From Halosimplex salinum (lineage in GTDB: Archaea > Halobacteriota > Halobacteria > Halobacteriales > Haloarculaceae): a DNA stretch of 64,000 nucleotides. The notes beneath the pieces are model-generated. The model had not been told where the DNA came from, did no database searches, and worked only from the letters and a program-made list of their open reading frames with translations. Numbering within the stretch: position 1 is the stretch's first letter; each line of letters starts with the position of its first letter. The translations under genes and the position numbers were made by a program. Below, in pieces: positions 1 through 64,000 of the stretch. Where the stretch lies: contig NZ_QWGG01000001.1 of assembly GCF_003730195.1 (NCBI RefSeq), positions 682,001 to 746,000 of the forward strand, written 5' to 3'.

Positions 1-1
1 G

Positions 2-1081
2 CCCCAGCAGTGGGTGCTCGCGAACGTGTCGCTCGACGGCGAGTCGTTCGGCGCGAGCAACGGGATCGAACCCAGCACGACCGTCGCCGTCGACGACGCG
101 ACGGTCGGCGTCGTCGGCGTGCTCGACCCCGCGACGCCCGACATGACGCCCGGGACCGACGCGCTCGACTTCGAGGACCCCGTCGGCGCGGTCGACCGTG
201 AGAGTCGGCGCCTCCGCGACGACGGCGTCGACCACGTCGTCGCGCTGGCACACACGTCCGACGACGACTCGCGAGCTATCGCCGCCGAGACTGACGTCGA
301 CGCCGTACTCGCCGGGCACTCGCACCACCAGCACGCGACCGACGTCGACGGGACGCCGTTCACTCGCCCCGGCGCGACCGGTGAGTACGTCTACGAAGTC
401 GATCTCGGGTCGGGCGAGGTGACGCTCCACGACGCCCAGGAGAGCGAACCGGAGCCCGCTGTCGTCGCGGCGCTGACGGACCGCATCGCGGACGAGGGGT
501 TAGACGAAGTCGTCGCGCACGTATCGGATCCCCTCTCGCGCGACCGCGAGCGGCGACTCGGGGGCGAGTGGCGACTGGGTAACTTCGTCGCCGACGCCTA
601 CCGGTGGAAGACCGGCGCCGACGTGGCGCTCCAGAACGGCGGCGGGGTCCGCGAGGGGCCGCCGCTGTCGGGCGAGGTGACCGTGGCCGACCTGATCAGC
701 GTCAGCCCGTTCGAGGAACCGGTGGTCGTCGTCTCGCTCACCGGCGCGGAACTGCGTGCCGTCGTCGACGAGGCCGACGGACAGCGCATCGACGGGCTCA
801 AAGACTACTGGTACGGTCACGTCAGCGGCATGCGCGTCGACGCCGAAGACGGCGGCTACGAGCCGTACGTCGACGGAGAGGCGGTCGACCCCGAGGGAGA
901 GTACACCCTCGCGGTGCCGAACTACCTCCTGCTCACCGATCTGGAGTTCCCGACGCTTACGGAGGACCACGCGGTCGAGACGTACGGCCTGCAGTACGAC
1001 GTCGTCGTCGAGTACGCCCGCGAGTGCGGCATCGACGCCGCTCTCGAGGGGCGACTCCCGGATTTCGCCGCGCGGGAGTGA
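2..1081 (+). CDS. 5'-nucleotidase / UshA-type metallophosphoesterase, C-terminal part (truncated by window start)
   Basis: The reading frame is open from the left edge of the window, so the start codon and the first metal-binding motifs (DxH, GDxxD, GNH) lie outside. What remains is the end of the calcineurin-like phosphoesterase domain, with the metal-ligand motif GHSHHQH about 100 residues in, followed by a 5'-nucleotidase C-terminal substrate domain: GNFVADAY..., QNGGGVREG, a PFEEPVVVVSLTG stretch and a VSGMRV block. The family hydrolyses nucleotides or related phosphoesters. It is usually exported, but the signal peptide cannot be seen here. A gap of 62 bases separates it from the next gene on the same strand. 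The family assignment is secure; the substrate is unknown. Confidence 0.85.
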   Translation, partial: PQQWVLANVSLDGESFGASNGIEPSTTVAVDDATVGVVGVLDPATPDMTPGTDALDFEDPVGAVDRESRRLRDDGVDHVVALAHTSDDDSRAIAAETDVDAVLAGHSHHQHATDVDGTPFTRPGATGEYVYEVDLGSGEVTLHDAQESEPEPAVVAALTDRIADEGLDEVVAHVSDPLSRDRERRLGGEWRLGNFVADAYRWKTGADVALQNGGGVREGPPLSGEVTVADLISVSPFEEPVVVVSLTGAELRAVVDEADGQRIDGLKDYWYGHVSGMRVDAEDGGYEPYVDGEAVDPEGEYTLAVPNYLLLTDLEFPTLTEDHAVETYGLQYDVVVEYARECGIDAALEGRLPDFAARE

Positions 1082-1143
1082 CTCGATTCCTCTCGTCCGA
1101 CCAATAGAAAGGTTCAGGCGGGCCCCCCGAGAATCGGTAGCTG

Positions 1144-1545
1144 ATGACGCAGGTCGTCGTCCCAGTACGATATCCGCTCTCGGAGCACTCCCGCGCCACG
1201 CTGGCGCGCGCCATCGACATCGCCGACGAGCGCGACGCGCAGTTGACCGTCGTCCACGTCAACCAGTACCAGGACAAGGACCAGGCCACGCGACGCGACC
1301 TGAAAGACGCCGTCGAAGGCGAGTTCGGCCCGCTCTCGGACACACGCTACGTCGTCCGAAACGGACTGCTCGTCGAGGAGACGCTGCTCGACGAGATCGT
1401 CGCCGAGGACGCGGACATCGTCGTGATCGGGAAGAAACAGGCCGGCCGCTGGCGCCAGATGATCCGCCGACTGGTCGACGACCCCGACGTCGAGACGTTT
1501 CTCCGCGACGAACTGGACTGCGACGTTATCACCGCCGAACGCTGA
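1144..1545 (+). CDS. UspA-family universal stress protein
   Basis: A 133-residue single-domain protein that opens with the Usp beta strand and helix (VVVPVRYPLSEHSRATLARAIDIADERDAQLTVVHV) and has the second-half strand DADIVVIGKKQAG. The usual ATP-binding G-x2-G-x9-G-S/T motif is degenerate: GKKQAGRW is followed by a run ending PDVETFL rather than GS. It may therefore be a non-nucleotide-binding member. The role of Usp proteins in haloarchaea is poorly defined (stress or metabolite binding). The stop codon TGA directly abuts the stop of the convergent MscS gene with no intergenic base. Confidence 0.8.
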   Translation: MTQVVVPVRYPLSEHSRATLARAIDIADERDAQLTVVHVNQYQDKDQATRRDLKDAVEGEFGPLSDTRYVVRNGLLVEETLLDEIVAEDADIVVIGKKQAGRWRQMIRRLVDDPDVETFLRDELDCDVITAER

Positions 1546-2697
1546 TCAGGGCCGCTCTTCGCCGTCTCCCTCTCGGTCGTCGTCGACCGGCCGGTCGCCC
1601 GCCCCGGAGGTCCGATCCCCGTCTCCGCGCGGTCCGCCGTCGACTGGTTCGTCCTCGTGAGCGCCGGGAGGACCTCTCGACTCCCCTTCCGGCGGCGCGG
1701 AGCGGTCACTTCTGGGATCGGCGCCCCGCGGGCGCTCGCCGACTGCGACCTGCATCTCGCCGCTCGTTTCGTCGAACACGTGGTGCTGGTGGGGGTACGC
1801 GATCTCGACTGGTTCGTCGTCGAGCACCGCTTCGAGGGTCGTCTGGATGCGAGACCGGATACGCAGGAGCCAGTAGGGCTCCTCGACCCAGTAGCGCAGT
1901 CGCAGGTTGATCCCGTGGTCGCCGAACTCGTCGATGTAACAGGTCGGTCCCGCGGGGTATCGCGCGGCGCCGACCCGGATCGCGGGGCCGCCGCTGACGA
2001 TCCCGTCCACGTCGCGGGCGGCGTCCTCGACGAGTTCCCGGGCCCGGGACACGTCGCTCTCGTACGTGACCAGCACGTCCAGCGTCTGGCGCGTTCGGGT
2101 GTCCTCGGCGGAGTAGTTGACGACGTCGCGCTCGCGCATCGTCCCGTTCGGGATGACCAGGAACGTATTGTCGAGCGTGAATATCTTCGTGTACCGGAGC
2201 GTGATGTCCTCGACGAAGCCGCGCCGGTTCCGTTCGGAGAGTTCGATCATGTCCCCGATCTCGTAGGGCTGGTCGGCGAGCAGGAAGACGCCGCTGATGA
2301 TGCTCCCGACGATCGGCGCGATGATGACACCCACCACGGCGGTGAACACGGCGACGGAGAGGGTGAGGTCGCTGAGGCTGTAGTCGTAGATCCCCATGAT
2401 CGTCAGGATCGCGAAGATGAAGACCGTCGCTCGCACTCCACGCAGGGCGGTGCGAGTGAGGCTCGGTCGGCGGAACCGTCGAGCGATCCGCCGACCGAGC
2501 AACTGGACGAGCAGCTGCGAGACGGCGTAGGCGAGCACGATGACGACGATCACCTGCAGGATCTGGACCACGGGGGTCGGGAGCTCGTTGAACAGCATCC
2601 GAACGCCCGACGGCACCCACGTCGACCCCGGGTCGCCGCTCGTCGTCGTCGTCGCTTGCCCGAGGAGTGCCAGCGGTGCCGGCGCCGGGACGACCAT
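1546..2697 (-). CDS. MscS-family mechanosensitive ion channel
   Basis: A 383-residue membrane protein. Hydrophobic segments lie at about residues 38-67, 80-105 and 110-140. The last is the pore-lining TM3 and its amphipathic extension (AVVGVIIAPIVGSIISGVFLLADQPYEIGDMIEL), the MscS hallmark that corresponds to the pore helix and the G-D-x-I entry to the beta domain. The beta domain follows (NTFLVIPNGTMRERDVVNYS). The last 80 residues are a hydrophilic, charged, probably disordered tail rich in D, E, G, P and R. These channels release osmolytes on hypo-osmotic shock. A TATA-like CCTTTTG is centred 27 bases before the ATG. It is convergent with the UspA gene. Confidence 0.88.
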   Translation of the reverse strand: MVVPAPAPLALLGQATTTTSGDPGSTWVPSGVRMLFNELPTPVVQILQVIVVIVLAYAVSQLLVQLLGRRIARRFRRPSLTRTALRGVRATVFIFAILTIMGIYDYSLSDLTLSVAVFTAVVGVIIAPIVGSIISGVFLLADQPYEIGDMIELSERNRRGFVEDITLRYTKIFTLDNTFLVIPNGTMRERDVVNYSAEDTRTRQTLDVLVTYESDVSRARELVEDAARDVDGIVSGGPAIRVGAARYPAGPTCYIDEFGDHGINLRLRYWVEEPYWLLRIRSRIQTTLEAVLDDEPVEIAYPHQHHVFDETSGEMQVAVGERPRGADPRSDRSAPPEGESRGPPGAHEDEPVDGGPRGDGDRTSGAGDRPVDDDREGDGEERP

Positions 2698-2815
2698 GCA
2701 GACAGCTACACGGGGCCCGGCAAAAGGATTGTCACCGATCCCGCAGTCTCGAACGGGGCCGGCCTCGACCGACAGCGGCGGAAAACCACTTCAGTCCTGT
2801 CGCCCTATCTGGTCT

Positions 2816-3562
2816 ATGGACGAACACGCGAGCGCAGACCCCGACTTCGAGATCCACGAGACGGTCGAGACCGACGCGGACGTGCTGGTCGCCGGATTCT
2901 CCGAGTTCGGTCTCGCCGGACTGACCGCCGTCGACTATCTCGTCCAGCAACTCGACCTCGAGCCCCATGGGCACGTCACGACGCCGGATCTGCCGACGAT
3001 CACCCCCTTCGACGAGGGGACGCCCCGCCACCCGATCCGGCTGTTCTCGAACGACTCCGAGCCACTGGTCGTCCTCATGAGCGAGCTGTTCGTCCCGGTG
3101 ACGGCCGCACAGTCGTTCAGCGACGCGCTCCTGGACTGGACCGGGGAGAGCGCCGTCGACGACATCGCGGTCCTCTCCGGCGTCCAGGTTCCGCACGTCG
3201 AGACCGACCACCGGACGTTCTACGTCGCGACCGAGGACTACCAGCAGGCGCGGCTCTCCGACGCCGACGTCCCGCCGATGTCGAGCGGGTTCACAGACGG
3301 CGTGAAGGCGAGCCTGCTCGCTCGCGGGATCGACACGTCGGTTCGGGCGTGCGTCTACGCGACCCCTGCTCACCCACAGGCGCCCGACGCCGAAGCGGCG
3401 CTGCGACTCGTCGAGACGGTCGACGACGTGTACGACCTCGGCGTCGACACCGGCCCGATGGAGTCGTTCGCGGCCGACATCGAGCGCCACTACCGGGACC
3501 TGGCCGAACGCATGGCACAGGCTCGCGACGTGGAGACGCCGGAAGACAGGATGTACATGTGA
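2816..3562 (+). CDS. PAC2-family protein (proteasome assembly chaperone fold)
   Basis: A 248-residue protein starting MDEHASADPDFEIHE. The PAC2 signature is the early strand-turn VLVAGFSEFGLAGLTAVDYLV followed by GHVTTPDLPTITPF and the mid-protein SGVQVPHVETDHRTFYVATED, as in archaeal PAC2/COG1938 proteins. The C-terminus contains a helical extension and the ALRLVETVDDVYDLGVDTGPM motif typical of the family. Eukaryotic PAC2 helps assemble 20S proteasomes. In archaea the function is not established and several paralogues exist per genome. An in-frame upstream extension from 2540 has no support, because it runs through the MscS promoter region. Confidence 0.8.
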   Translation: MDEHASADPDFEIHETVETDADVLVAGFSEFGLAGLTAVDYLVQQLDLEPHGHVTTPDLPTITPFDEGTPRHPIRLFSNDSEPLVVLMSELFVPVTAAQSFSDALLDWTGESAVDDIAVLSGVQVPHVETDHRTFYVATEDYQQARLSDADVPPMSSGFTDGVKASLLARGIDTSVRACVYATPAHPQAPDAEAALRLVETVDDVYDLGVDTGPMESFAADIERHYRDLAERMAQARDVETPEDRMYM

Positions 3563-3589
3563 CTCCCGGCGGGCGGCGTCGGACCGCCG

Positions 3590-4441
3590 TCAGAACTCGT
3601 GGACGCGTTCGTCGGTGATGGCGGCGTCGACGAGTCGGGTCGGCGTGGCGTCGTACGCGGGGTTCTCGACGGCGAAGCCGTCAGCGGGCTCGCGGATGAC
3701 CTCGCTGGCCGAGCGGTGTTCGTTCTCGAAGGCGAACCCGCCGGTGACGACCTTCGCCTCGGCGCCGACGACGCGGACGGGCACGCCGGCGTCGCTCGCG
3801 GTGGCCGCCAGCGGGTAGGTGCCGATGCGGTTGTACAGCGTGTCCTCGACGATGCAGTCCATCCCGACGACGACCTGGTCGCACTCCGGGAGGAAGTGCC
3901 CGGCGGCCCCGTCGACGAGGAGGTGCGCGTCGACGCCGTCGAGGTCCGCCAGCGTCCGCACCATCTTTCGACCGAGATACCGGGGGCGCGCTTCCGTGCA
4001 GTACACTTCGAGCGACGCGCCGTCGTCCACCGCCCGCTCGATGGCCTCCAGCACGGTCGAGGAGTAGTCGTGGGTCAGCACGGTCGTCCCCTCGTGGAGG
4101 TACTCGACCGCGCGTTCGGCGGCGCGCTCCTTGGCCGACTCGACGCGATTGACGACGGACTCGACCACGTCGCGGGTCTCTGTGATCGCCGCGTCGACGG
4201 AGTCGGCGTCTGCCTCCTCGACCGACGAGATGATCTCCCGCTGGGTGGTCTGCAGGGAGGCGTGTGAGGGGTTCGCTCGTCGGAGCGCGTGACTGTTCCG
4301 CTCCAGCGTTCGGACGTACTCCTCGACGGTCGGGTACTCGCGGTCGGTCAGTGCGAGCAACGCTTCGGCCGCTTTTACCGCGACGACGGACGAACTGTGC
4401 GTCTGCATGTCCGCGATCTCCTCGACCGTCTCGTCTATCAT
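3590..4441 (-). CDS. eIF2B alpha/beta/delta-like protein (ribose-1,5-bisphosphate isomerase-type)
   Basis: A 283-residue protein of the eIF2B/MtnA/R15P-isomerase superfamily. The N-terminal third is helical. The C-terminal Rossmann-like part contains VLTHDYSSTVLEAIERA, VYCTEARPRYLGRKM, VVVGMDCIVEDTLYNRIGTYPLA and VRVVGAEAKVV. The TEARP, GMD and N-x-IGT blocks match the sugar-phosphate isomerase members rather than true eIF2B. In archaea such proteins act in the pentose bisphosphate (NMP degradation) pathway, converting ribose 1,5-bisphosphate to ribulose 1,5-bisphosphate. Which paralogue this is cannot be decided here. The start at MIDETVEE is preferred over an ATG nine codons upstream because a TATA-like CATTTGAG lies about 25 bases before it. 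Confidence 0.72.
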   Translation of the reverse strand: MIDETVEEIADMQTHSSSVVAVKAAEALLALTDREYPTVEEYVRTLERNSHALRRANPSHASLQTTQREIISSVEEADADSVDAAITETRDVVESVVNRVESAKERAAERAVEYLHEGTTVLTHDYSSTVLEAIERAVDDGASLEVYCTEARPRYLGRKMVRTLADLDGVDAHLLVDGAAGHFLPECDQVVVGMDCIVEDTLYNRIGTYPLAATASDAGVPVRVVGAEAKVVTGGFAFENEHRSASEVIREPADGFAVENPAYDATPTRLVDAAITDERVHEF

Positions 4442-4578
4442 ACTAGCGTCGTCGCAACTCGGTCTCAAATGCTTTCCCCCTCCCGCTCCGCGGACGACGG
4501 CCCGACCCGTGAGCTATCGAATCTGATACTCTCGCCGAAGCTGGTTTACCGCCGGATCGCAGTATCTCCGAGCATACG

Positions 4579-5145
4579 ATGGCAGGTGTCGGCCGGCGCG
4601 CACGGTGCGAAGACGAGGGCCACGACCGGTCGGACTCCCCGACACACGACCGGTCGGACTCCCCGACACACGACCGGTCGGGCCCCTCGACCCACGACCG
4701 GATGAAGCGCCCGACCCACGAACACCCGGACCGCGGCGTCTCCGAGTTCGCCGGCGTCGCCATCCTCGTCGCGATAACGATCCTGGTCACGGCGTCGGTC
4801 GGGCTGTTCGTGCTCGTCGATCCCGGCTCCGAGAGCGCTGGTCCCGACGCCAACTTCACCTTCGACTACGTCGATACCTCGTCGGTCCTCATCGTCTCAC
4901 ACGACCGCGGCGAGTCGTTGACCGCCGGGAACCTCACGCTCAGGAGCGGCGACACGAGGGCCGGCTGGGCGGAGATCGCCAACACCGAGAACTCGACGGT
5001 GGTCGAACCCGGCTCGACGATACAGCTGAGCCGCCGCAACGCCTTCGGGCGCCCCGTCTCGCCGCGGGACAAGGTGTTCGTCCTCCACACGCCGCCGGTC
5101 GGCAACGAGACGGTGCTGGACAAGTGGGAAGGCTCCGGCGGCTGA
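4579..5145 (+). CDS. type IV pilin-like protein with repeat-bearing leader
   Basis: The sequence RGVSEFAGVAILVAITILVTASVGLFVLV is an archaeal class III signal peptide: a basic residue and Gly, the cleavage site, SEFAG and then a 20-residue hydrophobic stretch. A beta-rich exported domain of about 100 residues follows. The product should be cleaved by the prepilin peptidase and assembled in a pilus-like structure or held at the surface. The start is ambiguous. From 4579 the leader is about 50 residues and contains in-frame 8-residue repeats (HDRSDSPT, HDRSDSPT, HDRSGPST, HDRMKRPT). From the ATG at 4702 the leader is a conventional 12 residues. The in-frame repeat phase favours translation from 4579; the shorter leader is more usual for pilins. 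Confidence 0.7.
   Translation: MAGVGRRARCEDEGHDRSDSPTHDRSDSPTHDRSGPSTHDRMKRPTHEHPDRGVSEFAGVAILVAITILVTASVGLFVLVDPGSESAGPDANFTFDYVDTSSVLIVSHDRGESLTAGNLTLRSGDTRAGWAEIANTENSTVVEPGSTIQLSRRNAFGRPVSPRDKVFVLHTPPVGNETVLDKWEGSGG
4621..4716 (+). repeat. 24-bp tandem repeat, four copies (two perfect)
   Basis: Units at 4621-4644 and 4645-4668 are identical. Units at 4669-4692 and 4693-4716 are diverged. Each begins CACGACCGGT or CACGACCGGA and encodes an 8-residue HDR-x5 unit. The array ends just before the prepilin cleavage region of the pilin-like gene. Confidence 0.9.
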
Positions 5146-5166
5146 GACCGGTTCGGACGGGTCCGG

Positions 5167-8061
5167 CTACCCCTTGATGTTACACACCGGGAACGTCCGG
5201 GCGACGCGGTCGCCGATGCCCAGTGCGTCCGAGACCCGGACGACTTCGTCCACGTCCTTGTAGACGCCGGGCGCCTCCTCGGCGACCGTGGCGCCGCTCT
5301 GGGCCTTCACGTAGACGTGGTCCTGCTCGCGCAGGTCGTCCTGCACGTCGCCGCCCCAGAACTCCTGTTTGGCCTGCGTCCGACTCATCAGTCGGCCCGC
5401 GCCGTGGGCCGTCGACCCGAACGTCTCCGAGAGCGACTGCTCGCCGCCCCGGAGGACGTAGCTCCCCGCGCCCATGCTCCCCGGGATGATGATCGGCTGG
5501 CCCACGTCGCTGTAGGCCGGCGGCAGTTCGGGTCGCCCGGCGGGGAACGCCCGCGTCGCCCCCTTCCGATGGACGAACAGTTCGCGTTCTTCCCCGTCCT
5601 CGACCTCGTGGGTCTCCTTCTTCGCGATGTTGTGGGCCACGTCGTACAGCAGGTCCATCTCCATCTCGGTGTGCGAGCGGTCGAACACCTTCTCGAAGAC
5701 CTGCCGGACCTGGTGCATGATCAGCTGTCGGTTCACCCACGCGAAGTTGATGGCGGCGCACATCGCGCCGTAGTAGTCTTCGGCGAGCTGTGAGCCGGCG
5801 GGCGCCGCCGCGAGTTCCTTGTCCGGCAACTGCTGAAGCAGCCCCGCGTGGGTCTGTTCGATCTCGCGGAGGTAGTCCGTACACACCTGGTGGCCCAGCC
5901 CGCGCGACCCGCAGTGGATCAGGACGACGATCTGGTCCTCGGAGAGGCCGAACTCCGCGGCCACGTCGTCGCGGTACACGTCCGTCACGCGCTGGACTTC
6001 GAGGAAGTGGTTGCCGCTCCCCAGACTCCCGATCTGGTTCTTCCCGCGGTCCTTGGCCTTCTGTGAGACCCGGCTGGGATCGGAGTCCGGCCGGACGCCC
6101 TCGTCCTCGCAGTGTTCGAGGTCCTCCGGGACGGCGTAGCCGTTCTCCAGCGCCCACTCCATCCCGCGGTCGAGGATGGCCTCGACGTCGTCGGCGGTCC
6201 CCTCGTGGACGCCGCCCCCGCCCAGCCCCGACGGGACGTTCGCGAACAGGGCGTCCACGAGTTCCTCCTCGCGGCCCTGCACGTCGTCGTACGTGAGATT
6301 CGTCTTCATCATTCGGACGCCGCAGTTCGAGACGACGAAGCCGTTCGCGACGAAGTTGTGCGCCTCGTGACTGACGCCGATGTCGTACACCTCTTTCCGT
6401 CCAGCTGGGTCAATAGCGACGACCTCGTCGGGTATCGCGAGATCGTCCCCGACTTCGACCTGCTCGCAGTATTCCTCGAAACCGGGGAACGCCTTCCCCG
6501 GACGAGGCCTGCCGTCACGGCCGCCCCAGATGCTCCGCTCCACGAAACGGCCGTTGATGTCGTACTCCGCCTTGATATCGCCGGGTTCACTCCCGCCGTC
6601 CGCGAGCGTCTGTGCCTCCGACGCGATCTCCTCTCTGCGTTCGATCTCTCGCTCCTTCGTACGGAGATACTGGATCGCTTTCACCGAGCGCCGCCGCTTC
6701 TTTTGATTGTATCGGTATCCAACCTGACTGAAGAATCGTAGCAGATTCTTCGAATCGTTCTTCACGCCGAGTCGAAGCCGAACCGTGTCGTGCTTGCTGT
6801 TCGAGTCGGTTTCGAACCGTTCGATCTCGTTCGTCTCGATTCCGAGACTGCCGAGGAACTCACGCATGTCGTCGTAGAACTGGAAGCCGTCCTCTGCCGT
6901 CCCGACCGTTCTCGTTTGTGAGACCTTCGGGCAGTAGAGGTTTTTATCGTGCTGAGCTGACGGCTCGTTCATCTCGGCACCGAAGTATGCACTGTAGAAC
7001 AGTGCGCGCTGCCAGTCGGTGAGCCTGTCGAGGAATTCGGGCGACGAGTAGCCGGATTCGACTTTCGGGCCCTCCGGTGCCCCGAGCGCTACGAGCAGTC
7101 GCCGGAACGCTTTCGATGTCGTCTTGAAACTGTACTCCGTCCGCTCGAACTCGTTCCCGTTGACCTCGTGACTCCGGTCGCGCTCGTAAATCTTGGACGG
7201 CTTGAAACCGACCTCCCGAACGTCGCTCCGGACTGCTTTGAGGTCCTCGGGCTCGGCGTAGAACCAGACCTGTCCAGGCCCGCCGTAGGAACCGTCACCG
7301 AGGAAGAACCCGAGTATCTTCAGCAGGTGGTTGAACTCGTCGTCCGTCGAGGACAGCGGCAACACGTCGCGGTCTTCGAGGACTCTGACGAGTTGCGGGT
7401 TCTCGTCTTCGAAATCTTCCTTCGTCAGTACCGTGAACTCCGAAGGCTCCTCGTGGTCGATACCTTCGAAAGGCTGGACTCTGACTTCGTCTCCGGTGGA
7501 GAGGTCGTCCAACTCTGTCATCCCTTCGGGCGTACGGAACGGATGATCTCCCGTCGCTTCGATGCGATGACCAGTCGCCGTCTCGACTTCGTACACTGGC
7601 TTCTCCTCGGATTGTGTAAACAGACGGATATCAGACGGGACCAGATCGTCACCGTCTGCGACCATCGCTTGCTCCTCCTCGAAACGCCCCTCTAGATTCC
7701 GGAGTTCCGTGCGCCGTCCGAACGACAGCCGAACCTCCGTGCCACCCGGCAAGCAGTTGATGTCGTAGCCGACCGCTCCGGGCGAAATACAGCCGTTTTC
7801 GGTATCGATGCCGGCGACGCCGCCGACGGGGAAGCCGTACCCCTGGTGGCCGTCGGGCATACAGACGGCGTACTTACGAACGCCGGGGAGGTGCGTCGCG
7901 TTCTTCAGTTGCTGGAGCGTCTTGTCGTCGCTGATCTCGTCGAGCAGGTCCTCGCTCGCGAGCACGCGCGCCGGTCGGTTCATCCCGCCCTCCTGTGGAA
8001 TCTCCCAGACGTAGTCCCTGACTTTCTCCAGGGTGATGCCGTCCGCGTCGTACGTGGTCAT
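5167..8061 (-). CDS. rtcB: RNA-splicing ligase RtcB interrupted by an intein
   Basis: A 964-residue precursor. Residues 1-102 and 580-964 join to a normal RtcB of about 487 residues. RtcB joins 2',3'-cyclic phosphate (or 3'-phosphate) and 5'-OH RNA ends through a GMP-histidine intermediate and seals archaeal tRNA exons. Family motifs include PDGHQGYGFPVGGVAG, YDIN/CGVR (the metal-ligand Cys, split by the intein), GSLGSGNHFLEVQ, VLIHCGSRGLGHQVCTDY, PIIIPGSMGAGSYVLRG and TAHGAGRLMSR (the guanylylated His). It lies three genes from the minus-strand start of a group that also encodes archease, its activating partner. A TATA-like CCTATTCC is centred about 27 bases upstream of the ATG. Confidence 0.95.
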   Translation of the reverse strand: MTTYDADGITLEKVRDYVWEIPQEGGMNRPARVLASEDLLDEISDDKTLQQLKNATHLPGVRKYAVCMPDGHQGYGFPVGGVAGIDTENGCISPGAVGYDINCLPGGTEVRLSFGRRTELRNLEGRFEEEQAMVADGDDLVPSDIRLFTQSEEKPVYEVETATGHRIEATGDHPFRTPEGMTELDDLSTGDEVRVQPFEGIDHEEPSEFTVLTKEDFEDENPQLVRVLEDRDVLPLSSTDDEFNHLLKILGFFLGDGSYGGPGQVWFYAEPEDLKAVRSDVREVGFKPSKIYERDRSHEVNGNEFERTEYSFKTTSKAFRRLLVALGAPEGPKVESGYSSPEFLDRLTDWQRALFYSAYFGAEMNEPSAQHDKNLYCPKVSQTRTVGTAEDGFQFYDDMREFLGSLGIETNEIERFETDSNSKHDTVRLRLGVKNDSKNLLRFFSQVGYRYNQKKRRRSVKAIQYLRTKEREIERREEIASEAQTLADGGSEPGDIKAEYDINGRFVERSIWGGRDGRPRPGKAFPGFEEYCEQVEVGDDLAIPDEVVAIDPAGRKEVYDIGVSHEAHNFVANGFVVSNCGVRMMKTNLTYDDVQGREEELVDALFANVPSGLGGGGVHEGTADDVEAILDRGMEWALENGYAVPEDLEHCEDEGVRPDSDPSRVSQKAKDRGKNQIGSLGSGNHFLEVQRVTDVYRDDVAAEFGLSEDQIVVLIHCGSRGLGHQVCTDYLREIEQTHAGLLQQLPDKELAAAPAGSQLAEDYYGAMCAAINFAWVNRQLIMHQVRQVFEKVFDRSHTEMEMDLLYDVAHNIAKKETHEVEDGEERELFVHRKGATRAFPAGRPELPPAYSDVGQPIIIPGSMGAGSYVLRGGEQSLSETFGSTAHGAGRLMSRTQAKQEFWGGDVQDDLREQDHVYVKAQSGATVAEEAPGVYKDVDEVVRVSDALGIGDRVARTFPVCNIKG
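6325..7755 (-). mobile_element. 477-residue intein with LAGLIDADG-type endonuclease region
   Basis: The intein occupies precursor residues 103-579. It starts CLPGGTEV (splicing block A, nucleophile Cys), has ATGDHPF (block B, T-x-x-H), and ends EAHNFVANGFVVSN before Cys580 (+1 nucleophile). The C-terminal Asn is present, but the penultimate residue is Ser instead of the usual His. The endonuclease region has one good LAGLIDADG-like helix (ILGFFLGDGSY, intein residues 147-157) and a weaker second one (ALFYSAYFGAEM, 251-262). A helical, possibly DNA-binding segment lies between about 360 and 420. The base composition is visibly more AT-rich than the flanking exteins, which suggests a separate history. 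Splicing would rebuild the RtcB metal site. Confidence 0.93.
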
Positions 8062-8109
8062 ACCCGAGTGTCCGCCCGGCGCGCCGGAATAGGTTTCGCT
8101 GTCGTCCGG

Positions 8110-9204
8110 TCAGTCGGCCGCCTGCGTCGACTCCCGGTCGGACTGCAGGCGATTGCCCGCAGCGGAGAGGAACGCGTCCAGCGAGAGCGGCCCAGCACCG
8201 AGGGTGAAGACGGCCGAGATCATGCCGAACAGGGTGATGTGGGCGAGCACGGGGTCGTCAGGGAGACCGAAGAGCGTCATCACGAGCATGGTGAACGCGA
8301 CCGCTGCCGCACCGCGGGTGTAGTACCCCGCGATCAGCAGCAGTCCGACGCCGATCTCCGTCAGGCCGGCGCCGAGCACCCACAGGCCGGGGTCCACCGG
8401 GACGACGCTCGTCAGGTCGTACTTCTCGACGACGAGGACGGCGCGCGAGGGGTTCGCGAGCTTCTCGACGAGACCGAGGTACACGAAGGCGAGCCCGATG
8501 CCGACGCGGAGGACGGTCGGGACGTAGCGCTCGTACGGTCCAACGCGGGCCGAGAACCGCTCGGCGCTGCCGTGGATCGGGTCGATACGACCGTAGTACG
8601 TCCCCTGCGTTCCGGCGACCTCGCCGAGCATGTGGTCCGCGCTGGGGCGGCCGCTCCCGACGAGGATGATGGCGAGGAAGCCGGGGACGTACTCGACGGC
8701 CAGCAGCAGTTCCGGGTTGAACGCGAGCGCCGCGAGATAGGTCACGAGGCCGGCCGCCGCGACGACGCGGGTCCCGAGCCCGAACAGGAGGAGGAACCCG
8801 AGCGCGACCTGGAGGACCCGCGCTTCGACGGGGACGGCGGGACTGAAGAAGTAGCCCGCGAACCCCGCGCCCACCAGCGGGAGCCCCAGACTCAGGCGCA
8901 ACATCCACGGGACGAACTCGCGATACGACGCGAGCGCCGCCCGGAGCGCGTCGATATCGGGTATCTGCGGTCTGACGACCAGTAACGCGACCAGGAGCCC
9001 GACGACGGACAGGGTCCCGCCCCCGACCAGCGCGGCGTTCAGCGGCTCGGAGAGCACTTCGACGGCGAACTCGATGGCGTCGCGCGTCGCGGTCGGTGGG
9101 TCGGTCACGTAATCGACGTGTGCGCTCGCCCGACCGGAGACCGCTGCGAGCCAGAACACACCGAAAACACTGCCCAGCACCGCCCGTCTCCCCGTTTCAC
9201 TCAT
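8110..9204 (-). CDS. DoxX-family integral membrane protein
   Basis: A 364-residue protein with a cleavable-looking N-terminal hydrophobic segment (AVLGSVFGVFWLAAVSGRASA), then eight or so membrane helices arranged as two DoxX-like four-helix halves. The halves are LSLGLPLVGAGFAGYFF...LGFLLLFGLGTRVVAAAGLVTYLA and LRVGIGLAFVYLGLVEKLANP...LWVLGAGLTEIGVGLLLIAGYYTRGAA. DoxX-like proteins are small quinone-pathway or membrane redox proteins. The function of this duplicated form is not known. It sits between archease and rtcB on the same strand, with gaps of 73 and 48 bases. A TTTATC element centred 27 bases upstream of the ATG suggests its own promoter. Confidence 0.78.
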   Translation of the reverse strand: MSETGRRAVLGSVFGVFWLAAVSGRASAHVDYVTDPPTATRDAIEFAVEVLSEPLNAALVGGGTLSVVGLLVALLVVRPQIPDIDALRAALASYREFVPWMLRLSLGLPLVGAGFAGYFFSPAVPVEARVLQVALGFLLLFGLGTRVVAAAGLVTYLAALAFNPELLLAVEYVPGFLAIILVGSGRPSADHMLGEVAGTQGTYYGRIDPIHGSAERFSARVGPYERYVPTVLRVGIGLAFVYLGLVEKLANPSRAVLVVEKYDLTSVVPVDPGLWVLGAGLTEIGVGLLLIAGYYTRGAAAVAFTMLVMTLFGLPDDPVLAHITLFGMISAVFTLGAGPLSLDAFLSAAGNRLQSDRESTQAAD

Positions 9205-9277
9205 AGCGGAACCTAGCGACTGTGCGGGGATAAAGGCCACAGTATCCGGGGCTGGTCGGAGGGTGTCGCCGGCCGTC

Positions 9278-9691
9278 TCACACGTCGAAGACGACGTAGG
9301 CGTGCCAGCCGTCGTCGGTCTCCGAGAGGTCCATCTCGGAGTAGGTGACCGCCTTCAGGTCGCGGGCGTCGACGCTGTCGAGCGGGATGCCGCGGGCGGA
9401 GCAGTCCACGCGCCACTCGCCCTCAGCCTCGCCGACGGCCGCCTCGTTGTCGACCGGGAGGACGCCGCGCACGTCCCGTTCGTAGATGAGTTCGTCGAGG
9501 TAGTCGAACAGGAGCGCCTCGCGGTTCTCGGCAGCGACCGTGGTCTCGAAGCGCTCGCCGCCCTCCGCCGGGATCTCGTCGCACATCGCGGCGGCCATGC
9601 CGTCCGCGACCGCGCCGAACACCTCGCCGAGCGACTCGCCGGTCGCCTCGACCGCCACGTCGGCGGTGTGCTCGCGGAGGTCGAAGCTCAC
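9278..9691 (-). CDS. archease, RtcB activating protein
   Basis: A 137-residue protein with the archease pattern: an N-terminal FDLREHTADVAVEATGESLGEVFGAVADGMAAAM, the mid motif REALLFDYLDELIYERD, and the acidic C-terminal metal-site region AVTYSEMDLSETDDGWHAYVVFDV. Archease speeds RtcB guanylylation and multiple turnover. Its presence a few genes upstream of rtcB on the same strand supports both calls. The start overlaps the stop of the DUF502 gene by four bases (ATGA), which suggests translational coupling. The length is that of the family. Confidence 0.93.
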   Translation of the reverse strand: MSFDLREHTADVAVEATGESLGEVFGAVADGMAAAMCDEIPAEGGERFETTVAAENREALLFDYLDELIYERDVRGVLPVDNEAAVGEAEGEWRVDCSARGIPLDSVDARDLKAVTYSEMDLSETDDGWHAYVVFDV

Positions 9692-10731
9692 GCGTCACCA
9701 CCCGCCGCGTCGCCGTCGGTCGCGGCGTCCGCGGCCGACGATCCCTCGCCGGGCTGTTCGGCTTCGGCGTTCACTTCGGCCTCCGCCCCGGATTCGGTGT
9801 CGCCGAGTTCGGTCTGGTCGAGCATGTAGTGCCGGACCGCTTTTTCGTCCTCGACTTCGGACTCGTCGAGGTCGGGATGGATCGCGGCGAACTCCCGGTA
9901 GGCCTGCTTGCGGATGTCCTCGGCCGCGTCGCCGGTGAAGTCGCTCAGGTCGTCGACGGTCCGGGTCCCCCACGCGCCCAGCCCCTCGACGCCGCCGCGG
10001 GCCTGTTTCCGGATCGCGTCGAAGTCGACCAGCTCTCCGTCCGGGGCGTCGGCGCCGCTATCGCCGGTCGCGACACCGCTGGTGACCAGCGATCTGACGC
10101 CCTCTTCCACGGTCATGTCCACGTCGTACACGCGGTCAGCGGAGACGTGGACGACGTATCCGCCCATCACGGGATTCGGAGCCAGGGGCATGAACAGCGT
10201 CGTCACGTCGTCGTGCCCGGTCGTCTCGTCGATGGTCGGCGGCGGGTCGGCGGTGACGAAGGCGATGGAGTACGACCCCTCAGTGGGGAACTCGACGAGT
10301 TTCACTTCGCGGAAGCTCTGGGTGTCGTTCGACAGGAGAAGTTCGGTCATCTCGTTGAAACTGGTGTAGACGGAGCCGATACCCGGGATACGGGACATCG
10401 CGGTGTCGAACACGCGCTGGAACCCGTCGCCGGAGCGGTTCTCCGCGACCAGCCCGACCGCGAAGATGAGGGCGACGAGAGTGAACACGGCCAGCAGTTC
10501 CATCACGTACGAGGGGAGGTCGGTCCCGAGGCCGAACTCGGTGCCGAGGAAGGTGACCACGGGGCTGATGGCCCGCAGGATGAAGTTCACGACGAACGCG
10601 AGGATCATCACGGTGACCAGCAGGGGGATGGTCAGCGCCGCGCCGGTGAGAAACACCTGCCGGACCTTCGCAGAGAGAGCGGTCCGCGGGTCGCCGGCGT
10701 CGGGAGCCGGTCCAGCGGAGAGTACGACCAT
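9688..10731 (-). CDS. DUF502-family membrane protein
   Basis: A 347-residue protein starting MVVLSAGPAPDAGD. Two membrane helices are visible: VFLTGAALTIPLLVTVMILAFVVNFIL at about residues 27-53 and YVMELLAVFTLVALIFAVGLVAE at about 75-98. The DUF502 core follows: RIPGIGSVYTSFNEMTELL, the strand VKLVEFPTEGSYSIAFVT, and LFMPLAPNPVMGGYVVHVSADRVYDVDMTVEEGVRSLVTSG. The last 100 residues are acidic and poorly conserved-looking. The molecular function of DUF502 is unknown; bacterial and plant homologues are membrane associated. It is the first gene of the unit that continues into archease. The alternative upstream ATG five codons earlier is less likely, given an ACTTTCG element about 27 bases before this ATG. 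Confidence 0.82.
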   Translation of the reverse strand: MVVLSAGPAPDAGDPRTALSAKVRQVFLTGAALTIPLLVTVMILAFVVNFILRAISPVVTFLGTEFGLGTDLPSYVMELLAVFTLVALIFAVGLVAENRSGDGFQRVFDTAMSRIPGIGSVYTSFNEMTELLLSNDTQSFREVKLVEFPTEGSYSIAFVTADPPPTIDETTGHDDVTTLFMPLAPNPVMGGYVVHVSADRVYDVDMTVEEGVRSLVTSGVATGDSGADAPDGELVDFDAIRKQARGGVEGLGAWGTRTVDDLSDFTGDAAEDIRKQAYREFAAIHPDLDESEVEDEKAVRHYMLDQTELGDTESGAEAEVNAEAEQPGEGSSAADAATDGDAAGGDA

Positions 10732-10806
10732 ACAAATCCCTCTCACCGCGACTGGCCGAAAGTCTTGCGGGGCTGGTAGGTCGGTCGTGCGGCGCCGCGC
10801 CGATGG

Positions 10807-10816
10807 AATTATAGTG
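10807..10816 (+). promoter_or_regulatory. TATA element of the GNAT gene
   Basis: AATTATAG is centred about 29 bases before the GTG start, consistent with a leaderless transcript. Confidence 0.6.
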
Positions 10817-10839
10817 ACTTACCCGCTACGGACGGGGTA

Positions 10840-11325
10840 GTGAGCGTCAACGTCGAGCGACGAGTCGTCGATCCGGGGGACGCCGACTACGTCGAGCAGG
10901 CCTGGCAACTCAAAGAGCGCATCCGCGCCGACGAAGGCGTGTTGCGCCAGCGCAGAGGGTTCTTCGAGAACGCCTACGAGCGCTCGACGGCCTATCTCTT
11001 CGTCGACCGGTCTGACCGCGGCAAACTCGTCGGCTTCGCCGCCGTCCGCCGCGACGGCTACATCCTCTTTCTCGCCGTCGACAGCGCGTATCAGGGCGAA
11101 GGGTTCGGCGAAGCGCTGGTCGCCCGCGTCGCCGAGGACTACAGCTCCGTTACCTGTCACGCGCGGACGACCAACCGCGATGCCCTGCGGTTCTACCAGC
11201 ACATCGGCTTCTCCATCGAGCGCCGCATCGACAACTACTACGAGGACGGCGGCGACGCCTACTACCTCAAACTCGGCGAGGAGGAGGGGCTCGCCGACCG
11301 GCTGTCGAACCTGCTCGGCGGATAG
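10840..11325 (+). CDS. GNAT-family N-acetyltransferase
   Basis: A 161-residue protein with the GNAT fold: the central strand and acetyl-CoA loop FLAVDSAYQGEGFGEALVARVAED (Q/R-x-x-G-x-G/A region, here QGEGFG) and the late motif NRDALRFYQHIGFSIERRIDNYY. It should transfer an acetyl group from acetyl-CoA to an unidentified amine, possibly a protein N-terminus or a small molecule. It starts with GTG; AATTATAG is centred about 29 bases upstream, a textbook leaderless arrangement. The gene stands alone between divergent and convergent neighbours. Confidence 0.85.
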   Translation: MSVNVERRVVDPGDADYVEQAWQLKERIRADEGVLRQRRGFFENAYERSTAYLFVDRSDRGKLVGFAAVRRDGYILFLAVDSAYQGEGFGEALVARVAEDYSSVTCHARTTNRDALRFYQHIGFSIERRIDNYYEDGGDAYYLKLGEEEGLADRLSNLLGG

Positions 11326-11378
11326 GGAGACCGACCGAGGGGAACCGGAGGGGACCTCGAAGCGGGCGCGACGCCGTC

Positions 11379-12068
11379 TCAGACGAGCAGGAACGTGACG
11401 AGCAGTCCGGCTGCAGTCGCGAAGGCGACCGTCGGGCCGCCCTCCCTGTAGGCGTCGGGCATGATCTCGACGGCGAGCGACGCGAGAACGGCGCCGCCGC
11501 CTCCCGCGCGGACGAGCGCCAACACCGTCTCGCCGACGCCGGAGAACGCGACGTAGCCGAAGACGACCACCGCGGCCAGTCCGACTGCGCTCGCCGTCCA
11601 GACGGCGAACGTCCAGGGCCGAGACCGCCCGCTCCGGGTCATGGCCTCGGCGCCGGCCACGGCCTCTGGGAAGTTGTTCGCGGCGATGCCGACGAGGACG
11701 GCCAGCGACCCGCCGGTCGACCCGCCCAGAATCGAGATGCCGAGCGTGAGGTTCTCCGCGGTCCCGTCGAAGACGACTGCGGCGAGCAAGGGGAACCCGC
11801 TCGGGACCTCGCCGGCGTCGGCGCGGCGCTTCACCGCGACGTACAGGCCGGTCCCCGCGAACAGCGCCGCGCCACCGAGGACGGGGCCGGCGATCCGGAA
11901 CGCGGGTTCGAACAGTTCGAACGCGAGTCCGGTGAGGAGCGCGCCGCTGGCGAACGCGAGCAGCGCGCCGACGATCCGTCGCGGCGGTGAGAGAGAGACG
12001 CCGATAGCGGCGCCGAGGACGAGCGGTATCGCGGTCCCGATACCGAACAGGAGCGGCTGAACGACCAT
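11379..12068 (-). CDS. ZIP-family divalent metal transporter-like protein
   Basis: A 229-residue polytopic protein with seven to eight helices, of the ZIP superfamily by length and layout. In the two metal-site helices the usual H-N-x-P-E-G and H-x-x-x-E ligands appear as VVFDGTAENLTLG and AANNFPEAVAGAEAM. The N-x-x-E and N-F-P-E cores are kept, but His is replaced by Asp or Asn. This could alter metal preference, or make it a member that moves something other than Zn or Fe. The start ATG is preceded about 27 bases upstream by TTTTCCG on the minus strand. No metal-responsive site was recognised near it. Confidence 0.72.
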   Translation of the reverse strand: MVVQPLLFGIGTAIPLVLGAAIGVSLSPPRRIVGALLAFASGALLTGLAFELFEPAFRIAGPVLGGAALFAGTGLYVAVKRRADAGEVPSGFPLLAAVVFDGTAENLTLGISILGGSTGGSLAVLVGIAANNFPEAVAGAEAMTRSGRSRPWTFAVWTASAVGLAAVVVFGYVAFSGVGETVLALVRAGGGGAVLASLAVEIMPDAYREGGPTVAFATAAGLLVTFLLV

Positions 12069-12171
12069 CGGTCCCTTCGGTCTTCGGGCCCGTGGCGGAA
12101 AACGACGGGGCCGGCCGGGTGTCGACCGCTGAGCGAAACCGATTTAGCGTCACGTTCGAAATCGGGTAGCC

Positions 12172-13332
12172 GTGCAGGAACAGACGCGGGCGTATCTCCG
12201 GGGCCGCTTCGGCGACCACTACCGCCGGACGGAGTTCACGCCGCCGCCGGAGGCCAACGAGCGCGAGTGGGGGTACGTCCCCTGGACCGACTCCCCCGGC
12301 GAGACGATGGTCCGTCACCGCTCGCTGCTCGACATGGGCTCGCTCGAGGACTTCCTCGCCCGCGAGAAACCGAAACACGTCTACTTCTCGGCGGGGCGCT
12401 ACGACGACCCCGGCGCGAGTTCGATGGGCGCGAAGACGTGGCGCTCCTCGGACCTCGTGTTCGACCTCGACGCCGACCACCTCCCCTCGGTGACACTCGG
12501 CGAGGACAGCTACGCCGAGATGCTCGCGAAGTGCAAGGACGCGCTGAAGCGCCTCCTCGATTTCCTCGACGACGACTTCGGGTTCGACGACCTCACCGTC
12601 GTCTTCTCCGGCGGTCGGGGCTACCACGTCCACGTCCGCGACGAGACGGTCCAGCAACTCGAGAGCGACTCGCGGCGCGAGATCGTCGACTACGTCCGTG
12701 GCATCGGCCTCGACCCGGAACTCGTCGAGACGACGGAGATGCGCGGCGGCGTCACGGCGCGGGTCCTCGAGACCGAGGGCGGGTGGGGCCGGCGCGTCCA
12801 CGAACACCTCCTCACGTTCGTGGACGACCTCCTCGCGATGGACGACGACGAGGCGAAGGCTCGCCTGCAGGAGATGGACGGCATCGGCGAGGGGCGCGCG
12901 AACACCATCTACGGCGCGCTGGAGAACAACGCCGAGGCGCTCGAGGCGGGCAACATCGAACTCGGCGGCGTCGGACTGCGGACGCTACTCGACGCGTTCG
13001 TCTCGGAGGTCGTCGAACAGCAGAACGCGCCGATCGACGAGCCGGTGACGACAGACGTGAACCGGCTCATCCGGCTCCCGGGGAGCCTCCACGGCGGGAG
13101 CGCGCTCCAGGTCCAGCGGATCGATCGGGCGGACCTCGACGCGTTCGACCCGCTCGTGGACGCCGTCCCGGAGACGTTCGTGGGGCACGAGATCAACGTC
13201 GACGTAACCGACCCCGGGCCGGTCGAACTGAAGGGCGATAGTTTTAATCTCCAGGCGGGTGAGGTTTCCGTTCCGGAGTATCTGGGCGCGTTCCTCATGG
13301 CCAGAGGGCGCGCCGAGAAGGCACCAGAATGA
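12172..13332 (+). CDS. priS: DNA primase small subunit PriS
   Basis: A 386-residue catalytic subunit of archaeal/eukaryotic-type primase, which makes the RNA/DNA primers for replication with PriL. The catalytic carboxylates are in LVFDLDADHLPS (about residues 99-110). The nucleotide-binding loop is VVFSGGRGYHVHVRDE, and the third motif is in NRLIRLPGSLHGGSALQV. The start is GTG, with GATTTAGC 28 bases upstream. The end overlaps the GINS gene by four bases (ATGA), the conserved haloarchaeal pairing that places both proteins at the replication fork. Confidence 0.95.
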   Translation: MQEQTRAYLRGRFGDHYRRTEFTPPPEANEREWGYVPWTDSPGETMVRHRSLLDMGSLEDFLAREKPKHVYFSAGRYDDPGASSMGAKTWRSSDLVFDLDADHLPSVTLGEDSYAEMLAKCKDALKRLLDFLDDDFGFDDLTVVFSGGRGYHVHVRDETVQQLESDSRREIVDYVRGIGLDPELVETTEMRGGVTARVLETEGGWGRRVHEHLLTFVDDLLAMDDDEAKARLQEMDGIGEGRANTIYGALENNAEALEAGNIELGGVGLRTLLDAFVSEVVEQQNAPIDEPVTTDVNRLIRLPGSLHGGSALQVQRIDRADLDAFDPLVDAVPETFVGHEINVDVTDPGPVELKGDSFNLQAGEVSVPEYLGAFLMARGRAEKAPE

Positions 13333-14291
13333 TAGATCTCGACGAACTGCGCTCGGTTCAGAGCCGAGAACGACAGACCGACAGCCTCCAGCAGCTACGG
13401 GAGTCGTTCTACCAGGACGCCGGCGACTACATCCAGCAGCTCCACCGGGAGCGCGAGCGCGCGGCGGAGGAGGCCGACGACCCGTGGGACGCGCCGGAGG
13501 TCAACCGGCTGTCCGACGACATCAACACCGCCGAACAGACTATCGAGGCCATCTACGAGCGCCGCGTCGGCAAGATCGTCAAGATGGCGTCGCTCGCCGC
13601 CGCGGACATGCCCACCGAGGACGAGGGGCTCACCGAGGAGGAGCGCGCGCTGTTCGACACGCTCGTCGAGGCCATCGAGACGAACCGCGCCCGCGTCGAA
13701 GCGGTCGTCGAGGGGGAGAACCCCGCCGCGGCCGCCGCCGACGTCGCGAGCGACGCGCCGTCGGCCGAGGAGACGGGAGCGCCGGACGCATCGACCGATT
13801 CGGCCGACGCCCCGCTGGGCCCGAGCGACTTCCAGGACGACGAGACCGAGCCCACGCCGGCGGCCGACGGTTCGGCAGCGGAGGCCGCGCCCGGCGACCA
13901 GTCGGACGGGTCGGGCGTCGACGCGGCCGACCTGATGGGCGACGGAGCGGCCGACGATTCCGACTCGTCGGAGTCGGACGACGACCGGCACCACCCGCCG
14001 GACGAGAGCGCCGACCCGTCGCCGAAAGCCGACGGCGGGGCCGCCGTCGCCGACTCGGGCGCCCCCGCAGGTCCGCCGTCCGATGCCGACGGGTCGGCGG
14101 CGGACGACGAGGGCGGAGCGGACGCCGAACCGTCGGTCGAGCGCGCGACGGTGAAGATAACGAGCGACGTCGGCGAGATATTCGGCGTCGACCAGCGCGC
14201 CTACGACCTCACGGCCGAGGACGTGGTGACGCTGCCCGAGGCGAACGCGGGCCCGCTCGTCGAGCGGGACGCCGCCGAGCGACTCGACTGA
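13329..14291 (+). CDS. GINS-family replisome protein with long acidic linker
   Basis: A 320-residue protein. The N-terminal A-domain (about residues 1-135) is helical and contains LREFYQ-like LRESFYQDAGDYIQQL and IYERRVGKIVKMASLAA, typical of archaeal GINS (Gins51/15 type). An Asp, Ser, Ala and Pro-rich low-complexity linker follows (about 135-265). The protein ends in a small B-domain, ATVKITSDVGEIFGVDQRAYDLTAEDVVTLPEANAGPLV. GINS holds the MCM helicase with Cdc45/RecJ and primase. The four-base overlap with priS implies co-translation. The linker is longer than in non-halophilic homologues, as expected for haloarchaea. Confidence 0.85.
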   Translation: MIDLDELRSVQSRERQTDSLQQLRESFYQDAGDYIQQLHRERERAAEEADDPWDAPEVNRLSDDINTAEQTIEAIYERRVGKIVKMASLAAADMPTEDEGLTEEERALFDTLVEAIETNRARVEAVVEGENPAAAAADVASDAPSAEETGAPDASTDSADAPLGPSDFQDDETEPTPAADGSAAEAAPGDQSDGSGVDAADLMGDGAADDSDSSESDDDRHHPPDESADPSPKADGGAAVADSGAPAGPPSDADGSAADDEGGADAEPSVERATVKITSDVGEIFGVDQRAYDLTAEDVVTLPEANAGPLVERDAAERLD

Positions 14292-14341
14292 ACGGCTGTT
14301 CTCTTCGACTGTTCTCTGCAAGCGGACAGAAATTCGAACGG

Positions 14342-15490
14342 CTAGCGATTCGGTTCCGGGCGCGATCCGAGCGTCAACTCGACGGTCTGTTCCTCGCCGT
14401 CGCGGAGGACGGTCACGTCGATGGTGTCGCCGGGGCTGGTCTCCAGCGCGAGGAAGCTCGCGAGCGCCTGTCGCGTCCGGATCGGGGTGTCCTCCATGGC
14501 GACGACGAGGTCGCCGCCGGTGTCGACGCTCTGCCCCCGAACGGTCGTACTGCCGCTGTTGCCCTGCAGGACGCCGTCGGAGGGGCCGCCGTCGCGGACG
14601 ACGGCGATGTAGACGCCGACCTGCCCGTCGATGTCGTTGGCCTCGGCGATCAGCGGCCCGAGCGTCTGGAGTCGCACGCCCATGTAGGCGTGTTCGAACT
14701 CGCCGTCTTCTAAGAGCGCGGGGACGACCCGACGGGTGAGCGGGGCAGAGATGGCGAAGCCGATGTTGTCGCCGCCGCCGGAGTTGACGACGCCGACCAC
14801 TTCGCCGTCGAGCGTGAGCAACGGGCCGCCGGAGTTGCCGGGGTTGACGGGTGCGTCCGTCTGGACGGCGTCGGGGATGGAGAACTCGTTCGGCCCGGGG
14901 AGTGTGCGATTCACGCCGCTGACGATGCCGGCGGTGAGCGCGCCGACGCGACCGAACGGGTTGCCGATGGCGACCACTTCGGTCCCGACCGTGGGGTCGG
15001 ACTCGAGGAGCGGGAGCGGGGTCGCGCTCTCGGGCAGTCCGTCGACCGAGAGGACCGCGAGGTCGCTGTACACGTCGGTCCCCTCCACTTCGGCCTCGAG
15101 CCACCCGCCGTCGGTGAACCGGAGGAAGACGGCCTCGGCGCCCTCGACCACGTGCTGGTTCGTGACCACGTGCCCGTCGCTGTAGACGAAGCCCGTCCCA
15201 CTGGAGGGGGCGGGCCGGTCGGTGTACACCTGTATCTGTGCGATCGAGTCGATGGTCGACCGGTACACGTCGGCGTACGTGCCGTCCGCCGACTGGTCGA
15301 ACTGGTCGAAGTCGCCCGCGGCGTCGCCGTCGCCGTCTGCCTCCGGGGATCGCGGTTCGGGGTCGACGGGCGTCGTGTCGCTCTGTTCGCCGTCGCCGAA
15401 GAGCGACCCGGAGCACCCGGCGGTGCCGGCCGCGAGCGCCGTCCCGCAGGCCGCGAGGAAGCGTCGCCGCGACGAGTCGGAACTGTCCAT
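14342..15490 (-). CDS. HtrA/DegP-like trypsin-family serine protease, Tat lipoprotein
   Basis: A 382-residue protein. The N-terminus has a Tat motif and a lipobox (SRRRFLAACG...TAGC, lipid Cys26), so it should be exported folded and anchored outside the membrane. The trypsin-like domain carries the triad: His113 in VTNQHVV, Asp143 in YSDLAVL and Ser220 in NPGNSGGPLL. A PDZ domain follows (about residues 270-375, AYMGVRLQTLGPLIAE... and GGDLVVAMEDTPIRTRQALASFL). The family degrades or refolds damaged exported proteins. The start at MDSSDSS is chosen because the Tat signal follows directly and a TTTATTC element lies 26 bases upstream. It is convergent with the GINS gene. Confidence 0.93.
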   Translation of the reverse strand: MDSSDSSRRRFLAACGTALAAGTAGCSGSLFGDGEQSDTTPVDPEPRSPEADGDGDAAGDFDQFDQSADGTYADVYRSTIDSIAQIQVYTDRPAPSSGTGFVYSDGHVVTNQHVVEGAEAVFLRFTDGGWLEAEVEGTDVYSDLAVLSVDGLPESATPLPLLESDPTVGTEVVAIGNPFGRVGALTAGIVSGVNRTLPGPNEFSIPDAVQTDAPVNPGNSGGPLLTLDGEVVGVVNSGGGDNIGFAISAPLTRRVVPALLEDGEFEHAYMGVRLQTLGPLIAEANDIDGQVGVYIAVVRDGGPSDGVLQGNSGSTTVRGQSVDTGGDLVVAMEDTPIRTRQALASFLALETSPGDTIDVTVLRDGEEQTVELTLGSRPEPNR

Positions 15491-15629
15491 ACCGGTTCGA
15501 AGGCCACCAGCCGAATAAATCCGCGGACGCGATTCCGGTGTCGTCGGGGAGCCGCCCCCGTCCGAATCCAGCAAATCTCTCCCCCTGAGCGGGGTTTTTG
15601 AGGGCGAACGGTCAAGCGAGGGAGACCGA

Positions 15630-17561
15630 ATGGCACGTCCCGACCCCCACGGCAGTTTCGACGAGATCCGAGAGGAAGTCGACGGCCACCCGATGCTCAG
15701 CCTGTTCCGCTACGCCGTGCCCTACTGGGCACCGCTCGCACTCGGCGTGGTCTCGACGATGATCAACCGCGTCGCACGACTGTTCCCGGCCCTGCTCATC
15801 GCGGCGGCCATCGACCTCGCCGTCAACCCGTCGGGCGCGGCGAACAGCGTCCTGTCGGCGATCAACGTCGTCCCGTCCGAGCCGGTGCCCCTCGACGACA
15901 GGCAGGGCCGCCTGAACATGCTCTACTACCTCGGTACGCTCGCCGCGGGCGCCTACGTCGTCCAGTCGATCAGCCACTTCGGGTCGCGCTACTTCTTCCA
16001 GACGACCGCCCAGCGCATCCAGCACGACCTCAGGCTCGACACGTACGACCACATGCAGCGCCTGTCGCTGGACTTCTTCAACAACCACCAGACCGGCGGG
16101 ATGATGTCGATCCTCAACAGCGACATCAACCGGCTCGAGGACTTCTTCAACGCCGAGATCCGCGAGATAACGCGCGCCGTCATGGTGTTCGCGCTCGTCG
16201 GCGGGTGGATGATCTACACGGCGCCGCGGCTCGGTCTGCTCGTGCTCGTCCCGGTGCCGATCATCGCGCTGATCACCGCGAAGTTCATCATGTGGATCGA
16301 ACCGAAGTACAAGCGGATCCGCGAGCTCGTGGCGCGGATGAACACGCGGCTGTCGAACAACCTCGGCGGCGCGGCCATCGTCAAGTCCTTCGACCGCTAC
16401 GACGTGGAGCGCGAGCGGGTCGCCGAGCAGTCCGGCGGCTATCGCGACGAGAAGATCGACGCCATCACCGTCCGAAAGGCCTTCTTCGCCTCGCTGCGCC
16501 TGCTGGTCGGCGCGATGTTCGTCACCATCCTCGTCCTCGGGGGGACCGACGCCGTCACCGCGGGCGGCCTCACCGCCGGGACGTTCGTCACGTTCTTCAT
16601 GTTCCTGCGGTATCTCGACGGCCCGATGACCCGCATCGGCAAGACCGCGAACAACTACCAGAAGGCGAAGTCCAGCGCCGAGCGGGTGTTCGGCGTGCTC
16701 GGCTACACCGCCGACGTGACGACCGTCGAGGACGGCCACGCCCCGGAGACGGTCGACGGGGCGGTCGGCTTCGACGACGTCGACTTCAGCTACTCCGAGG
16801 GCGGCGACCAGATCCTCGACGGCGTCGACCTCGACGTCGAAGCGGGTGAGACGGTCGGGTTCGCGGGCACCAGCGGCTCCGGGAAATCGACGCTCCTCAA
16901 GCTCCCGCCGCGATTCTACGACGTGGACTCCGGCGCGGTCACCATCGACGGCACCGACGTGCGCGAGTACTCGCTCCAGACGCTCCGCAACCGGATCGGC
17001 GTCGTCGAACAGGACCCCTACATGTTCTCCGGCACGATCCGGGAGAACATCGCCTACGGCGACGACGAACTGTTCCGGTCGGTGCTGGCGAACTACGGCG
17101 ACATCCCGGCTCACGTGGACGAGCGGGTCCGCGAGGCCGCGAAGGCCGCGGGCGCCCACGGCTTCGTCACCGACCTGCCCGACGGCTACGACACGATGGT
17201 CGGCGAGCGCGGCGTGAAACTCTCGGGCGGCCAGCGCCAGCGCGTCTCTATCGCGCGAACGCTGTTGAACGACCCCGACGTGATCGTCCTCGACGAGGCG
17301 ACCTCCGACGTGGACACGGAGACGGAGGAGCTCATCCAGCGGAACCTCGAGACGCTGACCGCCGACCGGACGGCCTTCATCATCGCCCACCGCCTGTCGA
17401 CCATCCAGGACGCCGACCGCATCGTCGTCATGGAGGACGGCGAGGTCATCGAGACGGGCACGCACGAGGAACTCGTCGCGGAGAGCGGCGCGTACGCGGG
17501 ACTGTGGGCCTCACAGACCGACGACGGCGACGCCCGGGGCGTCGTCGGCGCGGACGACTGA
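15630..17561 (+). CDS. ABC exporter, fused permease and ATPase
   Basis: A 643-residue type IV ABC half-transporter. The membrane domain (about residues 1-350) has six helices and the coupling-helix region RIQHDLRLDTYDHMQRLSLDFF. The ATPase domain has Walker A GTSGSGKSTLLK, the Q-loop VEQDPYMFSGTIRENIAYG, signature LSGGQRQRVSIART, Walker B VIVLDEATSDVD and the H-loop AHRLSTI. It probably works as a homodimer, exporting a lipid, drug or peptide; nothing nearby names the substrate. A TTTTTG element is about 33 bases upstream. The small membrane gene 70 bases downstream may be co-transcribed. Confidence 0.92.
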   Translation: MARPDPHGSFDEIREEVDGHPMLSLFRYAVPYWAPLALGVVSTMINRVARLFPALLIAAAIDLAVNPSGAANSVLSAINVVPSEPVPLDDRQGRLNMLYYLGTLAAGAYVVQSISHFGSRYFFQTTAQRIQHDLRLDTYDHMQRLSLDFFNNHQTGGMMSILNSDINRLEDFFNAEIREITRAVMVFALVGGWMIYTAPRLGLLVLVPVPIIALITAKFIMWIEPKYKRIRELVARMNTRLSNNLGGAAIVKSFDRYDVERERVAEQSGGYRDEKIDAITVRKAFFASLRLLVGAMFVTILVLGGTDAVTAGGLTAGTFVTFFMFLRYLDGPMTRIGKTANNYQKAKSSAERVFGVLGYTADVTTVEDGHAPETVDGAVGFDDVDFSYSEGGDQILDGVDLDVEAGETVGFAGTSGSGKSTLLKLPPRFYDVDSGAVTIDGTDVREYSLQTLRNRIGVVEQDPYMFSGTIRENIAYGDDELFRSVLANYGDIPAHVDERVREAAKAAGAHGFVTDLPDGYDTMVGERGVKLSGGQRQRVSIARTLLNDPDVIVLDEATSDVDTETEELIQRNLETLTADRTAFIIAHRLSTIQDADRIVVMEDGEVIETGTHEELVAESGAYAGLWASQTDDGDARGVVGADD

Positions 17562-17631
17562 ACGCGGTGGCGACTCCGCTCGTGTCTCTCAGGGGATAAA
17601 GTACAACACCGAGTTCCTCAAAGGGAGGGGC

Positions 17632-17976
17632 ATGGCTCCGAAGGTCGCGACGGACGGCTCCGGTCGGCCGGACTGGCGACGCCCCGCGCTCCGCGTCGGA
17701 CTCGAGACCGCGCTCGTCGCCCTCGTCGCGACGTATCTCTCGATCCACCTCACCTCGCCATTGCTCGTCGCGCTGCTCGTCGTCGCGGCCGTCGTCGGCT
17801 CGATCGCCTTGCTCTTCCGGGAACTCGACAGGCAGGCCTACGCGTGGGTCCGCTACGCGAGCAATCGCGCACAGGAGAGCCAGCGGAAGAAGCGTCGAGA
17901 GCGCGAGAAACGACGGCGACAGCGACAGCAGGCCCAGCAGGGTGACCGCCGTGCCGACGGCGATTCCGAGGGCTGA
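17632..17976 (+). CDS. small two-helix membrane protein with basic tail, function unknown
   Basis: A 114-residue protein with two hydrophobic helices, VGLETALVALVATYLSIHL and SPLLVALLVVAAVVGSIALLF. A very basic helical tail follows (SQRKKRREREKRRRQRQQAQQG) that would lie in the cytoplasm. The charge is unusual for a haloarchaeal protein. It is similar in outline to DUF4229-like actinobacterial proteins, but no family is claimed. It follows the ABC exporter on the same strand. GATAAAG about 35 bases before the ATG could be a separate promoter. Confidence 0.7.
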   Translation: MAPKVATDGSGRPDWRRPALRVGLETALVALVATYLSIHLTSPLLVALLVVAAVVGSIALLFRELDRQAYAWVRYASNRAQESQRKKRREREKRRRQRQQAQQGDRRADGDSEG

Positions 17977-18155
17977 CCGTCTGTTTCGAACAGAGCGGGG
18001 TCTGCTCCCGGGTCACGAGCGTCGCGCGCTGTGAGTTCGATCCACTGGAGACCGAAGTCGACTGGCAGGACGCCGAGCGAGCTCTGGCGCGAGCCGAACG
18101 TGTCCCCCGGTCGCGCTCGTAGTGGTGTGAAACTGACGACGGCCTGCCGAGTCTC

Positions 18156-18170
18156 GTAGCATTAAGTGTG
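18156..18170 (+). promoter_or_regulatory. promoter element of the UPF0173 gene
   Basis: GTAGCATTAAGTGTG has its TATA-like core about 32 bases before the ATG. A near-identical 15-mer recurs at 32686-32700, where no plus-strand gene follows. Confidence 0.5.
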
Positions 18171-18195
18171 TCTGCGACGTATCACGAGACGACCC

Positions 18196-18921
18196 ATGGA
18201 GCTTACCTGGCACGGCCACTCGACGTGGCACGTCACGGTGGGGAGCACCGACATCCTGATCGACCCGTTCTTCGACAACCCGCACACGGACCTGTCGCCC
18301 GAGGACGTCGACACGCCCGACTACGTCCTCCTGACGCACGGCCACGCCGACCACATCGCGGACGTCGGGGCGTTCACCGACGCGACCGTCGCGGGCACGC
18401 CCGAACTCGTCGGCTACGTCGCGGACGAGTACGGCGCCGAGGACACCGTCGGGTTCAACCTCGGCGGGACGGTCGAACTCGGCGACGCGTACGTGACGAT
18501 GCACCGCGCCGACCACACGAACGGCATCCAGACGGACTACGAGTACTCGGCCGGACCGCCCGCTGGCTACGTCATCTCGAACACGAAGCCGACGCAGATC
18601 TCGGACGAAGAGAGCGTGGCGTTCTATCACGCCGGCGACACCGCGCTCATGACGGAGATGCGCGACGTGATCGGCCCCTTCCTCGAACCCGACGCCGCCG
18701 CGCTGCCGGTGGGCGACCACTTCACGATGGGACCGATGCAGGGCGCCATCGCGGCCGACTGGCTCGACGTCGACCACGTGTTCCCGATGCACTACGACAC
18801 GTTCCCGCCGGTCGAGATCGATATCGACCAGTTCGTGAACGAAGTGGCGGGAACCGGCTCGGACGCCGAGGTCCACGTCCTCGACGGCGACGAGACGTTC
18901 GACCTCACCGAGGGTTACTGA
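18196..18921 (+). CDS. UPF0173 metal-dependent hydrolase (metallo-beta-lactamase fold)
   Basis: A 241-residue MBL-fold protein. It begins [13 protein letters not shown] (UPF0173 signature) and has the binuclear-metal motif [12 protein letters not shown] (HxHxDH), then later ligands in [13 protein letters not shown] and [13 protein letters not shown]. The family is widespread and its substrate is unknown. The ATG is preceded by ATTAAG about 32 bases upstream. The end overlaps the convergent histidine kinase gene by seven bases. Confidence 0.88.
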
Positions 18922-20411
18922 GTCGGCTCTCCGTCCGGGTCGTCGGTCTCCGACCGGTCCGGGCGCTCGGGGTCGACGACCGGGTCGTCCGCCTCCGGTC
19001 GCTCGATCCCGTTGACGACGAACCGGGCGCCGCCGTCGGCACCGTTCTCCGCGCGCAGTTCCCAGCCGTGGTCGGTCGCGATCCGCTGGGCGACGTAGAG
19101 CCCGAAGCCGTCGCTGTCCTCGGACGCGGCGATCCCGGCGTCGAGCACGCGATTGGGCGGGTCCATGTCGATCCCGGGACCGTCGTCGGCGACTGCGAAC
19201 CCGTCGTCGGTTCCGGCGACGGAGACGGTCACGTCCGCACCGCCGTGGTCGATGGCGTTCGACAGCAGGATCTCGAAGAGGATCCGCACGGACTCGGGGT
19301 CGGCGACGATCCGGCAGTCGTCGCGGACGACCAGTCGCGCGTCGGGCGCGTCGTACGTCCCCCAGACCTCGCGGGCCAGCGTCGAGAGCCAGACGACCTC
19401 AGCTTCGCCGCCCGCGCGCTCCTGCGACGCCAGGTCGACGATGTCGTCGACGATCGAGGCGAGGCGTCCGTGTGAGGCCTGCACCACGTCGAGTTCGGGC
19501 GTCTCCTCCGGGAGCATCTCGAGGCGACCGTTCGCGACCTGGAGTTCGTTCCTGAGCCGGTGGGCCGCGACGAGCGCGACCCTGGCGAGGCGTTCGTTCT
19601 GCCGTCGCAGTTCCCGCTCGCGCTGTTTGCGCGTCGAGATGTCGCGAGTGATCCCCGCCAGCCCGATCACCGCCCCGTCGGCGTCGTACCACGGGACCTT
19701 CGAGGTGATCGCGTACTCGTCGTCGTCGCTCGCCGTGTACTCCTCCGTCTCGAGGATCGGTTCGCCCTCCTCGATCACCCGTCGGTCGTCCCGGTGGGAC
19801 TTCCGGTGGTGGTCCGGTGGCCCCTCCGAGAACGTGAGGTCCGTCTGCCCGATCACGTCCGCCAGGTCGACCGTCGCCCCCGTCGCGAGGACGTGACGCC
19901 CCGCTCCGTCTTTGGCGTAGATATGCATGGGAAACTGGCCGACGGTCGACATCACGAGCGTCTCCATGCGCGAGGGCGGACGGGACGCCGCCGAGTCCGA
20001 ACCGCCGTCGAGAGCCGCCCGGACCGCCGCGACGACCCGACTGTCCGACGGGTCGGTCGCGTCGACGCGGTGGCTCGGGCCGCCGTCGCTCCCGGCGGAG
20101 TCGTGGTCGCCGTCGCTTTCGGTGGAGTCGTGGTCGCCGTCGCTTTCGGTGGAGTCGTGGTCGCCGAGCAGCACTATCGGCAGGTCGGGATACAGCGACC
20201 GAACGCCCAGTTCGACGCGTCGCGCCGTCGCCGGCCCGGGGTCGGCCGGGATCACGAGACAGTGGACCTCGTCGTAACAGAGTTCTTCGAACAGGTCGTC
20301 GAGCGTGGAGACGCTTCGTACCGAGGTCCTGTCCCGTCCCTCGGACAACGCCGAGGCGAGCGCTGGAGCGGCGCGTTCGTCCGTCGAGAGGACGAGTACT
20401 CGGTCACCCAT
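18915..20411 (-). CDS. PAS-domain sensor histidine kinase with receiver-like N-terminus
   Basis: A 498-residue cytoplasmic kinase. Residues 1-80 resemble a response-regulator fold without a clear phospho-acceptor Asp. A repeat-rich acidic linker follows at about 80-112, then a PAS domain (about 145-265, ending [19 protein letters not shown]). The dimerisation/phosphoacceptor helix is [12 protein letters not shown] (H-x-x-R-N type) and the ATPase domain has [12 protein letters not shown] (N box), VADDGPGID (G1) and [11 protein letters not shown] (G2). It lacks membrane segments, so it probably senses a soluble signal or redox state. No cognate response regulator is adjacent. An acidic tail of about 30 residues ends the protein. 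Confidence 0.88.
20074..20171 (-). repeat. 27-bp in-frame tandem repeat in the kinase linker
   Basis: Two identical 27-mers (20101-20127 and 20128-20154) are flanked by a diverged copy on the low-coordinate end of the array (20074-20100) and a partial copy (20155-20171). They encode repeats of DHDSTESDG between the receiver-like and PAS regions of the histidine kinase. In-frame copy-number change would only alter linker length. Confidence 0.9.
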
Positions 20412-20511
20412 CTGAGACAGTGAGTGACAATGGGAATCGTCCGCTTTCAGCTTTTCCCCGGTTTCGTGGACACGAGACCGATATCGCGGGCGCTCGACCG
20501 GTGTGGGCAGC

Positions 20512-20519
20512 TTTTAGAA
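20512..20519 (+). promoter_or_regulatory. TATA element of the OsmC gene
   Basis: TTTTAGAA is centred 28 bases before the ATG, giving a leaderless transcript. Confidence 0.6.
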
Positions 20520-20543
20520 GGGGGCGGTCGAACCCGCTCACGT

Positions 20544-20942
20544 ATGTCAGACATCGAAGTCACGAGCGTCTGTGAGGAAGGGTACACGGTCGAAAACGAA
20601 ATCGACGGCGAGTGGTCGCTGGTCGTCGACGCGCTCTCCGAGGACGGCCCCACGGCCAACCAGGTCCTGGCCGCGGACTACGCCTCCTGTTACATCCCGG
20701 CGTTCCGCGTCGCAGCCGGCAAGAACGGCTACGACGACGTCGGCCGCGTCGAGGTCGAGGTCGAGGCCGACCTCGACGAGGACGACGACCTCGAGTCGAT
20801 CGACTGGACGCTGAAAGTCGAGGCCGCTCTCGGCGACGACGGGCAGGAGATCGTCGAACTCGGCGAGGAGATCTGCCACGTCCACTCGGCGCTGATCGAC
20901 GACCTCCACGCCGACATCACGCTCGAAGACGACGCGTTCTGA
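20544..20942 (+). CDS. OsmC-family peroxide-detoxification-like protein
   Basis: A 132-residue OsmC/Ohr-fold protein. The two family cysteines are visible in NQVLAADYASCYIPAFRVAAGKNG and GEEICHVHSAL. They form the thiol pair that reduces organic hydroperoxides in well-studied members. Here the first motif is ASCYIPAFR rather than AACFxxAL, so substrate preference may differ. The start at MSDIEVTS has TTTTAGAA centred 28 bases upstream and no room for a leader. The gene is monocistronic between two minus-strand genes. Confidence 0.85.
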   Translation: MSDIEVTSVCEEGYTVENEIDGEWSLVVDALSEDGPTANQVLAADYASCYIPAFRVAAGKNGYDDVGRVEVEVEADLDEDDDLESIDWTLKVEAALGDDGQEIVELGEEICHVHSALIDDLHADITLEDDAF

Positions 20943-21086
20943 GTCGGACTCGGCGGTCGAACGTCGGTCGGTAGTCGCCGAACGCTTTTCGAGAGGGACT
21001 CGCCCGGAGCGGCGCGTCGAGACGGCGAGAGTCGCAGTCGGCGTCGCGAAACGTGGACGGCGCGGAGAGAAAGAGTGACCTCGGTC

Positions 21087-21386
21087 TCAGGCGGCGAGCT
21101 CTTCTTCGTCGCCCTCGTCGCCGTGGACGCGTTCGACGACGTCGTTGACGATCACGATGTCGCCGACCGCCTGCACCCAGCGGTACGGGACGATGACGCC
21201 GCGGGACTGGTTGACCTCGGAGCCGAACAGTTCGCCGTTGATCTGGTGGAGCGCGAGGCCCGTGACCTGCTGGACATCGAGGTCGAGGCGCAGGTCTTCG
21301 ACTTCGCCGACGAACACACCGTTTTTCGTGTACACTTCGCGGCCCACGAGCGTCGTGATCTCCTGTGGCGCCGTCTCGGGATTCAT
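21087..21386 (-). CDS. PRC-barrel domain protein
   Basis: A 99-residue protein made of one PRC-barrel: EITTLVGREVYTKNGVFVGEVEDLRLDLDVQQVTGLAL, then GVIVPYRWVQAVGDIVIVNDVVERV. It ends in an acidic tail. Archaeal stand-alone PRC-barrel proteins include the CdpA/CdpB cell-division adaptors that bind FtsZ and SepF; this small soluble form has the same size class as CdpB-like proteins. That functional link is inference only. The ATG has TTTTAA (minus strand) centred 28 bases upstream. It is divergent from the thioredoxin gene. Confidence 0.85.
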   Translation of the reverse strand: MNPETAPQEITTLVGREVYTKNGVFVGEVEDLRLDLDVQQVTGLALHQINGELFGSEVNQSRGVIVPYRWVQAVGDIVIVNDVVERVHGDEGDEEELAA

Positions 21387-21411
21387 ATCCGATACCTCGT
21401 GTGGCGGGGGC

Positions 21412-21417
21412 TTAAAA
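21412..21417 (-). promoter_or_regulatory. TATA element of the PRC-barrel gene
   Basis: TTTTAA on the minus strand is centred about 28 bases before the ATG at 21386. Confidence 0.55.
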
Positions 21418-21488
21418 TCTTGTTCTACGTCTGACGCCGCCGTCCGCCGGTCGTCGTTCGTGCGTCCGACGGACACGACGGCCACTGG

Positions 21489-21496
21489 GGTTAAAC
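21489..21496 (+). promoter_or_regulatory. TATA element of the thioredoxin gene
   Basis: GGTTAAAC is centred 28 bases before the ATG. Confidence 0.55.
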
Positions 21497-21520
21497 GGCT
21501 CAAGCACCTACACGAACGAG

Positions 21521-21952
21521 ATGAGCGAAGCGAGTGACGACCCGACCGACGAGGAACTGGAGCGGATCCGCGAGGAGAAAAAGGAGCGACTCGTGTCCGG
21601 CGAGTCGGCCGACGAGTCCGACGCCGGCGCGGGCGGCAGAGACGAACCGATCCACGTCGAGAGCCAGGACCACTTCGAAGAGGTCGTGGCCGAGGGCGTC
21701 GTCCTGGTCGACTTCCACGCGGACTGGTGTGGCCCGTGCAAGATGCTCGAACCGATCGTCGCCGACATCGCCGAGTCGACCGACGCCGCCGTCGCGAAAG
21801 TCGACGTCGACGCACGGCAGGGCCTCGCCCGCGAGTACGGCGTGCAGGGCGTCCCGACGCTGTTCCTGTTCGTCGACGGCGAGTCGGTCGAGCGCCGCGT
21901 CGGCGTCCAGGACGAGGGCGCGCTGCGGGACCTGATCGCCCAGCACGTCTGA
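21521..21952 (+). CDS. thioredoxin
   Basis: A 143-residue protein with an acidic 45-residue N-terminal extension, then a thioredoxin domain with the active site ADWCGPCKM (Cys70 and Cys73) and the cis-Pro loop VQGVPTLFLFVDGE. It reduces protein disulfides in the cytoplasm. No thioredoxin reductase lies in the window. The N-terminal extension (EELERIREEKKERLVSG) is common in haloarchaeal thioredoxins. GGTTAAAC is centred 28 bases before the ATG. Confidence 0.95.
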   Translation: MSEASDDPTDEELERIREEKKERLVSGESADESDAGAGGRDEPIHVESQDHFEEVVAEGVVLVDFHADWCGPCKMLEPIVADIAESTDAAVAKVDVDARQGLAREYGVQGVPTLFLFVDGESVERRVGVQDEGALRDLIAQHV

Positions 21953-21967
21953 CCGGGCGAGTGCCGT

Positions 21968-23047
21968 TCAGTCGCCGACGGTCGCCTCGCCCGTATCGAT
22001 CGGGTCTTCGATGTCGCCGGTGACCGACTCCAGCAGGTCGGTCACGGTGACCATCCCGACGACTTCACCGTCCTCGATGACGAGCGCGAGCTCCTGGTTT
22101 TCGGCCTGGAACTGGTCGATAGCGTCGCTTACGTCCGCGTCCGGCGACATCGTCACCGGCGGGGCCGCCAGCTCGGCGAAGTCGATCGAATCGCCGTCGG
22201 TCAGCTGTTGCCGGTTCCGCAGGAGGCTCGGCAGGTAGACGATCCCACGGAAGTCCGTCAGCTCTTCTCCGACGAGCGGGTACCGCGTGTGTGGGTGCTC
22301 CTCCATGCGGCGGAAGTTCTCGGCGGCGTCGACGGCCGTCGACAGCGCCACGATCTCGGCTGCGGAGACCATCACCTCACGGACCGGCCGCTCGCCGATC
22401 TGGAGGGCGTTCATCACTTCCTCGCGGCGCTCCTCGGTGAGGTCGCCCTCCTCGAGGACCGCCCCCATCTTGTTGCGCAGGTCGGCCCGGGACTCGATCA
22501 CGTCCTCCTCGGTCTCGAGCCACGCGCCGGTCATCTCGATGCCGAACAGTCCAAGCGTCCACTTGGCAATCGCGTCGCCCAGCCGGATCAACGGCGAGAT
22601 GGCCCAGTTGAACCAGTACAGTGGGGTCGCGCCGTACCGGCAGACCATCCGGGAGCGCTCGACGCCGAGGTACGTCGGCGTCTGCTCCCCGTGGGTGAGG
22701 TGGACGAGGTTGATGATCAGGAAGGCGATGATGGCGCCGGCGCCCACGGTCGCGAGTCGCGTCCCGTCGAACAGCGGGTGGAAGAGCGCCGCCAGCGCCG
22801 GCTCGGCGACGATCCCGACGGCGATACTCGACGCCGTGATCCCGACCTGACAGGTCGTGAGGTAGATCTCCAGATTGTTGGTCATCTCCCACGCGCGTTC
22901 GAGCGCCGCGCTCCCGTCCCCGACGAACTCCTCCTCGGTGAACTGACGCGCCCGCGTCAGTGCGAACTCGATGGCGACGAAGAAGCCGTTGGTGAGGATC
23001 AACCCGACACCTGCGATCAGACGGATCCAGACCTCGAGGGCGTTCAT
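21968..23047 (-). CDS. CNNM/CorC-type membrane protein with DUF21 and CBS pair
   Basis: A 359-residue protein. The DUF21 membrane domain (about residues 1-195) starts with ILTNGFFVAIEFALTRAR and includes TCQVGITASSIAVGIVAEPALA and HLTHGEQTPTYLGVERSRMVCRY. A CBS pair (about 215-345) follows with VREVMVSAAEIVALS, HTRYPLVGEELTDFRGIVYL and LALVIEDGEVVGMVTVTDLLESV. The usual C-terminal CorC/HlyC domain is missing; the protein ends 12 residues after the second CBS motif. Related proteins move Mg2+ or Na+, and CBS pairs bind adenine nucleotides. It is convergent with thioredoxin, with 15 bases between stops. Confidence 0.88.
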   Translation of the reverse strand: MNALEVWIRLIAGVGLILTNGFFVAIEFALTRARQFTEEEFVGDGSAALERAWEMTNNLEIYLTTCQVGITASSIAVGIVAEPALAALFHPLFDGTRLATVGAGAIIAFLIINLVHLTHGEQTPTYLGVERSRMVCRYGATPLYWFNWAISPLIRLGDAIAKWTLGLFGIEMTGAWLETEEDVIESRADLRNKMGAVLEEGDLTEERREEVMNALQIGERPVREVMVSAAEIVALSTAVDAAENFRRMEEHPHTRYPLVGEELTDFRGIVYLPSLLRNRQQLTDGDSIDFAELAAPPVTMSPDADVSDAIDQFQAENQELALVIEDGEVVGMVTVTDLLESVTGDIEDPIDTGEATVGD

Positions 23048-23194
23048 CCGGGACGGGGTTCTCCTTCGAGCATTAAAACGCCGGCGAAACGCCCGAAACC
23101 GCCGGAATTCGGCGCTGAACGGGCGTTCGAGACGATTTCGTCGGCCACCCCGGAGCCCTGAAAGATTATGCCACTGGCTCGCACAGGCACGGGC

Positions 23195-23869
23195 ATGCCT
23201 TCGACGCTGGTCCACCTCGCCCTCGGCGGGCTGATCGCCGCCGCGCTGCTGGGCTCCGTCTTCGACCGCCGTTCGCTCCTCGTCGTCCTCGCCGTCGTCG
23301 CCGCACCGGACCTCGACTCCTTCATCGCGCTCGTCACCGTCGCTGGCCACCGGACAGTCCTGCACACGTACCTGATACCGGTGCTGGCGAGCGCGGTGCT
23401 GTACGCGGATACGCGGATCCGCGACCGTTCGGCGATCCGCGACCGCTGGGGGCCTCGCGGTATCCGGATCGGCTGGGTCAGCGTCGTCGCGCTCGCCTTC
23501 GCCGGGATCGGACTGGACTTCGTCGACCACGGCGTCAACCCGCTGTGGCCGCTCCACGACCAGTTCTACGTCCTCGACGGCCGCTTCGAGCTCTCGGACC
23601 AGCGGGGGATCGTCCAGTCCTACGTCGACCTGAGTCCCGAGACCGAACAGACGGGGCCGCGCAGTCGCGGCTCCTCGCAGGAGGTCAACATCTCCACCGG
23701 CGTCGACCCGAACCCGGGCGGGGAGGGCGGCGGCCCGGACCCGGACACGGTCGAGGACCCCGAGCGCATGTTCCCGGTCGTCCGCCACGGCTGGCAACTG
23801 GCAATCCTCGTCACCGGGACCGTCGTGACCGGCGCGCGCCTCTGGATGGACGACGTCTCGCAGAAGTAA
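23195..23869 (+). CDS. YdjM/DUF457-like membrane-bound metal-dependent hydrolase
   Basis: A 224-residue membrane protein. The family motif is present in order: MPSTLVHLALGGLIAAAL (His on helix 1), VLAVVAAPDLDSFIALV (Asp pair) and GHRTVLHTYLIPVLAS (H-R-x-x-x-H). These residues are thought to bind a metal at the membrane. Bacterial YdjM-type proteins are LexA-regulated and of unknown substrate. A hydrophilic loop of about 50 residues precedes a last helix. The start at 23195 is preferred over the ATG at 23168 because AAAGATTATG then sits as the TATA element 29 bases upstream. Confidence 0.78.
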   Translation: MPSTLVHLALGGLIAAALLGSVFDRRSLLVVLAVVAAPDLDSFIALVTVAGHRTVLHTYLIPVLASAVLYADTRIRDRSAIRDRWGPRGIRIGWVSVVALAFAGIGLDFVDHGVNPLWPLHDQFYVLDGRFELSDQRGIVQSYVDLSPETEQTGPRSRGSSQEVNISTGVDPNPGGEGGGPDPDTVEDPERMFPVVRHGWQLAILVTGTVVTGARLWMDDVSQK

Positions 23870-23908
23870 TCGAGCGAGCGAACGGGGACGCGGCCCGCGG
23901 ACTGTCCC

Positions 23909-25144
23909 TCAGAGGTCGTCGGGCAGTCCGTCGCCCGCGGCGTCGACGGCCACCACGTCGTCCACGGCGTCGCGAGCGCTGGCCGTGTCCTTGAGACCAG
24001 TGCCGGTCGCGACGACGACCACGCGCTCGCCGGAATCGATCGTTCCGCGCTCGCGGGCGGCCCGGACGCCGGCGACGGCGGCGGCGCTCGCGGGTTCGGC
24101 GAACACGCCCTCGCTCTCCCCGAGCAGGCGCTGGCCCGCCCGGATCTCCTCGTCGGAGACCACGACGGCGTCGCCGCCGCTCGCTTCGAGGGCGCGGCAG
24201 GCCTTGCCCGCGTTGTGCGGGACGCTCACGTCGATGCTGTCTGCGGTCGTGTCGCCCGAGTCGGGTCGAACCGCGGCCTCTCCCTCGACGGAGTCGCCGC
24301 CGCCTTCGGTGACGAACCGGTCGTAGATGGCGGTCGCGCCCGCGGCCTGGACGCCGAGCATGCGCGGCGTGTCGTCTATCACTCCGAGGCGTTCGAACTC
24401 GCTGAGCCCCTTCCAGGCTCCGGCGAGCGAACAGCCGTTGCCCATCGGCATGACGACCCAGTCGGCGTCGGGGGCCTGTTCCGCGAGTTCGAACCCGAGC
24501 GTTCGCTTGCCCTCGACGGCGTAGGGGTTCATCGCGGCGTTGCGGTTGTACCAGCCGCGCTCGGCCGACACCGACCGGCAGAGCTCGTAGGCGTCGGCGT
24601 AGTTGCCGTCGACGCCCAGCACCGTCGCGCCGTAGAGTCGCGGCTGGACGGCCTTTGCCTCGGGCAGGTCCGCGGGGACGAAGATGCGACACGCGAGGTC
24701 CGCGCGGGCGGCGTAGCCCGCCAGCGATGCGGCAGCGTTGCCGGTCGACGCGCAGGCGACCACGTCGTGGCCCTGCTGGCGGGCGCGGGAGACGACGACG
24801 GCGCTCCCGCGGTCCTTGTTCGAGCCCGTCGGGTTGGTCGTCTCGTTCTTGACGCGCGCCTCGACGCCGAGCGCGTCGCCCAGCGCCGGCGCGTCGAGGA
24901 GGTCGGTCCCGCCAGCGCCGAGTCTGACGGGGTCGCCGTCGACCGGGAGCAGGGGTTCGTAGGTCCAGAGGTCGTCCGTCGGGCCGTCGAGCGCGGCCGA
25001 GAGGCGGTCGCGGACGGCGTCGTAGTCGTAGCGCACGTCGAGGATGCCGGCGACGCCGTCGTGTGCCGGGCAGGTGTACTCGACGTCGCCGGGGGCGTAG
25101 CGCCGACCGCACCGTTCGCAGGCCAGGGCCTCGACGGGAGTCAT
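23909..25144 (-). CDS. thrC: threonine synthase (or close PLP-dependent paralogue)
   Basis: A 411-residue PLP fold-type II enzyme. An N-terminal zinc-ribbon-like segment has Cys9, Cys12 and Cys25. The PLP lysine is Lys110 in ETTNPTGSNKDRG. Other landmarks are ACASTGNAAASLAGYAA (phosphate loop), YNRNAAMNPYAVEGKRTLGFEL and VVVVATGTGLKDT at the end. Threonine synthase turns O-phosphohomoserine into threonine. The usual PTGSFKDRG has Asn for Phe here, so a paralogue with another beta-elimination or replacement role is possible. No other threonine-pathway gene is adjacent. Confidence 0.82.
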   Translation of the reverse strand: MTPVEALACERCGRRYAPGDVEYTCPAHDGVAGILDVRYDYDAVRDRLSAALDGPTDDLWTYEPLLPVDGDPVRLGAGGTDLLDAPALGDALGVEARVKNETTNPTGSNKDRGSAVVVSRARQQGHDVVACASTGNAAASLAGYAARADLACRIFVPADLPEAKAVQPRLYGATVLGVDGNYADAYELCRSVSAERGWYNRNAAMNPYAVEGKRTLGFELAEQAPDADWVVMPMGNGCSLAGAWKGLSEFERLGVIDDTPRMLGVQAAGATAIYDRFVTEGGGDSVEGEAAVRPDSGDTTADSIDVSVPHNAGKACRALEASGGDAVVVSDEEIRAGQRLLGESEGVFAEPASAAAVAGVRAARERGTIDSGERVVVVATGTGLKDTASARDAVDDVVAVDAAGDGLPDDL

Positions 25145-25238
25145 AAACTGCTTGCTCCGTGATCCGGCCGACCGTCACAAATGCCTTCTGGGTTTCCGGC
25201 GCGGAAACGCAGGCAACTCGCCAGCACCGCGCAAACGA

Positions 25239-25246
25239 GGTTATCC
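25239..25246 (+). promoter_or_regulatory. TATA element of the HTH_10 regulator gene
   Basis: GGTTATCC is centred 27 bases before the ATG. Confidence 0.5.
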
Positions 25247-25269
25247 CTCGAAAGCCCGCAGACGCGGGC

Positions 25270-25935
25270 ATGAGTCTCTTCGCAGAGTTCCACTTCCCGT
25301 CGGCGGACTTCGCGCTCCACCCGACGCTCGAACGGCTCCCCGAACTCGTCGTCGAGATCGACCGCGTCGCCGCCTCCGAAGAGGTGTTGACCCCGTACTT
25401 CTGGGTGTCGGGCGTCGACCTCGACGAGTTCGAGTCCGTCGCGGCCGAGGACTCGTCGGTCGAAGACCTGCAGCGACTGGACGACTTCGAATCCGCCTCG
25501 CTCTACCGCGCGACGTGGACGGCGAACGTCGACTCGATCGTCTACGCCTACACGCAGGTGGGGGCGACGATCCTCGAAGCGAAGGGCGAGCACGGCCGCT
25601 GGGACATCCGCATCCGGTTCGACGGGGCCGACACGCTCGAACAGTTCCAGCGATACACCGAACGCTACGACATCTCCTTCGAACTGAAGAAACTGTACGA
25701 GACATCCCAGCCCAGAACCGGCGGCCAGTACGGACTGACGGAGAAACAGCAGGCCGCGCTGAGCACCGCCTGGGAACTCGGCTACTTCGAGGAACCGCGG
25801 GAGGCGACGCTCGACGAGGTGGCGTCCGAACTGGGGATCACCCGACAGTCGGTCTCCCAGCGACTCCGCCGTGGCCACCACGCGCTGATAGCCAACACGA
25901 TCCGCGTCACGCCCGTCTCAGCGGAGAAAGCGTAG
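25270..25935 (+). CDS. bacterio-opsin activator-type HTH regulator (HTH_10)
   Basis: A 221-residue DNA-binding protein. The N-terminal sensory part (about 1-150) is a haloarchaeal BAT-like beta-rich domain. The C-terminal HTH_10 domain reads GLTEKQQAALSTAWELGYFEEPREATLDEVASELGITRQSVSQRLRRGHHALIANT, the signature of this large haloarchaeal regulator family. The target is unknown. The gene is divergent from threonine synthase with a 125-base gap. GGTTATCC is centred 27 bases before the ATG, supporting this start over longer forms. Confidence 0.85.
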   Translation: MSLFAEFHFPSADFALHPTLERLPELVVEIDRVAASEEVLTPYFWVSGVDLDEFESVAAEDSSVEDLQRLDDFESASLYRATWTANVDSIVYAYTQVGATILEAKGEHGRWDIRIRFDGADTLEQFQRYTERYDISFELKKLYETSQPRTGGQYGLTEKQQAALSTAWELGYFEEPREATLDEVASELGITRQSVSQRLRRGHHALIANTIRVTPVSAEKA

Positions 25936-26013
25936 CGGCACAGACACCTCCCTTAAAAACCCCTGACGCAGGCAGTACGAAGCCAGACCCGGGCGGGGCG
26001 ACACGTTCAGAGC

Positions 26014-26349
26014 ATGGCAACGGACCCGGCCGAGGTAGACGGGCAGGTAGAGAACGCTTTTCGGCTGCTAGGGCATCGGTACCGCCGGTACGTGGTCAGG
26101 ACGTTCGCCGACCACCGCTACGAGCTACCGCTCGCGGACCTGGCCGACGAGGTAGCCCGCCGGGAGTACGACGCCCCGGTGAGCGACATCCCGTCGGAGG
26201 ACGTCTCGAAGGTGTACATGGCGCTGTACCACACCCACGTGCCGAAACTGGGCGACGGAGGCGCGGTCCTCTACGACCAGCAGTCGGACGTAGTCGCGCC
26301 GCGCGACCGGATCGAGACGCTCGTGGAGCTACTCGACGCCGTCGAGTAG
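26014..26349 (+). CDS. small winged-helix protein of the haloarchaeal DUF7344 type
   Basis: A 111-residue acidic protein with the pattern NAFRLLGHRYRRYVVRTFADH, then LADLADEVARRE and VYMALYHTHVPKLGDGGAVLYDQQSDVV. This reads as a winged helix: a helix-turn-helix, then a wing that carries the H-T-H-V-P-x-L motif. Such proteins are abundant in haloarchaea and are presumed transcription regulators. It has no sensor domain. CCTTAAAAAC lies about 58 bases before the ATG, so a short leader of about 30 bases is likely. Confidence 0.75.
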   Translation: MATDPAEVDGQVENAFRLLGHRYRRYVVRTFADHRYELPLADLADEVARREYDAPVSDIPSEDVSKVYMALYHTHVPKLGDGGAVLYDQQSDVVAPRDRIETLVELLDAVE

Positions 26350-26447
26350 GTGCCACTTTGCGGGCGGTAGCGCGGCGCTACGGGACGGGTCGTCCGCCCG
26401 ACCGCGGTTCCCCGTGATTGATGTACCCCGTCGCCGACAGCGGTGGT

Positions 26448-27152
26448 ATGAACGAGGGGTTGCGGGTGCGCGAGCGGATCGGCGCCGCCGACGTGGTCAC
26501 GCTGGCCAACGCGGTCGTCGGATTCGTCGCCGGCGTCGTCGCGCTGTCGAACCCGCAACTTGCCGCACGACTCGTCCTGCTGGCCGCTATCGCCGACGCG
26601 CTCGACGGCATCGTCGCCCGACAGTTCGGCGGCACCGAGGTCGGACCCCTCCTCGACTCCGTGACCGACGTCGTCTCCTTCGGCGCGACGCCCGCGCTCC
26701 TCGTCTACGGCATCGCCGCCGCCGAGTGGGGATGGCTGGGCGACGGCCTCACCAGCGCCCCGTCCGCCCAGGCCGCCGCGGCGCTCGCCGCCGGCTCGCT
26801 GTTCGTCGTGTTCTCGATACTCAGAACCGCCCTCTACAGCCAGTTCGTGGGCGAGGGAGAGAACCGCCCGGGCATCCAGAACACGCTCGGCGCGACCATC
26901 CTCGCGGCCGCGTACCTGTCCGGGCTGACGTGGGTCCCTGGGCTCCTCGCCGTCGTCGTCGTGCTCTCGGTCGCGATGGTCGCACCGGTGCCCTATCCGA
27001 ATCTCAGGGCGCGTGACGCCGGCGTCCTCGGCGTCGTTCAGGCGGCCGCCGTCGTCGCGCCGCTGGCGCTCTCCCGGGCGCTCCCCCGGTTCCTGCTGGT
27101 CGCCGCGCTCGCGTACATGTTCCTCGCACCGCGGTACTACTGGGGAGAGTAG
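26448..27152 (+). CDS. CDP-alcohol phosphatidyltransferase, probable archaetidylserine synthase
   Basis: A 234-residue membrane enzyme. The CDP-alcohol transferase motif D-x2-D-G-x2-A-R-x8-G-x3-D-x3-D is complete: DALDGIVARQFGGTEVGPLLDSVTD, followed by VVSFGATPALLVYG, which is typical of the PssA (serine) branch. About eight helices are visible. The reaction would join CDP-archaeol and L-serine in polar lipid synthesis. An in-frame ATG ten codons earlier (26418) is possible; the later ATG precedes the conserved start region more closely. No phosphatidylserine decarboxylase gene is next to it. Confidence 0.82.
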   Translation: MNEGLRVRERIGAADVVTLANAVVGFVAGVVALSNPQLAARLVLLAAIADALDGIVARQFGGTEVGPLLDSVTDVVSFGATPALLVYGIAAAEWGWLGDGLTSAPSAQAAAALAAGSLFVVFSILRTALYSQFVGEGENRPGIQNTLGATILAAAYLSGLTWVPGLLAVVVVLSVAMVAPVPYPNLRARDAGVLGVVQAAAVVAPLALSRALPRFLLVAALAYMFLAPRYYWGE

Positions 27153-27255
27153 CGGTCGTCACGTCGGTACGCTGGGGTGACAGCCGTACCCGGCGTCCGA
27201 GTGGCCGTTTCGAACCGTCGACACCCTTACCTGGAGACAGCGTGAGCGATGCGGT

Positions 27256-27501
27256 GTGGCCGCACCACGCGGAATCTGGCACCGGTCGGCTCCACTCGTC
27301 GGAGCGCTGGGCGGCGCAGCGAGCGCCGCTTGGTACGACGCGACCGGCGCGGCGCTGACGAGCGGGGGGTTCGACTTCGCGACCGGCCTCGCGGACGCGC
27401 TGTTCTCGGTCCACCCGCTCGTCGGCTATCTCGGCTTCGTCGCCCTCGGGACGACGCTCGGCGCCGTCTTCAGTCGTATCGACGCCGACAGGGGCGAGTG
27501 A
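27256..27501 (+). CDS. small hypothetical membrane-associated protein
   Basis: An 81-residue frame from a GTG codon with two mildly hydrophobic stretches (APLVGALGGAASAAW and SVHPLVGYLGFVALGTTLGAVF). The second half has the strong third-position G/C preference of the neighbouring genes, which supports coding; the first 20 codons are less convincing, so the true start may differ. No family was recognised. It ends 73 bases before bioB and could be missed as noise, so confidence is moderate. Confidence 0.45.
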   Translation: MAAPRGIWHRSAPLVGALGGAASAAWYDATGAALTSGGFDFATGLADALFSVHPLVGYLGFVALGTTLGAVFSRIDADRGE

Positions 27502-27542
27502 GCGACGCGGCCCCGCACGCCTCTCGGCGCGCTCCCCAGAAC

Positions 27543-27548
27543 TTTTTT
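27543..27548 (+). promoter_or_regulatory. TATA element of bioB
   Basis: A run of six T residues is centred 28 bases before the GTG start. It is a plausible leaderless promoter for the biotin cluster. Confidence 0.5.
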
Positions 27549-27573
27549 GCACCAGTCAACCGAGCGTTCAATC

Positions 27574-28740
27574 GTGGTTTACGAGACCGGCAATCGTACG
27601 ATAGACGACGCCGTCGAGCGCGTGCTGGCGGGCGAGCGGCTCACCCGCCGCGACGGGCTGGCGCTGATCGCACAGCCGGTCGACGAACTGGCCGCGGCGG
27701 CCGACGCCGTCCGCGCGCACTTCGGCGACGGCACGGTCGACGCCTGCTCGATCGTCAACGCGAAGGCGGGCAACTGCGCCGAGGACTGCGGCTTCTGCGC
27801 CCAGTCGGTCCACTTCGACACGGGCATCGACAACTACGACTTCCTCGACCCGGAGTCGATCCTCGAATCGGCCAGACGCGCCGAGCGCGACGGCGCCCAG
27901 CGCTTCGGCATCGTCGTCGCCGAGAAAGGCGTCTCGAAGGAACGCCGCCCCGACGAGTGGGAGGAGGTCCTCCGGGCCATCAGACTGGTCCGCGACGAGA
28001 CCGACGTGGAGGTCGACGCTTCGCTCGGCATCCTCACCGAGGAGGAGGCCGCGATCCTCGCCGACGAGGGGCTCAACCACTACAATCACAACATCGAGAC
28101 CTCGCCGAACTTCTTCCCGGAGATCGTCGACAGCCACTCCTTCGAGGACCGGGTCGCGACGCTCGAAGTCGCCAAGGAGGCCGGGATGGACCTCTGTGCC
28201 GGCGTCATCCTCGGCATGGGAGAGAGCCCGACCGACCGCGTCGACGCCGCCATCGCACTGCAGGATATCGGCGTCTCCTCGCTCCCGGTGAACATCCTCA
28301 ACCCCGTCGCGGGGACGCCGCTGGGCGAGCGCTTCGACGACGGCGCCCGGATCACGACCGACGAGATCGTCGAGACCATCGCCGTCTACCGGTTGCTCCA
28401 CCCCGAGGCGCGCGTCCGTCTCACCGGCGGGCGCGAGGCGAACCTGGCCGAAGACGAGCAACACCTGCCCTTCGAAGCGGGCGCCGACGGCATGCTCACC
28501 GGCGACTACCTCACGACGGAGGGGCAGTCCCCCGCCGACGACATCGAGACCGTCGAGCGGGCGGGACTGGAGCCCAACACGGCGGCCAACGAGTTCGACC
28601 CGGCGGCAGTGAAAGCGCGCGAGGCCGACCGAAGGGAGGCCTCGGACGGAGCGAACGGCGAAGCCGTGAGCCGCGCGACCGACGCTGACGGCGAAACGGA
28701 GACCGCCGCGGGCAGCGCGACCAGCAACGTTTCCGACTGA
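27574..28740 (+). CDS. bioB: biotin synthase BioB
   Basis: A 388-residue radical SAM enzyme that inserts sulfur into dethiobiotin. The 4Fe-4S SAM cluster motif is C-x3-C-x2-C: Cys68, Cys72 and Cys75 in NCAEDCGFCAQS. Other family blocks are YNHNIETSPNFF, GVILGMGES, LPVNILNPVAGTPLG and RLTGGREANL. The start is GTG (MVYETGNRT), with a run of T at 27543-27548 centred 28 bases upstream. It opens a plus-strand cluster with bioF and bioD. The last 50 residues are an acidic, variable tail beyond the usual BioB end. Confidence 0.96.
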   Translation: MVYETGNRTIDDAVERVLAGERLTRRDGLALIAQPVDELAAAADAVRAHFGDGTVDACSIVNAKAGNCAEDCGFCAQSVHFDTGIDNYDFLDPESILESARRAERDGAQRFGIVVAEKGVSKERRPDEWEEVLRAIRLVRDETDVEVDASLGILTEEEAAILADEGLNHYNHNIETSPNFFPEIVDSHSFEDRVATLEVAKEAGMDLCAGVILGMGESPTDRVDAAIALQDIGVSSLPVNILNPVAGTPLGERFDDGARITTDEIVETIAVYRLLHPEARVRLTGGREANLAEDEQHLPFEAGADGMLTGDYLTTEGQSPADDIETVERAGLEPNTAANEFDPAAVKAREADRREASDGANGEAVSRATDADGETETAAGSATSNVSD

Positions 28741-28770
28741 GGACGCAGCTTCGAATCTCACCACACACGC

Positions 28771-29886
28771 ATGGACGACACGACATTCGCGGTACTCGGC
28801 ACTGGAGGCATCGGCAGACGAACGCTCGACGTCGCGCGGCACAAGGACGGCCTCACGCCGGTCGCGGCCTGTGACCGCAACGGCGTCGCCGTCGACCACG
28901 ACGGCCTCGACGTCGACGAACTCCTCGACGCGACCGAGGGGAACATCGCCTCGGGCCCGGACGAGTCGGCGGACGGCGACACGCCCGCGACGCCGACCAG
29001 CGACTACGCCTCCGACGGTGGAGCGACGGCAGTCGAAGGCGGAGCCACGACCGACAGCGTGAAACAGGCCGGCGAGGACGCCGGCATCGTTGCCAGCGAA
29101 CAGGGCCGACCCACCGAAACGCCAATCGACGACGTGATCGCCGAGAGCGACGGGATCGACGCCGTGCTGATCGCGCTCCCGAACCTCGAACACGACTTCG
29201 TCCCGCGGGTCGCCGAGCGCTTCGCCGCCGCGGACTACGAGGGCGTCCTCGTGGACGTGCTCAAGCGTTCGCGTGTCATCGGTATGCTCGACGACCGCTC
29301 GGAGACCCTCGAAGAGAGCGGCATCACCTTCGTCTGCGGCGCGGGCGCGACACCCGGCTTCCTGACGGGGGCGGCCGCGCTCGCCGCCCAGTCGTTCGTC
29401 GAGGTCGAGGAGGTCGAGATCTGGTGGGGCGTCGGCCTCAAGTCGGGCTACGAGGACAACCGCGGCACGGTCCGCGAGGACATCGCCCACCTCGACGGCT
29501 ACGACATCGAGACCGCTCGCGAGATGAGCGAGGAAGCGATCGAGGAACTCATCGAGGAACACGACGGCGAACTCGAGTTCCACGACATGGAGCACGCCGA
29601 CGACGTGCTGCTGGAGCGAGCAGGGATCTGCGACGCCGAGGACGTGTCCGTCGGCGGCGTCCTCGACGTGCGCTCCGACGAGAAGCCGACGACGACGACG
29701 GTCCGCGTCACCGGTCGCACCTTCGACGGCGAGCGTGGCACGAACACGTTCCAGTTGGACGACGCGACGAGCATGGAGGCCAACGTCAACGGCCCGGCGC
29801 TGGGCTACCTGAAGGCCGCGGTCCTGCGCAACCGCGCGGGCGACTACGGCGTCTACGGCCCCGCCGAGATCATGCCGACCTTCTGA
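28771..29886 (+). CDS. BioU-like NAD(P)-dependent oxidoreductase in the biotin cluster
   Basis: A 371-residue Rossmann protein starting VLGTGGIGRRTLDVAR (GxGGxG dinucleotide loop), with a 60-residue acidic insertion at about residues 53-118. Its conserved-looking core is VLIALPNLEHDFVPRVAERF, YEGVLVDVLKRSRVI (Lys165), CGAGATPGFLTGAAALAAQSF and GYLKAAVLRNRAGDYGVYGPAEIMPTF. It lies 30 bases after bioB and the cluster has no BioA aminotransferase. Cyanobacterial BioU replaces BioA by donating the amino group of an active-site lysine to 8-amino-7-oxononanoate. The size, fold and position fit that family, and Lys165 is the candidate donor. An alternative is a saccharopine-dehydrogenase-like enzyme of other function. 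Confidence 0.72.
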   Translation: MDDTTFAVLGTGGIGRRTLDVARHKDGLTPVAACDRNGVAVDHDGLDVDELLDATEGNIASGPDESADGDTPATPTSDYASDGGATAVEGGATTDSVKQAGEDAGIVASEQGRPTETPIDDVIAESDGIDAVLIALPNLEHDFVPRVAERFAAADYEGVLVDVLKRSRVIGMLDDRSETLEESGITFVCGAGATPGFLTGAAALAAQSFVEVEEVEIWWGVGLKSGYEDNRGTVREDIAHLDGYDIETAREMSEEAIEELIEEHDGELEFHDMEHADDVLLERAGICDAEDVSVGGVLDVRSDEKPTTTTVRVTGRTFDGERGTNTFQLDDATSMEANVNGPALGYLKAAVLRNRAGDYGVYGPAEIMPTF

Positions 29887-29944
29887 CGCCGCGACGGCTC
29901 CGTGGTGGCTCGCGTCTGCGGCCCGTTCGCACGGTTCGACTACG

Positions 29945-29950
29945 CTTTTG
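29945..29950 (+). promoter_or_regulatory. TATA-like element of the unknown gene in the biotin cluster
   Basis: CTTTTG is centred 27 bases before the ATG at 29974, so this gene may be expressed apart from bioB. Confidence 0.4.
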
Positions 29951-29973
29951 TCGGGACCCGACCGAAGAGTGTC

Positions 29974-30573
29974 ATGGACGAACTGGCGCCGTTCCACGAG
30001 TACTGCGAGTTCGGCGGGGACCGGGTGTACCTTCTCGTCGCGCTGGCGCGGGCCAAGGAGAACGAGGGCACGTCGAGCAACTCCGCGCCCGCGATCCGGA
30101 AGGTCGTCGAAGACGACGACCAGCTGGACCGCAAAGCGGCGGAACTGGCCCACGCGACGCGCCGCTTCGACGAGCGGTTCCGGCTCTACCTGACGGCGAA
30201 CGCCCGGGACGCGCTGAAAGCCACCTTCGAGCTCCGCCGGTCGATGGACGACTGGCTGGAAGCCCGCATCCACGGCGACGAGGGCGTCCGCGCGAAGTTC
30301 AGGCGGGTCGACAGCGAGTTCGAGTCGACGCTCCAGTCGGACACCTGTCGCGACGAGACGAACTTCGTCTTCGACCTCGACGACGCCGGAGCGGGCGAGA
30401 TGGACGCGCTGCGCGAGGAGTTACAGGAACACACGACCGTCTCGCTCGTCCGGGAGACGCCCAGCGGGTACCACCTCGTCACCGACCCGTTCGACTACAA
30501 CCACCTGGAGACCGAGATCGAGTACGAACTGAAGACCGACGGGATGGTCTTCGTCTCCTACGTCGGCGAGTGA
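29974..30573 (+). CDS. conserved-looking protein of unknown function inside the biotin cluster
   Basis: A 199-residue soluble acidic protein starting MDELAPFHEYCEFGG. The N-terminal 110 residues are helical (HATRRFDERFRLYLTANARDALKATFELRRSMDDWLEARI). The C-terminal part is beta-rich and contains NFVFDLDDAG, then VSLVRETPSGYHLVTDPFDYNH and ELKTDGMVFVSYVGE. D-x-D, then S-G-Y-H about 28 residues later, then a hydrophobic strand next to an Asp, resemble the three motifs of primase-polymerase folds, but the similarity is too short to claim. CTTTTG centred 27 bases before the ATG suggests its own promoter. A role in biotin synthesis is possible from position only. Confidence 0.7.
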   Translation: MDELAPFHEYCEFGGDRVYLLVALARAKENEGTSSNSAPAIRKVVEDDDQLDRKAAELAHATRRFDERFRLYLTANARDALKATFELRRSMDDWLEARIHGDEGVRAKFRRVDSEFESTLQSDTCRDETNFVFDLDDAGAGEMDALREELQEHTTVSLVRETPSGYHLVTDPFDYNHLETEIEYELKTDGMVFVSYVGE

Positions 30574-30649
30574 CCGACGGGGGCAGAACGGGGCGAGGCG
30601 ACGCCGACGGACCGAAAGGACGAGGGACCGGCCGCTCCCGGTTGCGGGT

Positions 30650-31867
30650 ATGACAGACCGCGGCTTCGACCTCGACGCGCGACTCGCCGAGCGCGAGCGG
30701 GCCGGCTTGCGGCGCCACCTCCGACCCGCCGAGTCCGTCGCGGCCCGCACCCGGTTCGCCGACGACCCCCGTGGCGGCGCGCCCGACTACGGCGAGGGGC
30801 GACTGGTGTTCGCCTCGAACAGCTATCTCGGCCTGGCCGACGACCGTCGGGTCCAGCGCGCGGCCGAACTCGCCGCTCGCTCGGTCGGGACGGGCGCCGG
30901 CGCCTCTCGCCTCGTGACCGGCGACACGGGCCTCCACCGCGCGCTCGAACGCGACCTGGCGGACTGCAAGGGGACCGAACGCGCGCTCGTCTTCTCGTCG
31001 GGCTACGCCGCGAACGTCGGGACGATCGAAGCGCTCTCGCCCGACGTCGTGTTCTCCGACGAACTGAACCACGCGAGCATCGTCGACGGCTGTCGGGTCG
31101 GCGCCGAGGAGACGGTCATCTACGACCACGCCGACCCCGCGGACCTCCGCGAGCGGATGGCCGCCCGTGCCGCGGACGCGAGGGGGGACGGGAGCGAAAC
31201 CGACGAGGACTGGCTCGTCGTCACCGACACCGTGTTCTCGATGGACGGCGACGTCGCACCGCTGGACGGGATCTGCGACGCCGCAGAGGAGTTCGGCGCG
31301 TGGGTGATGGTCGACGAGGCCCACGCGACGGGTCTGTTCGGCGACGGCGGTGGGGTCGTCCAGCGCGAGGGCCTCGCCGACCGCGTCGACGTGCAACTCG
31401 GGACGCTCTCGAAGGCCCTCGCCAGCCAGGGCGGCTACGTCGCCGGCGACGAGGCGCTCGTCGAGTACCTCCTCAACGCCGCCCGCTCGTTCGTCTTCTC
31501 GACGGGGCTCGCGCCGCCCGCGGTCGGCGCGGCGCGCGAATCGCTCCGGATCGCCCGCGAGACATCACGAGCCGACCGCCTCTGGGACACCGTCGAGGAC
31601 CTCCGTGCGGGCCTCGAGGCGATGGGCTACGACGTTCGCGGCGAGACGCAGGTCCTCCCGGTGATGGTCGGCGACCGCGACGACGCGCTCGAACTGGGCG
31701 ACCGACTCGCCGACCTGGGTGTCGTCGCCCCGGCGATCCGGCCGCCGACCGTCCCCGAGGGGACCGCCCGTATCCGCGTCGCACCGATGGCGACTCACAC
31801 GGAGACCGAGGTGGACCGGTGTCTCGACGCCTTCGAGACCGCTGGCCGGGAGGTCGGTCTGCTGTGA
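30650..31867 (+). CDS. bioF: 8-amino-7-oxononanoate synthase BioF
   Basis: A 405-residue PLP fold-type I enzyme (alpha-oxoamine synthase). The PLP lysine is Lys255 in LGTLSKALASQGGYVAG. Other family blocks are NSYLGLADD, GTGAGASRLVTGDTGLH, SGYAANVGTIEAL, DELNHASIVDG and VMVDEAHATGLFG. It condenses pimeloyl-CoA or -ACP with alanine to give the BioA/BioU substrate. The final GTGA overlaps the bioD start by four bases. No TATA element is obvious directly upstream, so read-through from the upstream genes is likely. Confidence 0.94.
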   Translation: MTDRGFDLDARLAERERAGLRRHLRPAESVAARTRFADDPRGGAPDYGEGRLVFASNSYLGLADDRRVQRAAELAARSVGTGAGASRLVTGDTGLHRALERDLADCKGTERALVFSSGYAANVGTIEALSPDVVFSDELNHASIVDGCRVGAEETVIYDHADPADLRERMAARAADARGDGSETDEDWLVVTDTVFSMDGDVAPLDGICDAAEEFGAWVMVDEAHATGLFGDGGGVVQREGLADRVDVQLGTLSKALASQGGYVAGDEALVEYLLNAARSFVFSTGLAPPAVGAARESLRIARETSRADRLWDTVEDLRAGLEAMGYDVRGETQVLPVMVGDRDDALELGDRLADLGVVAPAIRPPTVPEGTARIRVAPMATHTETEVDRCLDAFETAGREVGLL

Positions 31868-32559
31868 GCGACGCGAGCGTCGATGGGGAATCGGTCGTCG
31901 ACTTCGCCGTCGTCGGAACGGACACGGGCGTCGGCAAGACCGTCGTGACCGCCGGACTGGTCGGCTGGCTCCGCGCGGCGGGCGTCGACGCTCGCGCCGT
32001 CAAACCCGCCCAGACCGGCTATCCGCCGGACGACGACGCCGGCTTCGTCGCCGACGCCTGCGGGACCGGGGACGCCGCGACCTGTCTCGAACGCCTCGAA
32101 CCGCCGCTCGCACCCGCTGTCGCCGCCGACCGCGAGGGCGTCGACCTCTCGTACGACGATATCCTCGCGGGCTGTAAGCGCGAACTCGCGGACGCTGCCG
32201 TCGGCGTCGTCGAGGGGATCGGTGGCCTCCGCGTGCCGTTGACCGACGATACCGAGGTCGTCGACCTCGTCGCGGATCTGGACGTTCCCGCGCTCGTCGT
32301 CGCTCGCTCGGGATTAGGCACGCTCAACCACTCCGCGTTGACGGTCGAGGCGCTCGAACGGCGGGGCTGTCGCGTCCACGGCGTCCTCCTGAACCAGTAC
32401 GAGGGGGCCTCGACCGCGGAGCGGACGAACCCGGAGACGCTCGCGGCGATGACGGACCTCCCCGTATGGACGCTCCCGACGCTGTCGCTCGCCGAACCGG
32501 TCGAGGCCGTCGACGGCGTCCGTGAAAAACTTCCGGCGCGCGTGTTCCCGGGCGACTAA
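31864..32559 (+). CDS. bioD: dethiobiotin synthetase BioD
   Basis: A 231-residue P-loop enzyme that closes the ureido ring of dethiobiotin from diaminopelargonate, CO2 and ATP. The nucleotide loop is GTDTGVGKT (residues 18-26). Further family features are AVKPAQTGYPPDDDAGFVADACG and VVEGIGGLRVPLTDD. It starts with GTG inside the bioF stop codon (four-base overlap), which implies translational coupling. A much longer in-frame extension to 31300 runs through bioF and is spurious. It is the last gene of the biotin cluster. Confidence 0.93.
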   Translation: MSDASVDGESVVDFAVVGTDTGVGKTVVTAGLVGWLRAAGVDARAVKPAQTGYPPDDDAGFVADACGTGDAATCLERLEPPLAPAVAADREGVDLSYDDILAGCKRELADAAVGVVEGIGGLRVPLTDDTEVVDLVADLDVPALVVARSGLGTLNHSALTVEALERRGCRVHGVLLNQYEGASTAERTNPETLAAMTDLPVWTLPTLSLAEPVEAVDGVREKLPARVFPGD

Positions 32560-32685
32560 CGGGCGCTGTGGAGGGGTTCCGGCGACTCACGCCGTGCGAA
32601 GGGGAACGGTGGGGCGGGATGCCCCAGTGTGTGACACTACGGAGCCGGCTGGCTCCATCGGAAACGAAGGTTCCGGTAGTATTAA

Positions 32686-32700
32686 GTGTGAGCTATCGTT
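32686..32700 (+). promoter_or_regulatory. promoter-like element with no gene after it
   Basis: GTAGTATTAAGTGTG differs at one base from the promoter element at 18156-18170. It lies in the 247-base gap between the convergent bioD and Pta-N-like genes. No coding frame follows on the plus strand, so it may drive a small RNA or be fortuitous. Confidence 0.3.
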
Positions 32701-32774
32701 CGAGCGGTATCAGTCGTAAATATTGGCCGTAGGGCGGCGTTAACGTCGTCCGAAATCGTGGCTCTGTCCGTCCA

Positions 32775-32808
32775 GAATCGCGGAAGCACCGTTTCGCGTC
32801 CGCGATTC
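32775..32808 (-). terminator. 10-bp perfect inverted repeat at the end of the Pta-N-like gene
   Basis: GAATCGCGGA (32775-32784) and TCCGCGATTC (32799-32808) are perfect complements with a 14-base loop. The repeat touches the stop codon of the minus-strand gene. It could be a 3' end hairpin or a stability element for the transcript. Confidence 0.5.
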
Positions 32809-33871
32809 ACTCGGAGTCCGCGAGGAGCGCCTCGACGTCTGCGTGGTCGGAGAGGAGTTCGACCATCCGGTCGACGGTCGCGGCGTCGCGGGTGCGTCCG
32901 GTGCTCAGTATGTCCTCGATCCGGTCGACGGTGACTTTCGTGTCCGACTGGACGAGGAGGACCGGCACGCCGGCCTGTGCCGCGTTCCCGAGGATGGCGC
33001 CGGACGGCCTGAGTCCGCCGGTGAGGACGATACACTCGATCCCGGGCGCCTCGAGGGCGGCCGCCTGGATCTCCGAGCGGTCGCCGCCGGTGACCATGGC
33101 GGCGTTGCGGAGCCTGCGGAAGTGCCGGAGCGCCGCGTCGCTCCCCATCGCGCCGACGGCGAAGCGCTCGACGAAGCCGTCGGTGTCCGACTCGGGGTTC
33201 AGCACGTCGGCGCCCAGCGCGTCGGCCAGGTCGCCGACCGTGATGCCCGCGAGTTCCTGCACCCGCGGGACCACGCCCAGGACGGGGATGTCACGCGACT
33301 CCAGGAACGGGACCACGTCGGTGTTCAGCGAGTCGAAGTTCCCGTCGGCGACGGCGTTGAACACCACGCCCGCGAGGTGGCCGTCGAACTGCCGGGCGGC
33401 GGCGAGCACCTCGTCCACGTCGGCGGGGTTCGAGTAGCCGGCGACGAGGACCGTCCGCGCGTCGAGCAGTTCCGCAACGTCCGGGTCGGTCAGGTCGACG
33501 ATGCCCCCGGTCGTCAGGCGACCGCCGCCCTCGACGACGACGAGGTCGTACCGCTCGGCCAGCGCCTCGAAGTGCTCGCGAACCCGCTGCTGGACCTCCG
33601 CACCGCGGTCGCCGCGGATGGCCTCCTCGACGAACGCAGGCGAGTACACCACCGGCTCGAGTTCCGACAGATCGTCGTCGATGCCGAGGATCTCCTTCGC
33701 CAGGAGCGGGTCCTCGTCGCGGGTCTTGCCGACGGGGCTCTGCAGTCGGGTCCCCTTCGGTTTGAAGTAGCCGACGTCGAGGTCGTTCTCCTGCGCGAGT
33801 TTCGCGACGGCGATCGCGATGGCTGTCTTGCCGGTGCCTTCTCCGGTGGACGTGACGAATATGGGTTTCAT
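32807..33871 (-). CDS. phosphotransacetylase-N-terminal-like P-loop protein (BioD-like ATPase plus DRTGG domain)
   Basis: A 354-residue protein. Residues 1-215 form a dethiobiotin-synthetase-like P-loop domain (STGEGTGKTAIA, VVVEGGGRLTTGGIVDL, VLVAGYSNPADVDEVL). Residues 215-330 form a DRTGG domain (AMVTGGDRSEIQAAAL, IECIVLTGGLRPSGAIL, LLVQSDTKVTVDRIED). The pair is the regulatory half of long bacterial phosphotransacetylases, here without the catalytic Pta domain. It overlaps the ADP-forming acetate-CoA ligase gene by four bases (ATGA), so it may sense or regulate acetyl-CoA/acetate flux. It has no relation to biotin synthesis despite the fold. Confidence 0.85.
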   Translation of the reverse strand: MKPIFVTSTGEGTGKTAIAIAVAKLAQENDLDVGYFKPKGTRLQSPVGKTRDEDPLLAKEILGIDDDLSELEPVVYSPAFVEEAIRGDRGAEVQQRVREHFEALAERYDLVVVEGGGRLTTGGIVDLTDPDVAELLDARTVLVAGYSNPADVDEVLAAARQFDGHLAGVVFNAVADGNFDSLNTDVVPFLESRDIPVLGVVPRVQELAGITVGDLADALGADVLNPESDTDGFVERFAVGAMGSDAALRHFRRLRNAAMVTGGDRSEIQAAALEAPGIECIVLTGGLRPSGAILGNAAQAGVPVLLVQSDTKVTVDRIEDILSTGRTRDAATVDRMVELLSDHADVEALLADSE

Positions 33872-35970
33872 AGTTCCTCCTGGTCGATGGTGAGTCGGAC
33901 GTCGACGGCCTGGACGCCGTCGGGCGTCGCGACGAGCGGGTTGATGTCTAACTCGACGATAGCCGGGAAGTCGGTGACGAGCTGTGAGAGTCGCTGGATC
34001 GTCTCCACGACGCCGTCTTCGTCGACGGGGTCGCGGCCGCGAGCGCCCCGCAACAGCGGCGCGGCGTCGATCTCGGTGAGCATCTCACGGGCCGACGGTT
34101 CGCTGACCGGCGCGACGCGGACGGTCGTGTCCTCCAGCACCTCGACGAAGATGCCGCCGAGGCCGAAGAGGACGAGCGGGCCGAAGCCGGGGTCGCGGTT
34201 CATCCCGGCGATGGTCTCGACGGCGCTGTCCATGTCGAGCATCTCCTGGACCTGCACGCCGAGGACCGTCGCGTCGGGCTGGTAGTTGCGCGCCCGGGTC
34301 ACGAGGTCCTCGTAGGTGTCGGCGACGTCCTCCGGCGACACGCCGACCGCGACCCCGCCGATGTCGGACTTGTGGAGGATGTCCGGGCTGACGATCTTCA
34401 TGACAACCTCGCCGTCACCTGCGATCCGGTCCGCCGCCTCCACCGCGTCGGCGCGACTGTCGACGATCTCGGCGTCCGGCGTCGGGATACCGTAGGCGTC
34501 GAGCAGGCCCATCGCCTCGACGCCGAGGCGGTTCGAGTTCCGGCGGTCCGCGGCTTCGAGGATCCCGCGGGCGGCGTCGCGGTCCACGTCGAACGTCTCC
34601 GGTTCGGTGTACTCGCGGCGACTGATCTCGCGGTACTCGCGGAGCGCGTCGAGGCTTCGGACCGCTCGCGCGGGGTCGAAGAACGTCGGGATGCCGGCGG
34701 TCGAGAGCGTGTCGTTCGCGCTGCGGGCGGAGGACCCGCCCATCAGCGTCGCGGCGACGGGCATCTCGTACTCGGCCTGCAGGTCGACGACCGCCTCGGC
34801 GAGCGCGTCGTACGAGAGCGTCGCCGTCGGGCAGGCGACGACGACGGCGGCGCCGACGTTCGGGTCCGCGAGCGCGACGTCCAGCGCGTCCTCGAAGCGC
34901 TCGACGGGCGCGTCCCCGATAATGTCCACCGGGTTGTAGACGTTCGCCTCGTCGGGGAGCGCCGCCCGGAACGCCTCGACCGTCTCGTCGGTGAACGAGG
35001 CCAGCGAGAGGTCCGAGTCGCCGACGGCGTCCGTCGTCATCACGCCCGGGCCGCCGGCGTTGGTGACGATGGCGACGCCGTCCTGCTCGGGGAGCGGCTG
35101 TCCGGCGAGGATGCTCCCGAAGTCGAAGAGGTCCTGGACGGACTCGACGCGGAGGACGCCGGCCTGGTCGAGCGCCGCCTCGTAGGCCCGCTCGGAACCC
35201 GCGATGGCGCCCGTGTGCGAGGCCGCGGCCGACGCCCCCGCCTCCGTTCGGCCGGACTTGACGACCACGATGGGCGTCTCCCGGCTGACCTCGCGGGCGG
35301 CCTCGACGAACGCTCGGCCGTCGACGACGTCCTCGAGGTAGCCCAGGATGACGTCGGTGTCGGGGTCCTCGCCCCACTCGGCGACGAAGTCGCTCTCGTC
35401 GAGGACGGCCTTGTTGCCCAGCGAGACGACGTTGTGGAAGCCGAGGTTGCGGTCGTTGGCCCAGTCGACGACGGCGGTGACGAACGCGCCCGACTGGCTC
35501 ATGAAGGAGATCGACCCCTCCTGCGGGCTCTCGGGGCCGAACGTCGCGTTCATGCCGACGCCGGTGTTCACGATACCGAGGCTGTTGGGACCGACGAGGT
35601 TGAGGTCGTGCTCGGCGGCGATCTCGCGGAGTTCCCGCTCGCGAGAGGCGCCCTCGCTCCCGGACTCGCCGAAGCCCGCCGTGATGACCACGACGTTCTG
35701 GACGCCGGCCTCGGCGGCCTCCCGGATGGCGTCGATGACGATGGACGGCGGGACGACGACGACCGCCGCGTCCACGTCGGGGACCGCCCCGACGCTGTCG
35801 TGTGACTCCAGACCCAGCACCTCGTCTTTCGTGGGGTTGACGGCGACGACGTCCCCCTCGAAGCCGTCGAGGAGGTTCGCCGTGATCGCCCGGCCGACAG
35901 ATCCCTCGCGATCCGTCGCGCCCACGACGGCGATCCGATCGGGGCTGAAGAGTGTTGCTAACTGGCCCAT
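33868..35970 (-). CDS. acetate-CoA ligase (ADP-forming), fused alpha and beta chains
   Basis: A 700-residue enzyme that converts acetyl-CoA (or another acyl-CoA), ADP and phosphate into acid, CoA and ATP. The alpha part has a CoA-binding Rossmann domain (IAVVGATDREGSVGRAI), VGPNSLGIVN, SQSGAFVTAVVDWA and the phospho-histidine His252 in AASHTGAIAGSE. The beta part is an ATP-grasp unit (GIPTPDAEIV, VVMKIVSPDILHKSDIGGVAVGV, PLVLFGLGGIFVEVLED). In haloarchaea this enzyme makes acetate from excess sugar-derived acetyl-CoA. It shares a transcript with the Pta-N-like protein. CTTTATAAGC is centred 30 bases upstream. Confidence 0.93.
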   Translation of the reverse strand: MGQLATLFSPDRIAVVGATDREGSVGRAITANLLDGFEGDVVAVNPTKDEVLGLESHDSVGAVPDVDAAVVVVPPSIVIDAIREAAEAGVQNVVVITAGFGESGSEGASRERELREIAAEHDLNLVGPNSLGIVNTGVGMNATFGPESPQEGSISFMSQSGAFVTAVVDWANDRNLGFHNVVSLGNKAVLDESDFVAEWGEDPDTDVILGYLEDVVDGRAFVEAAREVSRETPIVVVKSGRTEAGASAAASHTGAIAGSERAYEAALDQAGVLRVESVQDLFDFGSILAGQPLPEQDGVAIVTNAGGPGVMTTDAVGDSDLSLASFTDETVEAFRAALPDEANVYNPVDIIGDAPVERFEDALDVALADPNVGAAVVVACPTATLSYDALAEAVVDLQAEYEMPVAATLMGGSSARSANDTLSTAGIPTFFDPARAVRSLDALREYREISRREYTEPETFDVDRDAARGILEAADRRNSNRLGVEAMGLLDAYGIPTPDAEIVDSRADAVEAADRIAGDGEVVMKIVSPDILHKSDIGGVAVGVSPEDVADTYEDLVTRARNYQPDATVLGVQVQEMLDMDSAVETIAGMNRDPGFGPLVLFGLGGIFVEVLEDTTVRVAPVSEPSAREMLTEIDAAPLLRGARGRDPVDEDGVVETIQRLSQLVTDFPAIVELDINPLVATPDGVQAVDVRLTIDQEEL

Positions 35971-35995
35971 CTACTCGTCCGTTCGCCCCGACCGG

Positions 35996-36005
35996 CTTTA
36001 TAAGC
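35996..36005 (-). promoter_or_regulatory. TATA element of the acetate-CoA ligase operon
   Basis: CTTTATAAGC is centred about 30 bases before the minus-strand ATG at 35970. Confidence 0.6.
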
Positions 36006-36084
36006 TGGCCCGGCTTCTCAAACCGCAGGAACGCGGCGGGGTCGACCGCGGTGTCGGTTCGGGTGACTCCCTGCGGCGGACGTC

Positions 36085-36558
36085 TCAGTCCTCGGCCACG
36101 ACCGCAGGGGTCGCGTCGGCGAGTTCCTCGATGCGGTCGGGAGCGACGGGGAACACCGCTTCCGGCGTGCCCGCGGCGGCCCACACCGTCTCGAACTCCC
36201 GGAGCCGTTCGTCGAGGTAGACCGGCACGCTCGTCTCGTGGCAAAAGGGCGGGACGCCCCCGATAGCCCAGCCGAGGGTCGCCTTGATCTCGTCGGCGTC
36301 GGCCATCCCGACCTCGTCGGCCGAGACACCGCGCAGGGCGGCGAGTCTGGACTCGCTCACTCTGTTCGCGCCGCTGGTGACGACGACCACGAGTTCGTCG
36401 GCGACCATCGCGATCGAACTCGCGATCTGTGCCACGTCGCAGCCGATAGCCTCGGCGGCGTCGGCGGCCGTCTTCGTCCCTTCGGGGAACTCGTGGACGT
36501 CCACGTCGACCCCGCGCTCGCTCGCCAGCTCGGTGAACTCCGCGGCCCGCGGATGCAT
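36085..36558 (-). CDS. YbaK/EbsC-family aminoacyl-tRNA deacylase
   Basis: A 157-residue protein of the YbaK/ProX editing family: TKTAADAAEAIGCDVAQIASSIAMV (tRNA-CCA-end site region), VVVTSGANRVSESRLAALRG, ATLGWAIGGVPPFCHETSVPVYLDERL (the G-G-x-P-P core) and FVAAG-like VWAAAGTPEAVFPV. These proteins clear mischarged prolyl-tRNA or related tRNAs in trans. The residue specificity cannot be read here. It is divergent from the gene at 36613, and both seem to use the palindromic TTATAA between them. Confidence 0.88.
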   Translation of the reverse strand: MHPRAAEFTELASERGVDVDVHEFPEGTKTAADAAEAIGCDVAQIASSIAMVADELVVVVTSGANRVSESRLAALRGVSADEVGMADADEIKATLGWAIGGVPPFCHETSVPVYLDERLREFETVWAAAGTPEAVFPVAPDRIEELADATPAVVAED

Positions 36559-36579
36559 GGACTCCGGTACGGTGCCGGA

Positions 36580-36585
36580 TTATAA
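36580..36585. promoter_or_regulatory. palindromic TATA element shared by divergent genes
   Basis: TTATAA is centred about 25 bases before the minus-strand ATG at 36558 and about 30 bases before the plus-strand ATG at 36613. No other AT-rich stretch lies in the 54-base gap, so one element may recruit TBP for both directions. Confidence 0.55.
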
Positions 36586-36612
36586 ATGCGCTGGCCCCGT
36601 CCGTTCGGACGA

Positions 36613-36999
36613 ATGACGAGGGACGAACTCGCGGCGTTCGACGACGCGGTCGTCGACACCGTGGCAGCGGATCACGACCTGTCCGTGGAGCGACTCACCG
36701 ACCTCGTGCGGACCCACCAGTCGAACGTGCGCGCCCTCCCGGGCGTCGAGGACATCGTCTACGAGTGGCGCAACTACTTCCATCAGGACCCGCTGGTCGG
36801 CCGGACCGAGGCCGTGTACTACCTCGCGCTCCCCGAGCACGTGTGGGACGAGTTCGTCGAGGACATGGGCATCGACGAGACCGAACGCGCGGCGCTGCTC
36901 GCGGTGCACGACCGGCAGGCCCGCGCGGCGGACACCGACGCGGGCGTCGAGGTCGCCCGTCTCGACGCCGACGCTGCCCTCGTTTTGTCCCGCCCGTAG
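36613..36999 (+). CDS. conserved-looking helical protein of unknown function
   Basis: A 128-residue acidic protein, MTRDELAAFDDAVVDTVAADHDLSVERLTDLV..., mostly helical. It has the stretch VEDIVYEWRNYFHQDPLVGRTEAVYYLALPEHVWDEFVEDMG, whose W-R-N-Y-F-H-x-D-P and Y-Y-L-A-L-P elements look like a conserved core. No membrane segment, nucleotide loop or metal motif is visible. I do not recognise the family with certainty. It is divergent from the tRNA deacylase gene, with which it seems to share a TATA element. Confidence 0.75.
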   Translation: MTRDELAAFDDAVVDTVAADHDLSVERLTDLVRTHQSNVRALPGVEDIVYEWRNYFHQDPLVGRTEAVYYLALPEHVWDEFVEDMGIDETERAALLAVHDRQARAADTDAGVEVARLDADAALVLSRP

Positions 37000-37095
37000 G
37001 CCGTGTTTCGTCCCGACCGCGCTCCAGCCACCGAACTCGTTCGGCCAGGCGTCTATCCGTCACCAGCGCGAAACGAATGGCGTATTAGAAAATCA

Positions 37096-37115
37096 ATTTT
37101 TGGCTATCCAAAAAT
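37096..37115. promoter_or_regulatory. candidate DtxR-type operator upstream of dpsA
   Basis: ATTTTTGGCTATCCAAAAAT is a perfect palindrome with 8-base arms and a 4-base centre. It lies just upstream of the dpsA TATA element, the position expected for an activator rather than a repressor. It matches the TTTWGG-N4-CCWAAA pattern seen at four other iron-related genes in the window. Confidence 0.6.
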
Positions 37116-37133
37116 ATTCTTTTCGAGTAGGAA

Positions 37134-37141
37134 TCTTTAAG
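37134..37141 (+). promoter_or_regulatory. TATA element of dpsA
   Basis: TCTTTAAG is centred about 31 bases before the ATG. The unusually AT-rich 60 bases before it stand out from the surrounding GC-rich DNA. Confidence 0.6.
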
Positions 37142-37168
37142 GGTCGAGCGGACGAAGTGTAGCGTGTA

Positions 37169-37717
37169 ATGAGCACCCAGAAGCGCGTCCTTCAGGAAGC
37201 CGGTACAGTCGACGAGAACGCCCTCCGCCTCGAAAAGGGGAAGGCCGAACAGATCGTCGACGCGCTGAACACGGACCTGGCGTCGACGTACATGCTGTAC
37301 CACCAGCTCAAGAAGCATCACTGGAACGTCGAGGGCGCGGAGTTCCGCGACCTCCACCTGTTCCTCGGCGACGCCGCCATGGAGGCCGAAGAGGCGACCG
37401 ACATCATCGCGGAGCGCCTGCAGGCGCTCGGCGGGACGCCCGTGTCGAACCCGGTAAACCAGGCCGAGATGGCGACCGTCGAGTTCGAGGGCGACGACGT
37501 GTACGACATCCGCACGTCGCTGGAGAACGACCTCGAGATGTACGGCGAGATCATCGAGAGCCTCCGCGAGCACGTCGAACTCGCGACCGACCTGGGCGAC
37601 CACGCGACGGCGGAGCTCCTCCGCGAGATCCTCGTCCAGACCGAAGAGGACGCCCACCACATCGAACACTACCTCGAGGACGACACGCTGGTCACCGACG
37701 CCGCGATGCAGAACTAA
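37169..37717 (+). CDS. dpsA: DpsA ferritin-like DNA-protection / iron-storage protein
   Basis: A 182-residue four-helix Dps protein that forms a dodecamer, oxidises Fe2+ with peroxide and stores the iron. Ferroxidase residues lie in YMLYHQLKKHHWNVEGAEFRDLHLFLGDAAMEAEEATDIIAER. The last helix contains EILVQTEEDAHHIEHYLEDD. The length and the N-terminal MSTQKRVLQEAG match haloarchaeal DpsA. A perfect palindrome lies upstream of its TATA element, so positive iron control is plausible, as known for IdeR acting on bacterioferritin in mycobacteria. It is convergent with the 60-residue gene, 12 bases apart. Confidence 0.96.
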   Translation: MSTQKRVLQEAGTVDENALRLEKGKAEQIVDALNTDLASTYMLYHQLKKHHWNVEGAEFRDLHLFLGDAAMEAEEATDIIAERLQALGGTPVSNPVNQAEMATVEFEGDDVYDIRTSLENDLEMYGEIIESLREHVELATDLGDHATAELLREILVQTEEDAHHIEHYLEDDTLVTDAAMQN

Positions 37718-37729
37718 CGCGAAGAACGC

Positions 37730-37912
37730 CTATTCTCTGATCTCGACCGTCAGATCGGTCGCGATCCACCCGTCGCCGTTGTCCGATTCGGTGAACACCG
37801 TTCGGGTCTCCGTCGTCGAGTACGCCGAGATGTTCGGACACGCTGCGTCCGGGGCCGCGTCCGCCCCGTCCTGCGCTTCCGCGCGGGTTCCCGACTCGTC
37901 CGTTGCTTCCAT
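37730..37912 (-). CDS. 60-residue protein under a perfect iron-type operator
   Basis: A very small acidic protein, MEATDESGTRAEAQDG then a core ACPNISAYSTTETRTVFTESDNGDGWIATDLTVEIRE. The core would fit a short beta-hairpin or mini-domain with one Cys and a W-I-A-T-D motif. I do not recognise the family; small haloarchaeal proteins of this shape exist. Its reality is supported by normal codon use, the palindrome at 37920-37935 and an AT-rich TTATTCC about 27 bases upstream. It is convergent with dpsA. Iron-regulated expression is inferred. Confidence 0.65.
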   Translation of the reverse strand: MEATDESGTRAEAQDGADAAPDAACPNISAYSTTETRTVFTESDNGDGWIATDLTVEIRE

Positions 37913-37919
37913 ACCCGGG

Positions 37920-37935
37920 TTTAGGCGAACCTAAA
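37920..37935. promoter_or_regulatory. DtxR-type operator before the 60-residue gene
   Basis: TTTAGGCGAACCTAAA has perfect 6-base arms and a 4-base centre. It sits between the TATA-like TTATTCC (37937-37943, minus strand) and the start codon at 37912, the position of a repressor site. Confidence 0.7.
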
Positions 37936-38053
37936 GGAATAAGGGTTGCGGTCGTTCCCGGCGTTCGCCAGCGCGGTCGAACACGTCGGTCCGTCTCGCG
38001 GCACGTCTATCCGAGTCCCGGGGATTGAAGAGGCAACTCGCGTAGACCACAGC

Positions 38054-39151
38054 ATGAACTCGCTGTCTGTCGGTATCGTCGGGTGCGGCAACATCAGTGA
38101 TCGCTACCTCGACGCCGACGCCGTCTTCGACGCCTTCGATCTGGTCGCGTGTGCGGACCTGGACATGGAGCGTGCGCGGGCGACGGCCGAGGAACACGGT
38201 ATCGAGGCGATGGAAGTCGACGAACTGCTCGCCGACGAGTCCGTCGACGCGGTGGTCAACCTGACGCCGCCCAGCGTCCACGCGGCGGTCATCACGGACG
38301 CGCTCGAAGCGGGCAACCACGTCTACACCGAGAAACCGTTCGCCACGACCGTCGCCGAGGCCGACGCGATCCGCGCCGCGGCCGACGATGCGGGCCTGCT
38401 CGTCGGCTCGGCCCCGGACACGTTCCTCGGGGCGGGGCTCCAGACCGCGCGCGAGGTGATCGACTCCGGTCGGATCGGCGACCCGGTGGGCGCGACGGCC
38501 CACTGGACGTCGCCCGGTCACGAGCTCTGGCATCCGAACCCGGACATCTACTACCAGGAGGGCGGCGGTCCGCTGTTCGATATGGGGCCGTACTACGTCA
38601 CCGCGCTCGTCTTCCTCCTCGGGAGCGCCGAGCGGGTGGCCGGTTCCGTCTCCCGGCCGCACGACACCCGAACGATCGAGAGCGACCCCCGGAAGGGCGA
38701 GGAGATCGACGTGCAGGTGCCGACCCACGAGGCCGGTATCGTCGACTTCGCGAACGGCGCGACGGCGAACCTGCTGATGAGCTTCGACGTCGAGGCGTCG
38801 ACGCTCCCGACCCCGGCGTTCGAGATCTACGGCACCGAGGGGACGCTCAGCCTGCCGGACCCGAACCACTTCGAGGGCCCCGTCCGCGTGCGGAGCCACG
38901 ACGACGAGTCCTGGGAGACGATCCCGCTGACCCACGAGTACACCGACGGGCGCGGCGCGGGTCTCGCCGACCTGGCCTACGCGGTCCGCGGCGACTGGGA
39001 ACACCGGACGAGCGGCGCGCTCGCCGGCCACGTCCTCGAAGTGATGGACGCGGTGCGCACCTCCTCGGAAGAGAGCGCGTTCGCGACGATCGACTCGGAC
39101 CCCGGTCGGCCCGCGCCGCTCCCGCAGTCGTTCCCCGACATCGAGGACTGA
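38054..39151 (+). CDS. Gfo/Idh/MocA-family oxidoreductase
   Basis: A 365-residue NAD(P)-dependent sugar-type dehydrogenase. The Rossmann start is SVGIVGCGNISDRYL. The family catalytic block is EAGNHVYTEKPFATTVAEAD (E-K-P), and the C-terminal substrate domain has GGGPLFDMGPYYVTALVFLLG. The family oxidises or reduces sugars, inositols or related compounds; this substrate is unknown. The start at MNSLSVG is 119 bases past the iron-type palindrome and is not obviously controlled by it. The next gene is a separate coiled-coil protein. Confidence 0.88.
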   Translation: MNSLSVGIVGCGNISDRYLDADAVFDAFDLVACADLDMERARATAEEHGIEAMEVDELLADESVDAVVNLTPPSVHAAVITDALEAGNHVYTEKPFATTVAEADAIRAAADDAGLLVGSAPDTFLGAGLQTAREVIDSGRIGDPVGATAHWTSPGHELWHPNPDIYYQEGGGPLFDMGPYYVTALVFLLGSAERVAGSVSRPHDTRTIESDPRKGEEIDVQVPTHEAGIVDFANGATANLLMSFDVEASTLPTPAFEIYGTEGTLSLPDPNHFEGPVRVRSHDDESWETIPLTHEYTDGRGAGLADLAYAVRGDWEHRTSGALAGHVLEVMDAVRTSSEESAFATIDSDPGRPAPLPQSFPDIED

Positions 39152-39179
39152 CCGGCCGACCTCCTGTCAGTAGTGAACG

Positions 39180-39184
39180 TTTTT
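39180..39184 (+). promoter_or_regulatory. TATA element of the coiled-coil gene
   Basis: A TTTTT run is centred 27 bases before the ATG at 39209. Confidence 0.45.
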
Positions 39185-39208
39185 CCGTCCGCGCGCGAAG
39201 GACGAGAC

Positions 39209-39982
39209 ATGGCCGACGACCGCTCCGACGAGGACATCTCCCGACTGGTGGCCGACCTCGTCAGGACGCTCCGAGAGCTCGAGTCCGAACTGGAGCCCCG
39301 GGCCCCCGAGGACGGTCCGCGACTCCCGACGCCCCGAGACCTCCGCCGCTTCACCAGCGAGGTGGCGATCCCCGGATTCATCCTCGTCCTGGAGACGAAC
39401 ATCCGCGCGCTCCGTCTCCTCCAGCGGGCGCTCAGGCTCGCGGAAGGCGCCGACGAGGCCCGCGAGGGGACCGAGGAACTCCGCGACCGCGCCCGCTCGG
39501 CGAGCGAGTCGACGCTTTCCCGGCTTGACGAGGCGCTCGTCGGACTCCAGGACGCCGTCGAGGGCCGTCCGAACGACGACGAGGCCGCGGACCTGCTCGA
39601 CGACGCCCGCGAACTCCGCGCCGAGATACAGGACCGACTCCGCGAGAGCACACGCCGTGCCGAGAGCGACGAGTCTGGGACCGACGAGTCCGCGGCCGAC
39701 GGCGACGCGACCGAGAACGGCGACGCGGACTCCGACCCCGTGGCCGTCGACGTGGACGCCGAACTCGAATCCATCAAACGCGAACTGGACGACCTTCCCG
39801 GCGCGCAGAATCCGGGTAACACTCCCGCGACCGACGGCGAGTCCGACGGAGACGCGGACGACGAGAGCGAGGGAGCGGACGAAGCCGCCGAGGACGCCGC
39901 CGCGAGTGCGACCGACGAGACGGGGGAAGTAGACGAGTCGGACCCGTCCGGCGACGACGCTGACGACCGATCGAGCGACTAA
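39209..39982 (+). CDS. acidic coiled-coil protein of unknown function
   Basis: A 257-residue protein. Residues 1-150 are strongly helical with heptad-like spacing (ISRLVADLVRTLRELESEL, IRALRLLQRALRLAE, LDEALVGLQDAVEG, LLDDARELRAEIQDRLRE). One more hydrophobic stretch, FTSEVAIPGFILVLETNI, is probably not a full membrane helix. The C-terminal 100 residues are low-complexity Asp, Glu, Ser, Thr and Gly, with one short helix (AELESIKRELDDL). No family is claimed. It seems to have its own promoter and stands alone. Confidence 0.72.
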   Translation: MADDRSDEDISRLVADLVRTLRELESELEPRAPEDGPRLPTPRDLRRFTSEVAIPGFILVLETNIRALRLLQRALRLAEGADEAREGTEELRDRARSASESTLSRLDEALVGLQDAVEGRPNDDEAADLLDDARELRAEIQDRLRESTRRAESDESGTDESAADGDATENGDADSDPVAVDVDAELESIKRELDDLPGAQNPGNTPATDGESDGDADDESEGADEAAEDAAASATDETGEVDESDPSGDDADDRSSD

Positions 39983-40058
39983 TCGGCCCGCCGGTACCGC
40001 GTTCACTCGATACCACACTGTTCGGAACTGCTCGGCGAGACGCGCCCATAATTCAATA

Positions 40059-40079
40059 AACATAATGATTTATTATGTT
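40059..40079. promoter_or_regulatory. 8-bp-arm palindrome over the promoter of the 40103 gene
   Basis: AACATAAT and ATTATGTT are perfect complements separated by GATTT. The right arm is where the TATA element of the gene at 40103 should lie (about 27 bases upstream), so a dimeric regulator bound here would block TBP. The arms differ from the TTTAGG iron-type sites. Confidence 0.6.
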
Positions 40080-40102
40080 GCACGTGCTGAGTAGAGGCAC
40101 CC

Positions 40103-40591
40103 ATGACGCCAACCGAGCGGACGGGGGAACGGCGTGTCGAGCTGTACGTTCGGGAGACGCTTCCGGCGCCGGCGTCGCGCCAGCGAGCCAGACTCGGCGC
40201 GCGGCTGCAGGAGTTCGAGAGAGCGGGCAGGATCGACGGGTTCGACGTCGTCGACTGCCCGAAGCGGATCCGCTGCGAGAGTCCGGTACACGTGGCGGCT
40301 CGCGACCGGTACCTCGCGTTCTCCGAGTGGGCGCGCGACAGCGGCGTGTGCCTGCGGCCGTTTTTCGGGACCCGCGAGTGCTACGCGATGGACACCGGCG
40401 AGAGAGGCGACTGGCTCGTGTTCCCCGCGCTGTGCCTCGCCGTCTACGAAGACGGCGACCTGGCCGCTGTTTACCCGCACGCGGACGGCGAGGAGTACCG
40501 CTCGGTCGCGGACGGGCTGAGGACACTCGCCGGGGAGGCGAGCGAGTCGGTCGGCGACAGTGACCGAGCCTCCGTCACGACCGCCGACTGA
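40103..40591 (+). CDS. haloarchaeal HTH-type conserved protein
   Basis: A 162-residue protein beginning RVELYVRETLPAPASRQRARLGARLQEFERAGRIDGFDVVDCPKRI, followed by ARDRYLAFSEWARDSGVCLRPFFGTRECYAMDTGERGDWLVFPALCLAVYEDGDL. The pattern recalls small haloarchaeal proteins annotated as HTH domain proteins: a helix pair with G-R-I-D-G-F, then a beta sheet with conserved Cys and F-F-G-T-R-E. Regulation of transcription is likely but unproven. The palindrome over its own TATA region suggests autoregulation. It is convergent with the DUF35 gene across a short tandem-repeat gap. Confidence 0.7.
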   Translation: MTPTERTGERRVELYVRETLPAPASRQRARLGARLQEFERAGRIDGFDVVDCPKRIRCESPVHVAARDRYLAFSEWARDSGVCLRPFFGTRECYAMDTGERGDWLVFPALCLAVYEDGDLAAVYPHADGEEYRSVADGLRTLAGEASESVGDSDRASVTTAD

Positions 40592-40605
40592 CCCGTCACA
40601 GTCGA

Positions 40606-40661
40606 CCGACGGTCCACCACCGACCGTTCACCACAAACCGTCGACCACCGACCGTCGACCA
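40606..40661. repeat. 14-bp tandem repeat, four copies, in a convergent gap
   Basis: Units 40606-40619, 40620-40633, 40634-40647 and 40648-40661 follow the pattern CCGACCGTCGACCA with one to three changes each. They lie between two stop codons in a 168-base non-coding gap. Nothing else was seen in this gap. Confidence 0.75.
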
Positions 40662-40759
40662 CCGACTATCAGACTCCGAGCGGCCTCGGCGACGGGCCGG
40701 GCACGTTCCGGGCCCTGACGCTTTCTCGCAAATCCCACCGAAAACAGGTAATTCGACGA

Positions 40760-41137
40760 CTATACTGGTTCGAACCGGTACCCGTCCCACTCCTGGCTCT
40801 CGGGGACCTTGATGCCGACGTCGGGGTCGCGCAACTCCTCGGCGTACACCGGTTCGACCGGGTCGCCCGTCTCCACCTCGTCCGTCGTGACCTGCCCGAT
40901 GGCGCGGACGTACTCGTCGCTCACGTCCTCCGCGGAGAGGTCGAACTCGACGATGGCGAGCGTGTTCGGCGCGCGGACGCCCGGCGGGGTCTTCGTGCTG
41001 TGGGTCCAGGTGACCACCTCGCCGGTGCGCTCGCTCAGGTCGATGGTCTCGATCTGTTTCTCGCCGCACTCGGGACACAGCGTGTGTCCCGGGTAGGTGA
41101 CGTGCCCGTTCTCGCAGACGTAGGCGTCGAACGACAT
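40760..41137 (-). CDS. DUF35 zinc-ribbon/OB-fold protein, thiolase partner
   Basis: A 125-residue protein with a rubredoxin-like zinc ribbon (YVCENGHVTYPGHTLCPECGEKQIETI, ligands C, C, C and a third-position variant) and an OB-fold domain (TGEVVTWTHSTKTPPGVRAPNTLAIVEFDL). Such proteins form complexes with thiolases or HMG-CoA synthases and pass acyl-CoA intermediates between active sites. Its start overlaps the stop of the thiolase-like gene (TAATG), so the two are made together. It is the last gene of the acyl-CoA operon. Confidence 0.9.
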   Translation of the reverse strand: MSFDAYVCENGHVTYPGHTLCPECGEKQIETIDLSERTGEVVTWTHSTKTPPGVRAPNTLAIVEFDLSAEDVSDEYVRAIGQVTTDEVETGDPVEPVYAEELRDPDVGIKVPESQEWDGYRFEPV

Positions 41138-42285
41138 TATCGTGCCTCCATGACGGTGGTGATGACGCAGTTGCCGAACCCGCCGACGTTACACGCGAGA
41201 GCGGTGTCCGCATCGACCTGTCGCGGCCCCGCCTCGCCGACGAGTTGCTTGTATATCTCGTAGCCCTGTGCGACGCCGCTCGCGCCGAGCGGGTGGCCCT
41301 TCGACTTCAGCCCGCCCGACGTGTTTATCGGTAACTCGCCGTCCCTCTCCGTGCGACCCTCGTCCATCTGCTTCCAGGCCTCGCCCGGTTCGGCGAAGCC
41401 ACACCCCTCCATCTGGAGGAACTCGAGGATGGTGAACATGTCGTGCAGTTCGGCCACGTCGACGTCGTCGGGGCCGATTCCGGCCATCTCGTAGGCGTCG
41501 TCGCTGGACTGGACGACCCCGCCCATGACGGTCGGGTCGTCGCGCTCGTGGACGACGTGGGTGTCCGTGGCGCCGGAGATGCCCGAGATCACGGCGTAGT
41601 CGTCGGTGATCTCCTGTGCCTTCTCCTCGGTCGTGAACACCATCCCGGCGCTCCCGTCCGTGATGGGACAGAAGTCGTACAGGCGGAGCGGGTCGGCGAC
41701 CATCGGACTCTCCAGCGCTGTCTCGACGTCGATCTCCTTCTGGAACTGGGCGTGAGGGTTGTCCACGCCGTTCGCGTGGTTCTTGACGGCGACTTTGGCG
41801 AGGGACTCGCGGGGGGCGTCGAACCGTTCGAGGTAGTGTCGCGCCGTCATGCCCGCGAACGAGGGCAGGGTCAGGCCGTGCTTGTACTCGACGGGGTGGG
41901 TGATCGAGGCGATGATGTCCGTCGCCTCGGGTGTCGAGCGGTGGGTCATCTTCTCCCCGCCCACGAGCAGGGTCATGTCGCTGGCGCCGGAGGCGACCGA
42001 CTGCCAGGCCTCGTAGATGCCGGCCCCGCCCGACGAGGAGGTCTGGTCGACCCGCTCGCTGTAGGCGGGCATCACCCCGAGGTCGTGCGCGAGGGCGTTC
42101 ATGATCCCGCCCTGCCCCTCGAACTCGCCGCTGGCCATGTTCGAGACGTAGAGGTGCTCCACGTCGTCGGGAGTGATACCGGCGTCCTCCAGCGCCGCTT
42201 CGCCCGCCTGCGAGATCAACTCGCGGATCCAGGCGTCGCGCTGGCCGAACTTCGTCATCGACGCACCGATCACTGCGACTGTCAT
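41137..42285 (-). CDS. thiolase-like acetyl-CoA C-acyltransferase with Ser at the nucleophile position
   Basis: A 382-residue thiolase-fold protein of the SCP2/archaeal type. The late motifs are normal: AELHDMFTILEF, NTSGGLKSKGHPLGASGVAQGYEIYKQL and CNVGGFGNCVITT (second Cys). At the N-terminal nucleophile motif, usually E-x-x-C-A-S-G, the sequence is VDQTSSSGGAG, with Ser83 where the acylated Cys is expected. The protein may be a thiolase with altered chemistry, a scaffold, or an acyl-CoA-binding enzyme that works with its DUF35 partner. It is coupled to DUF35 by a one-base overlap and follows pccX after 72 bases. Confidence 0.87.
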   Translation of the reverse strand: MTVAVIGASMTKFGQRDAWIRELISQAGEAALEDAGITPDDVEHLYVSNMASGEFEGQGGIMNALAHDLGVMPAYSERVDQTSSSGGAGIYEAWQSVASGASDMTLLVGGEKMTHRSTPEATDIIASITHPVEYKHGLTLPSFAGMTARHYLERFDAPRESLAKVAVKNHANGVDNPHAQFQKEIDVETALESPMVADPLRLYDFCPITDGSAGMVFTTEEKAQEITDDYAVISGISGATDTHVVHERDDPTVMGGVVQSSDDAYEMAGIGPDDVDVAELHDMFTILEFLQMEGCGFAEPGEAWKQMDEGRTERDGELPINTSGGLKSKGHPLGASGVAQGYEIYKQLVGEAGPRQVDADTALACNVGGFGNCVITTVMEAR

Positions 42286-42357
42286 GTGTGAAGCGTCGAA
42301 GGGGTGTAATGTGATGGTTACGGTGACCCCGGTCGAGATCTAACAGCCCCGGGCCAC

Positions 42358-42708
42358 TCAGTAGAACGACCGCGCCGCCGCCTTCCACTCCTCGCCCTTC
42401 CGTACGTCGTCGGGCCAGCGGCTCCGTCCGAGGGACTTCATCCGGGTCGCGAGCGTCCAGTCGTCGACCCGTTCGGGCCCGTCGTCCTCGGCGGCCGCGG
42501 CGGCCGCCGCGACGTGCCGGTCGTGGAGGTGAGCGCCGACGGCCGAGGCGATGGCCGCCGCCTCCGCCGCGTCTGCGTTCGCCGGGAGCGACAGCGACAC
42601 CTCGTCGCCGTCGAGGGTGAGCGTCACCGTCTCGCCGCCGTCGGCGGTGCCCTCCGGCCGGTCCGTCGATTCCGTCCCGTCGCCGTCTGTCTGTGCTGAT
42701 TCGGCCAT
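42358..42708 (-). CDS. pccX: PccX-like small subunit of propionyl/acyl-CoA carboxylase
   Basis: A 116-residue acidic protein that overlaps the carboxyltransferase stop codon by one base (TAATG). The N-terminus is disordered. The middle is TVTLTLDGDEVSLSLPANADAAEAAAIASAVGAHLHD, and the conserved-looking tail is VDDWTLATRMKSLGRSRWPDDVRKGEEWKAAARSFY. Haloferax mediterranei has a small third subunit, PccX, needed for propionyl-CoA carboxylase activity and encoded next to pccB. Size, position and the W-x-x-A-x-R tail fit that. It has no biotin-attachment motif. Confidence 0.8.
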   Translation of the reverse strand: MAESAQTDGDGTESTDRPEGTADGGETVTLTLDGDEVSLSLPANADAAEAAAIASAVGAHLHDRHVAAAAAAAEDDGPERVDDWTLATRMKSLGRSRWPDDVRKGEEWKAAARSFY

Positions 42709-44315
42709 TACAGTGGGATGTTACCGTGGTCTTTCGGCGGGCTGTCCTCGCGCTTGCGTTCGAGCATCTCCAGGTCCCGAATCAGGCGCTTGCGCGTGTC
42801 CTTCGGTTCGATCACGTCGTCGAGGTAGCCCCGTCTCGCGGGGCCGTACGGGTGGGCGAACTCCTCGCGGAACTCGTCCATGAGTTCCTGGCGCCGGGCG
42901 TCGGTGTCTTCGGCCTGCTGGAGCTCCTTCCGGTAGAGGATGTTCACCGCGCCGCGGGGGCCGAGCACCGCCATCTCGGAGGCCGGCCAGGCGTAGTTGA
43001 CGTCCGACCCGAGGAACTTCGAGGACATGACGATGTACGCGCCGCCGTAGGCCTTCCGAACGACGACCGAGAGCAGCGGCACCGTCGCCTCGGCGTAGGC
43101 GTAGATGAGCTTCGCGCCCCGGCGGATGATGCCGTTGTGCTCCTGGTCGGTGCCGGGCATGAACCCCGGCACGTCGACCAGCGAGACGATGGGCACGTTG
43201 AACGAGTCGCACGTTCGGATGAACCGAGCGGCCTTCTCCGAGGCGTCGATGTCGAGCGTGCCCGCGCTGACGCGGGGCTGGTTGGCGACGATGCCGACGA
43301 CCCGACCGTCCATGCGCGCGTACCCGACGACGACGTTGCGCGCCCAGTTCTTGTGCACCTCGAAGAAGGAGTCTTCGTCGACCACGCGGTCGATCACCTG
43401 CGTCATGTCGTAGGGCTTGCGCGGCGCCTCCGGCACGATGTCGGTGATGCCGTCGAGTTCCCGGTCGGGGTCGTCCCACGACGCCACCCGCGGCGGGTCC
43501 TCCATGTTGTTCTGGGGCAGGTACGAGAGGAGCCGTCGGATGTTGTCGAGCGCCTCCTCCTCGTCCGAACAGGCGAAGTGCGCGACGCCCGACTTCGTGG
43601 AGTGGCTCCCCGCGCCGCCGAGTTCCTCCTTGGACACCTGCTCGCCGGTGACCGTCTCGATCACGTCCGGCCCGGTGATGAACATGTGCGAGGTGTCCTG
43701 CACCATGAACGTGAAGTCGGTCAGCGCCGGCGAGTAGGTCGCGCCGCCCGCGCAGGGGCCCATGATCGCCGATATCTGGGGGATCATCCCCGAGGCCTTC
43801 GTGTTGCGCTCGAATATCTTGGCGAACCCGACGAGCGAGTCGACGCCCTCCTGGATGCGGGCGCCCCCGGAGTCGTTCAGGCCGACGACTGGCACCCCGG
43901 CGTCGGTGGCCCGATCCATCACCTTGCAGATCTTCTCGGCGACCACTTCCCCCACCGACCCGCCGAGGACGGTGAAGTCGTGGGCGAAGACGAACACCTT
44001 CCGGCCGTTCACGTCGCCGTAGCCGGTGACGACCGCGTCGCCGGGGAACTCCTTCTCGTCCATCCCGAAGTTGGTCGAGCGGTGCTCGACGAAGGCGTCT
44101 ATCTCGGTGAACGTCCCGTCGTCGAGGAGGTACTCGACCCGCTCGTGGGCGGTCATCTTCCCGCGGGCGTGCTGGCGCTCGATGCGCTCCTCGCCGCCGC
44201 CGACGCGCGACTCCTCGCGGCGCCGGCGTAGTTCTTCGAGCGGCGTCTCCTCGTTCGCCTCGCCCGCGTCGACTGTGTCCGTCTCGGTCGTGTCGTCTGT
44301 CTCTTCCTGGCTCAT
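42708..44315 (-). CDS. pccB: acyl-CoA/propionyl-CoA carboxylase carboxyltransferase subunit PccB
   Basis: A 535-residue carboxyltransferase that moves CO2 from carboxybiotin to propionyl- or acetyl-CoA. It has paired crotonase-like domains. The N-terminal one has GGGEERIERQHARGKMTAHERVEYLLDDGTF, and later GLNDSGGARIQEGVDSL and GPCAGGATYSPALTDF. The C-terminal one has FMPGTDQEHNGIIRRGAKLIYAYAEATVPLL and AYGGAYIVMSSKFLGSDVNYAWP. The window lacks the biotin carboxylase/BCCP subunit. It sits one base after the SDR reductase stop and is coupled to pccX, in an operon that needs the biotin made by the cluster at 27-32 kb. Confidence 0.94.
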   Translation of the reverse strand: MSQEETDDTTETDTVDAGEANEETPLEELRRRREESRVGGGEERIERQHARGKMTAHERVEYLLDDGTFTEIDAFVEHRSTNFGMDEKEFPGDAVVTGYGDVNGRKVFVFAHDFTVLGGSVGEVVAEKICKVMDRATDAGVPVVGLNDSGGARIQEGVDSLVGFAKIFERNTKASGMIPQISAIMGPCAGGATYSPALTDFTFMVQDTSHMFITGPDVIETVTGEQVSKEELGGAGSHSTKSGVAHFACSDEEEALDNIRRLLSYLPQNNMEDPPRVASWDDPDRELDGITDIVPEAPRKPYDMTQVIDRVVDEDSFFEVHKNWARNVVVGYARMDGRVVGIVANQPRVSAGTLDIDASEKAARFIRTCDSFNVPIVSLVDVPGFMPGTDQEHNGIIRRGAKLIYAYAEATVPLLSVVVRKAYGGAYIVMSSKFLGSDVNYAWPASEMAVLGPRGAVNILYRKELQQAEDTDARRQELMDEFREEFAHPYGPARRGYLDDVIEPKDTRKRLIRDLEMLERKREDSPPKDHGNIPL

Positions 44316-44316
44316 C

Positions 44317-45060
44317 TCACCACTCCATGCCGCCGTTGACGCCGATGACCTGACCGGTCATGTAACTCGACTCCTCGCTGGCGACGAACGAGACGATACC
44401 GCAGATGTCTTCGACCGTCGCGAACCGGTTCAGTGGGATGTCCCGGAGTATCTTCTCCTGGACTCGCTCGGGTACCTCCTCCAGCATATCGGTCGCGACG
44501 AATCCGGGCGCGATACAGTTGGCGGTCGATCCCGACGAGGCCATCTCCAGCGCGATGGTCCGCGTGAAGCCGAACAGGCCCGACTTCGTCGTCGCGTAGT
44601 TGGCCTGCCCGTAGTTCCCCTGCTGGCCGACGACCGAGGAGATGTTGATCAGTCGACCGTGGCGCGACGCCTTGATGTCGTCGAAGAACGTCTTCGTGCA
44701 GTTGTAGACGCCGCCGAGGTTGACGTCGACGACGGCGTCCCAGTCGTCCCGGCTCATGTTCTCGAACTTCTTGTCGACGGTGATGCCCGCGTTGTTCACG
44801 AGCACGTCGACCGGGCCGAACGCGTCGACGATCTCCTCGCGCATCGCCTGCACGTCGTCGAGGTCGGAGACGTCGGCCTGGGCGGCGATGGCGCTCCCGC
44901 CGTCGTCGTGGATGGACTCCACGACCGCCTCCGCCTCCGCGGCCGACGACCGGTAGTTGACCGCGACGTCCGCACCGCGGTCGGCGAGGTCCGCCGCGAT
45001 GCCCTTTCCGATGCCGCGGGAACTCCCGGTGACGAGGCAGGTCTGGCCGTCCAGATTCAT
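44317..45060 (-). CDS. SDR 3-oxoacyl-CoA/ACP reductase (FabG/PhaB type)
   Basis: A 247-residue short-chain dehydrogenase. The NADP loop is VTGSSRGIGKGIA. Catalytic residues lie in NISSVVGQQGNYGQANYATTKSGL (Ser, Tyr and Lys of YxxxK), and the structural N-N-A-G is present. The end GQVIGVNGGMEW is typical of acetoacetyl-CoA reductases (PhaB) and FabG. It heads the operon reductase-pccB-pccX-thiolase-DUF35. That context suggests beta-oxoacyl-CoA reduction in polyhydroxyalkanoate or branched-acid metabolism, which is inference. A TATA-like element is at about 45121-45129 on the minus strand, giving a leader of about 40 bases. Confidence 0.9.
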   Translation of the reverse strand: MNLDGQTCLVTGSSRGIGKGIAADLADRGADVAVNYRSSAAEAEAVVESIHDDGGSAIAAQADVSDLDDVQAMREEIVDAFGPVDVLVNNAGITVDKKFENMSRDDWDAVVDVNLGGVYNCTKTFFDDIKASRHGRLINISSVVGQQGNYGQANYATTKSGLFGFTRTIALEMASSGSTANCIAPGFVATDMLEEVPERVQEKILRDIPLNRFATVEDICGIVSFVASEESSYMTGQVIGVNGGMEW

Positions 45061-45322
45061 TGCCCCACCCTCCGTTCGCGTCGGTGCCGTCTCATGTCTA
45101 ACAGTGGCCCGCGGAGATGGGTTAATAGTTCCCCTTACCGAGTTTACATAATCTCCCGGTGGTGTCACCCCCCGGATGCGACGCTCTCCCCGCGACACCC
45201 GCTACAACCGATCTGTACAACGTAGTCTCAGTATCTGTGTCAAGATAGTGGTACGGCCTCTTCCTTCGAAGGCATTTGGGCGGTCGACGGACGATTCGGA
45301 GACGGCGGACAACGACAGATTC

Positions 45323-45338
45323 TTTAGGGCGACCTAAA
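45323..45338. promoter_or_regulatory. DtxR-type operator before the RGP-like gene
   Basis: TTTAGGGCGACCTAAA has perfect 6-base arms. It ends 20 bases before the ATG at 45359 and covers the expected core promoter. The rest of the 298-base gap (45061-45358) holds only AT-rich promoter-like DNA. Confidence 0.7.
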
Positions 45339-45358
45339 GACGTACGGGTACGAGAGCG

Positions 45359-46519
45359 ATGACACGGGACATCTGCGTCGTGGTGCCGACGATACGCGAG
45401 TACGAGTGTGTGAGGGCGTACGCCGACAACGCGCGAGCGGCCGGGTTCGACCTGGACCGACTCCAGTTCGTGCTCGTCACCGAGGACTTCTGCGACACGG
45501 AGGCGATGGAAGCGATGCTCGACGAGGAGGGCCTCTCGGGCGAGGTCTTCGACGGCACCGACCGCGAGCAGTGGTACCGCGACCACGGCGTCGCCGAGTA
45601 CGAACACGTCGTCCCCGCCGCCAGCCACGCCGAGACGAGCTTCGGGCTCCTCTACATGTGGGCCGGCGACTACGAGTACGGCTTCTTCGTCGACGACGAC
45701 ACGCTCCCCCACGACGAGACGGACTTCTTCGGGCGGCACCTCGACAACCTGGCCTTCGAGGGCGAGGTCACCGAGGTCTCCTCGGACGAGCGCTGGGTGA
45801 ACGTCCTCTACCAGAACGTCGAAGAACACGACCTCTACCCGCGTGGGTACCCCTACAGCGCGATGGACGAGAGCGTCCGTACCGAGTCGACCGAGGTCGA
45901 CGACGTGGTCGCCTCGCAAGGGCTGTGGACGAACGTCCCCGACCTCGACGCCGTCCGCATCCTCATGGACGGCGACCTGCAGGGACAGGCCCAGACGCGA
46001 CTCACCGCCGACGACTACGGCGAGGACTTCGTCGCCGCCGAGGGCGACTACCTCACCGTCTGCTCGATGAACCTCGCCTTCCGCCGCGAGGTGGTCCCGG
46101 CCTTCTACCAGTTGCCGATGGACGACAACGAGTGGGACGTGGGCCGGTTCGACGACATCTGGAGCGGCGTCTTCCTCAAGCGGGCCTGCGACGTCCTCGG
46201 CAAGCAGATCTACAACGGCGCGCCGCTCTGCGAGCACAACAAGGCCCCGCGCTCGACGTTCGGCGACCTGAACAACGAGGTCCCGGGTCTCGAACTCAAC
46301 GAGCACGTCTGGGAGCTCGTCGACGAAGTCGGTGGCGACGCCGACTCGTACGCCGGCGTCTTCGAGGCGATGGCGACCGAACTGGCCGAGGGGGAGTTCG
46401 ACTACGAGAACGGCGAGTTCCTGAACTTCGTCGGCGAGCACATGCTCGACTGGCTGGACTGCCTCGACGCCCTGGAGAGCGCGACACCCGCGCGAAACGT
46501 CGCCGCCACCGACGACTGA
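45359..46519 (+). CDS. reversibly glycosylated polypeptide / UDP-arabinopyranose mutase-like protein
   Basis: A 386-residue protein of the RGP family (often labelled alpha-1,4-glucan-protein synthase). Diagnostic pieces are the N-terminal VVVPTIREYECVRAY, the metal/nucleotide-sugar D-D-D motif YGFFVDDDTLPHDE (residues 111-114), and the late RFDDIWSGVFLKRACDVLG with KAPRS. Plant members interconvert UDP-arabinopyranose and UDP-arabinofuranose and can self-glycosylate; archaeal members are barely studied. It is directly preceded by a perfect iron-type operator and followed 50 bases later by the iron transporter, which has its own copy of the operator. A sugar-nucleotide role under iron limitation is inferred. 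Confidence 0.85.
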   Translation: MTRDICVVVPTIREYECVRAYADNARAAGFDLDRLQFVLVTEDFCDTEAMEAMLDEEGLSGEVFDGTDREQWYRDHGVAEYEHVVPAASHAETSFGLLYMWAGDYEYGFFVDDDTLPHDETDFFGRHLDNLAFEGEVTEVSSDERWVNVLYQNVEEHDLYPRGYPYSAMDESVRTESTEVDDVVASQGLWTNVPDLDAVRILMDGDLQGQAQTRLTADDYGEDFVAAEGDYLTVCSMNLAFRREVVPAFYQLPMDDNEWDVGRFDDIWSGVFLKRACDVLGKQIYNGAPLCEHNKAPRSTFGDLNNEVPGLELNEHVWELVDEVGGDADSYAGVFEAMATELAEGEFDYENGEFLNFVGEHMLDWLDCLDALESATPARNVAATDD

Positions 46520-46540
46520 CACCGGGCGATACCGGGAGGT

Positions 46541-46548
46541 TTTTATTT
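46541..46548 (+). promoter_or_regulatory. TATA element of the iron transporter operon
   Basis: TTTTATTT is centred about 26 bases before the ATG at 46570, with the operator between it and the start. Confidence 0.65.
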
Positions 46549-46549
46549 C

Positions 46550-46565
46550 TTTAGGGAAGCCTAAA
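46550..46565. promoter_or_regulatory. DtxR-type operator of the iron transporter operon
   Basis: TTTAGGGAAGCCTAAA has perfect 6-base arms and lies between the TATA element and the start codon, so a bound repressor would block transcription start. Confidence 0.75.
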
Positions 46566-46569
46566 ATAC

Positions 46570-47751
46570 ATGAAGGAGAACGCGCGGTTCGGGCGGCGTC
46601 GTTTGCTGAAGACTATGGCCGCGGGGACGGCGGTCGGGGTCGCCGGGTGTCAGGGTGCTCCGGGGTCGGAGACCGACACCGGCGACGGGGCGGGCGGCGG
46701 GTCCGGCGACGTCGACGTGCCGTCGCTCACGGAGTTCCGCGGGTCGGGGACGCTCGCCTCGGGTCGGCCGGCCCCGGAGGGCACCTCGATACAGGACCTC
46801 CCGGACCTCTCCGGCGACCTCAACCTCTACATCGGCGGCGGCGAGGGCGGTATCTACTACCAGTTCGTCGAGATGCTCCAGGAGATCTACCCCGAGTTCA
46901 ACGTCTTACCCTCGGACGCTGGCTCGTCCTCGCTGGCCCAGACCATCGTCGACGAGGTCGAGGCCGGCGCCACCGAGGCCGACGTGTTCTGGTCGATCGA
47001 CGCCAGTTCGCTCGGCTTCGTCGCCAACAACGACGCCTACGAACCGCTGCCCGCCGAGGCCGTCGACCCGGTCCCCGACAGCTTCCGCGGGTCCGACAAC
47101 GCCTGGGTCGGCGTCGCCGGCCGCGCGCGGAGTGTCCCCTACAACACGAACGAACTGAGCGCCGACGACATCCCGTCGAAGGTCGCGGAGTTCCCGGACA
47201 CCGACGCCCTCCAGGGGTCGATGGGCTGGGCCCCCTCTTACGGCGCGTTCAAGTCGTTCGTGACCGCGATGCGGCTCACCCGCGGCGCGGACGCCACTCG
47301 CCAGTGGCTCTCGTCCATGCAGGACGCGGGGACCGAGCGGTTCGGCAACGAGTACGTCGTCTCCCAGCAGGTCGCCGACGGCGCGCTCTCCGCCGGGTTC
47401 GCGAACCACTACTACGCGATGCGCGTCAAGAACCAGCGACCGGACGCCCCGATCGACCTCGCGTTCACCGAGGGCGACGCCGGCGCGCTCGTCAACGTCG
47501 CTGGCGCCCTCGCCGTGAAGGGCACCGAGAAGCAGGACCTCGTGTCGAACTTCGTGCGACACCTCCTCTCGGCGGAGGCCCAGGAGTTCTTCGCGACCGT
47601 GAGCTTCGCCTACCCGATGATCCCGGGGGTCCAGCCGGTCGGCGGTCTCCCGACGGTCGACGAACTGAGCCCGCCCGACATCGACCTGGCGGAGCTCTCG
47701 GACATCGAACCGACGCTCGAACTGATGCGTGACGCCGGCGTCCTGGGATGA
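46570..47751 (+). CDS. iron(III) ABC transporter substrate-binding lipoprotein
   Basis: A 393-residue FbpA-type binding protein. The N-terminus has a Tat motif and a lipobox (GRRRLLKTMAAGTAVGVAGC, lipid Cys27). The mature domain begins near LSGDLNLYIGGGEGGIYYQFVEMLQE. The paired tyrosines that bind Fe3+ in this family are visible in SAGFANHYYAMRVKNQ. It delivers ferric iron to the permease encoded next, with which it overlaps by four bases. A perfect iron-type operator lies 4 bases upstream of its ATG. Confidence 0.92.
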   Translation: MKENARFGRRRLLKTMAAGTAVGVAGCQGAPGSETDTGDGAGGGSGDVDVPSLTEFRGSGTLASGRPAPEGTSIQDLPDLSGDLNLYIGGGEGGIYYQFVEMLQEIYPEFNVLPSDAGSSSLAQTIVDEVEAGATEADVFWSIDASSLGFVANNDAYEPLPAEAVDPVPDSFRGSDNAWVGVAGRARSVPYNTNELSADDIPSKVAEFPDTDALQGSMGWAPSYGAFKSFVTAMRLTRGADATRQWLSSMQDAGTERFGNEYVVSQQVADGALSAGFANHYYAMRVKNQRPDAPIDLAFTEGDAGALVNVAGALAVKGTEKQDLVSNFVRHLLSAEAQEFFATVSFAYPMIPGVQPVGGLPTVDELSPPDIDLAELSDIEPTLELMRDAGVLG

Positions 47752-49361
47752 GCGTCCGCGAGCGCGTCGGACCGCTGGTCGACCGCGTCCCCGGCGAGGG
47801 TGACGGGATCGCGACCGGTGCGTACGCCGCGCTCGCTACGGTCCTGGCGGTGGCACTCGTCCTCCCCCTCGGGTGGCTCGTCGTCGACGCCGCCGCGCTC
47901 GGTCCGCGCGCGCTCGAACTCACGCTGGACTCCCAGACGCTCGAAGTCCTCGGCCGGAGTGTCGCGCTCGTCACGGTCGTCACCGCGGGGAGCGTCGTCG
48001 TCGGCGTCCCGCTGGCCGTCCTCACCGTCCAGGCGTCGATCCCCTTCCGCCGCTTCTGGACGGTGCTCGTCGCGCTCCCGCTCGCGGTCCCGAGCTATCT
48101 GGGCGCCTTCGCCGCGATATCCGCGTTCGGCCCCAGAGGCCCGCTCTCCGACGCGCTCGCCCCGCTCGGCGTCTCGATCCCCAACGTCGAGGGGTTCGCC
48201 GGCGCGGCGGTGGTCCTGACGCTGTACACGTACCCCTACGTCTTCCTCACGACGCGCGCGTCCCTGCTGTCGCTCGACGCGTCGCTCGTCGAGGCCGCGC
48301 GCACCCTGAACTGCGGTCGGCTGGAGTCGTTCCGAAGAGTCACGCTCCCGCAGATCCTCCCCGGGATCGCCGCGGGAGCCCTGCTGGTCGCGCTGTACGC
48401 CCTCGCGGACTTCGGGACGCCCAACTTCATGAACGTCGAGGTGTTCACGCAGTTCATCTACAGCCGCCACAACGCGAACATGGGCGGGTACGCGGCGCTG
48501 CTCTCGATCCAGTTGCTCGCCGTGACCGGCGTTATCCTCGCCGCGGAGTCGTGGATCGGCGCCGACGACTCCGGGGCCTACGCGAGTCGCGGCAACCGCG
48601 GCGCGGCCGAACTCGACCTCGGACTGTGGCGGTATCCGGCGATGGCCCTCCCGGCGCTGGTGGCGCTGGTGGCGCTGGTGCTCCCGATCGGAATATTCGC
48701 GATGTGGTTCCTGCGGGGCGGTCCGGGCTACGAGTTCGCGCGGCTCTCCTTCTCCTGGTCGTACGGCTGGAACTCGGTGAAGGTCTCCTTGCTCGCGGCC
48801 GGCGTGTCGGTCCTCGTCGCGCTCCCGATCGCGTTGCGGTCCGTCAGAACAGACTCCCGGCTCTCGTCGCTGACCGCACGGGTCCCGTACGTGGGTTACG
48901 CGACGCCGGGCATCGTGCTCGCTATCGCCCTGGTGAGTTTCAGCCTCGATGTGTCGCCGGAACTGCTGTACAAGTCGATCCCCCTCGTCGTCTTCGCGTA
49001 CGTCGTCCGATTCATGCCGCAGGCGATCGGGTCGATCCAGACCTCGACGATGCAGGTCGACAGTCGGCTCATCGAGGCCGCACGGACCCTGGGCCGCTCC
49101 CGGCTGGAGGCGTTCAGAGCGGTCACGTTCCCGCTCATCCTCCCGGGCATCGTCACCGGCGCGGCGCTGGTGTTCCTCACGTCGATGAAGGAGCTTCCGG
49201 CGACGCTGCTGCTCCGGCCGTTCGGGTTCGACACGCTGGTGACGTTCATCTGGCGCGCCGAGGAGGCGGGGATGTACGGGCAGGCCGCCATCCCGGCGTT
49301 CGTGCTCGTGCTCGTCTCCGGCCTCTCGATGGGCGTGCTTTTGGCTCAGGAGGACAACTGA
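47748..49361 (+). CDS. iron(III) ABC transporter permease (FbpB/SfuB type)
   Basis: A 537-residue permease that holds two transport domains in one chain, about twelve helices. Each half has its EAA coupling loop: EAARTLNCGRLESFRRVTLPQILPGIAAG near residue 185, and EAARTLGRSRLEAFRAVTFPLILPGIVTG near residue 440. The double form is typical of ferric iron and thiamine importers. The start overlaps the binding-protein stop. The ATPase gene follows after 21 bases. Confidence 0.93.
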   Translation: MSVRERVGPLVDRVPGEGDGIATGAYAALATVLAVALVLPLGWLVVDAAALGPRALELTLDSQTLEVLGRSVALVTVVTAGSVVVGVPLAVLTVQASIPFRRFWTVLVALPLAVPSYLGAFAAISAFGPRGPLSDALAPLGVSIPNVEGFAGAAVVLTLYTYPYVFLTTRASLLSLDASLVEAARTLNCGRLESFRRVTLPQILPGIAAGALLVALYALADFGTPNFMNVEVFTQFIYSRHNANMGGYAALLSIQLLAVTGVILAAESWIGADDSGAYASRGNRGAAELDLGLWRYPAMALPALVALVALVLPIGIFAMWFLRGGPGYEFARLSFSWSYGWNSVKVSLLAAGVSVLVALPIALRSVRTDSRLSSLTARVPYVGYATPGIVLAIALVSFSLDVSPELLYKSIPLVVFAYVVRFMPQAIGSIQTSTMQVDSRLIEAARTLGRSRLEAFRAVTFPLILPGIVTGAALVFLTSMKELPATLLLRPFGFDTLVTFIWRAEEAGMYGQAAIPAFVLVLVSGLSMGVLLAQEDN

Positions 49362-49382
49362 TACTGTAAGAGACCCCCGACG

Positions 49383-50507
49383 ATGATCGAACACACAGTC
49401 CAGTCGGCGGCGAACGACCGCGTCGAGCCGACGGTACAGCGGGGCGACCCCGTGCTCGAACTCGACGGCGTGTCGCGCTCGTTCGGCGCCGAGACCGCGG
49501 TCGACGACCTCTCGCTGTCGGTCTACGAGGGGGAACTCCTGACGCTGCTCGGCCCCTCCGGCTGTGGCAAGACGACGACGCTCCGACTCCTCGCGGGCCT
49601 CGACCGCCCCGACGAGGGGTCGATCCGCGTCGAGGAGGAGGCCGTCGCCGGCCCCGACAGCTTCGTCGCGCCCGACGACCGCGACGTGGGGCTGGTGTTC
49701 CAGTCGTTCGCCCTGTTCCCGCACCTCACCGTCGGCGAGAACGTCGCCTTCGGTATCGACGACTGGTCCGCCGACGAGCGCGACGAACGCGTCGCGGAAC
49801 TGCTGGAGCTGATCGGACTCCCCGAGTATCGCGACCACTCGCCGGACGACCTCTCGGGCGGCCAGCGCCAGCGGGTCGCGCTCGCACGCTCGCTCGCACC
49901 CGAGCCGGACGTGCTCCTGCTCGACGAACCGTTCTCGAACCTCGACGTGAGCCTCCGGACGGAGATGCGCGAGGAAGTCCGCAACATCATCAAGGAGACG
50001 GGCGTCACCGCCGTCTCCGTCACCCACGACCAGGAGGAGGCCCTGTCGATCAGCGACCGCGTGGCCGTCATCCACGAGGGGAGCGTCGAGCAGGTCGGCC
50101 GCCCGGAGGTCGTCTTCGAACAGCCCGAGTCGCGATTCGTCGCGGAGTTCCTCGGGCAGGCGGGCTTCGTCTCCGGCCAGCTGGCCTCCGGTGTGGTCGA
50201 GACGGACCTCGGAACCCTGCCCGCGGACGTGATCGAGGGGCTCGGCCGCGAGTACGACGGCGCGACCATCGACGTGATGGTCCGGCCGGACGACCTCGTC
50301 GCGACGCCGGCAGACGGCCCGGACGAGGGAAACGGCGAGATCGTCCACCGACAGTACACCGGGCCGTCGTTCGTCTACCAGGTCGCACTCGACGGCGGCG
50401 ATTCGGTGTACTGCGAACACAACCACGCCGACAACCTCGCGCTGGATCAACGAGTACGGGTCGACCTGCAGGTCGACCACCCGCTGGCGTGGTTCCCCGC
50501 CGAGTGA
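49383..50507 (+). CDS. iron(III) ABC transporter ATP-binding protein (FbpC type)
   Basis: A 374-residue ATPase. Walker A is GPSGCGKTTTLR, the signature is DLSGGQRQRVALARSL, Walker B is VLLLDEPFSNLD and the H-loop is SVTHDQEEALSISDR. The C-terminal 130 residues form a regulatory beta domain (TOBE-like; GATIDVMVRPDDLVATP, GPSFVYQVALDGGDSVYCEHN). It powers the permease just upstream. The stop is followed one base later by the start of the GT-C membrane protein, so the operon continues beyond the transporter. Confidence 0.94.
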   Translation: MIEHTVQSAANDRVEPTVQRGDPVLELDGVSRSFGAETAVDDLSLSVYEGELLTLLGPSGCGKTTTLRLLAGLDRPDEGSIRVEEEAVAGPDSFVAPDDRDVGLVFQSFALFPHLTVGENVAFGIDDWSADERDERVAELLELIGLPEYRDHSPDDLSGGQRQRVALARSLAPEPDVLLLDEPFSNLDVSLRTEMREEVRNIIKETGVTAVSVTHDQEEALSISDRVAVIHEGSVEQVGRPEVVFEQPESRFVAEFLGQAGFVSGQLASGVVETDLGTLPADVIEGLGREYDGATIDVMVRPDDLVATPADGPDEGNGEIVHRQYTGPSFVYQVALDGGDSVYCEHNHADNLALDQRVRVDLQVDHPLAWFPAE

Positions 50508-50508
50508 G

Positions 50509-52527
50509 ATGCGCCGGCGCACCGCGACCGTCGGGACGGCCGCGGTCGCACTCGTCGGCGTCATCGTCGTCTGGCTCGTCACCGCTCGACTCTTCCCGTA
50601 CCACTCGCTCAACCACGACGAGGGCGTCTACCTCCAGCAGGCCGCGATGCTGCTGGAGGGACGGCTGTTCCTGCGCCCGCCCGTGGAGGGCGTCTTCCGC
50701 CCCTGGTTCTTCGTCGAGAGCGCCGACGGCCTCTATCCGAAGTACGCGCCCGTCCCGGCGGCGATGTTCGCGCTCGGGGAACTCGTCGGGAGCTACCGGG
50801 TCGCGCTGCTGGCTATCGCCGCCGGCAACCTCGCGCTCACCGCCGGCGTCGTCCGCGAGGCGTTCGCCCGTCGGACCGCGCTGGTCGCCGCCGTCTGCCT
50901 CCTCGCCTCGCCGCTGTTCGTCCTCAACTCCGCGGTGTTCCTCCCGTACGCGCCGACGCACCTCCTGAACCTCGCGTTCGCCTACAGCTACCTGCGCGCG
51001 GACCGGACCGGCGACCGCCGGTGGGCCGCCGCGGCCGGCGGCGCGGTCGGTCTCGCCTTCTTCTCCCGCCCGTTCACGGCCCTCCTGTTCGCGACGCCGT
51101 TCGTCGCACACGCGCTCTGGACGCTCCGACGGAACGTCCGGGAGAACCTGCCCCGGCAGGCGACGACGGCGGTGCTCGGGCTCGTGGGAGTCGCCGTGAC
51201 GCTCGCCTACAACGCCGTCGTGACGGGGTCGCCGCTCCTGTTCCCCTACGAGGCGTTCGCGCCGCTGGACGGCCTCGGCTTCGGCGAGCGGCGCATCCTC
51301 GACCACGGCATCGACTACAGCCCGACCCTCGCGCTGCGCGCGAACGGTCGCGTCCTCTGGCTGTTCTTCAGCCAGTGGGCCGTCGGCGGACTCGTCGGCG
51401 CCGCCGCCGCGGCGGTCGGGCTGGCCGTCGCGGTCCGCCGTGGACTCTCCCCGCGACAGGCGACCGTCGGCGGGCTCTTCCTCACGGTCTCGCTGGGCAA
51501 CGTCTACTTCTGGGGCAACTTCAACGTCCTCGGCGACCTCGAGACGGCCGGCGACGGCCTCGTCGCCGCGCTCGGTCCCTACTACCACTTCGACCTGCTC
51601 CTCCCGACAGCGACGTTCGCCGCCGTGGGCGCCGTGGCCGTCGTCGAGTTCGTCCGCGACGCCGCGGCAGCGCGAGACGGCTTCGACCCGCGCGCGACGC
51701 GGGCGGCGGTCGTCGTCACGGTCCTCCTGCTCGCCGGCGTCGCGGGGGCTGTCACCGTCGACGCAGCCAGCGCCCCGGTCGAACGCAACGCCGAGGTGAC
51801 GGAGACGTACCAGACCGCTTACGAGCCGTTCGAAGGGGGCCCGCCGGCGAACTCGCTGGTCTTCTTGCCGGACCCGTACGGCGACTGGCTGAACCACCCG
51901 TTCCAGCTCCTCCGAAACGATCCGGGCTTCGACGGCGACGCGGTGTACGCCATCGACGACCGCCCCTTCGAGACGGTCGACACCTACCCGGACCGCCAGC
52001 TGTACCGCTACGCCTACCGCGGCGAGTGGGCGCCGTTCGCCGGGTCGCCGCGCGCGGCCCGCCTCCAGCGGATCGAATCCGTTCGCGGCGAGCAAGTGAT
52101 ACTCGACGCGACGGTCGGAGCCCCACAGGACGCCCAGAGCGTCACCGTGCGAGTCGGGGACGGCGACGAGAGCGTCTACGCCGTGGGGAATCGGACCGAC
52201 GGCTCGCTCCGCTTCCGACTGCTGGCGTCCGACGGTCACGTCGCCCTCACGGGGCCCGACGCGAAGTCGAGCGAGACGCTCTCGCTCTCGGGTCGCGAGA
52301 CGATCCGTGCGAGCGTCTTCGTCGACTACGGGCCGGGCGGGAGCTTCACGTACCGGTTCGAACTCCCGCTCGACGCCGCGGACGGGACGGTCCGCGGCCT
52401 CTCGCCCAGAGTCGAACTCTGTCGCGGGGTGCGCTCGTGTGGCGGCGCGGCGACCTACGTCCCAGAGAGCGCGCCCGACGGAGTATTCGTCGAGACGAAC
52501 CTGACGGCCGACGAGCACAACCCCTAA
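50509..52527 (+). CDS. GT-C-type membrane glycosyltransferase-like protein (ArnT/PMT class)
   Basis: A 672-residue protein with about eleven helices in the first 420 residues and a beta-rich exported C-terminal domain. The first periplasmic-type loop has NHDEGVYLQQAAMLLEGRLF, the D-E motif where GT-C enzymes place their catalytic Asp, followed by YPKYAPVPAAMFALGELVG. Such enzymes move a sugar from a lipid-linked donor outside the membrane. It starts one base after fbpC and should be co-expressed with iron uptake. The link to iron is unusual; a surface glycan or glycolipid change under iron limitation is possible. Confidence 0.82.
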   Translation: MRRRTATVGTAAVALVGVIVVWLVTARLFPYHSLNHDEGVYLQQAAMLLEGRLFLRPPVEGVFRPWFFVESADGLYPKYAPVPAAMFALGELVGSYRVALLAIAAGNLALTAGVVREAFARRTALVAAVCLLASPLFVLNSAVFLPYAPTHLLNLAFAYSYLRADRTGDRRWAAAAGGAVGLAFFSRPFTALLFATPFVAHALWTLRRNVRENLPRQATTAVLGLVGVAVTLAYNAVVTGSPLLFPYEAFAPLDGLGFGERRILDHGIDYSPTLALRANGRVLWLFFSQWAVGGLVGAAAAAVGLAVAVRRGLSPRQATVGGLFLTVSLGNVYFWGNFNVLGDLETAGDGLVAALGPYYHFDLLLPTATFAAVGAVAVVEFVRDAAAARDGFDPRATRAAVVVTVLLLAGVAGAVTVDAASAPVERNAEVTETYQTAYEPFEGGPPANSLVFLPDPYGDWLNHPFQLLRNDPGFDGDAVYAIDDRPFETVDTYPDRQLYRYAYRGEWAPFAGSPRAARLQRIESVRGEQVILDATVGAPQDAQSVTVRVGDGDESVYAVGNRTDGSLRFRLLASDGHVALTGPDAKSSETLSLSGRETIRASVFVDYGPGGSFTYRFELPLDAADGTVRGLSPRVELCRGVRSCGGAATYVPESAPDGVFVETNLTADEHNP

Positions 52528-52551
52528 GCCGCATATCCCCTATCTGAACCC

Positions 52552-53151
52552 ATGGAACTGACGCGCCGGGACGCGCTCGCCGCACTCGCGGCCGCCGGCG
52601 TCGCGGGCGGCGGGGCGCTCGCACTCTCCGCCGGAGAGAGCCGTGACGACGGCGAGACGGCGACGGAGCCCGGTGGCGTACCGCCACCCGGGCCGCTGAC
52701 CGACGACGACGTCGCCGTCCTGACGGCCGCTGCCGAGGTGCTCTACCCGAGCGAGGTCGAGGGCGTCGAGTCGTTCGTCTCGGAGTTCGCTCGCGGGCGC
52801 GCGGCGGAACAGCCCGACCACGCGGCCGGCGTCGCCGACGCCGCTCGCTATCTCGACGAGTGGACCGGCTCCTGGCTGGACGAGGAGTTCACGGCGCTGG
52901 ACCCGTCCGACCGCGAGGAGGCGCTCGACCCGTCCGACCGCGAGGAGGCGCTCGACCGTCTCGGAGCGCGCGCGGCCGACCCGGACCCGGAGGGGACGGA
53001 CGCCGAGCGCGTGCGCTACTACGTCGTCGACGAGTTGCTGTTCGCGCTCTACTCGTCGCCGACGGGCGGGGAACTGGTCGGTATCGAGAATCCGCAGGGC
53101 CACCCCGGCGGGACCGAGAGCTATCGGCGCGGGCCGAACGACGGAGAATAG
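52552..53151 (+). CDS. orphan gluconate 2-dehydrogenase subunit 3-like Tat protein
   Basis: A 199-residue protein. The Tat-type signal is TRRDALAALAAAGVAGGGALAL. The body has the subunit-3 pattern LTDDDVAVLTAAAEVLYPSEVEGVESFVSEF... and YVVDELLFALYSSPTGGELVGIENPQGHPGG. In complete systems this small subunit carries a large FAD (GMC) subunit through the Tat pathway; none is encoded here. An in-frame duplication gives DPSDREEALDPSDREEAL at about residues 117-134. It follows the GT-C gene by 24 bases and ends the operon. It may have changed function. Confidence 0.82.
   Translation: MELTRRDALAALAAAGVAGGGALALSAGESRDDGETATEPGGVPPPGPLTDDDVAVLTAAAEVLYPSEVEGVESFVSEFARGRAAEQPDHAAGVADAARYLDEWTGSWLDEEFTALDPSDREEALDPSDREEALDRLGARAADPDPEGTDAERVRYYVVDELLFALYSSPTGGELVGIENPQGHPGGTESYRRGPNDGE
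52900..52953 (+). repeat. perfect 27-bp tandem duplication inside the subunit-3-like gene
   Basis: Two identical 27-mers at 52900-52926 and 52927-52953 encode DPSDREEAL twice. The absence of any difference suggests a recent event. Confidence 0.95.
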
Positions 53152-53194
53152 GGGCGCAGTCGGGCCGACCGACGACCGAGAAGGGCGGCGTCGA

Positions 53195-54025
53195 CTACCG
53201 GCGGCGCTCTTCGAGACAGACTTTCACGATGGACTTCGCGATGGCCGCGCCGCCCGCGAACGGGTCGAGCTTCGTCTCTCCCGTCCGCTCGTCGTAGTCG
53301 ATCGGGACCTCTCGCACGTCGTACCCGCGCATCAGCGGACGGATCAGCAGTTCCGCGGAGAGTCCGGTGTTCTCGGTCCACTCGTTGTCCTGGATCACCT
53401 CGCGGCGGTAGGCGCGCATGCCGGTGGTCGTGTCGCGGACGCGTCGCCCCATCAGCGCGCTCGCGAGGAGGGCGAACGCGCGGTTCCCCTGCCTGTTCAG
53501 GAACGGCATCGGCTCGGCGCCGCGGGTGATGCGGTCGCCGCTGACCACGTCCGCGCCGTCGTTCACGAGGTCGAGGAACTCCGGGAGGGCCTCCATCGGA
53601 TAGGTGTCGTCGCAGTCGGTCGTGACGACGACCGGTCGGTCGGCGGCGAGCACCGCGGCGCGAACGGCCACGCCGTACCCCTGCGGTTCCTGCTCGATGA
53701 CGCGGGCGCCGTGATCGCGGGCGATCTCCGGCGTCCGGTCGTCGGAGCCGTCGACGCAGACGACGTTCGCTCGACCGTCGGTGATGCGGTCGATATCTTC
53801 GAGGACCGTTCCGATGGCTTCCGCCTCGTTGTACGTCCCCATCACGACGGTCAGGTCGTCGAACGTGTACTCCCCGGTGTCGTCCCGTTCGGCCGCGTCC
53901 GCTGTCTGCGCCGATTCGGCCCCGTGTTCGGACTCGGCCCCGGCCTCAGATTCGGCTCCGGGCCCGGATTCAGACTCGGCCCCGGACTCCGACGACCCGC
54001 TCTCGTCGCGCTGAAGCTGACTCAT
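53195..54025 (-). CDS. family 2 glycosyltransferase (dolichyl-phosphate hexose synthase type)
   Basis: A 276-residue cytoplasmic GT2. Residues 1-50 are a repetitive acidic Ser/Glu/Gly/Ala leader (ESGAESESGPGAESEAG...). The GT-A domain follows with VVMGTYNEAEAIGTVLEDI, VVCVDGSDDRTPEIA, VVVTTDCDDTYPMEALPEFL (D-x-D region) and GDRITRGAEPMPFLNRQGNRAF. Family members charge dolichyl phosphate with glucose or mannose, the donor for GT-C enzymes such as the one two genes away. It lacks membrane helices. An imperfect iron-type palindrome lies 31-50 bases before its ATG. Confidence 0.9.
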   Translation of the reverse strand: MSQLQRDESGSSESGAESESGPGAESEAGAESEHGAESAQTADAAERDDTGEYTFDDLTVVMGTYNEAEAIGTVLEDIDRITDGRANVVCVDGSDDRTPEIARDHGARVIEQEPQGYGVAVRAAVLAADRPVVVTTDCDDTYPMEALPEFLDLVNDGADVVSGDRITRGAEPMPFLNRQGNRAFALLASALMGRRVRDTTTGMRAYRREVIQDNEWTENTGLSAELLIRPLMRGYDVREVPIDYDERTGETKLDPFAGGAAIAKSIVKVCLEERRR

Positions 54026-54056
54026 TGCTCCGTTCTCTCGGCTCGACCCTCTTGAG

Positions 54057-54075
54057 TTTTTAGGTTCGCCAAAAA
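54057..54075. promoter_or_regulatory. imperfect DtxR-type operator before the GT2 gene
   Basis: TTTTTAGGTTCGCCAAAAA pairs a TTTAGG half-site with a CCAAAA half-site, so it is a hybrid of the perfect iron-type and dpsA-type palindromes. It lies 31-50 bases upstream of the ATG at 54025. Confidence 0.5.
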
Positions 54076-54098
54076 CAGATCGTCGAATCGAGGGGACG

Positions 54099-54944
54099 CT
54101 ACGCGAAGTGCTCGGCGATGAACGCCTCGTTCGGCGTGGCGCGGTCCCAGTAGTACTCGAAGAGGTCGCGGCCCCACTCCATGGCGCGGTCGTCCGTCGC
54201 GAGCACTTCGGTCCGGGAGTCGTACTGGCCGTCGATGGTCGGAAGCGAGAGCATGATCTCGTTCTCGGTGACGCCGATACCCACGTCGATGTCGAGGACG
54301 CGCACCGGCGTCTCCTCCCACTGGCGGGCCGCTTCCGGGTCCTCGATGCGGTCGAGCGCCTCCAGCGCGACGGTCGTGTCGACGACCAGTCGCGCGTCGG
54401 GGTCGTCCGGCATCACCGCTTCGTACTCGGCCTGATAGATCGGCGTGACGATGTCGACGCTGGTGCCCGCGCGCTCGACGCGCTCGCTCACTTCCCGGAC
54501 GACGGCGTGCGGGTCCGTGTCTGAGGCGTGGAACACGTTCGCACCGGCGAGTTCGGTGAGTCTGAGTCTGAATCGCCGGGGGAGCGCCGACACGTCGTGG
54601 GTCCGCCAGTAGTCGTCGTCGAGCAGTCGACAGAGGTTCTCCTGCTGTTCGAGCAGGTCCGCGACCAACCGTCCGCTCCCAGTCGCCTCCAGGCCGTCGT
54701 CCAGCGACTCGACGAGGCCCTTCCGCTCCAGGTCGCCGACGGCGTTGTAGACGGCGGACTCGCTCGCATCGATCGCCTCGATGAGCCCCGCCATCGACTG
54801 CCTGTCAGCCACCACCGAGGCCAGCACGTCCGTGCGAACGGACGAACTCGACACGTACCCGACGATAGACTTCGAACTCACGCGCCCGCCCTCCCGGCGG
54901 ACCGACCGAAGACGTTCGGACGAACCCTCATTATCGGATTCCAT
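54099..54944 (-). CDS. winged-helix regulator with FilR1-type middle domain
   Basis: A 281-residue haloarchaeal/methanogen-type regulator. The winged helix spans about residues 30-90: VRTDVLASVVADRQSMAGLIEAIDASESAVYNAVGDLERKGLVESLDDGLEATGSG. The sensor half (about 115-275) is the FilR1 middle domain: HASDTDPHAVVREVSERVERAGTSVDIVTPIYQAEYEAVMPDD, ...VRVLDIDVGIGVTENEIMLSLPTIDGQYDSRTEVLATDDRAMEWGRDLFEYYW. FilR1 controls archaellum and methanogenesis genes in methanogens; haloarchaeal targets are mostly unknown. Three 19-base direct repeats lie just upstream of its start and overlap its likely promoter, so autoregulation is plausible. Confidence 0.85.
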   Translation of the reverse strand: MESDNEGSSERLRSVRREGGRVSSKSIVGYVSSSSVRTDVLASVVADRQSMAGLIEAIDASESAVYNAVGDLERKGLVESLDDGLEATGSGRLVADLLEQQENLCRLLDDDYWRTHDVSALPRRFRLRLTELAGANVFHASDTDPHAVVREVSERVERAGTSVDIVTPIYQAEYEAVMPDDPDARLVVDTTVALEALDRIEDPEAARQWEETPVRVLDIDVGIGVTENEIMLSLPTIDGQYDSRTEVLATDDRAMEWGRDLFEYYWDRATPNEAFIAEHFA

Positions 54945-54950
54945 ATGTAT

Positions 54951-55007
54951 TGGAACTACTTCGGTCTTCTGGAACTATTTTGGAGAGGTGGAATTGTTTC
55001 GGGGTGA
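54951..55007. promoter_or_regulatory. three 19-bp direct repeats over the promoter of the FilR1-type gene
   Basis: Units at 54951-54969, 54970-54988 and 54989-55007 each begin TGGAAYTRYTTYGG in strict 19-base register. The spacing is close to two DNA turns, so proteins bound at each would lie on one face. They begin 7 bases upstream of the ATG at 54944 and cover its core promoter. The remaining gap to 55171 holds only an AT-rich ATTTATACT at 55018-55026. Confidence 0.6.
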
Positions 55008-55171
55008 AAAGTTCAACATTTATACTGATGGGTGGCAGAGAATGTGATGCGGTCCGATGGGGGATGCAGGGTCCCTGCTGGCCACTCGACCTTCGAGGGG
55101 GGAGAGCGGCTCACCTGGCGTCACCCACCACCGATCCTACTCACTTTCCGCACGAGAACGGTAGTCCCTGC

Positions 55172-56230
55172 TCAGTCCGCGGGTTCGGGCGGCGAGTCCC
55201 GGCCGATACGGATCTCGAACGACTCGATGTCCTCGAGCGCGGCGACCTGTCCGCCGACGGTCACCCGCTCCTCCTCTGTCTCGACGACGAGCGACGCCTC
55301 CTCGAGGCTCGGCGAGATGTTGGCCTCGACGACTTCGCCCGAGACGACGAGTTGCTCGCCGGTCAGCACGTCCCGGCCCTCGATCGTCGCGTAGAAGTCC
55401 CCGTCGAGGGTCGCCACGTCGGAGATGGCCCGCCGGATCGTCCCGTAGCGGCGCGGGAAGGTGAGTTCGTCGCCGTCGGTCCTGACCGTCTCGGCGGTGG
55501 TCCAGAGGACGGTGTTCATGAACATCGAGACGAGAAAGCCCAGTTCGGAGCGGTCGAAGATGACGCCGTAGCGGTCGGTGTCGCCCTTGAGGCTCTCCCG
55601 GGTCGCGTAGATCGAGTAGCGCCCGTCGGCGACGGCGATCACGGGCGTCGTGACGCCGCGGCGTTTCTTGACGGTGCTCGCCAGCGCGTCGTAGTCGTAC
55701 TCCGCGGGGTCGGGGACCTCCGCGGCCGGCGACAGCAGTATCTCGATAGCGACGCCGTCCTCGTGCTGGCGGCGGAGCTGGCTCTCGAACCGGTCCAGTA
55801 GCTCGGGCGTCAGCGACAGCATCAGCTCGTAGTTCGCCGAGTCGATCACCTCCGAGAGGTATCGGAGTATCGTCGGGCGCGACTTGACGAGCGACACCGC
55901 CTCGGTCCCGCGTGCCGGTTGCGTGTACTGTTCCTGGAGTCCGTCGACGAGCGTGTCCAGAGAGGTCTGGAGGTCGTCGAACGCTTCCGACGGGTCGAGC
56001 GCGAGCACCTTCATCGGCCGCGACTCCTGCAGTTCGACCAGCCCGATGTCGCTGAGGCTCCGGACCGTGTCGTAGACGCGGGGCTGCGGGATGTCCGTGT
56101 AGTCGGATATCTCCGAGGCCGTCACCTGCCCGTGTTCGAGGATCGTGAGGTACGCCTTCGCCTCGTACTCCCCGAAGTTGAACCGCTCCGAGACGGCTTC
56201 GAGCGAGTCGAGGAGGTCGTCACCAGCCAT
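55172..56230 (-). CDS. trmB: TrmB-family sugar-sensing transcription regulator
   Basis: A 352-residue regulator. The winged helix (about residues 1-80) is FGEYEAKAYLTILEHGQVTASEISDYTDIPQPRVYDTVRSLSDIGLVE. A coiled-coil linker with a PLD-like sugar-sensing domain follows (TILRYLSEVIDSANYELMLSLTPELLDRFESQL, VIAVADGRYSIYATRESL), then a C-terminal effector domain. In Halobacterium, TrmB represses or activates sugar-metabolism genes according to glucose through TACT-N7/8-GAGTA sites. The glucose dehydrogenase gene next to it has a near-match to that site. ATTTAGCC is centred 27 bases upstream of the ATG. Confidence 0.92.
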   Translation of the reverse strand: MAGDDLLDSLEAVSERFNFGEYEAKAYLTILEHGQVTASEISDYTDIPQPRVYDTVRSLSDIGLVELQESRPMKVLALDPSEAFDDLQTSLDTLVDGLQEQYTQPARGTEAVSLVKSRPTILRYLSEVIDSANYELMLSLTPELLDRFESQLRRQHEDGVAIEILLSPAAEVPDPAEYDYDALASTVKKRRGVTTPVIAVADGRYSIYATRESLKGDTDRYGVIFDRSELGFLVSMFMNTVLWTTAETVRTDGDELTFPRRYGTIRRAISDVATLDGDFYATIEGRDVLTGEQLVVSGEVVEANISPSLEEASLVVETEEERVTVGGQVAALEDIESFEIRIGRDSPPEPAD

Positions 56231-56317
56231 GTCGGTTGCACCTTCCGTGACCGGCTAAATCAGTCTGTCCCTTCTCAGGACCGGTCGCACTCACCCGCGA
56301 CGCGCGCGGCGGGGCGT

Positions 56318-57415
56318 TCAAAGCGTATCGAACTCCACGACGGCCTTGATCTGGTCGTGGCCGTACTCGAAGGCGGGTTCGACGTCGTCGGGCGTCGCGA
56401 CGGTCGTCACCAGGTCGTCGAGCAGCCAGTCGGGGAGGTCGGCCAGCGTGTCGATCGCCCCCTCGAAGTGTTTCACGTGGGAGTTGACCGTCCCGACCAG
56501 CGCCTTGTTGTGGAGGACGAGTTCGTTGTGGATCCGTCCGCCGTCGATCTCGAACTCCCAGGAGTCGGGGATGCCCAGGAGCGCGCCGACGCCGTTGGGC
56601 GCGAGCGCCTCGACCGTCTCGAACGCGTGGGGCGCGTAGCCGGTCGCCTCGTAGACGAAGTCCATCGCCTCGAAGTCCTCCGGAACGCTCTCCAGCGGCG
56701 TGTCGTTCGAGTTGACGTACGTCGCGCCGATCTCCTCGATGATGTCCACGGTCGGGTCGGGGCGTTCGCGCCGGCCCAGACAGTAGGTCCGGTCGAAGTC
56801 GTGCGCGGCGAACGACCGGTCGCTCTCGACGCCGAACTCCAGCATCGCGAGCGTGATCAGCCCGAGCGAACGGTTGCCGAGCACCAGTGCGGACTCCGGC
56901 GACCACTCGAACGCCGACCGCGAGGCGTAGGCGTGCTCGAAGGCCTTCTCGGAGATGCTGACCGGTTCGGCGAAGAACCCGACCTCCCACATGTCCTCCG
57001 GGAACGGGACCAGGTACTCCGGCGGACTCGTGAAGTACTCCGCCATGTAGCCGTGGTCCCCGACGATGCCCCGCTCGACGTACTCGCCCTCCGGCGCCAT
57101 GTCCGGTTCGCCACGTTCGAAGTACTCGTTGGTCCCGTCCGCGGGCGGGCGCCGCACCGTCGGGACGACCACGTCACCCGCGTCGAGGTCGGTACCGTTC
57201 GGGTCCTCGACGACTGCGACGGCCTCGTGGCCGAGCACCATGTGGTCCTCGCCCTCCGGGAAGCCGCCGTGCGCGCCGCTGATGACCTCGTGGTCCGTCC
57301 CGTCGACGCCGACCCGGAGCGTCCGCATCAGCGCCTCGCCCGCCGCTGGCTCCGGGCGCGGCTTCTCTATCACTGCCGGCCCCTCCGATCCGCGCTCGAC
57401 TGCGATAGCTTTCAT
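56318..57415 (-). CDS. gdh: glucose 1-dehydrogenase
   Basis: A 365-residue zinc-dependent medium-chain dehydrogenase that oxidises glucose to gluconolactone in the semi-phosphorylative Entner-Doudoroff pathway. Catalytic zinc ligands match the haloarchaeal enzyme: Asp38 (GVDGTDHEV) in place of Cys, His63 and Glu64 (LGHEAVAV) and Glu150 (FFAEPVS). The coenzyme region has ALVLGNRSLGLITLAMLEF. The gene sits directly upstream (same strand) of trmB, 87 bases apart. A TrmB-like site lies 18-33 bases before the ATG. Confidence 0.96.
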   Translation of the reverse strand: MKAIAVERGSEGPAVIEKPRPEPAAGEALMRTLRVGVDGTDHEVISGAHGGFPEGEDHMVLGHEAVAVVEDPNGTDLDAGDVVVPTVRRPPADGTNEYFERGEPDMAPEGEYVERGIVGDHGYMAEYFTSPPEYLVPFPEDMWEVGFFAEPVSISEKAFEHAYASRSAFEWSPESALVLGNRSLGLITLAMLEFGVESDRSFAAHDFDRTYCLGRRERPDPTVDIIEEIGATYVNSNDTPLESVPEDFEAMDFVYEATGYAPHAFETVEALAPNGVGALLGIPDSWEFEIDGGRIHNELVLHNKALVGTVNSHVKHFEGAIDTLADLPDWLLDDLVTTVATPDDVEPAFEYGHDQIKAVVEFDTL

Positions 57416-57432
57416 CAGTTGTTCAAAATGAG

Positions 57433-57448
57433 TACTCTATTCCGAGTT
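57433..57448. promoter_or_regulatory. candidate TrmB binding site before gdh
   Basis: TACT-CTATTCC-GAGTT matches the reported haloarchaeal TrmB motif TACT-N7/8-GAGTA at all but the last base. It lies 18-33 bases upstream of the gdh start, over the core promoter. Confidence 0.55.
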
Positions 57449-57507
57449 AAGTCTTTCTTCGGCGCGACGTGAACGACCGCTCGTCCCCCTCGTCGACACG
57501 GCCGTAC

Positions 57508-57561
57508 CGCTGACGCCGGTCGAAGCGCTGTGACCGGTCGAAGCGTTGTCGCCGGTCGAAT
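57508..57561. repeat. three 18-bp tandem repeats between gdh and the Gfo/Idh gene
   Basis: Units at 57508-57525, 57526-57543 and 57544-57561 follow CGCTGNCGCCGGTCGAAG with a few changes. They lie 93-146 bases upstream of gdh and 37-90 bases after the stop of the Gfo/Idh gene. Confidence 0.75.
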
Positions 57562-57597
57562 CAGTTCGAGGAGCGACGCCGAAGGAGAGAGTCGCGG

Positions 57598-58662
57598 TCA
57601 GTTATCGAGCGCGATGGCTTCGCCCGACTCGCTGGACCGGTAGATGGCGTCGAGGACGCGCTGGACGGTCAGGCCCTGGTCGACCGTGTTGCGTTCGGGC
57701 GTCTTGCCGGCCGCGCAGTGTTCGAGGAAGTAGGTCTGCTCGGCGGCGTGGGCGTCGTTGTTGACTGTGTCGATGTCGGACTCGACCATGTGGCCGGCGC
57801 CCGACGTGCCCGACTCGTGGAACGTGACGCCTTCACCGGGTCGGAAGGTAGCGCCCGCCTCCGTCCCGCGGAGGACGTACTCCTGTTTCTTGGGGCGGTT
57901 GACGGCCCACGCGACCTCGAGAGAGATAGTTCGGTCGTCCGCACAGCGGATGAAGGCGGTCGCGGAGTCGTCGACGTTGAACCCTTCCGGGCCCTGGTCG
58001 TCGCCCCACATCTGGATGTAGGTGTAGTCGTCGCGGCCGCCGAACTGCGAGCGCGTGAGGCCGCTGACCTCTTCGACCTCGGGGTAGCCCAGCATGTACA
58101 GCGAGAGGTCGACCGCGTGGACGCCGATGTCGATGAGCGCGCCGCCGCCGGCGACCTCCTTGCTCGTGAACCACGAGCCGCGACCGGGGACGCCCCGGCG
58201 GCGGATGTAGTTCGCTTCGACGTGGCTCAGTTCGCCGAAGCGGCCCTCCTCGCGGTAGCCGTTGATGACCTCGACGGGGTTCTCGAAGCGCGTGTGGAAG
58301 CCGACCATGCAGAAGCCGTCCGCGTCGTGGGCGGCCTCGGCGATGCGTTCGGCGCCCTCGAGCGTGTTGGCCAGCGGCTTCTCGACGAGGACGTCGAGGC
58401 CCGCCTCGAGCGCGTCGACGACGTACTGTTCGTGGAACTTGTTCGGCGTCGTGACGGCGACGGCGTCCGCCTGTTCGTACAGTTCGTGGTGGTCCTCGAA
58501 CGTCTGAACGCCGAACTCGTCGGCGAACGACGCCCGAGCGCCCTCCGCGATGTCGACGCCGCCGACGAGGTTCGCGCCCTGGTCGACGAACCGTTCCGCG
58601 TGGTGGTGTCCGATGTTGCCCAGTCCGACGATGCCGAGTCTGACAGATGAGATATCGACCAT
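57598..58662 (-). CDS. Gfo/Idh/MocA-family oxidoreductase, sugar-catabolism neighbour
   Basis: A 354-residue NAD(P)-dependent dehydrogenase: Rossmann loop RLGIVGLGNIGHHHAERF, catalytic EAGLDVLVEKPLANTLEGAE and the substrate-domain motif GGGALIDIGVHAVDLSLYMLGYPEVEEV. The G-x-x-I-D-I-G-V-H-x-x-D block is the family active site. It is probably a sugar or polyol dehydrogenase, judging by family and by its place between gdh and an HAD phosphatase on the same strand. The 182-base gap to gdh contains tandem repeats and the gdh promoter. Confidence 0.88.
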   Translation of the reverse strand: MVDISSVRLGIVGLGNIGHHHAERFVDQGANLVGGVDIAEGARASFADEFGVQTFEDHHELYEQADAVAVTTPNKFHEQYVVDALEAGLDVLVEKPLANTLEGAERIAEAAHDADGFCMVGFHTRFENPVEVINGYREEGRFGELSHVEANYIRRRGVPGRGSWFTSKEVAGGGALIDIGVHAVDLSLYMLGYPEVEEVSGLTRSQFGGRDDYTYIQMWGDDQGPEGFNVDDSATAFIRCADDRTISLEVAWAVNRPKKQEYVLRGTEAGATFRPGEGVTFHESGTSGAGHMVESDIDTVNNDAHAAEQTYFLEHCAAGKTPERNTVDQGLTVQRVLDAIYRSSESGEAIALDN

Positions 58663-58781
58663 GTTGATGATGACTCCGTGGAGTTCTCACGGAAACTCAC
58701 ACACGGACTACCGTAAATCCCCCGTCATCACTCCTTCGAACGGTCGAACGTGTGAAAGGTCCGTCGCACGCCCGAACCTGG

Positions 58782-60068
58782 TCACTCCACGGCCACGAGC
58801 CTGTTGAGCGCGTACACGGTCCGCAACACGTCGCCGGCGTCCCCGGCCGGAAAAACGAGCCCGTCCGTCGAACGGACGTGTTCGAGGACCACCGTCGACG
58901 CGTGCTCGGGTGCGGCGGCGATGCCCGCGTCCTCGGCCTCGACCCACTCCATCACTCGCAGGTCGCTCTTGCTGTCGCCGAGCACCAGCGCGAACGGATC
59001 GTCGATCCCGAGCACCTCGAACGCCGCCTCGACCCCCACCGGCTTGTTGAGTTCGCGACTGACGACCTCCGCCGCATCGCCCTCGTAGTAGCCGATGTCC
59101 ACCCGGTCGAGGAACGAGGCGACCGCCTCGGGAATCTCGACGTCGCTCGGCAGTTCGTCGCGCGAGTCCAGCACCGCCTCGATCTCCGGGTCGCGGTCCG
59201 CGTAGAAGGCGCGCGTCCACTCGCCCGCGGGCGCATCGACGATGTCGGACGTCCCGTCCTCGCCGTCCCCTTTGTCGGACTCGACACCGTCGAGGCGGTC
59301 GCTGACGACGACGCCGAGGAGGTCCAGCAGGTACACGAGCGCGTCGTCGACGACGGCGGTCGCGTCTGGGCTCCCCGTCTCGAAGTTGGGCTTGAGCGTG
59401 ACGTTGAACTCGTTGCCCTGAAGGTGACAGCCTCGCCGGACCGCCTCGGGCGCGTCCGAGAGCACGCGCTGGCGGAGCGTCTCGAACACGCCGCGCACGT
59501 CGTCCCCCAGGTCCTCGTAGAGCAGGCGCTTGGTCTCCGGGCCGTGGCCGGGCGTGAACACGCCGGTGCCGCTCTCGTAGACGACGCTCACGTCGCCGGA
59601 GTTGACAACGGCGTTGCCCAGTCCCTGACTGAGAAAGCCCTTGACGTTCTCGAGGGTCTGGCCGGTGCAGACGACGATCGGGACGCCGGCCTCGTGGAAC
59701 TCGGTGAGGAGGTGGAGCGTCTCCCGCGGGATCTCGTTGTCGGTCGTCCCCGCAGAGCGGAGCGTCTCGTCGACGTCGAGGACGAGCACGTTCACCTGCC
59801 GGCCGTACTTGGTCGCGAGATCCAGGCCAGTGAAGGCCTGGTCGCGGGTCGCGTGGGCGGCCACGTCGGCGTACGTCGCGCCGGTGCCCGGGAACGCGTC
59901 GCGGATGTCGTCGCGGAGGTCGGCCAGTTCGTCGCTGGCGTCCTCCCAGTAGGCGAGCGCGACGCGGGAGTCGACCGGCGGGAACAGGTCCACGAACTCC
60001 TGGTGTGCGCGCAGGCGGTCCGCGTCGAACTCGTCGTAGAGGCGATAGAGCTGGTCGTACCGTTCCAT
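58782..60068 (-). CDS. HAD-superfamily hydrolase with N-terminal helical domain
   Basis: A 428-residue protein. The first 85 residues are helical and specific to this group (MERYDQLYRLYDEFDADRLRAHQEFVDLF). The HAD core begins with NVLVLDVDETLRS (nucleophile Asp98, acid Asp100), then PIVVCTGQTLENVKGFLSQ (motif II Thr) and FALVLGDSKSDLRVMEW (motif IV, GDSxxD). A large cap lies between, with an Asp/Gly insertion. This IIB-type layout is seen in sugar-phosphate phosphatases. The substrate is unknown; the sugar-gene context makes a sugar phosphate plausible. Confidence 0.85.
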   Translation of the reverse strand: MERYDQLYRLYDEFDADRLRAHQEFVDLFPPVDSRVALAYWEDASDELADLRDDIRDAFPGTGATYADVAAHATRDQAFTGLDLATKYGRQVNVLVLDVDETLRSAGTTDNEIPRETLHLLTEFHEAGVPIVVCTGQTLENVKGFLSQGLGNAVVNSGDVSVVYESGTGVFTPGHGPETKRLLYEDLGDDVRGVFETLRQRVLSDAPEAVRRGCHLQGNEFNVTLKPNFETGSPDATAVVDDALVYLLDLLGVVVSDRLDGVESDKGDGEDGTSDIVDAPAGEWTRAFYADRDPEIEAVLDSRDELPSDVEIPEAVASFLDRVDIGYYEGDAAEVVSRELNKPVGVEAAFEVLGIDDPFALVLGDSKSDLRVMEWVEAEDAGIAAAPEHASTVVLEHVRSTDGLVFPAGDAGDVLRTVYALNRLVAVE

Positions 60069-60198
60069 ACTTCCAGAATACGCTCCGCCGTCGTTGTGTA
60101 GGTTGGGATCGATGGCCGCGTGGGTCGTCGCGGATCGCCCGGTTCCACCACGCCCGCCGGGCTCCCGGGTGTGTGAGGCCGCGACGGGAACCCACAAC

Positions 60199-60236
60199 GG
60201 GTAACACCCCCGGGTGCGAAAAGGCGGGTAAGACCC
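60199..60236. promoter_or_regulatory. two GGGTAANACCC elements before gfcR
   Basis: GGGTAACACCC (60199-60209) and GGGTAAGACCC (60226-60236) are 27 bases apart. The second touches the ATG of gfcR. The GGGT-N3-ACCC shape is palindromic and could be a self-regulation site. Confidence 0.4.
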
Positions 60237-60872
60237 ATGAAGAACATCGACGATCTCATCGACAGTGCGGCGGAGCTGGCCGAGCGGGGCCTCTCGAAAG
60301 GGGAGATCGCCGACGAGCTGAACGTCTCGAAAGAGACCGCGTCCTGGCTCGTCTCCCGGAGCGGCGCGACCACGACGACCACCCGAGACCAGTCGGCACA
60401 GAGCCCGCACGACATCCACGTCGACTGGAGCGCCATCGGCCGCGACAGCAACAGACTGACCCACGTCGGCCGCGCCGTCGCCGACCTGCTCTCCAAACAG
60501 GGCGAGGAGGTCGACCTGACGATCGGCATCGAGAAGGCCGGTGCCCCCATCGCGACGACGGTCGCGCGCGAACTCGACACCGACCTGGGCACGTACGCCC
60601 CGAGCAAACACCAGTGGGACGACGGCGAGACCGAGGAGCTCTCCGGGTCGTTCTCCCGCAACTTCGCGCAGATCCGCGACCGCGAGTGCTACGTCGTGGA
60701 CGACACCATCACCAGCGGGACGACGATGACCGAGACCGTCGAGGCGATCCGCGACCAGGGCGGCGAGCCCATCGCGTGCGCCGTCCTCACCGACAAACGC
60801 GGCGTCGAAGAGATCGAAGGCGTCCCCGTCTACTCTCTCGTCCAGGTTCTCCGCGTCGGCCAGTCGAAGTAG
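60237..60872 (+). CDS. gfcR: GfcR, phosphoribosyltransferase-fold activator of sugar degradation
   Basis: A 211-residue protein. Residues 1-45 are a helix-turn-helix (IDSAAELAERGLSKGEIADELNVSKETASWLV). The rest has an orotate-phosphoribosyltransferase fold (LTIGIEKAGAPIATTVAREL, and the PRPP loop CYVVDDTITSGTTMTETVEAI). It was long annotated as PyrE2, but in Haloferax volcanii it was shown to be GfcR, the activator of glucose and fructose degradation genes. Its location near gdh and trmB fits. It is divergent from the HAD gene, with GGGT/ACCC elements in the gap. Confidence 0.92.
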   Translation: MKNIDDLIDSAAELAERGLSKGEIADELNVSKETASWLVSRSGATTTTTRDQSAQSPHDIHVDWSAIGRDSNRLTHVGRAVADLLSKQGEEVDLTIGIEKAGAPIATTVARELDTDLGTYAPSKHQWDDGETEELSGSFSRNFAQIRDRECYVVDDTITSGTTMTETVEAIRDQGGEPIACAVLTDKRGVEEIEGVPVYSLVQVLRVGQSK

Positions 60873-60941
60873 TCTCCTCGCCGTCGCTATCGACCAGTTC
60901 CGACGCCCCGGAGCACGTCGGCCAGAAATCCTCCCTGTGGG

Positions 60942-61397
60942 TCAGCGCTCGACGTCTTCCCAGTGCGTGGAGGTGATGTGCGCGCCGGGCCGGTCGGGCG
61001 CCGTCAGCGTCAGTTCGTCGTCCTCCCACCGAACGACGAGTTCCGGGCGCTCGTCCGTCGGGCCGTCGCGGTCCGGCGCGTCGGCGGCCTGCGCTCGCAC
61101 CAGGTCGTCGGTCACGGCGCGCCCGTCCCCCTCGAGCACTTCCTCCGTGAGCCCGACGCACTGGATCGAACGCGTCGTGTCGGTCGCCGCCGGTCGTCCC
61201 GAGCGCTCTGTCAGTTCGAACTGCGGGCGGTCGGCGGACCCACCCATCAGCGATCCCAGGCGTTCGCGGAGGGACCGCCCTGCCGAGCGGAGCCGTGCTG
61301 CGACGCGACTGAGTAGTGAAGCGGACCCGGTTCCCCGGTCGGTCTCCCCGACGGACCGACCCTCCCTGTCGGACCCGTCGACGGGGGTCTGGCTCAT
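60942..61397 (-). CDS. hypothetical protein with basic helix and acidic C-terminal domain
   Basis: A 151-residue protein. The N-terminus is a flexible Asp/Gly/Ser segment, followed by an amphipathic Arg-rich helix (SLLSRVAARLRSAGRSLRERLGSLMGG) that may touch the membrane surface. A small beta domain ends the protein (FELTERSGRPAATDTTRSIQCVGLTEEVL, PELVVRWEDDELTLTAPDRPGAHITSTHWEDVER). No family is recognised. TTTTTACC on the minus strand is centred about 27 bases upstream of the ATG, which supports the start and the reality of the gene. Confidence 0.7.
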   Translation of the reverse strand: MSQTPVDGSDREGRSVGETDRGTGSASLLSRVAARLRSAGRSLRERLGSLMGGSADRPQFELTERSGRPAATDTTRSIQCVGLTEEVLEGDGRAVTDDLVRAQAADAPDRDGPTDERPELVVRWEDDELTLTAPDRPGAHITSTHWEDVER

Positions 61398-61419
61398 ACC
61401 GGACCTTGGGCTGGGACGG

Positions 61420-61427
61420 TAAAAATC
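61420..61427 (-). promoter_or_regulatory. TATA element of the 60942-61397 gene
   Basis: TTTTTACC on the minus strand is centred about 27 bases before the ATG at 61397. Confidence 0.55.
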
Positions 61428-61497
61428 ATTGTGCTAACGGGTACCATGCGGGTGGTAGTACCGGCTTCTCGTCAGGTCCGGGCGCCGACACTCGCGG

Positions 61498-62790
61498 TCA
61501 GTCGCCGGCCGCCGGAACGCTCTCGGGGGCCGGTTCGACAGTGTAGAGGCCGAAGAACGCTAGCGCCGCGACGGCGATGAACGCGCTCGCGGTGAAAAAC
61601 GCCGTGAACACGGACGTCGCGTCCCAGAGCGCCCCGACCGTCACCGGCCCGACGACCTGCCCGATCTTCCAGGCGATCGACCGCAGGGAGAGGCTCCCCG
61701 CGACCGCGTCGAAGTGCTCGCCCTCCTCGACGAACAGCGCCATGCTCGCCGGCAAGCGGATGCTGTCCGCGATCCCACACACGGCGAACGCGCCGAACAG
61801 CGGGAAGAACGCCGGCGGGAGCGTCGCCGAGCGCCCACCGAGCGCGAGCGTCAGCGGCGCGAACCAGTCGACCGCGTACTCCGCGAAGGGGATGATCGCC
61901 GCGCCCAGCGCGTACAGCAGCGCGCCGACGAACACGAACAGGTGTTTGTGGCCGAGACTGTCCGTGTACGACCCGACCACGCCCTGCGTCAGCGACTTCG
62001 TGAGCTTCCCGCCCGCGAGGATCCCGCCGACGAGGATCGGATTCATGCCGAACCGCGTCCGCGCGTAGATGGGGAGAAAGAGGATGACGGCCATCTTCCC
62101 GAAACTGAGTCCGAGGCGGAAGACGACCAGCGCACGGATCGCCGTCCGCCCGAGTAGAAGTCTGAGCGTCTCGACTCCCGTCGCCTCGTCGGGGTCGGCC
62201 TGCCCGCCGGGGTCGTCGCGCAGGAAGAAGTACACGCCCACGGCCGCCAGCAGCGTCACGCCGCTGAGGACGGTGTACGTGAGCGTGAACCCGCTCGTGT
62301 ACAGCAAGATTCCGCCCACGAGGTCGCCCGCCAGGCTGGAGAACGCGCCGACCTGGTTGTACGTGCCGAGCCACTGTCCGCGCTCGGCGTCGGGACTGAT
62401 CTCGCCGACGACGGTCGACCCGGTGATCCACAGCAGACTCGCGCCCAGTCCCTGTACCGCGCGCATCAGGACCACGTGACTCACCGTTTCGACGAGCGCG
62501 AACCCGACGAAGACGCCGACGTTCAGGACGAGCCCGACCAGCAGGTACCGCTTCGCGTTGCCCGTGTCGATGGCCCGCCCCAGCGGGAGGACGATGACAA
62601 GCTGGACGAGCGCGAACGCGGTCCCGAACAGCCCCTCGACGGTCCCCGAGGTGGCGAAGATGTCGGCGTACAGGGCCAGCGCGATCGCGATCGTCGAGTA
62701 CGCCTGTGACCGCGCGAACGCGGTGCCCGCGAGTGCGAGGAACTCCGCGTTCCCGAGCAGCCGCAGCGATCCCCCCGAGCCGTCGCTCAC
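61498..62790 (-). CDS. major facilitator superfamily transporter
   Basis: A 430-residue, 12-helix MFS protein. The loop between helices 2 and 3 has FALVQLVIVLPLGRAIDTGNAKRYLLVGLVLNVGVFVGF (MFS motif A-like, here GRAIDTGNAKR). The second half has LVGGILAGGKLTKSLTQGVVGSYTDSLGHKHLFVFVGALLYALG. The start codon is GTG, with TCTTATCC centred 27 bases upstream on the minus strand. It is probably a drug- or solute-proton exporter; no neighbour names the substrate. It is separate from the hypothetical gene at 60942. Confidence 0.88.
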   Translation of the reverse strand: MSDGSGGSLRLLGNAEFLALAGTAFARSQAYSTIAIALALYADIFATSGTVEGLFGTAFALVQLVIVLPLGRAIDTGNAKRYLLVGLVLNVGVFVGFALVETVSHVVLMRAVQGLGASLLWITGSTVVGEISPDAERGQWLGTYNQVGAFSSLAGDLVGGILLYTSGFTLTYTVLSGVTLLAAVGVYFFLRDDPGGQADPDEATGVETLRLLLGRTAIRALVVFRLGLSFGKMAVILFLPIYARTRFGMNPILVGGILAGGKLTKSLTQGVVGSYTDSLGHKHLFVFVGALLYALGAAIIPFAEYAVDWFAPLTLALGGRSATLPPAFFPLFGAFAVCGIADSIRLPASMALFVEEGEHFDAVAGSLSLRSIAWKIGQVVGPVTVGALWDATSVFTAFFTASAFIAVAALAFFGLYTVEPAPESVPAAGD

Positions 62791-62903
62791 GGATCGTCGG
62801 TCCGTCTACAGCGGATAAGACGTTTCGTCACCGGCGGAGCCTTCCGCCTGTCGACGCGCGGTCACGTTCGACCGCCCGGCTCCACCCGGCCCCGTCGCGA
62901 CCG

Positions 62904-63698
62904 CTACAGTTCGATCCGCTCGACGATGTTCTCCCCGCCTTCCGAGGAGTTGACTGCCACGATCCGGACGTGCTCTTCGAGTCCCGACCCGATGAGCTTG
63001 GCCTTGAGCAGTTCGTCGACCTGGTAGACGCCGGCGGCGTTGTGCATCTCGATCTCGACGAGGACGGCCGCGCCGTCGCCCGCTTTCAGCGTCACCGACT
63101 CGATGGCCTGACTGGAGACCGTGTTGATCCCGCGCCCGCCGCGCTCGTAGGGGTACCGCGACCGCCCGCGTTCCATGTCGAGCCCGTCCGCGAGTCGGAG
63201 CACGCCCGCTTCCGTCGTCAGCGGCGTCTCCTCGGTGTGGTGACAGAGGATCGCGTGCAGCACTTCGCCTTTCATCCGAACGGCGTCCGCGGTGTCGTAC
63301 CACTCCGGCAGGATCCGGTCCAGCAGGTCGGCCGCGAGCGGGATGGAGTAGTACGGGTGTTCGTCCCGGTGGACGACGTGGCCGATGTCGTGGAGCGTCG
63401 CCGCGAGCGCGACGATGACCGGTTCGTCGGCCTCGTCGAGCCCCTGGTCGGCCGCCCCGTTGAACTCGACGTTGCCCGCGTGAAAGAGTTCGTACAGCGT
63501 CAGCGCGCGGTCCCGCACGATGCTGACGTGTTTCGCCCCGTGGTCGTTGTACCGCATCCGCGAGACGGGATTGACGTTCTGGGCGTCGAGATACGTCTGG
63601 ACCTCCTCGTCGGCGTCGAGGAAGACGAGTACGTCGTTGAGTCGCTCGTCCGGGAACGCGTGCTCGGCGTCTGGCTCGTAGGAACGGCCGTCACTCAT
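62904..63698 (-). CDS. HD-domain phosphohydrolase
   Basis: A 264-residue protein with an HD metal-phosphohydrolase domain: GAKHVSIVRDRALTLYELF (first His), VALAATLHDIGHVVHRDEHP (H-D pair), VLHAILCHHTEETPL (His ligands) and GVLRLADGLDMERGRSRYPYERGG (last Asp). The C-terminal 70 residues are a beta domain (VTLKAGDGAAVLVEIEMHNAAGVYQVDELLKAKLIGS). Such proteins cleave nucleotides or nucleotide second messengers; this substrate is unknown. The start at MSDGRSYEP has TTTTTG (minus strand) centred 27 bases upstream. Confidence 0.88.
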   Translation of the reverse strand: MSDGRSYEPDAEHAFPDERLNDVLVFLDADEEVQTYLDAQNVNPVSRMRYNDHGAKHVSIVRDRALTLYELFHAGNVEFNGAADQGLDEADEPVIVALAATLHDIGHVVHRDEHPYYSIPLAADLLDRILPEWYDTADAVRMKGEVLHAILCHHTEETPLTTEAGVLRLADGLDMERGRSRYPYERGGRGINTVSSQAIESVTLKAGDGAAVLVEIEMHNAAGVYQVDELLKAKLIGSGLEEHVRIVAVNSSEGGENIVERIEL

Positions 63699-63789
63699 GT
63701 AACCAGTAACCGCCCGCGGACGCAAAAACCCCGCGCGTTCTCGGCTATCTCCTTCGACGTCGCACCGCGTCGCGTCACGCCTGATCCGC

Positions 63790-64000
63790 TCACGAGAGGG
63801 CAGTCACTGCCTCGTGGACCTCGTCGTAGTCCGGTTCGACGCCCGGGTCGTCCGAGACCCAGGCGTACTGGACCACGCCGTCGCTGTCGATCACCAGGAC
63901 CGATCGCTTCGCTACGTCGTCGACGCCGAGCGACGCGAAGTCCATGCTCAGGCCGTACGCGTCGACGATTCGGCGGTTCGTGTCGCTTATCATGTCGAAC
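63790..64000 (-). CDS. peroxiredoxin (AhpC/TSA type), C-terminal end, cut by window edge
   Basis: Only the last 70 residues are present; the frame stays open to the right edge. The visible piece is DMISDTNRRIVDAYGLSMDFASLGVDDVAKRSVLVIDSDGVVQYAWVSDDPGVEPDYDEVHEAVTAL, which matches the end of a Bcp/AhpE-type peroxiredoxin: S-D-x-N/x-R near the dimer edge, then the A-K-R-S-V-L-V-I-D strand. The peroxidatic Cys lies outside the window. These enzymes reduce hydroperoxides with thioredoxin or another thiol donor. It ends 91 bases from the HD gene start. Confidence 0.82.
   Translation of the reverse strand, partial: FDMISDTNRRIVDAYGLSMDFASLGVDDVAKRSVLVIDSDGVVQYAWVSDDPGVEPDYDEVHEAVTALS

Follow-up and report, generated by a model that had tools for sequence, protein, structure and literature searches.

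What interrupts the gene of the RNA ligase RtcB in the archaeon Halosimplex salinum, and does the interruption represent a mobile element at work, a decaying passenger or a switch of its host protein? In the window, the whole stretch of 64,000 nucleotides analysed here, the rtcB precursor is encoded on the minus strand by one open reading frame of 964 aa (5167..8061; PF01139, 534.4 bits) consisting of N-extein, intein and C-extein. Alignment to Pyrococcus horikoshii RtcB (1uc2) delimits the N-extein as RtcB residues 1-102 with the end GYDIN (7756..8061, minus strand) and the C-extein as the part starting with CGVR (5167..6324, minus strand), whose +1 Cys (codon 6322-6324) falls on Cys98 of the P. 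horikoshii protein (PhoRtcB). The 477-aa intein between them, running from Cys1 to Ser476-Asn477 (6325..7755, minus strand; precursor residues 103-579), is defined by these junctions and by intein profiles, and in the translated frame it is flanked by GAVGYDIN upstream and CGVRMMK downstream. The preliminary description had placed a 477-residue intein here, split YDIN/CGVR so that the +1 Cys is also the RtcB metal-ligand Cys, and both its coordinates and its junctions proved exact to the base.

Profile searches agree with this anatomy. Pfam matched PF01139 as two stretches with Intein_splicing (PF14890) between them, at 45.8 bits against a cut-off of 35.8, and the NCBIfam models intein_Nterm and intein_Cterm matched residues 103-177 and 557-580, each above cut-off. 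A third NCBIfam model, NF038162 (“intein-containing RtcB family protein”), aligned over positions 2-961 of 961 to precursor residues 11-964, scoring 1005.7 bits and thus below its curated cut-off of 1150; assignment to the rtcB-site family consequently follows site and homology and not this score. Residues expected of a class 1 intein are present, namely Cys1, Asn477, the +1 Cys and the block B TxxH as T68-x-x-H71 (block B ATGDHPF, 7537..7557; His71 codon 7543-7545), except for the usual penultimate His, as position 476 is Ser (block F end and block G, HNFVANGFVVSN, 6325..6360; Ser476 6328-6330, Asn477 6325-6327). Two LAGLIDADG motifs were located by alignment and structure model, the first (LLKILGFFLGDGSYG, 7282..7326) with Asp154 (codon 7294-7296) and the second (RALFYSAYFGAEMN, 6967..7008) with Glu261 (codon 6973-6975), all of these features lying on the minus strand. 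Judged by these sequence features, 6325-7755 encodes an intein of class 1 that contains a homing endonuclease of the LAGLIDADG type and belongs to the rtcB-site family.

We assign a probability of roughly 0.93 to the reading that this is a mobile class 1 intein, whose precursor splices itself and whose LAGLIDADG endonuclease promotes homing, accompanied by sporadic loss. From the anatomy, conservation, purifying selection, patchiness and tree conflict observed here, we infer splicing chemistry, cutting and homing of the window copy as follows. In the 964-aa precursor, Cys1 would attack the upstream bond and the chain would pass to the +1 Cys, later a metal ligand of RtcB, whereupon Asn477 would cyclise with no His preceding it, and RtcB, its exteins now joined into 487 aa, could assemble the metal site. 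Empty rtcB alleles are presumably cleaved by the endonuclease at the YDIN/CGVR codons, repair of the cut allele would copy the intein in, and sporadic loss could follow later.

The extein is by its sequence an RtcB ligase: it aligns over residues 11-487 to 1uc2 (E 3e-154), has PF01139 above cut-off and shares with 1uc2 the active-site segments YDINCG, GSGNHF, GSRGLGH, AHNI and HGAGR. According to excerpts of PMC10630183, Cys98 of the P. horikoshii enzyme coordinates both Mn ions and Asp95 just one of them, and mutation of such metal-ligand residues in P. aerophilum RtcB, or of the conserved Cys in E. coli or human RtcB, yields ligase-dead protein. Since the intein separates the metal ligands Asp100 and Cys103, the unspliced precursor should almost certainly be inactive. 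In its own genome, the window gene is the single PF01139 gene, matched as two pieces of ORF 5167..8061, and the profile search of this genome found no further one. With the intein residing in the sole recognised RtcB, splicing very likely works in vivo, barring substitution by an unrelated ligase. Across 24 genomes of the family with an intein-bearing rtcB intact on one contig, two PF01139 matches were counted in 19 and four in five, based on the matches listed, with two matches taken as the two exteins of one gene and with incomplete genomes possibly hiding paralogues. With regard to the suggestion in the preliminary description that splicing speed could limit tRNA maturation, our results favour neither answer: no intron-bearing tRNA was located among 45 tRNA matches in the own genome, where ARAGORN predicted a tRNA at neither of two candidates but at each of four control loci.

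The intein of P. horikoshii RtcB (PH1602) occupies the equivalent site, as the preliminary description had stated: besides the alignment to 1uc2, the excerpted text of PMC4150793 describes PhoRtcB as a protein-splicing product with Cys98 as splice junction. We compared this system via inteins of its Thermococci relatives (L146, L147, L148 and L150 from Thermococcus, and L151), which are 30–34% identical to the window copy and, unlike it, have a penultimate His and a second-motif Asp. Our alignment comprises 60 complete rtcB inteins, 55 from Halobacteriales and these five from Thermococci. The 55 exclude L076 (G127), whose frame is broken, as well as the incomplete copies of G007, G108, G113 and G126, but include L075, which has a frame break later in its host part and does not appear in the trees. 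In the search behind the Thermococci copies, 80 of 135 candidate loci were kept, and the Thermococci loci L149 and L152 contain a C-terminal intein part only. Cys1, His71, Asp154, Asp458, His463, His466 and Asn477 are present in all 60, and the 55 Halobacteriales copies (465–487 aa) continue the RtcB reading frame across both junctions and all have the +1 Cys. The two groups differ strictly at the penultimate position (Ser in 55/55 Halobacteriales vs. His in 5/5 Thermococci) and in the second motif, YSAYFGAEM in the window, where position 261 is Glu in place of Asp, followed by Met in place of Gly, in 55/55 Halobacteriales, compared with Asp-Gly in 5/5 Thermococci. The residue before this Glu is Ala in 54 Halobacteriales copies and Thr in one, and position 68 is Thr in 51 and Ser in four of them and Ser in all five Thermococci. 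Two inteins of family f21 have His together with GADG, and three of family f22 have Ser together with GAEM, one of the latter with Glu also in the first motif.

The penultimate Ser and the weak second LAGLIDADG helix had been pointed out as oddities of this copy. Both departures are real, but with Ser476 and the Glu/Met form fixed in 55/55 Halobacteriales copies, neither is peculiar to it. A penultimate His is usual but not obligatory, and inteins without it are able to splice (excerpt of PMC7664689). The own genome holds two other inteins, in the UDP-glucose dehydrogenase and the PolII large subunit (both genes identified by eye from their protein sequences), which likewise sit in conserved enzymes and end in His-Asn and Lys-Gln compared with Ser-Asn here; a penultimate Ser is thus no general rule of this host. 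We also considered a single origin of the Ser/Glu type, as these inteins form one group in a quick tree (support of 99), but the grouping lacked resolution in a careful tree including rpolA rows.

An altered second motif, at Glu-Met in 55/55 Halobacteriales vs. Asp-Gly in 5/5 Thermococci away from the ADG form, could also mark decay, i.e., an intein that still splices while its endonuclease is dead, so that it would be inherited and lost but never home. An AlphaFold2 model of the intein based on six sequences is middling overall (mean pLDDT 61.3, pTM 0.59) and good in the endonuclease, with pLDDT below 50 at the splicing ends (residues 1-51 and 455-477), and shows two alpha-beta-beta-alpha-beta-beta-alpha halves. 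Its motif helices, 139-154 and 247-261, each carry an acid, Asp154 and Glu261, as found in 55/55 Halobacteriales copies; Glu, too, is acidic. The best structural matches include the TliVMA intein (Z 17.3, rmsd 13.2 Å) and PI-PfuI (Z 16.6, rmsd 11.7 Å), where the rmsd above 11 Å means that domains are placed differently, and I-DmoI (Z 16.4, 2.8 Å over 165 residues), which is represented among the matches also by a solved entry titled as the E117A mutant. I-DmoI uses Asp21 and Glu117, its second acid likewise being a Glu, in keeping with the title of the E117A entry.

In 12 of 12 close pairs, which were hand-picked and do not contain the window copy, dN/dS of the endonuclease region was 0.07–0.18, next to 0.04–0.23 for the host gene; for the stretch 371-438, a single pair, in which changes were few, gave a value as high as 0.74. 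Between the window copy and that of its congener G007, the two endonuclease pieces present in G007 gave 0.15 and 0.08 and the host gene 0.11. The endonuclease region is under purifying selection. Moreover, no mini-intein was found among the 55 complete Halobacteriales copies, and the trees discussed below require transfer within this order. Although the difference between the window and G007 inteins is about as expected from vertical descent, we consider a dead endonuclease unlikely.

The comparison for intein-free rtcB alleles in relatives, proposed in the preliminary description, uncovered empty alleles close by. Within the genus, RtcB is uninterrupted in six of eight genomes (the own genome counted among the eight), these empty alleles being 90–93% identical in RtcB, and the intein was seen in the window copy and the fragmentary G007. 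At E <= 1e-20, RtcB was found in 111 of 146 genomes of a family sample, 30 of them with intein, including six on broken contigs or frames. In a Halobacteriales sample, 351 of 392 genomes had RtcB and 45 matched the intein; as G190 matched the intein but not RtcB, 44 of 392 genomes, about one in nine, have an rtcB intein. A mixed intein profile matched 17 of 392 genomes of a phylum-wide sample, the match lying in RtcB for eight Halobacteriales genomes and five of f21 and f22, two further families of the phylum, and in rpolA for one; the genus, family, order and phylum samples overlap. At least five complete inteins of Thermococci (four Thermococcus, one Thermococci archaeon) sit at the same RtcB junction, which is shared by Halobacteriales, Thermococci, f21 and f22. 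A split at residue 345 of the G278 and G218 RtcBs, considered as a possible further insertion site, was dismissed, as it spans only ~90 bp.

The position of the intein at a catalytic Cys raises the idea that it was kept as a regulator, with the oxidation state around this Cys, or salt, gating splicing and RtcB activity. The +1 position is occupied by the metal-ligand Cys, which was oxidised in aerobically purified PhoRtcB, and PYROXD1 protects the corresponding Cys of human RtcB (both from excerpts of PMC10630183); reference titles in PMC7765530 moreover point to salt-dependent splicing in other haloarchaeal inteins. In a more specific version, Asn cyclisation would be slowed by the loss of the penultimate His, which is fixed in these inteins, leaving a store of inactive precursor by which the ligase is protected or metered during stress. 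However, the genus does with intein-free RtcB in six of its eight genomes, 307 of the 351 RtcB-bearing Halobacteriales genomes are without an RtcB-intein match, and curing Haloferax of its polB intein left the growth rate unchanged (excerpt of PMC3024317). A regulatory role appears quite unlikely to us, and the stress-metering version very unlikely, and we return to the mobile intein.

Base composition had been noted as a mark of this element, being visibly less GC-rich than its host. This holds for the window copy (GC 0.596 vs. 0.675 in the extein; GC3 0.751 vs. 0.918) and could suggest that the intein came recently from a donor of low GC. As a peculiarity of this copy it did not stand: the intein GC was below that of its own host gene in 55/55 Halobacteriales copies, with gaps of 0.07–19.9 points and a mean of 6.1, compared with 8.0 in the window. 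L072 combines an intein GC of 0.503 with 0.700 in the host gene. The same sign was found in 5/5 copies of f21 and f22 and in 4/5 of Thermococci, with the exception of L151, whose intein GC exceeds that of the host gene by 10.6 points. As lower GC is usual among rtcB inteins, it is a poor guide to when the element entered, and we rejected a recent acquisition read from composition. Sequence similarity likewise revealed no recent donor, as the other 54 complete Halobacteriales copies were no closer to the window intein than 68% and just the congener G007 was nearer; a recent low-GC donor is highly improbable.

Signs of horizontal movement were provided by comparing inteins with their hosts. On a log scale, inteins are about twice as diverged as hosts, with a mean identity of 0.59 vs. 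0.75 and a correlation of 0.56 (n=55, frame-broken L075 included). The L072 intein is only 61% identical to one whose host is 92% identical, and in genus g25 the inteins of L099 and L103 share 52% identity with the L124 intein, against 86–89% between the hosts. The three host RtcBs of g25 form one clade (support of 99), whereas their inteins fall into two far-apart clades. A single clade was rejected for the g25 inteins (p-AU 3.2e-5 with 59 rows, 8.5e-49 with 23 rows) and for the ten inteins of family f4 (p 1.1e-6), p-values that are flattering, as both groups were chosen after viewing distances and trees. The conflict between intein and host trees in g25 indicates that the rtcB intein moves horizontally, and together these comparisons point to transfer of rtcB inteins within Halobacteriales. 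The preliminary description had regarded as contrary evidence that all relatives carry the intein at equal divergence and with normal composition; what we found is an intein that is patchy and partly horizontal.

For the window copy itself, the nearest intein is that of G007, with 81–83% identity and 86% and 96% for the host pieces. A tree with weak support does not place the two hosts as sisters and requires three changes among 14 rows. Vertical descent is possible for this lineage, and the evidence favours neither it nor an exchange inside the genus. The inteins of f21 and Thermococci interleave in the best tree, which would suggest transfer between phyla, while a single Thermococci clade was not rejected (p 0.095). 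At the DNA level, conservation of the insertion site is unremarkable, ranking at the 64.5th percentile of 30-bp windows in 36 intein-free alleles, and one single-protein scan of IMG/VR, which reaches close relatives only, found no relative in a viral carrier.

The element belongs to a well-established kind of intein and occupies a site already described, being new as a member. A literature search, with subscription papers and InBase outside its scope, found no paper on a haloarchaeal rtcB intein, and a survey of 118 genomes (PMC4071816) does not include rtcB in its Table 1, which lists 24 halobacterial intein alleles. The whole precursor was matched in one piece (72.4%) by an “intein-containing tRNA-splicing ligase RtcB” of Natrinema thermotolerans (CP031304.1). 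Haloferax volcanii has, in a gene other than rtcB, a haloarchaeal polB intein whose homing endonuclease works in vivo (excerpt of PMC3024317). Inteins of Halobacteriales rpolA (RNA polymerase subunit A’) are 28–30% identical to the window copy over most or all of the length and resemble it in the second motif, FGAEL, and in a penultimate Ser or Asn; they differ in gene and site and form a separate clade (100/100) of three rows (L136-L138, with L278, L280, L283 and L284 left out).

One site with two splicing ends (His/Ser), two endonuclease acids (Asp/Glu) and empty alleles in close relatives offers a clean comparison set, in which a single system would allow tests both of splicing in the absence of a penultimate His and of homing among Halobacteriales. 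Should splicing prove conditional for the sole RtcB found, protein splicing would be tied to RNA ligation. With regard to the genomic context, Rfam gave no match over 4500-11000 of the window. Near rtcB and on the same minus strand lies an archease gene of the RtcB activator family (9278..9691; PF01951, 115.1 bits), with a DoxX-family protein encoded between the two (8110..9240, minus strand; PF07681, 39.8 bits).

Inteins of the rtcB site in f21, another family of the same phylum (L269 and L270), interleave in the tree with the Thermococci rtcB inteins L150 (Thermococcus) and L151 (Thermococci archaeon), while the hosts of the two groups separate, which gives a hint of inter-phylum transfer of rtcB inteins; a single clade of the Thermococci inteins was not rejected by the tree test (p 0.095). 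Among the 55 complete rtcB inteins aligned from the order, the widest compositional gap was observed for L072 of genome G124 (intein GC 0.503 vs. host gene GC 0.700), making this intein a candidate recent arrival. In Natrinema thermotolerans, an intein-bearing rtcB is located on a 987-kb replicon listed as plasmid (CP031304.1, region 360544-369074), and priS is one of the gene names annotated within the joined match that covers it. A replicon of this kind could act as carrier of an intein-bearing rtcB allele.

Using the window's RtcB as query (cut-off 1e-20), no match was obtained in 35 of the 146 genomes of the family sample, including 24/32 genomes of genus g3 (probably Haloarcula) and 4/7 of genus g8. 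In 34 of these 35, a further search still recovered an RtcB-like protein, though a distant one, with best E-values between 1e-25 and 1e-32, while solely G105 featured no RtcB-like protein, not even a distant one; G014, G016, G020, G066, and G093 are examples from this sample. The intein-bearing genome G379 encodes a second RtcB-like gene (G379:C23:22044-23469; L260, L265; 58% identity), whose TGA stop and break separating two pieces describe what is apparently a decaying paralogue.

The window's genome (G000) harbors two further inteins, with host genes named by eye: L219 in UDP-glucose dehydrogenase (G000:C24:84823-86187; C-terminal end VVHN) and L220 in DNA polymerase II large subunit (G000:C21:514059-514283; SVKQ). 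In the window itself, at 4579-4720, the + strand ORF adjoining the rtcB end starts with short tandem, HDRSDSPT-like peptide repeats.

Follow-up and report, generated by a model that had tools for sequence, protein, structure and literature searches.

Elsewhere, the step between BioF and BioD is performed by BioA (S-adenosylmethionine-8-amino-7-oxononanoate transaminase), a PLP enzyme unrelated to BioU that turns over many times and takes its amine from S-adenosylmethionine. The closest described relative of the protein discussed here is BioU of Synechocystis sp. PCC 6803, Slr0355 (Sakaki et al. 2020, Nat Chem Biol 16:415). In the cyanobacterial BioU reaction, 8-amino-7-oxononanoate undergoes NAD(P)H-dependent condensation with Lys124, the conjugate is then carboxylated, and NAD(P)+ drives the release of the diamine carbamate, leaving the lysine irreversibly altered (PMC12915131). 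A 2026 paper describes the late biotin steps as conserved, with the exceptions of “certain Cyanobacteria species, and Haloarchaea”, and cites the 2020 BioU paper at this point (PMC13336041). Judging from that passage, BioU in haloarchaea appears to be in the literature already, so that the present result amounts to a sound revision of how the gene is labelled, rather than to a discovery.

The biotin gene cluster of Halosimplex salinum

The window (the whole stretch of 64,000 nucleotides that was analysed) contains, on the plus strand and in this order, bioB, the gene of a 371-aa Rossmann oxidoreductase (bioU), a gene encoding a 223-aa protein, bioF and bioD. The successive gaps from bioB to bioD are 30, 15, 76 and -4 bases, so that the arrangement is operon-like. 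The relevant features are the following:

27574-28740, plus strand: bioB, biotin synthase; probably starts with the GTG at 27574, in an open reading frame that opens at 27547; TIGR00433, 341 bits against a cut-off of 225; Radical_SAM and BATS domains
28771-29886, plus strand: bioU, predicted enzyme for the step from 8-amino-7-oxononanoate to DAPA, 371 aa; phmmer match to Slr0355, NF047886, structure match
28933-29082, plus strand: acidic insertion of about 50 residues, at about residues 55-104 of BioU; alignment gap, pLDDT below 50 at 59-100
29263-29265, plus strand: encodes Lys165, which corresponds to the suicide lysine Lys124; alignment to the K124A entry 6itd
29593-29595, plus strand: codon of His275, equivalent of His233; alignment to the H233A entry 6k38
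29902-30573, plus strand: gene of a 223-aa protein, located after bioU and before bioF; no family assigned in Pfam or NCBIfam
30650-31867, plus strand: bioF, 8-amino-7-oxononanoate synthase; top NCBIfam match TIGR00858, 388.9 bits, slightly below the 426-bit cut-off
31864-32559, plus strand: bioD, dethiobiotin synthase; TIGR00347, 119.6 bits against a cut-off of 83.3; 4-base overlap with the end of bioF
32807-35970, minus strand: AAA_26/DRTGG protein and adjoining ADP-forming acyl-CoA synthetase; pair located immediately downstream from bioD

A first-pass annotation of this DNA considered bioB, bioF and bioD certain and noticed a Rossmann oxidoreductase within the cluster, with bioA missing. 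The family searches agree on all of these points: bioB and bioD score above the respective cut-offs, the bioF assignment is the best match for its gene although slightly under the cut-off, the oxidoreductase is encoded at 28771-29886, and no bioA is detected in the window.

The 223-aa gene, which that annotation had not mentioned, is found in this genus and in a few other Haloarculaceae. FDLDD and TPxGYHxVT are conserved motifs of its product; viral contigs scanned for the gene yield no match, and the predicted structure, with a mean pLDDT of 46, is too poor to be classified by structure. This gene probably lies outside the core biotin pathway. Elsewhere in the window, a gene for a 964-aa RtcB RNA ligase (5167-8061, minus strand) is split by an intein-type insertion (Intein_splicing domain) and is followed by an archease gene at 9278-9691.

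Identity and catalytic residues of the 371-aa protein

A phmmer search of the PDB sequences identifies the Slr0355 entries as the only strong relatives of the 371-aa protein, with an E-value of 1.4e-79. The alignment spans residues 104-371 plus 7-54, with 141 of the 314 aligned positions identical (45%; about 43-45%), the cyanobacterial side of this comparison being one sequence, Slr0355. The NCBIfam model for BioU, NF047886, matches with 327.9 bits (E 5.9e-98); the 600-bit naming cut-off of this model, which is an annotation threshold and not a biological feature, is reached neither by this protein nor in any of the 295 genomes sampled in the phylum. The closest named BioU copies come from Halosimplex, with identity of up to 91%. 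Residues 10-15, GTGGIG, form the NAD(P)-binding Rossmann glycine motif, the glycines of which are invariant in the alignments. The structure predicted by AlphaFold from 47 haloarchaeal sequences (mean pLDDT of 81.7) also resembles BioU: Foldseek aligns it to 6itd with a TM score of 0.94, the scores across all five crystal structures of BioU being 0.93-0.94 (by target length). VIA-align yields Z-scores of 41.9-42.6 and rmsd of 1.6-1.9 Å for all five entries (6ir4, 6itd, 6k36, 6k37, 6k38), with Z 42.6 and 1.7 Å over 322 residues for 6k38. The top non-BioU structure is carboxyspermidine dehydrogenase, at Z 20.3. The matching fold that had been proposed from the first look at the sequence is thus recovered, with Z of about 42 versus 20.3 for the next protein, and the original label, “BioU-like”, understates what is a full orthologue of BioU.

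The alignment to Slr0355 breaks at approximately residues 54-55 and resumes at approximately 104-109, where the haloarchaeal protein contains the acidic insertion. In the AlphaFold model, residues 59-100 are predicted with very low confidence (pLDDT below 50), and this stretch is probably disordered. The insertion is missing from Slr0355 and is variable in length among haloarchaea; the most divergent haloarchaeal copies of BioU consist of 332-335 aa, and the others mostly of 340-390 aa. An insertion at residues 53-118 had been suggested as the full explanation of the larger size; the size difference is indeed accounted for, but the inserted segment is shorter, at about 55-104.

The alignment with Synechocystis BioU that the first-pass annotation had proposed as a check places Lys165 opposite Lys124: in the PDB entry 6itd, titled BioU (K124A), an alanine is located exactly at this position, and in 6k38, titled BioU (H233A), an alanine is located opposite His275. 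The chain numbering confirms both equivalences: the distance from the lysine to the histidine is 109 residues in Slr0355 (124 to 233) and 110 residues in the Halosimplex protein, where one residue is inserted. All 147 haloarchaeal copies examined contain a lysine at the position of Lys165 and a histidine at that of His275, and both residues are invariant in an alignment of 124 distinct sequences. The description of Lys165 as a lone lysine holds for the VLVDVLKRS motif but not for the entire protein, which contains six lysines (25, 98, 165, 224, 305 and 348); among these, only Lys165 is invariant in the 124 sequences. Conservation of the suicide lysine without exception in the examined haloarchaeal copies argues that single turnover has been selected in haloarchaea as well, with the proviso that the presence of a lysine is not proof of its consumption.

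Distribution and the BioA step in Halobacteria

Among 391 Halobacteria genomes, bioB is found above the cut-off in 177, bioU is strongly matched in 150 and bioD is found in 151. The last two genes occur together in 150 genomes, bioU never occurs without bioD, and a single genome has bioD without bioU. According to this survey, about 38% of the sampled Halobacteria genomes would fill the missing BioA step via BioU. The order bioB-bioU-bioF-bioD, on the same strand, is found in 101 of 111 loci. In Haloferax mediterranei, the bioU position is presumably occupied by HFX_5078, by its number. The flanking genes of this organism, HFX_5076 (bioD), HFX_5077 (bioF) and HFX_5079 (bioB), respond jointly when the Lsm protein is lost (PMC10779274). 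In some haloarchaea, the complete set of bioB-bioU-bioF-bioD resides on large plasmids, namely plasmid 2 of Natronococcus occultus and pHl5678-1 of Haloferax larsenii. In 28 of the 391 genomes, bioB is kept and both bioU and bioD are missing; among the 16 of these that were inspected, bioF is kept in 3, one of which retains bioU remnants beside bioB. Thus, many Halobacteria hold bioB after the loss of bioU, bioD and usually bioF, which suggests that these organisms use scavenged dethiobiotin.

The assignment has to be weighed against two other readings of the locus. A class-III aminotransferase encoded elsewhere could perform the BioA step, the 371-aa protein having some other role, and four class-III aminotransferases do score on the bioA model (TIGR00508) in the searched genome (5.07 Mb in 28 contigs, 99.98% complete). 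All four are well below the cut-off, the best one reaching 228.8 bits against 405, and they fit other families better, namely an ArgD/LysJ-type transaminase, two ArgD/GabT-like class-III transaminases and HemL. The search for bioA elsewhere in the genome, suggested beforehand as a check, therefore yields none over the cut-off. The same cut-off is reached in none of the 391 Halobacteria genomes, compared with 6 of 14 control genomes and with the 150 Halobacteria that combine bioU and bioD, so that an aminotransferase in this role is extremely improbable. The same can be said of the suggestion that the oxidoreductase belongs to the dehydrogenases of the amine, diaminopimelate or saccharopine type, reductively aminates some substrate using free ammonia and resides in the biotin operon by chance: the general fold is common to carboxyspermidine, amine and lysine dehydrogenases (Z 18-20), whereas the match to BioU has a Z-score of 42 and 43-45% identity and includes the same lysine and histidine, and the survey detects bioU solely in the company of bioD. 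Taken together, the orthology and fold, the conserved Lys165 and His275, the operon context, the lack of bioA and the co-occurrence with the pathway are best compatible with BioU filling the BioA step here. The probability is put at about 0.92 that 28771-29886 encodes BioU and that this product performs the step for which other organisms use BioA.

Since fold, lysine and histidine are all shared, the reaction is expected to be that of Synechocystis BioU. The product of BioF, 8-amino-7-oxononanoate, would condense with the Lys165 epsilon-amine to give an imine. After reduction of this imine by NAD(P)H, the adduct would be carboxylated, and an NAD(P)+ step would free the diamine carbamate. Because the lysine nitrogen would remain in the product, the enzyme would be spent; ring closure would be left to BioD and sulfur insertion to BioB. 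By analogy with the cyanobacterial protein, haloarchaeal BioU is most likely a single-turnover lysine donor. A BioU that turns over many times, using a free amine donor or regenerating the spent lysine, would escape the considerable cost of a one-shot enzyme, and the codon bias of bioU, similar to that of bioB and only modestly above that of bioF, does not point strongly to very high expression. However, if the amine came from a free donor, some lineages should have lost the lysine, whereas Lys165 and His275 are kept in 147 of 147 copies; multiple turnover thus appears very unlikely. As for the codon bias itself, which is equal in bioU and bioB, slightly lower in bioF and clearly lower in bioD, it is a weak proxy for expression given that the related genomes are not independent; the stronger bias of bioU and bioB, BioB being another enzyme that spends part of itself, is weakly suggestive of a need for more protein. 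Single turnover by lysine donation accordingly stays the preferred description of haloarchaeal BioU.

Source of pimelate and comparison with known systems

The first-pass annotation also reported no pimelate-forming gene, and for bioC, bioH and bioW this holds for the genome: a family search finds no bioW, and the matches to bioC and bioH are generic and below threshold. No carrier-protein domain or acyl carrier protein is found in the genome, which encodes a BioY-type biotin transporter. It can be tentatively proposed, with the odds somewhat against it, that haloarchaea combine the one-shot BioU step with an undescribed acyl-carrier-protein-free route to pimeloyl-CoA. A possible origin of pimeloyl-CoA is beta-oxidation of fatty acids or dicarboxylates, with activation by an ADP-forming acyl-CoA synthetase. 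The synthetase and DRTGG protein pair directly downstream of bioD was considered for pimelate activation and rejected; it is located near the operon in just 26 of 111 loci, mostly in Haloarculaceae, so that its link to biotin is weak. Approximately 10 kb from the biotin operon, the window also encodes an acyl-CoA carboxylase carboxyltransferase subunit with a small adjoining gene (42358-44315, minus strand), likely a biotin-dependent enzyme.

Among the haloarchaeal counterparts, NATOC_RS19850 from Natronococcus occultus and KU306_RS16140 from Haloferax larsenii share the bioB-bioU-bioF-bioD order and about 75% identity with the protein described here; they differ in being plasmid-borne and in being recorded as “hypothetical protein” or “transcriptional regulator”. 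In the records of plasmids from Haloferax, Haladaptatus, Natronococcus and Natrinema, bioU continues to bear one or the other of these names, and the sampled records in which it does so merit correction. Compared with Synechocystis BioU, the Halosimplex protein shows 45% identity, contains an acidic, probably disordered insertion of about 50 residues, and is encoded in a bioB-bioU-bioF-bioD operon of an archaeal host in which no acyl carrier protein was found; the two proteins nevertheless share homology over the whole length, the fold, the nucleotide-binding glycine motif, the lysine and histidine pair, and the position in the pathway.
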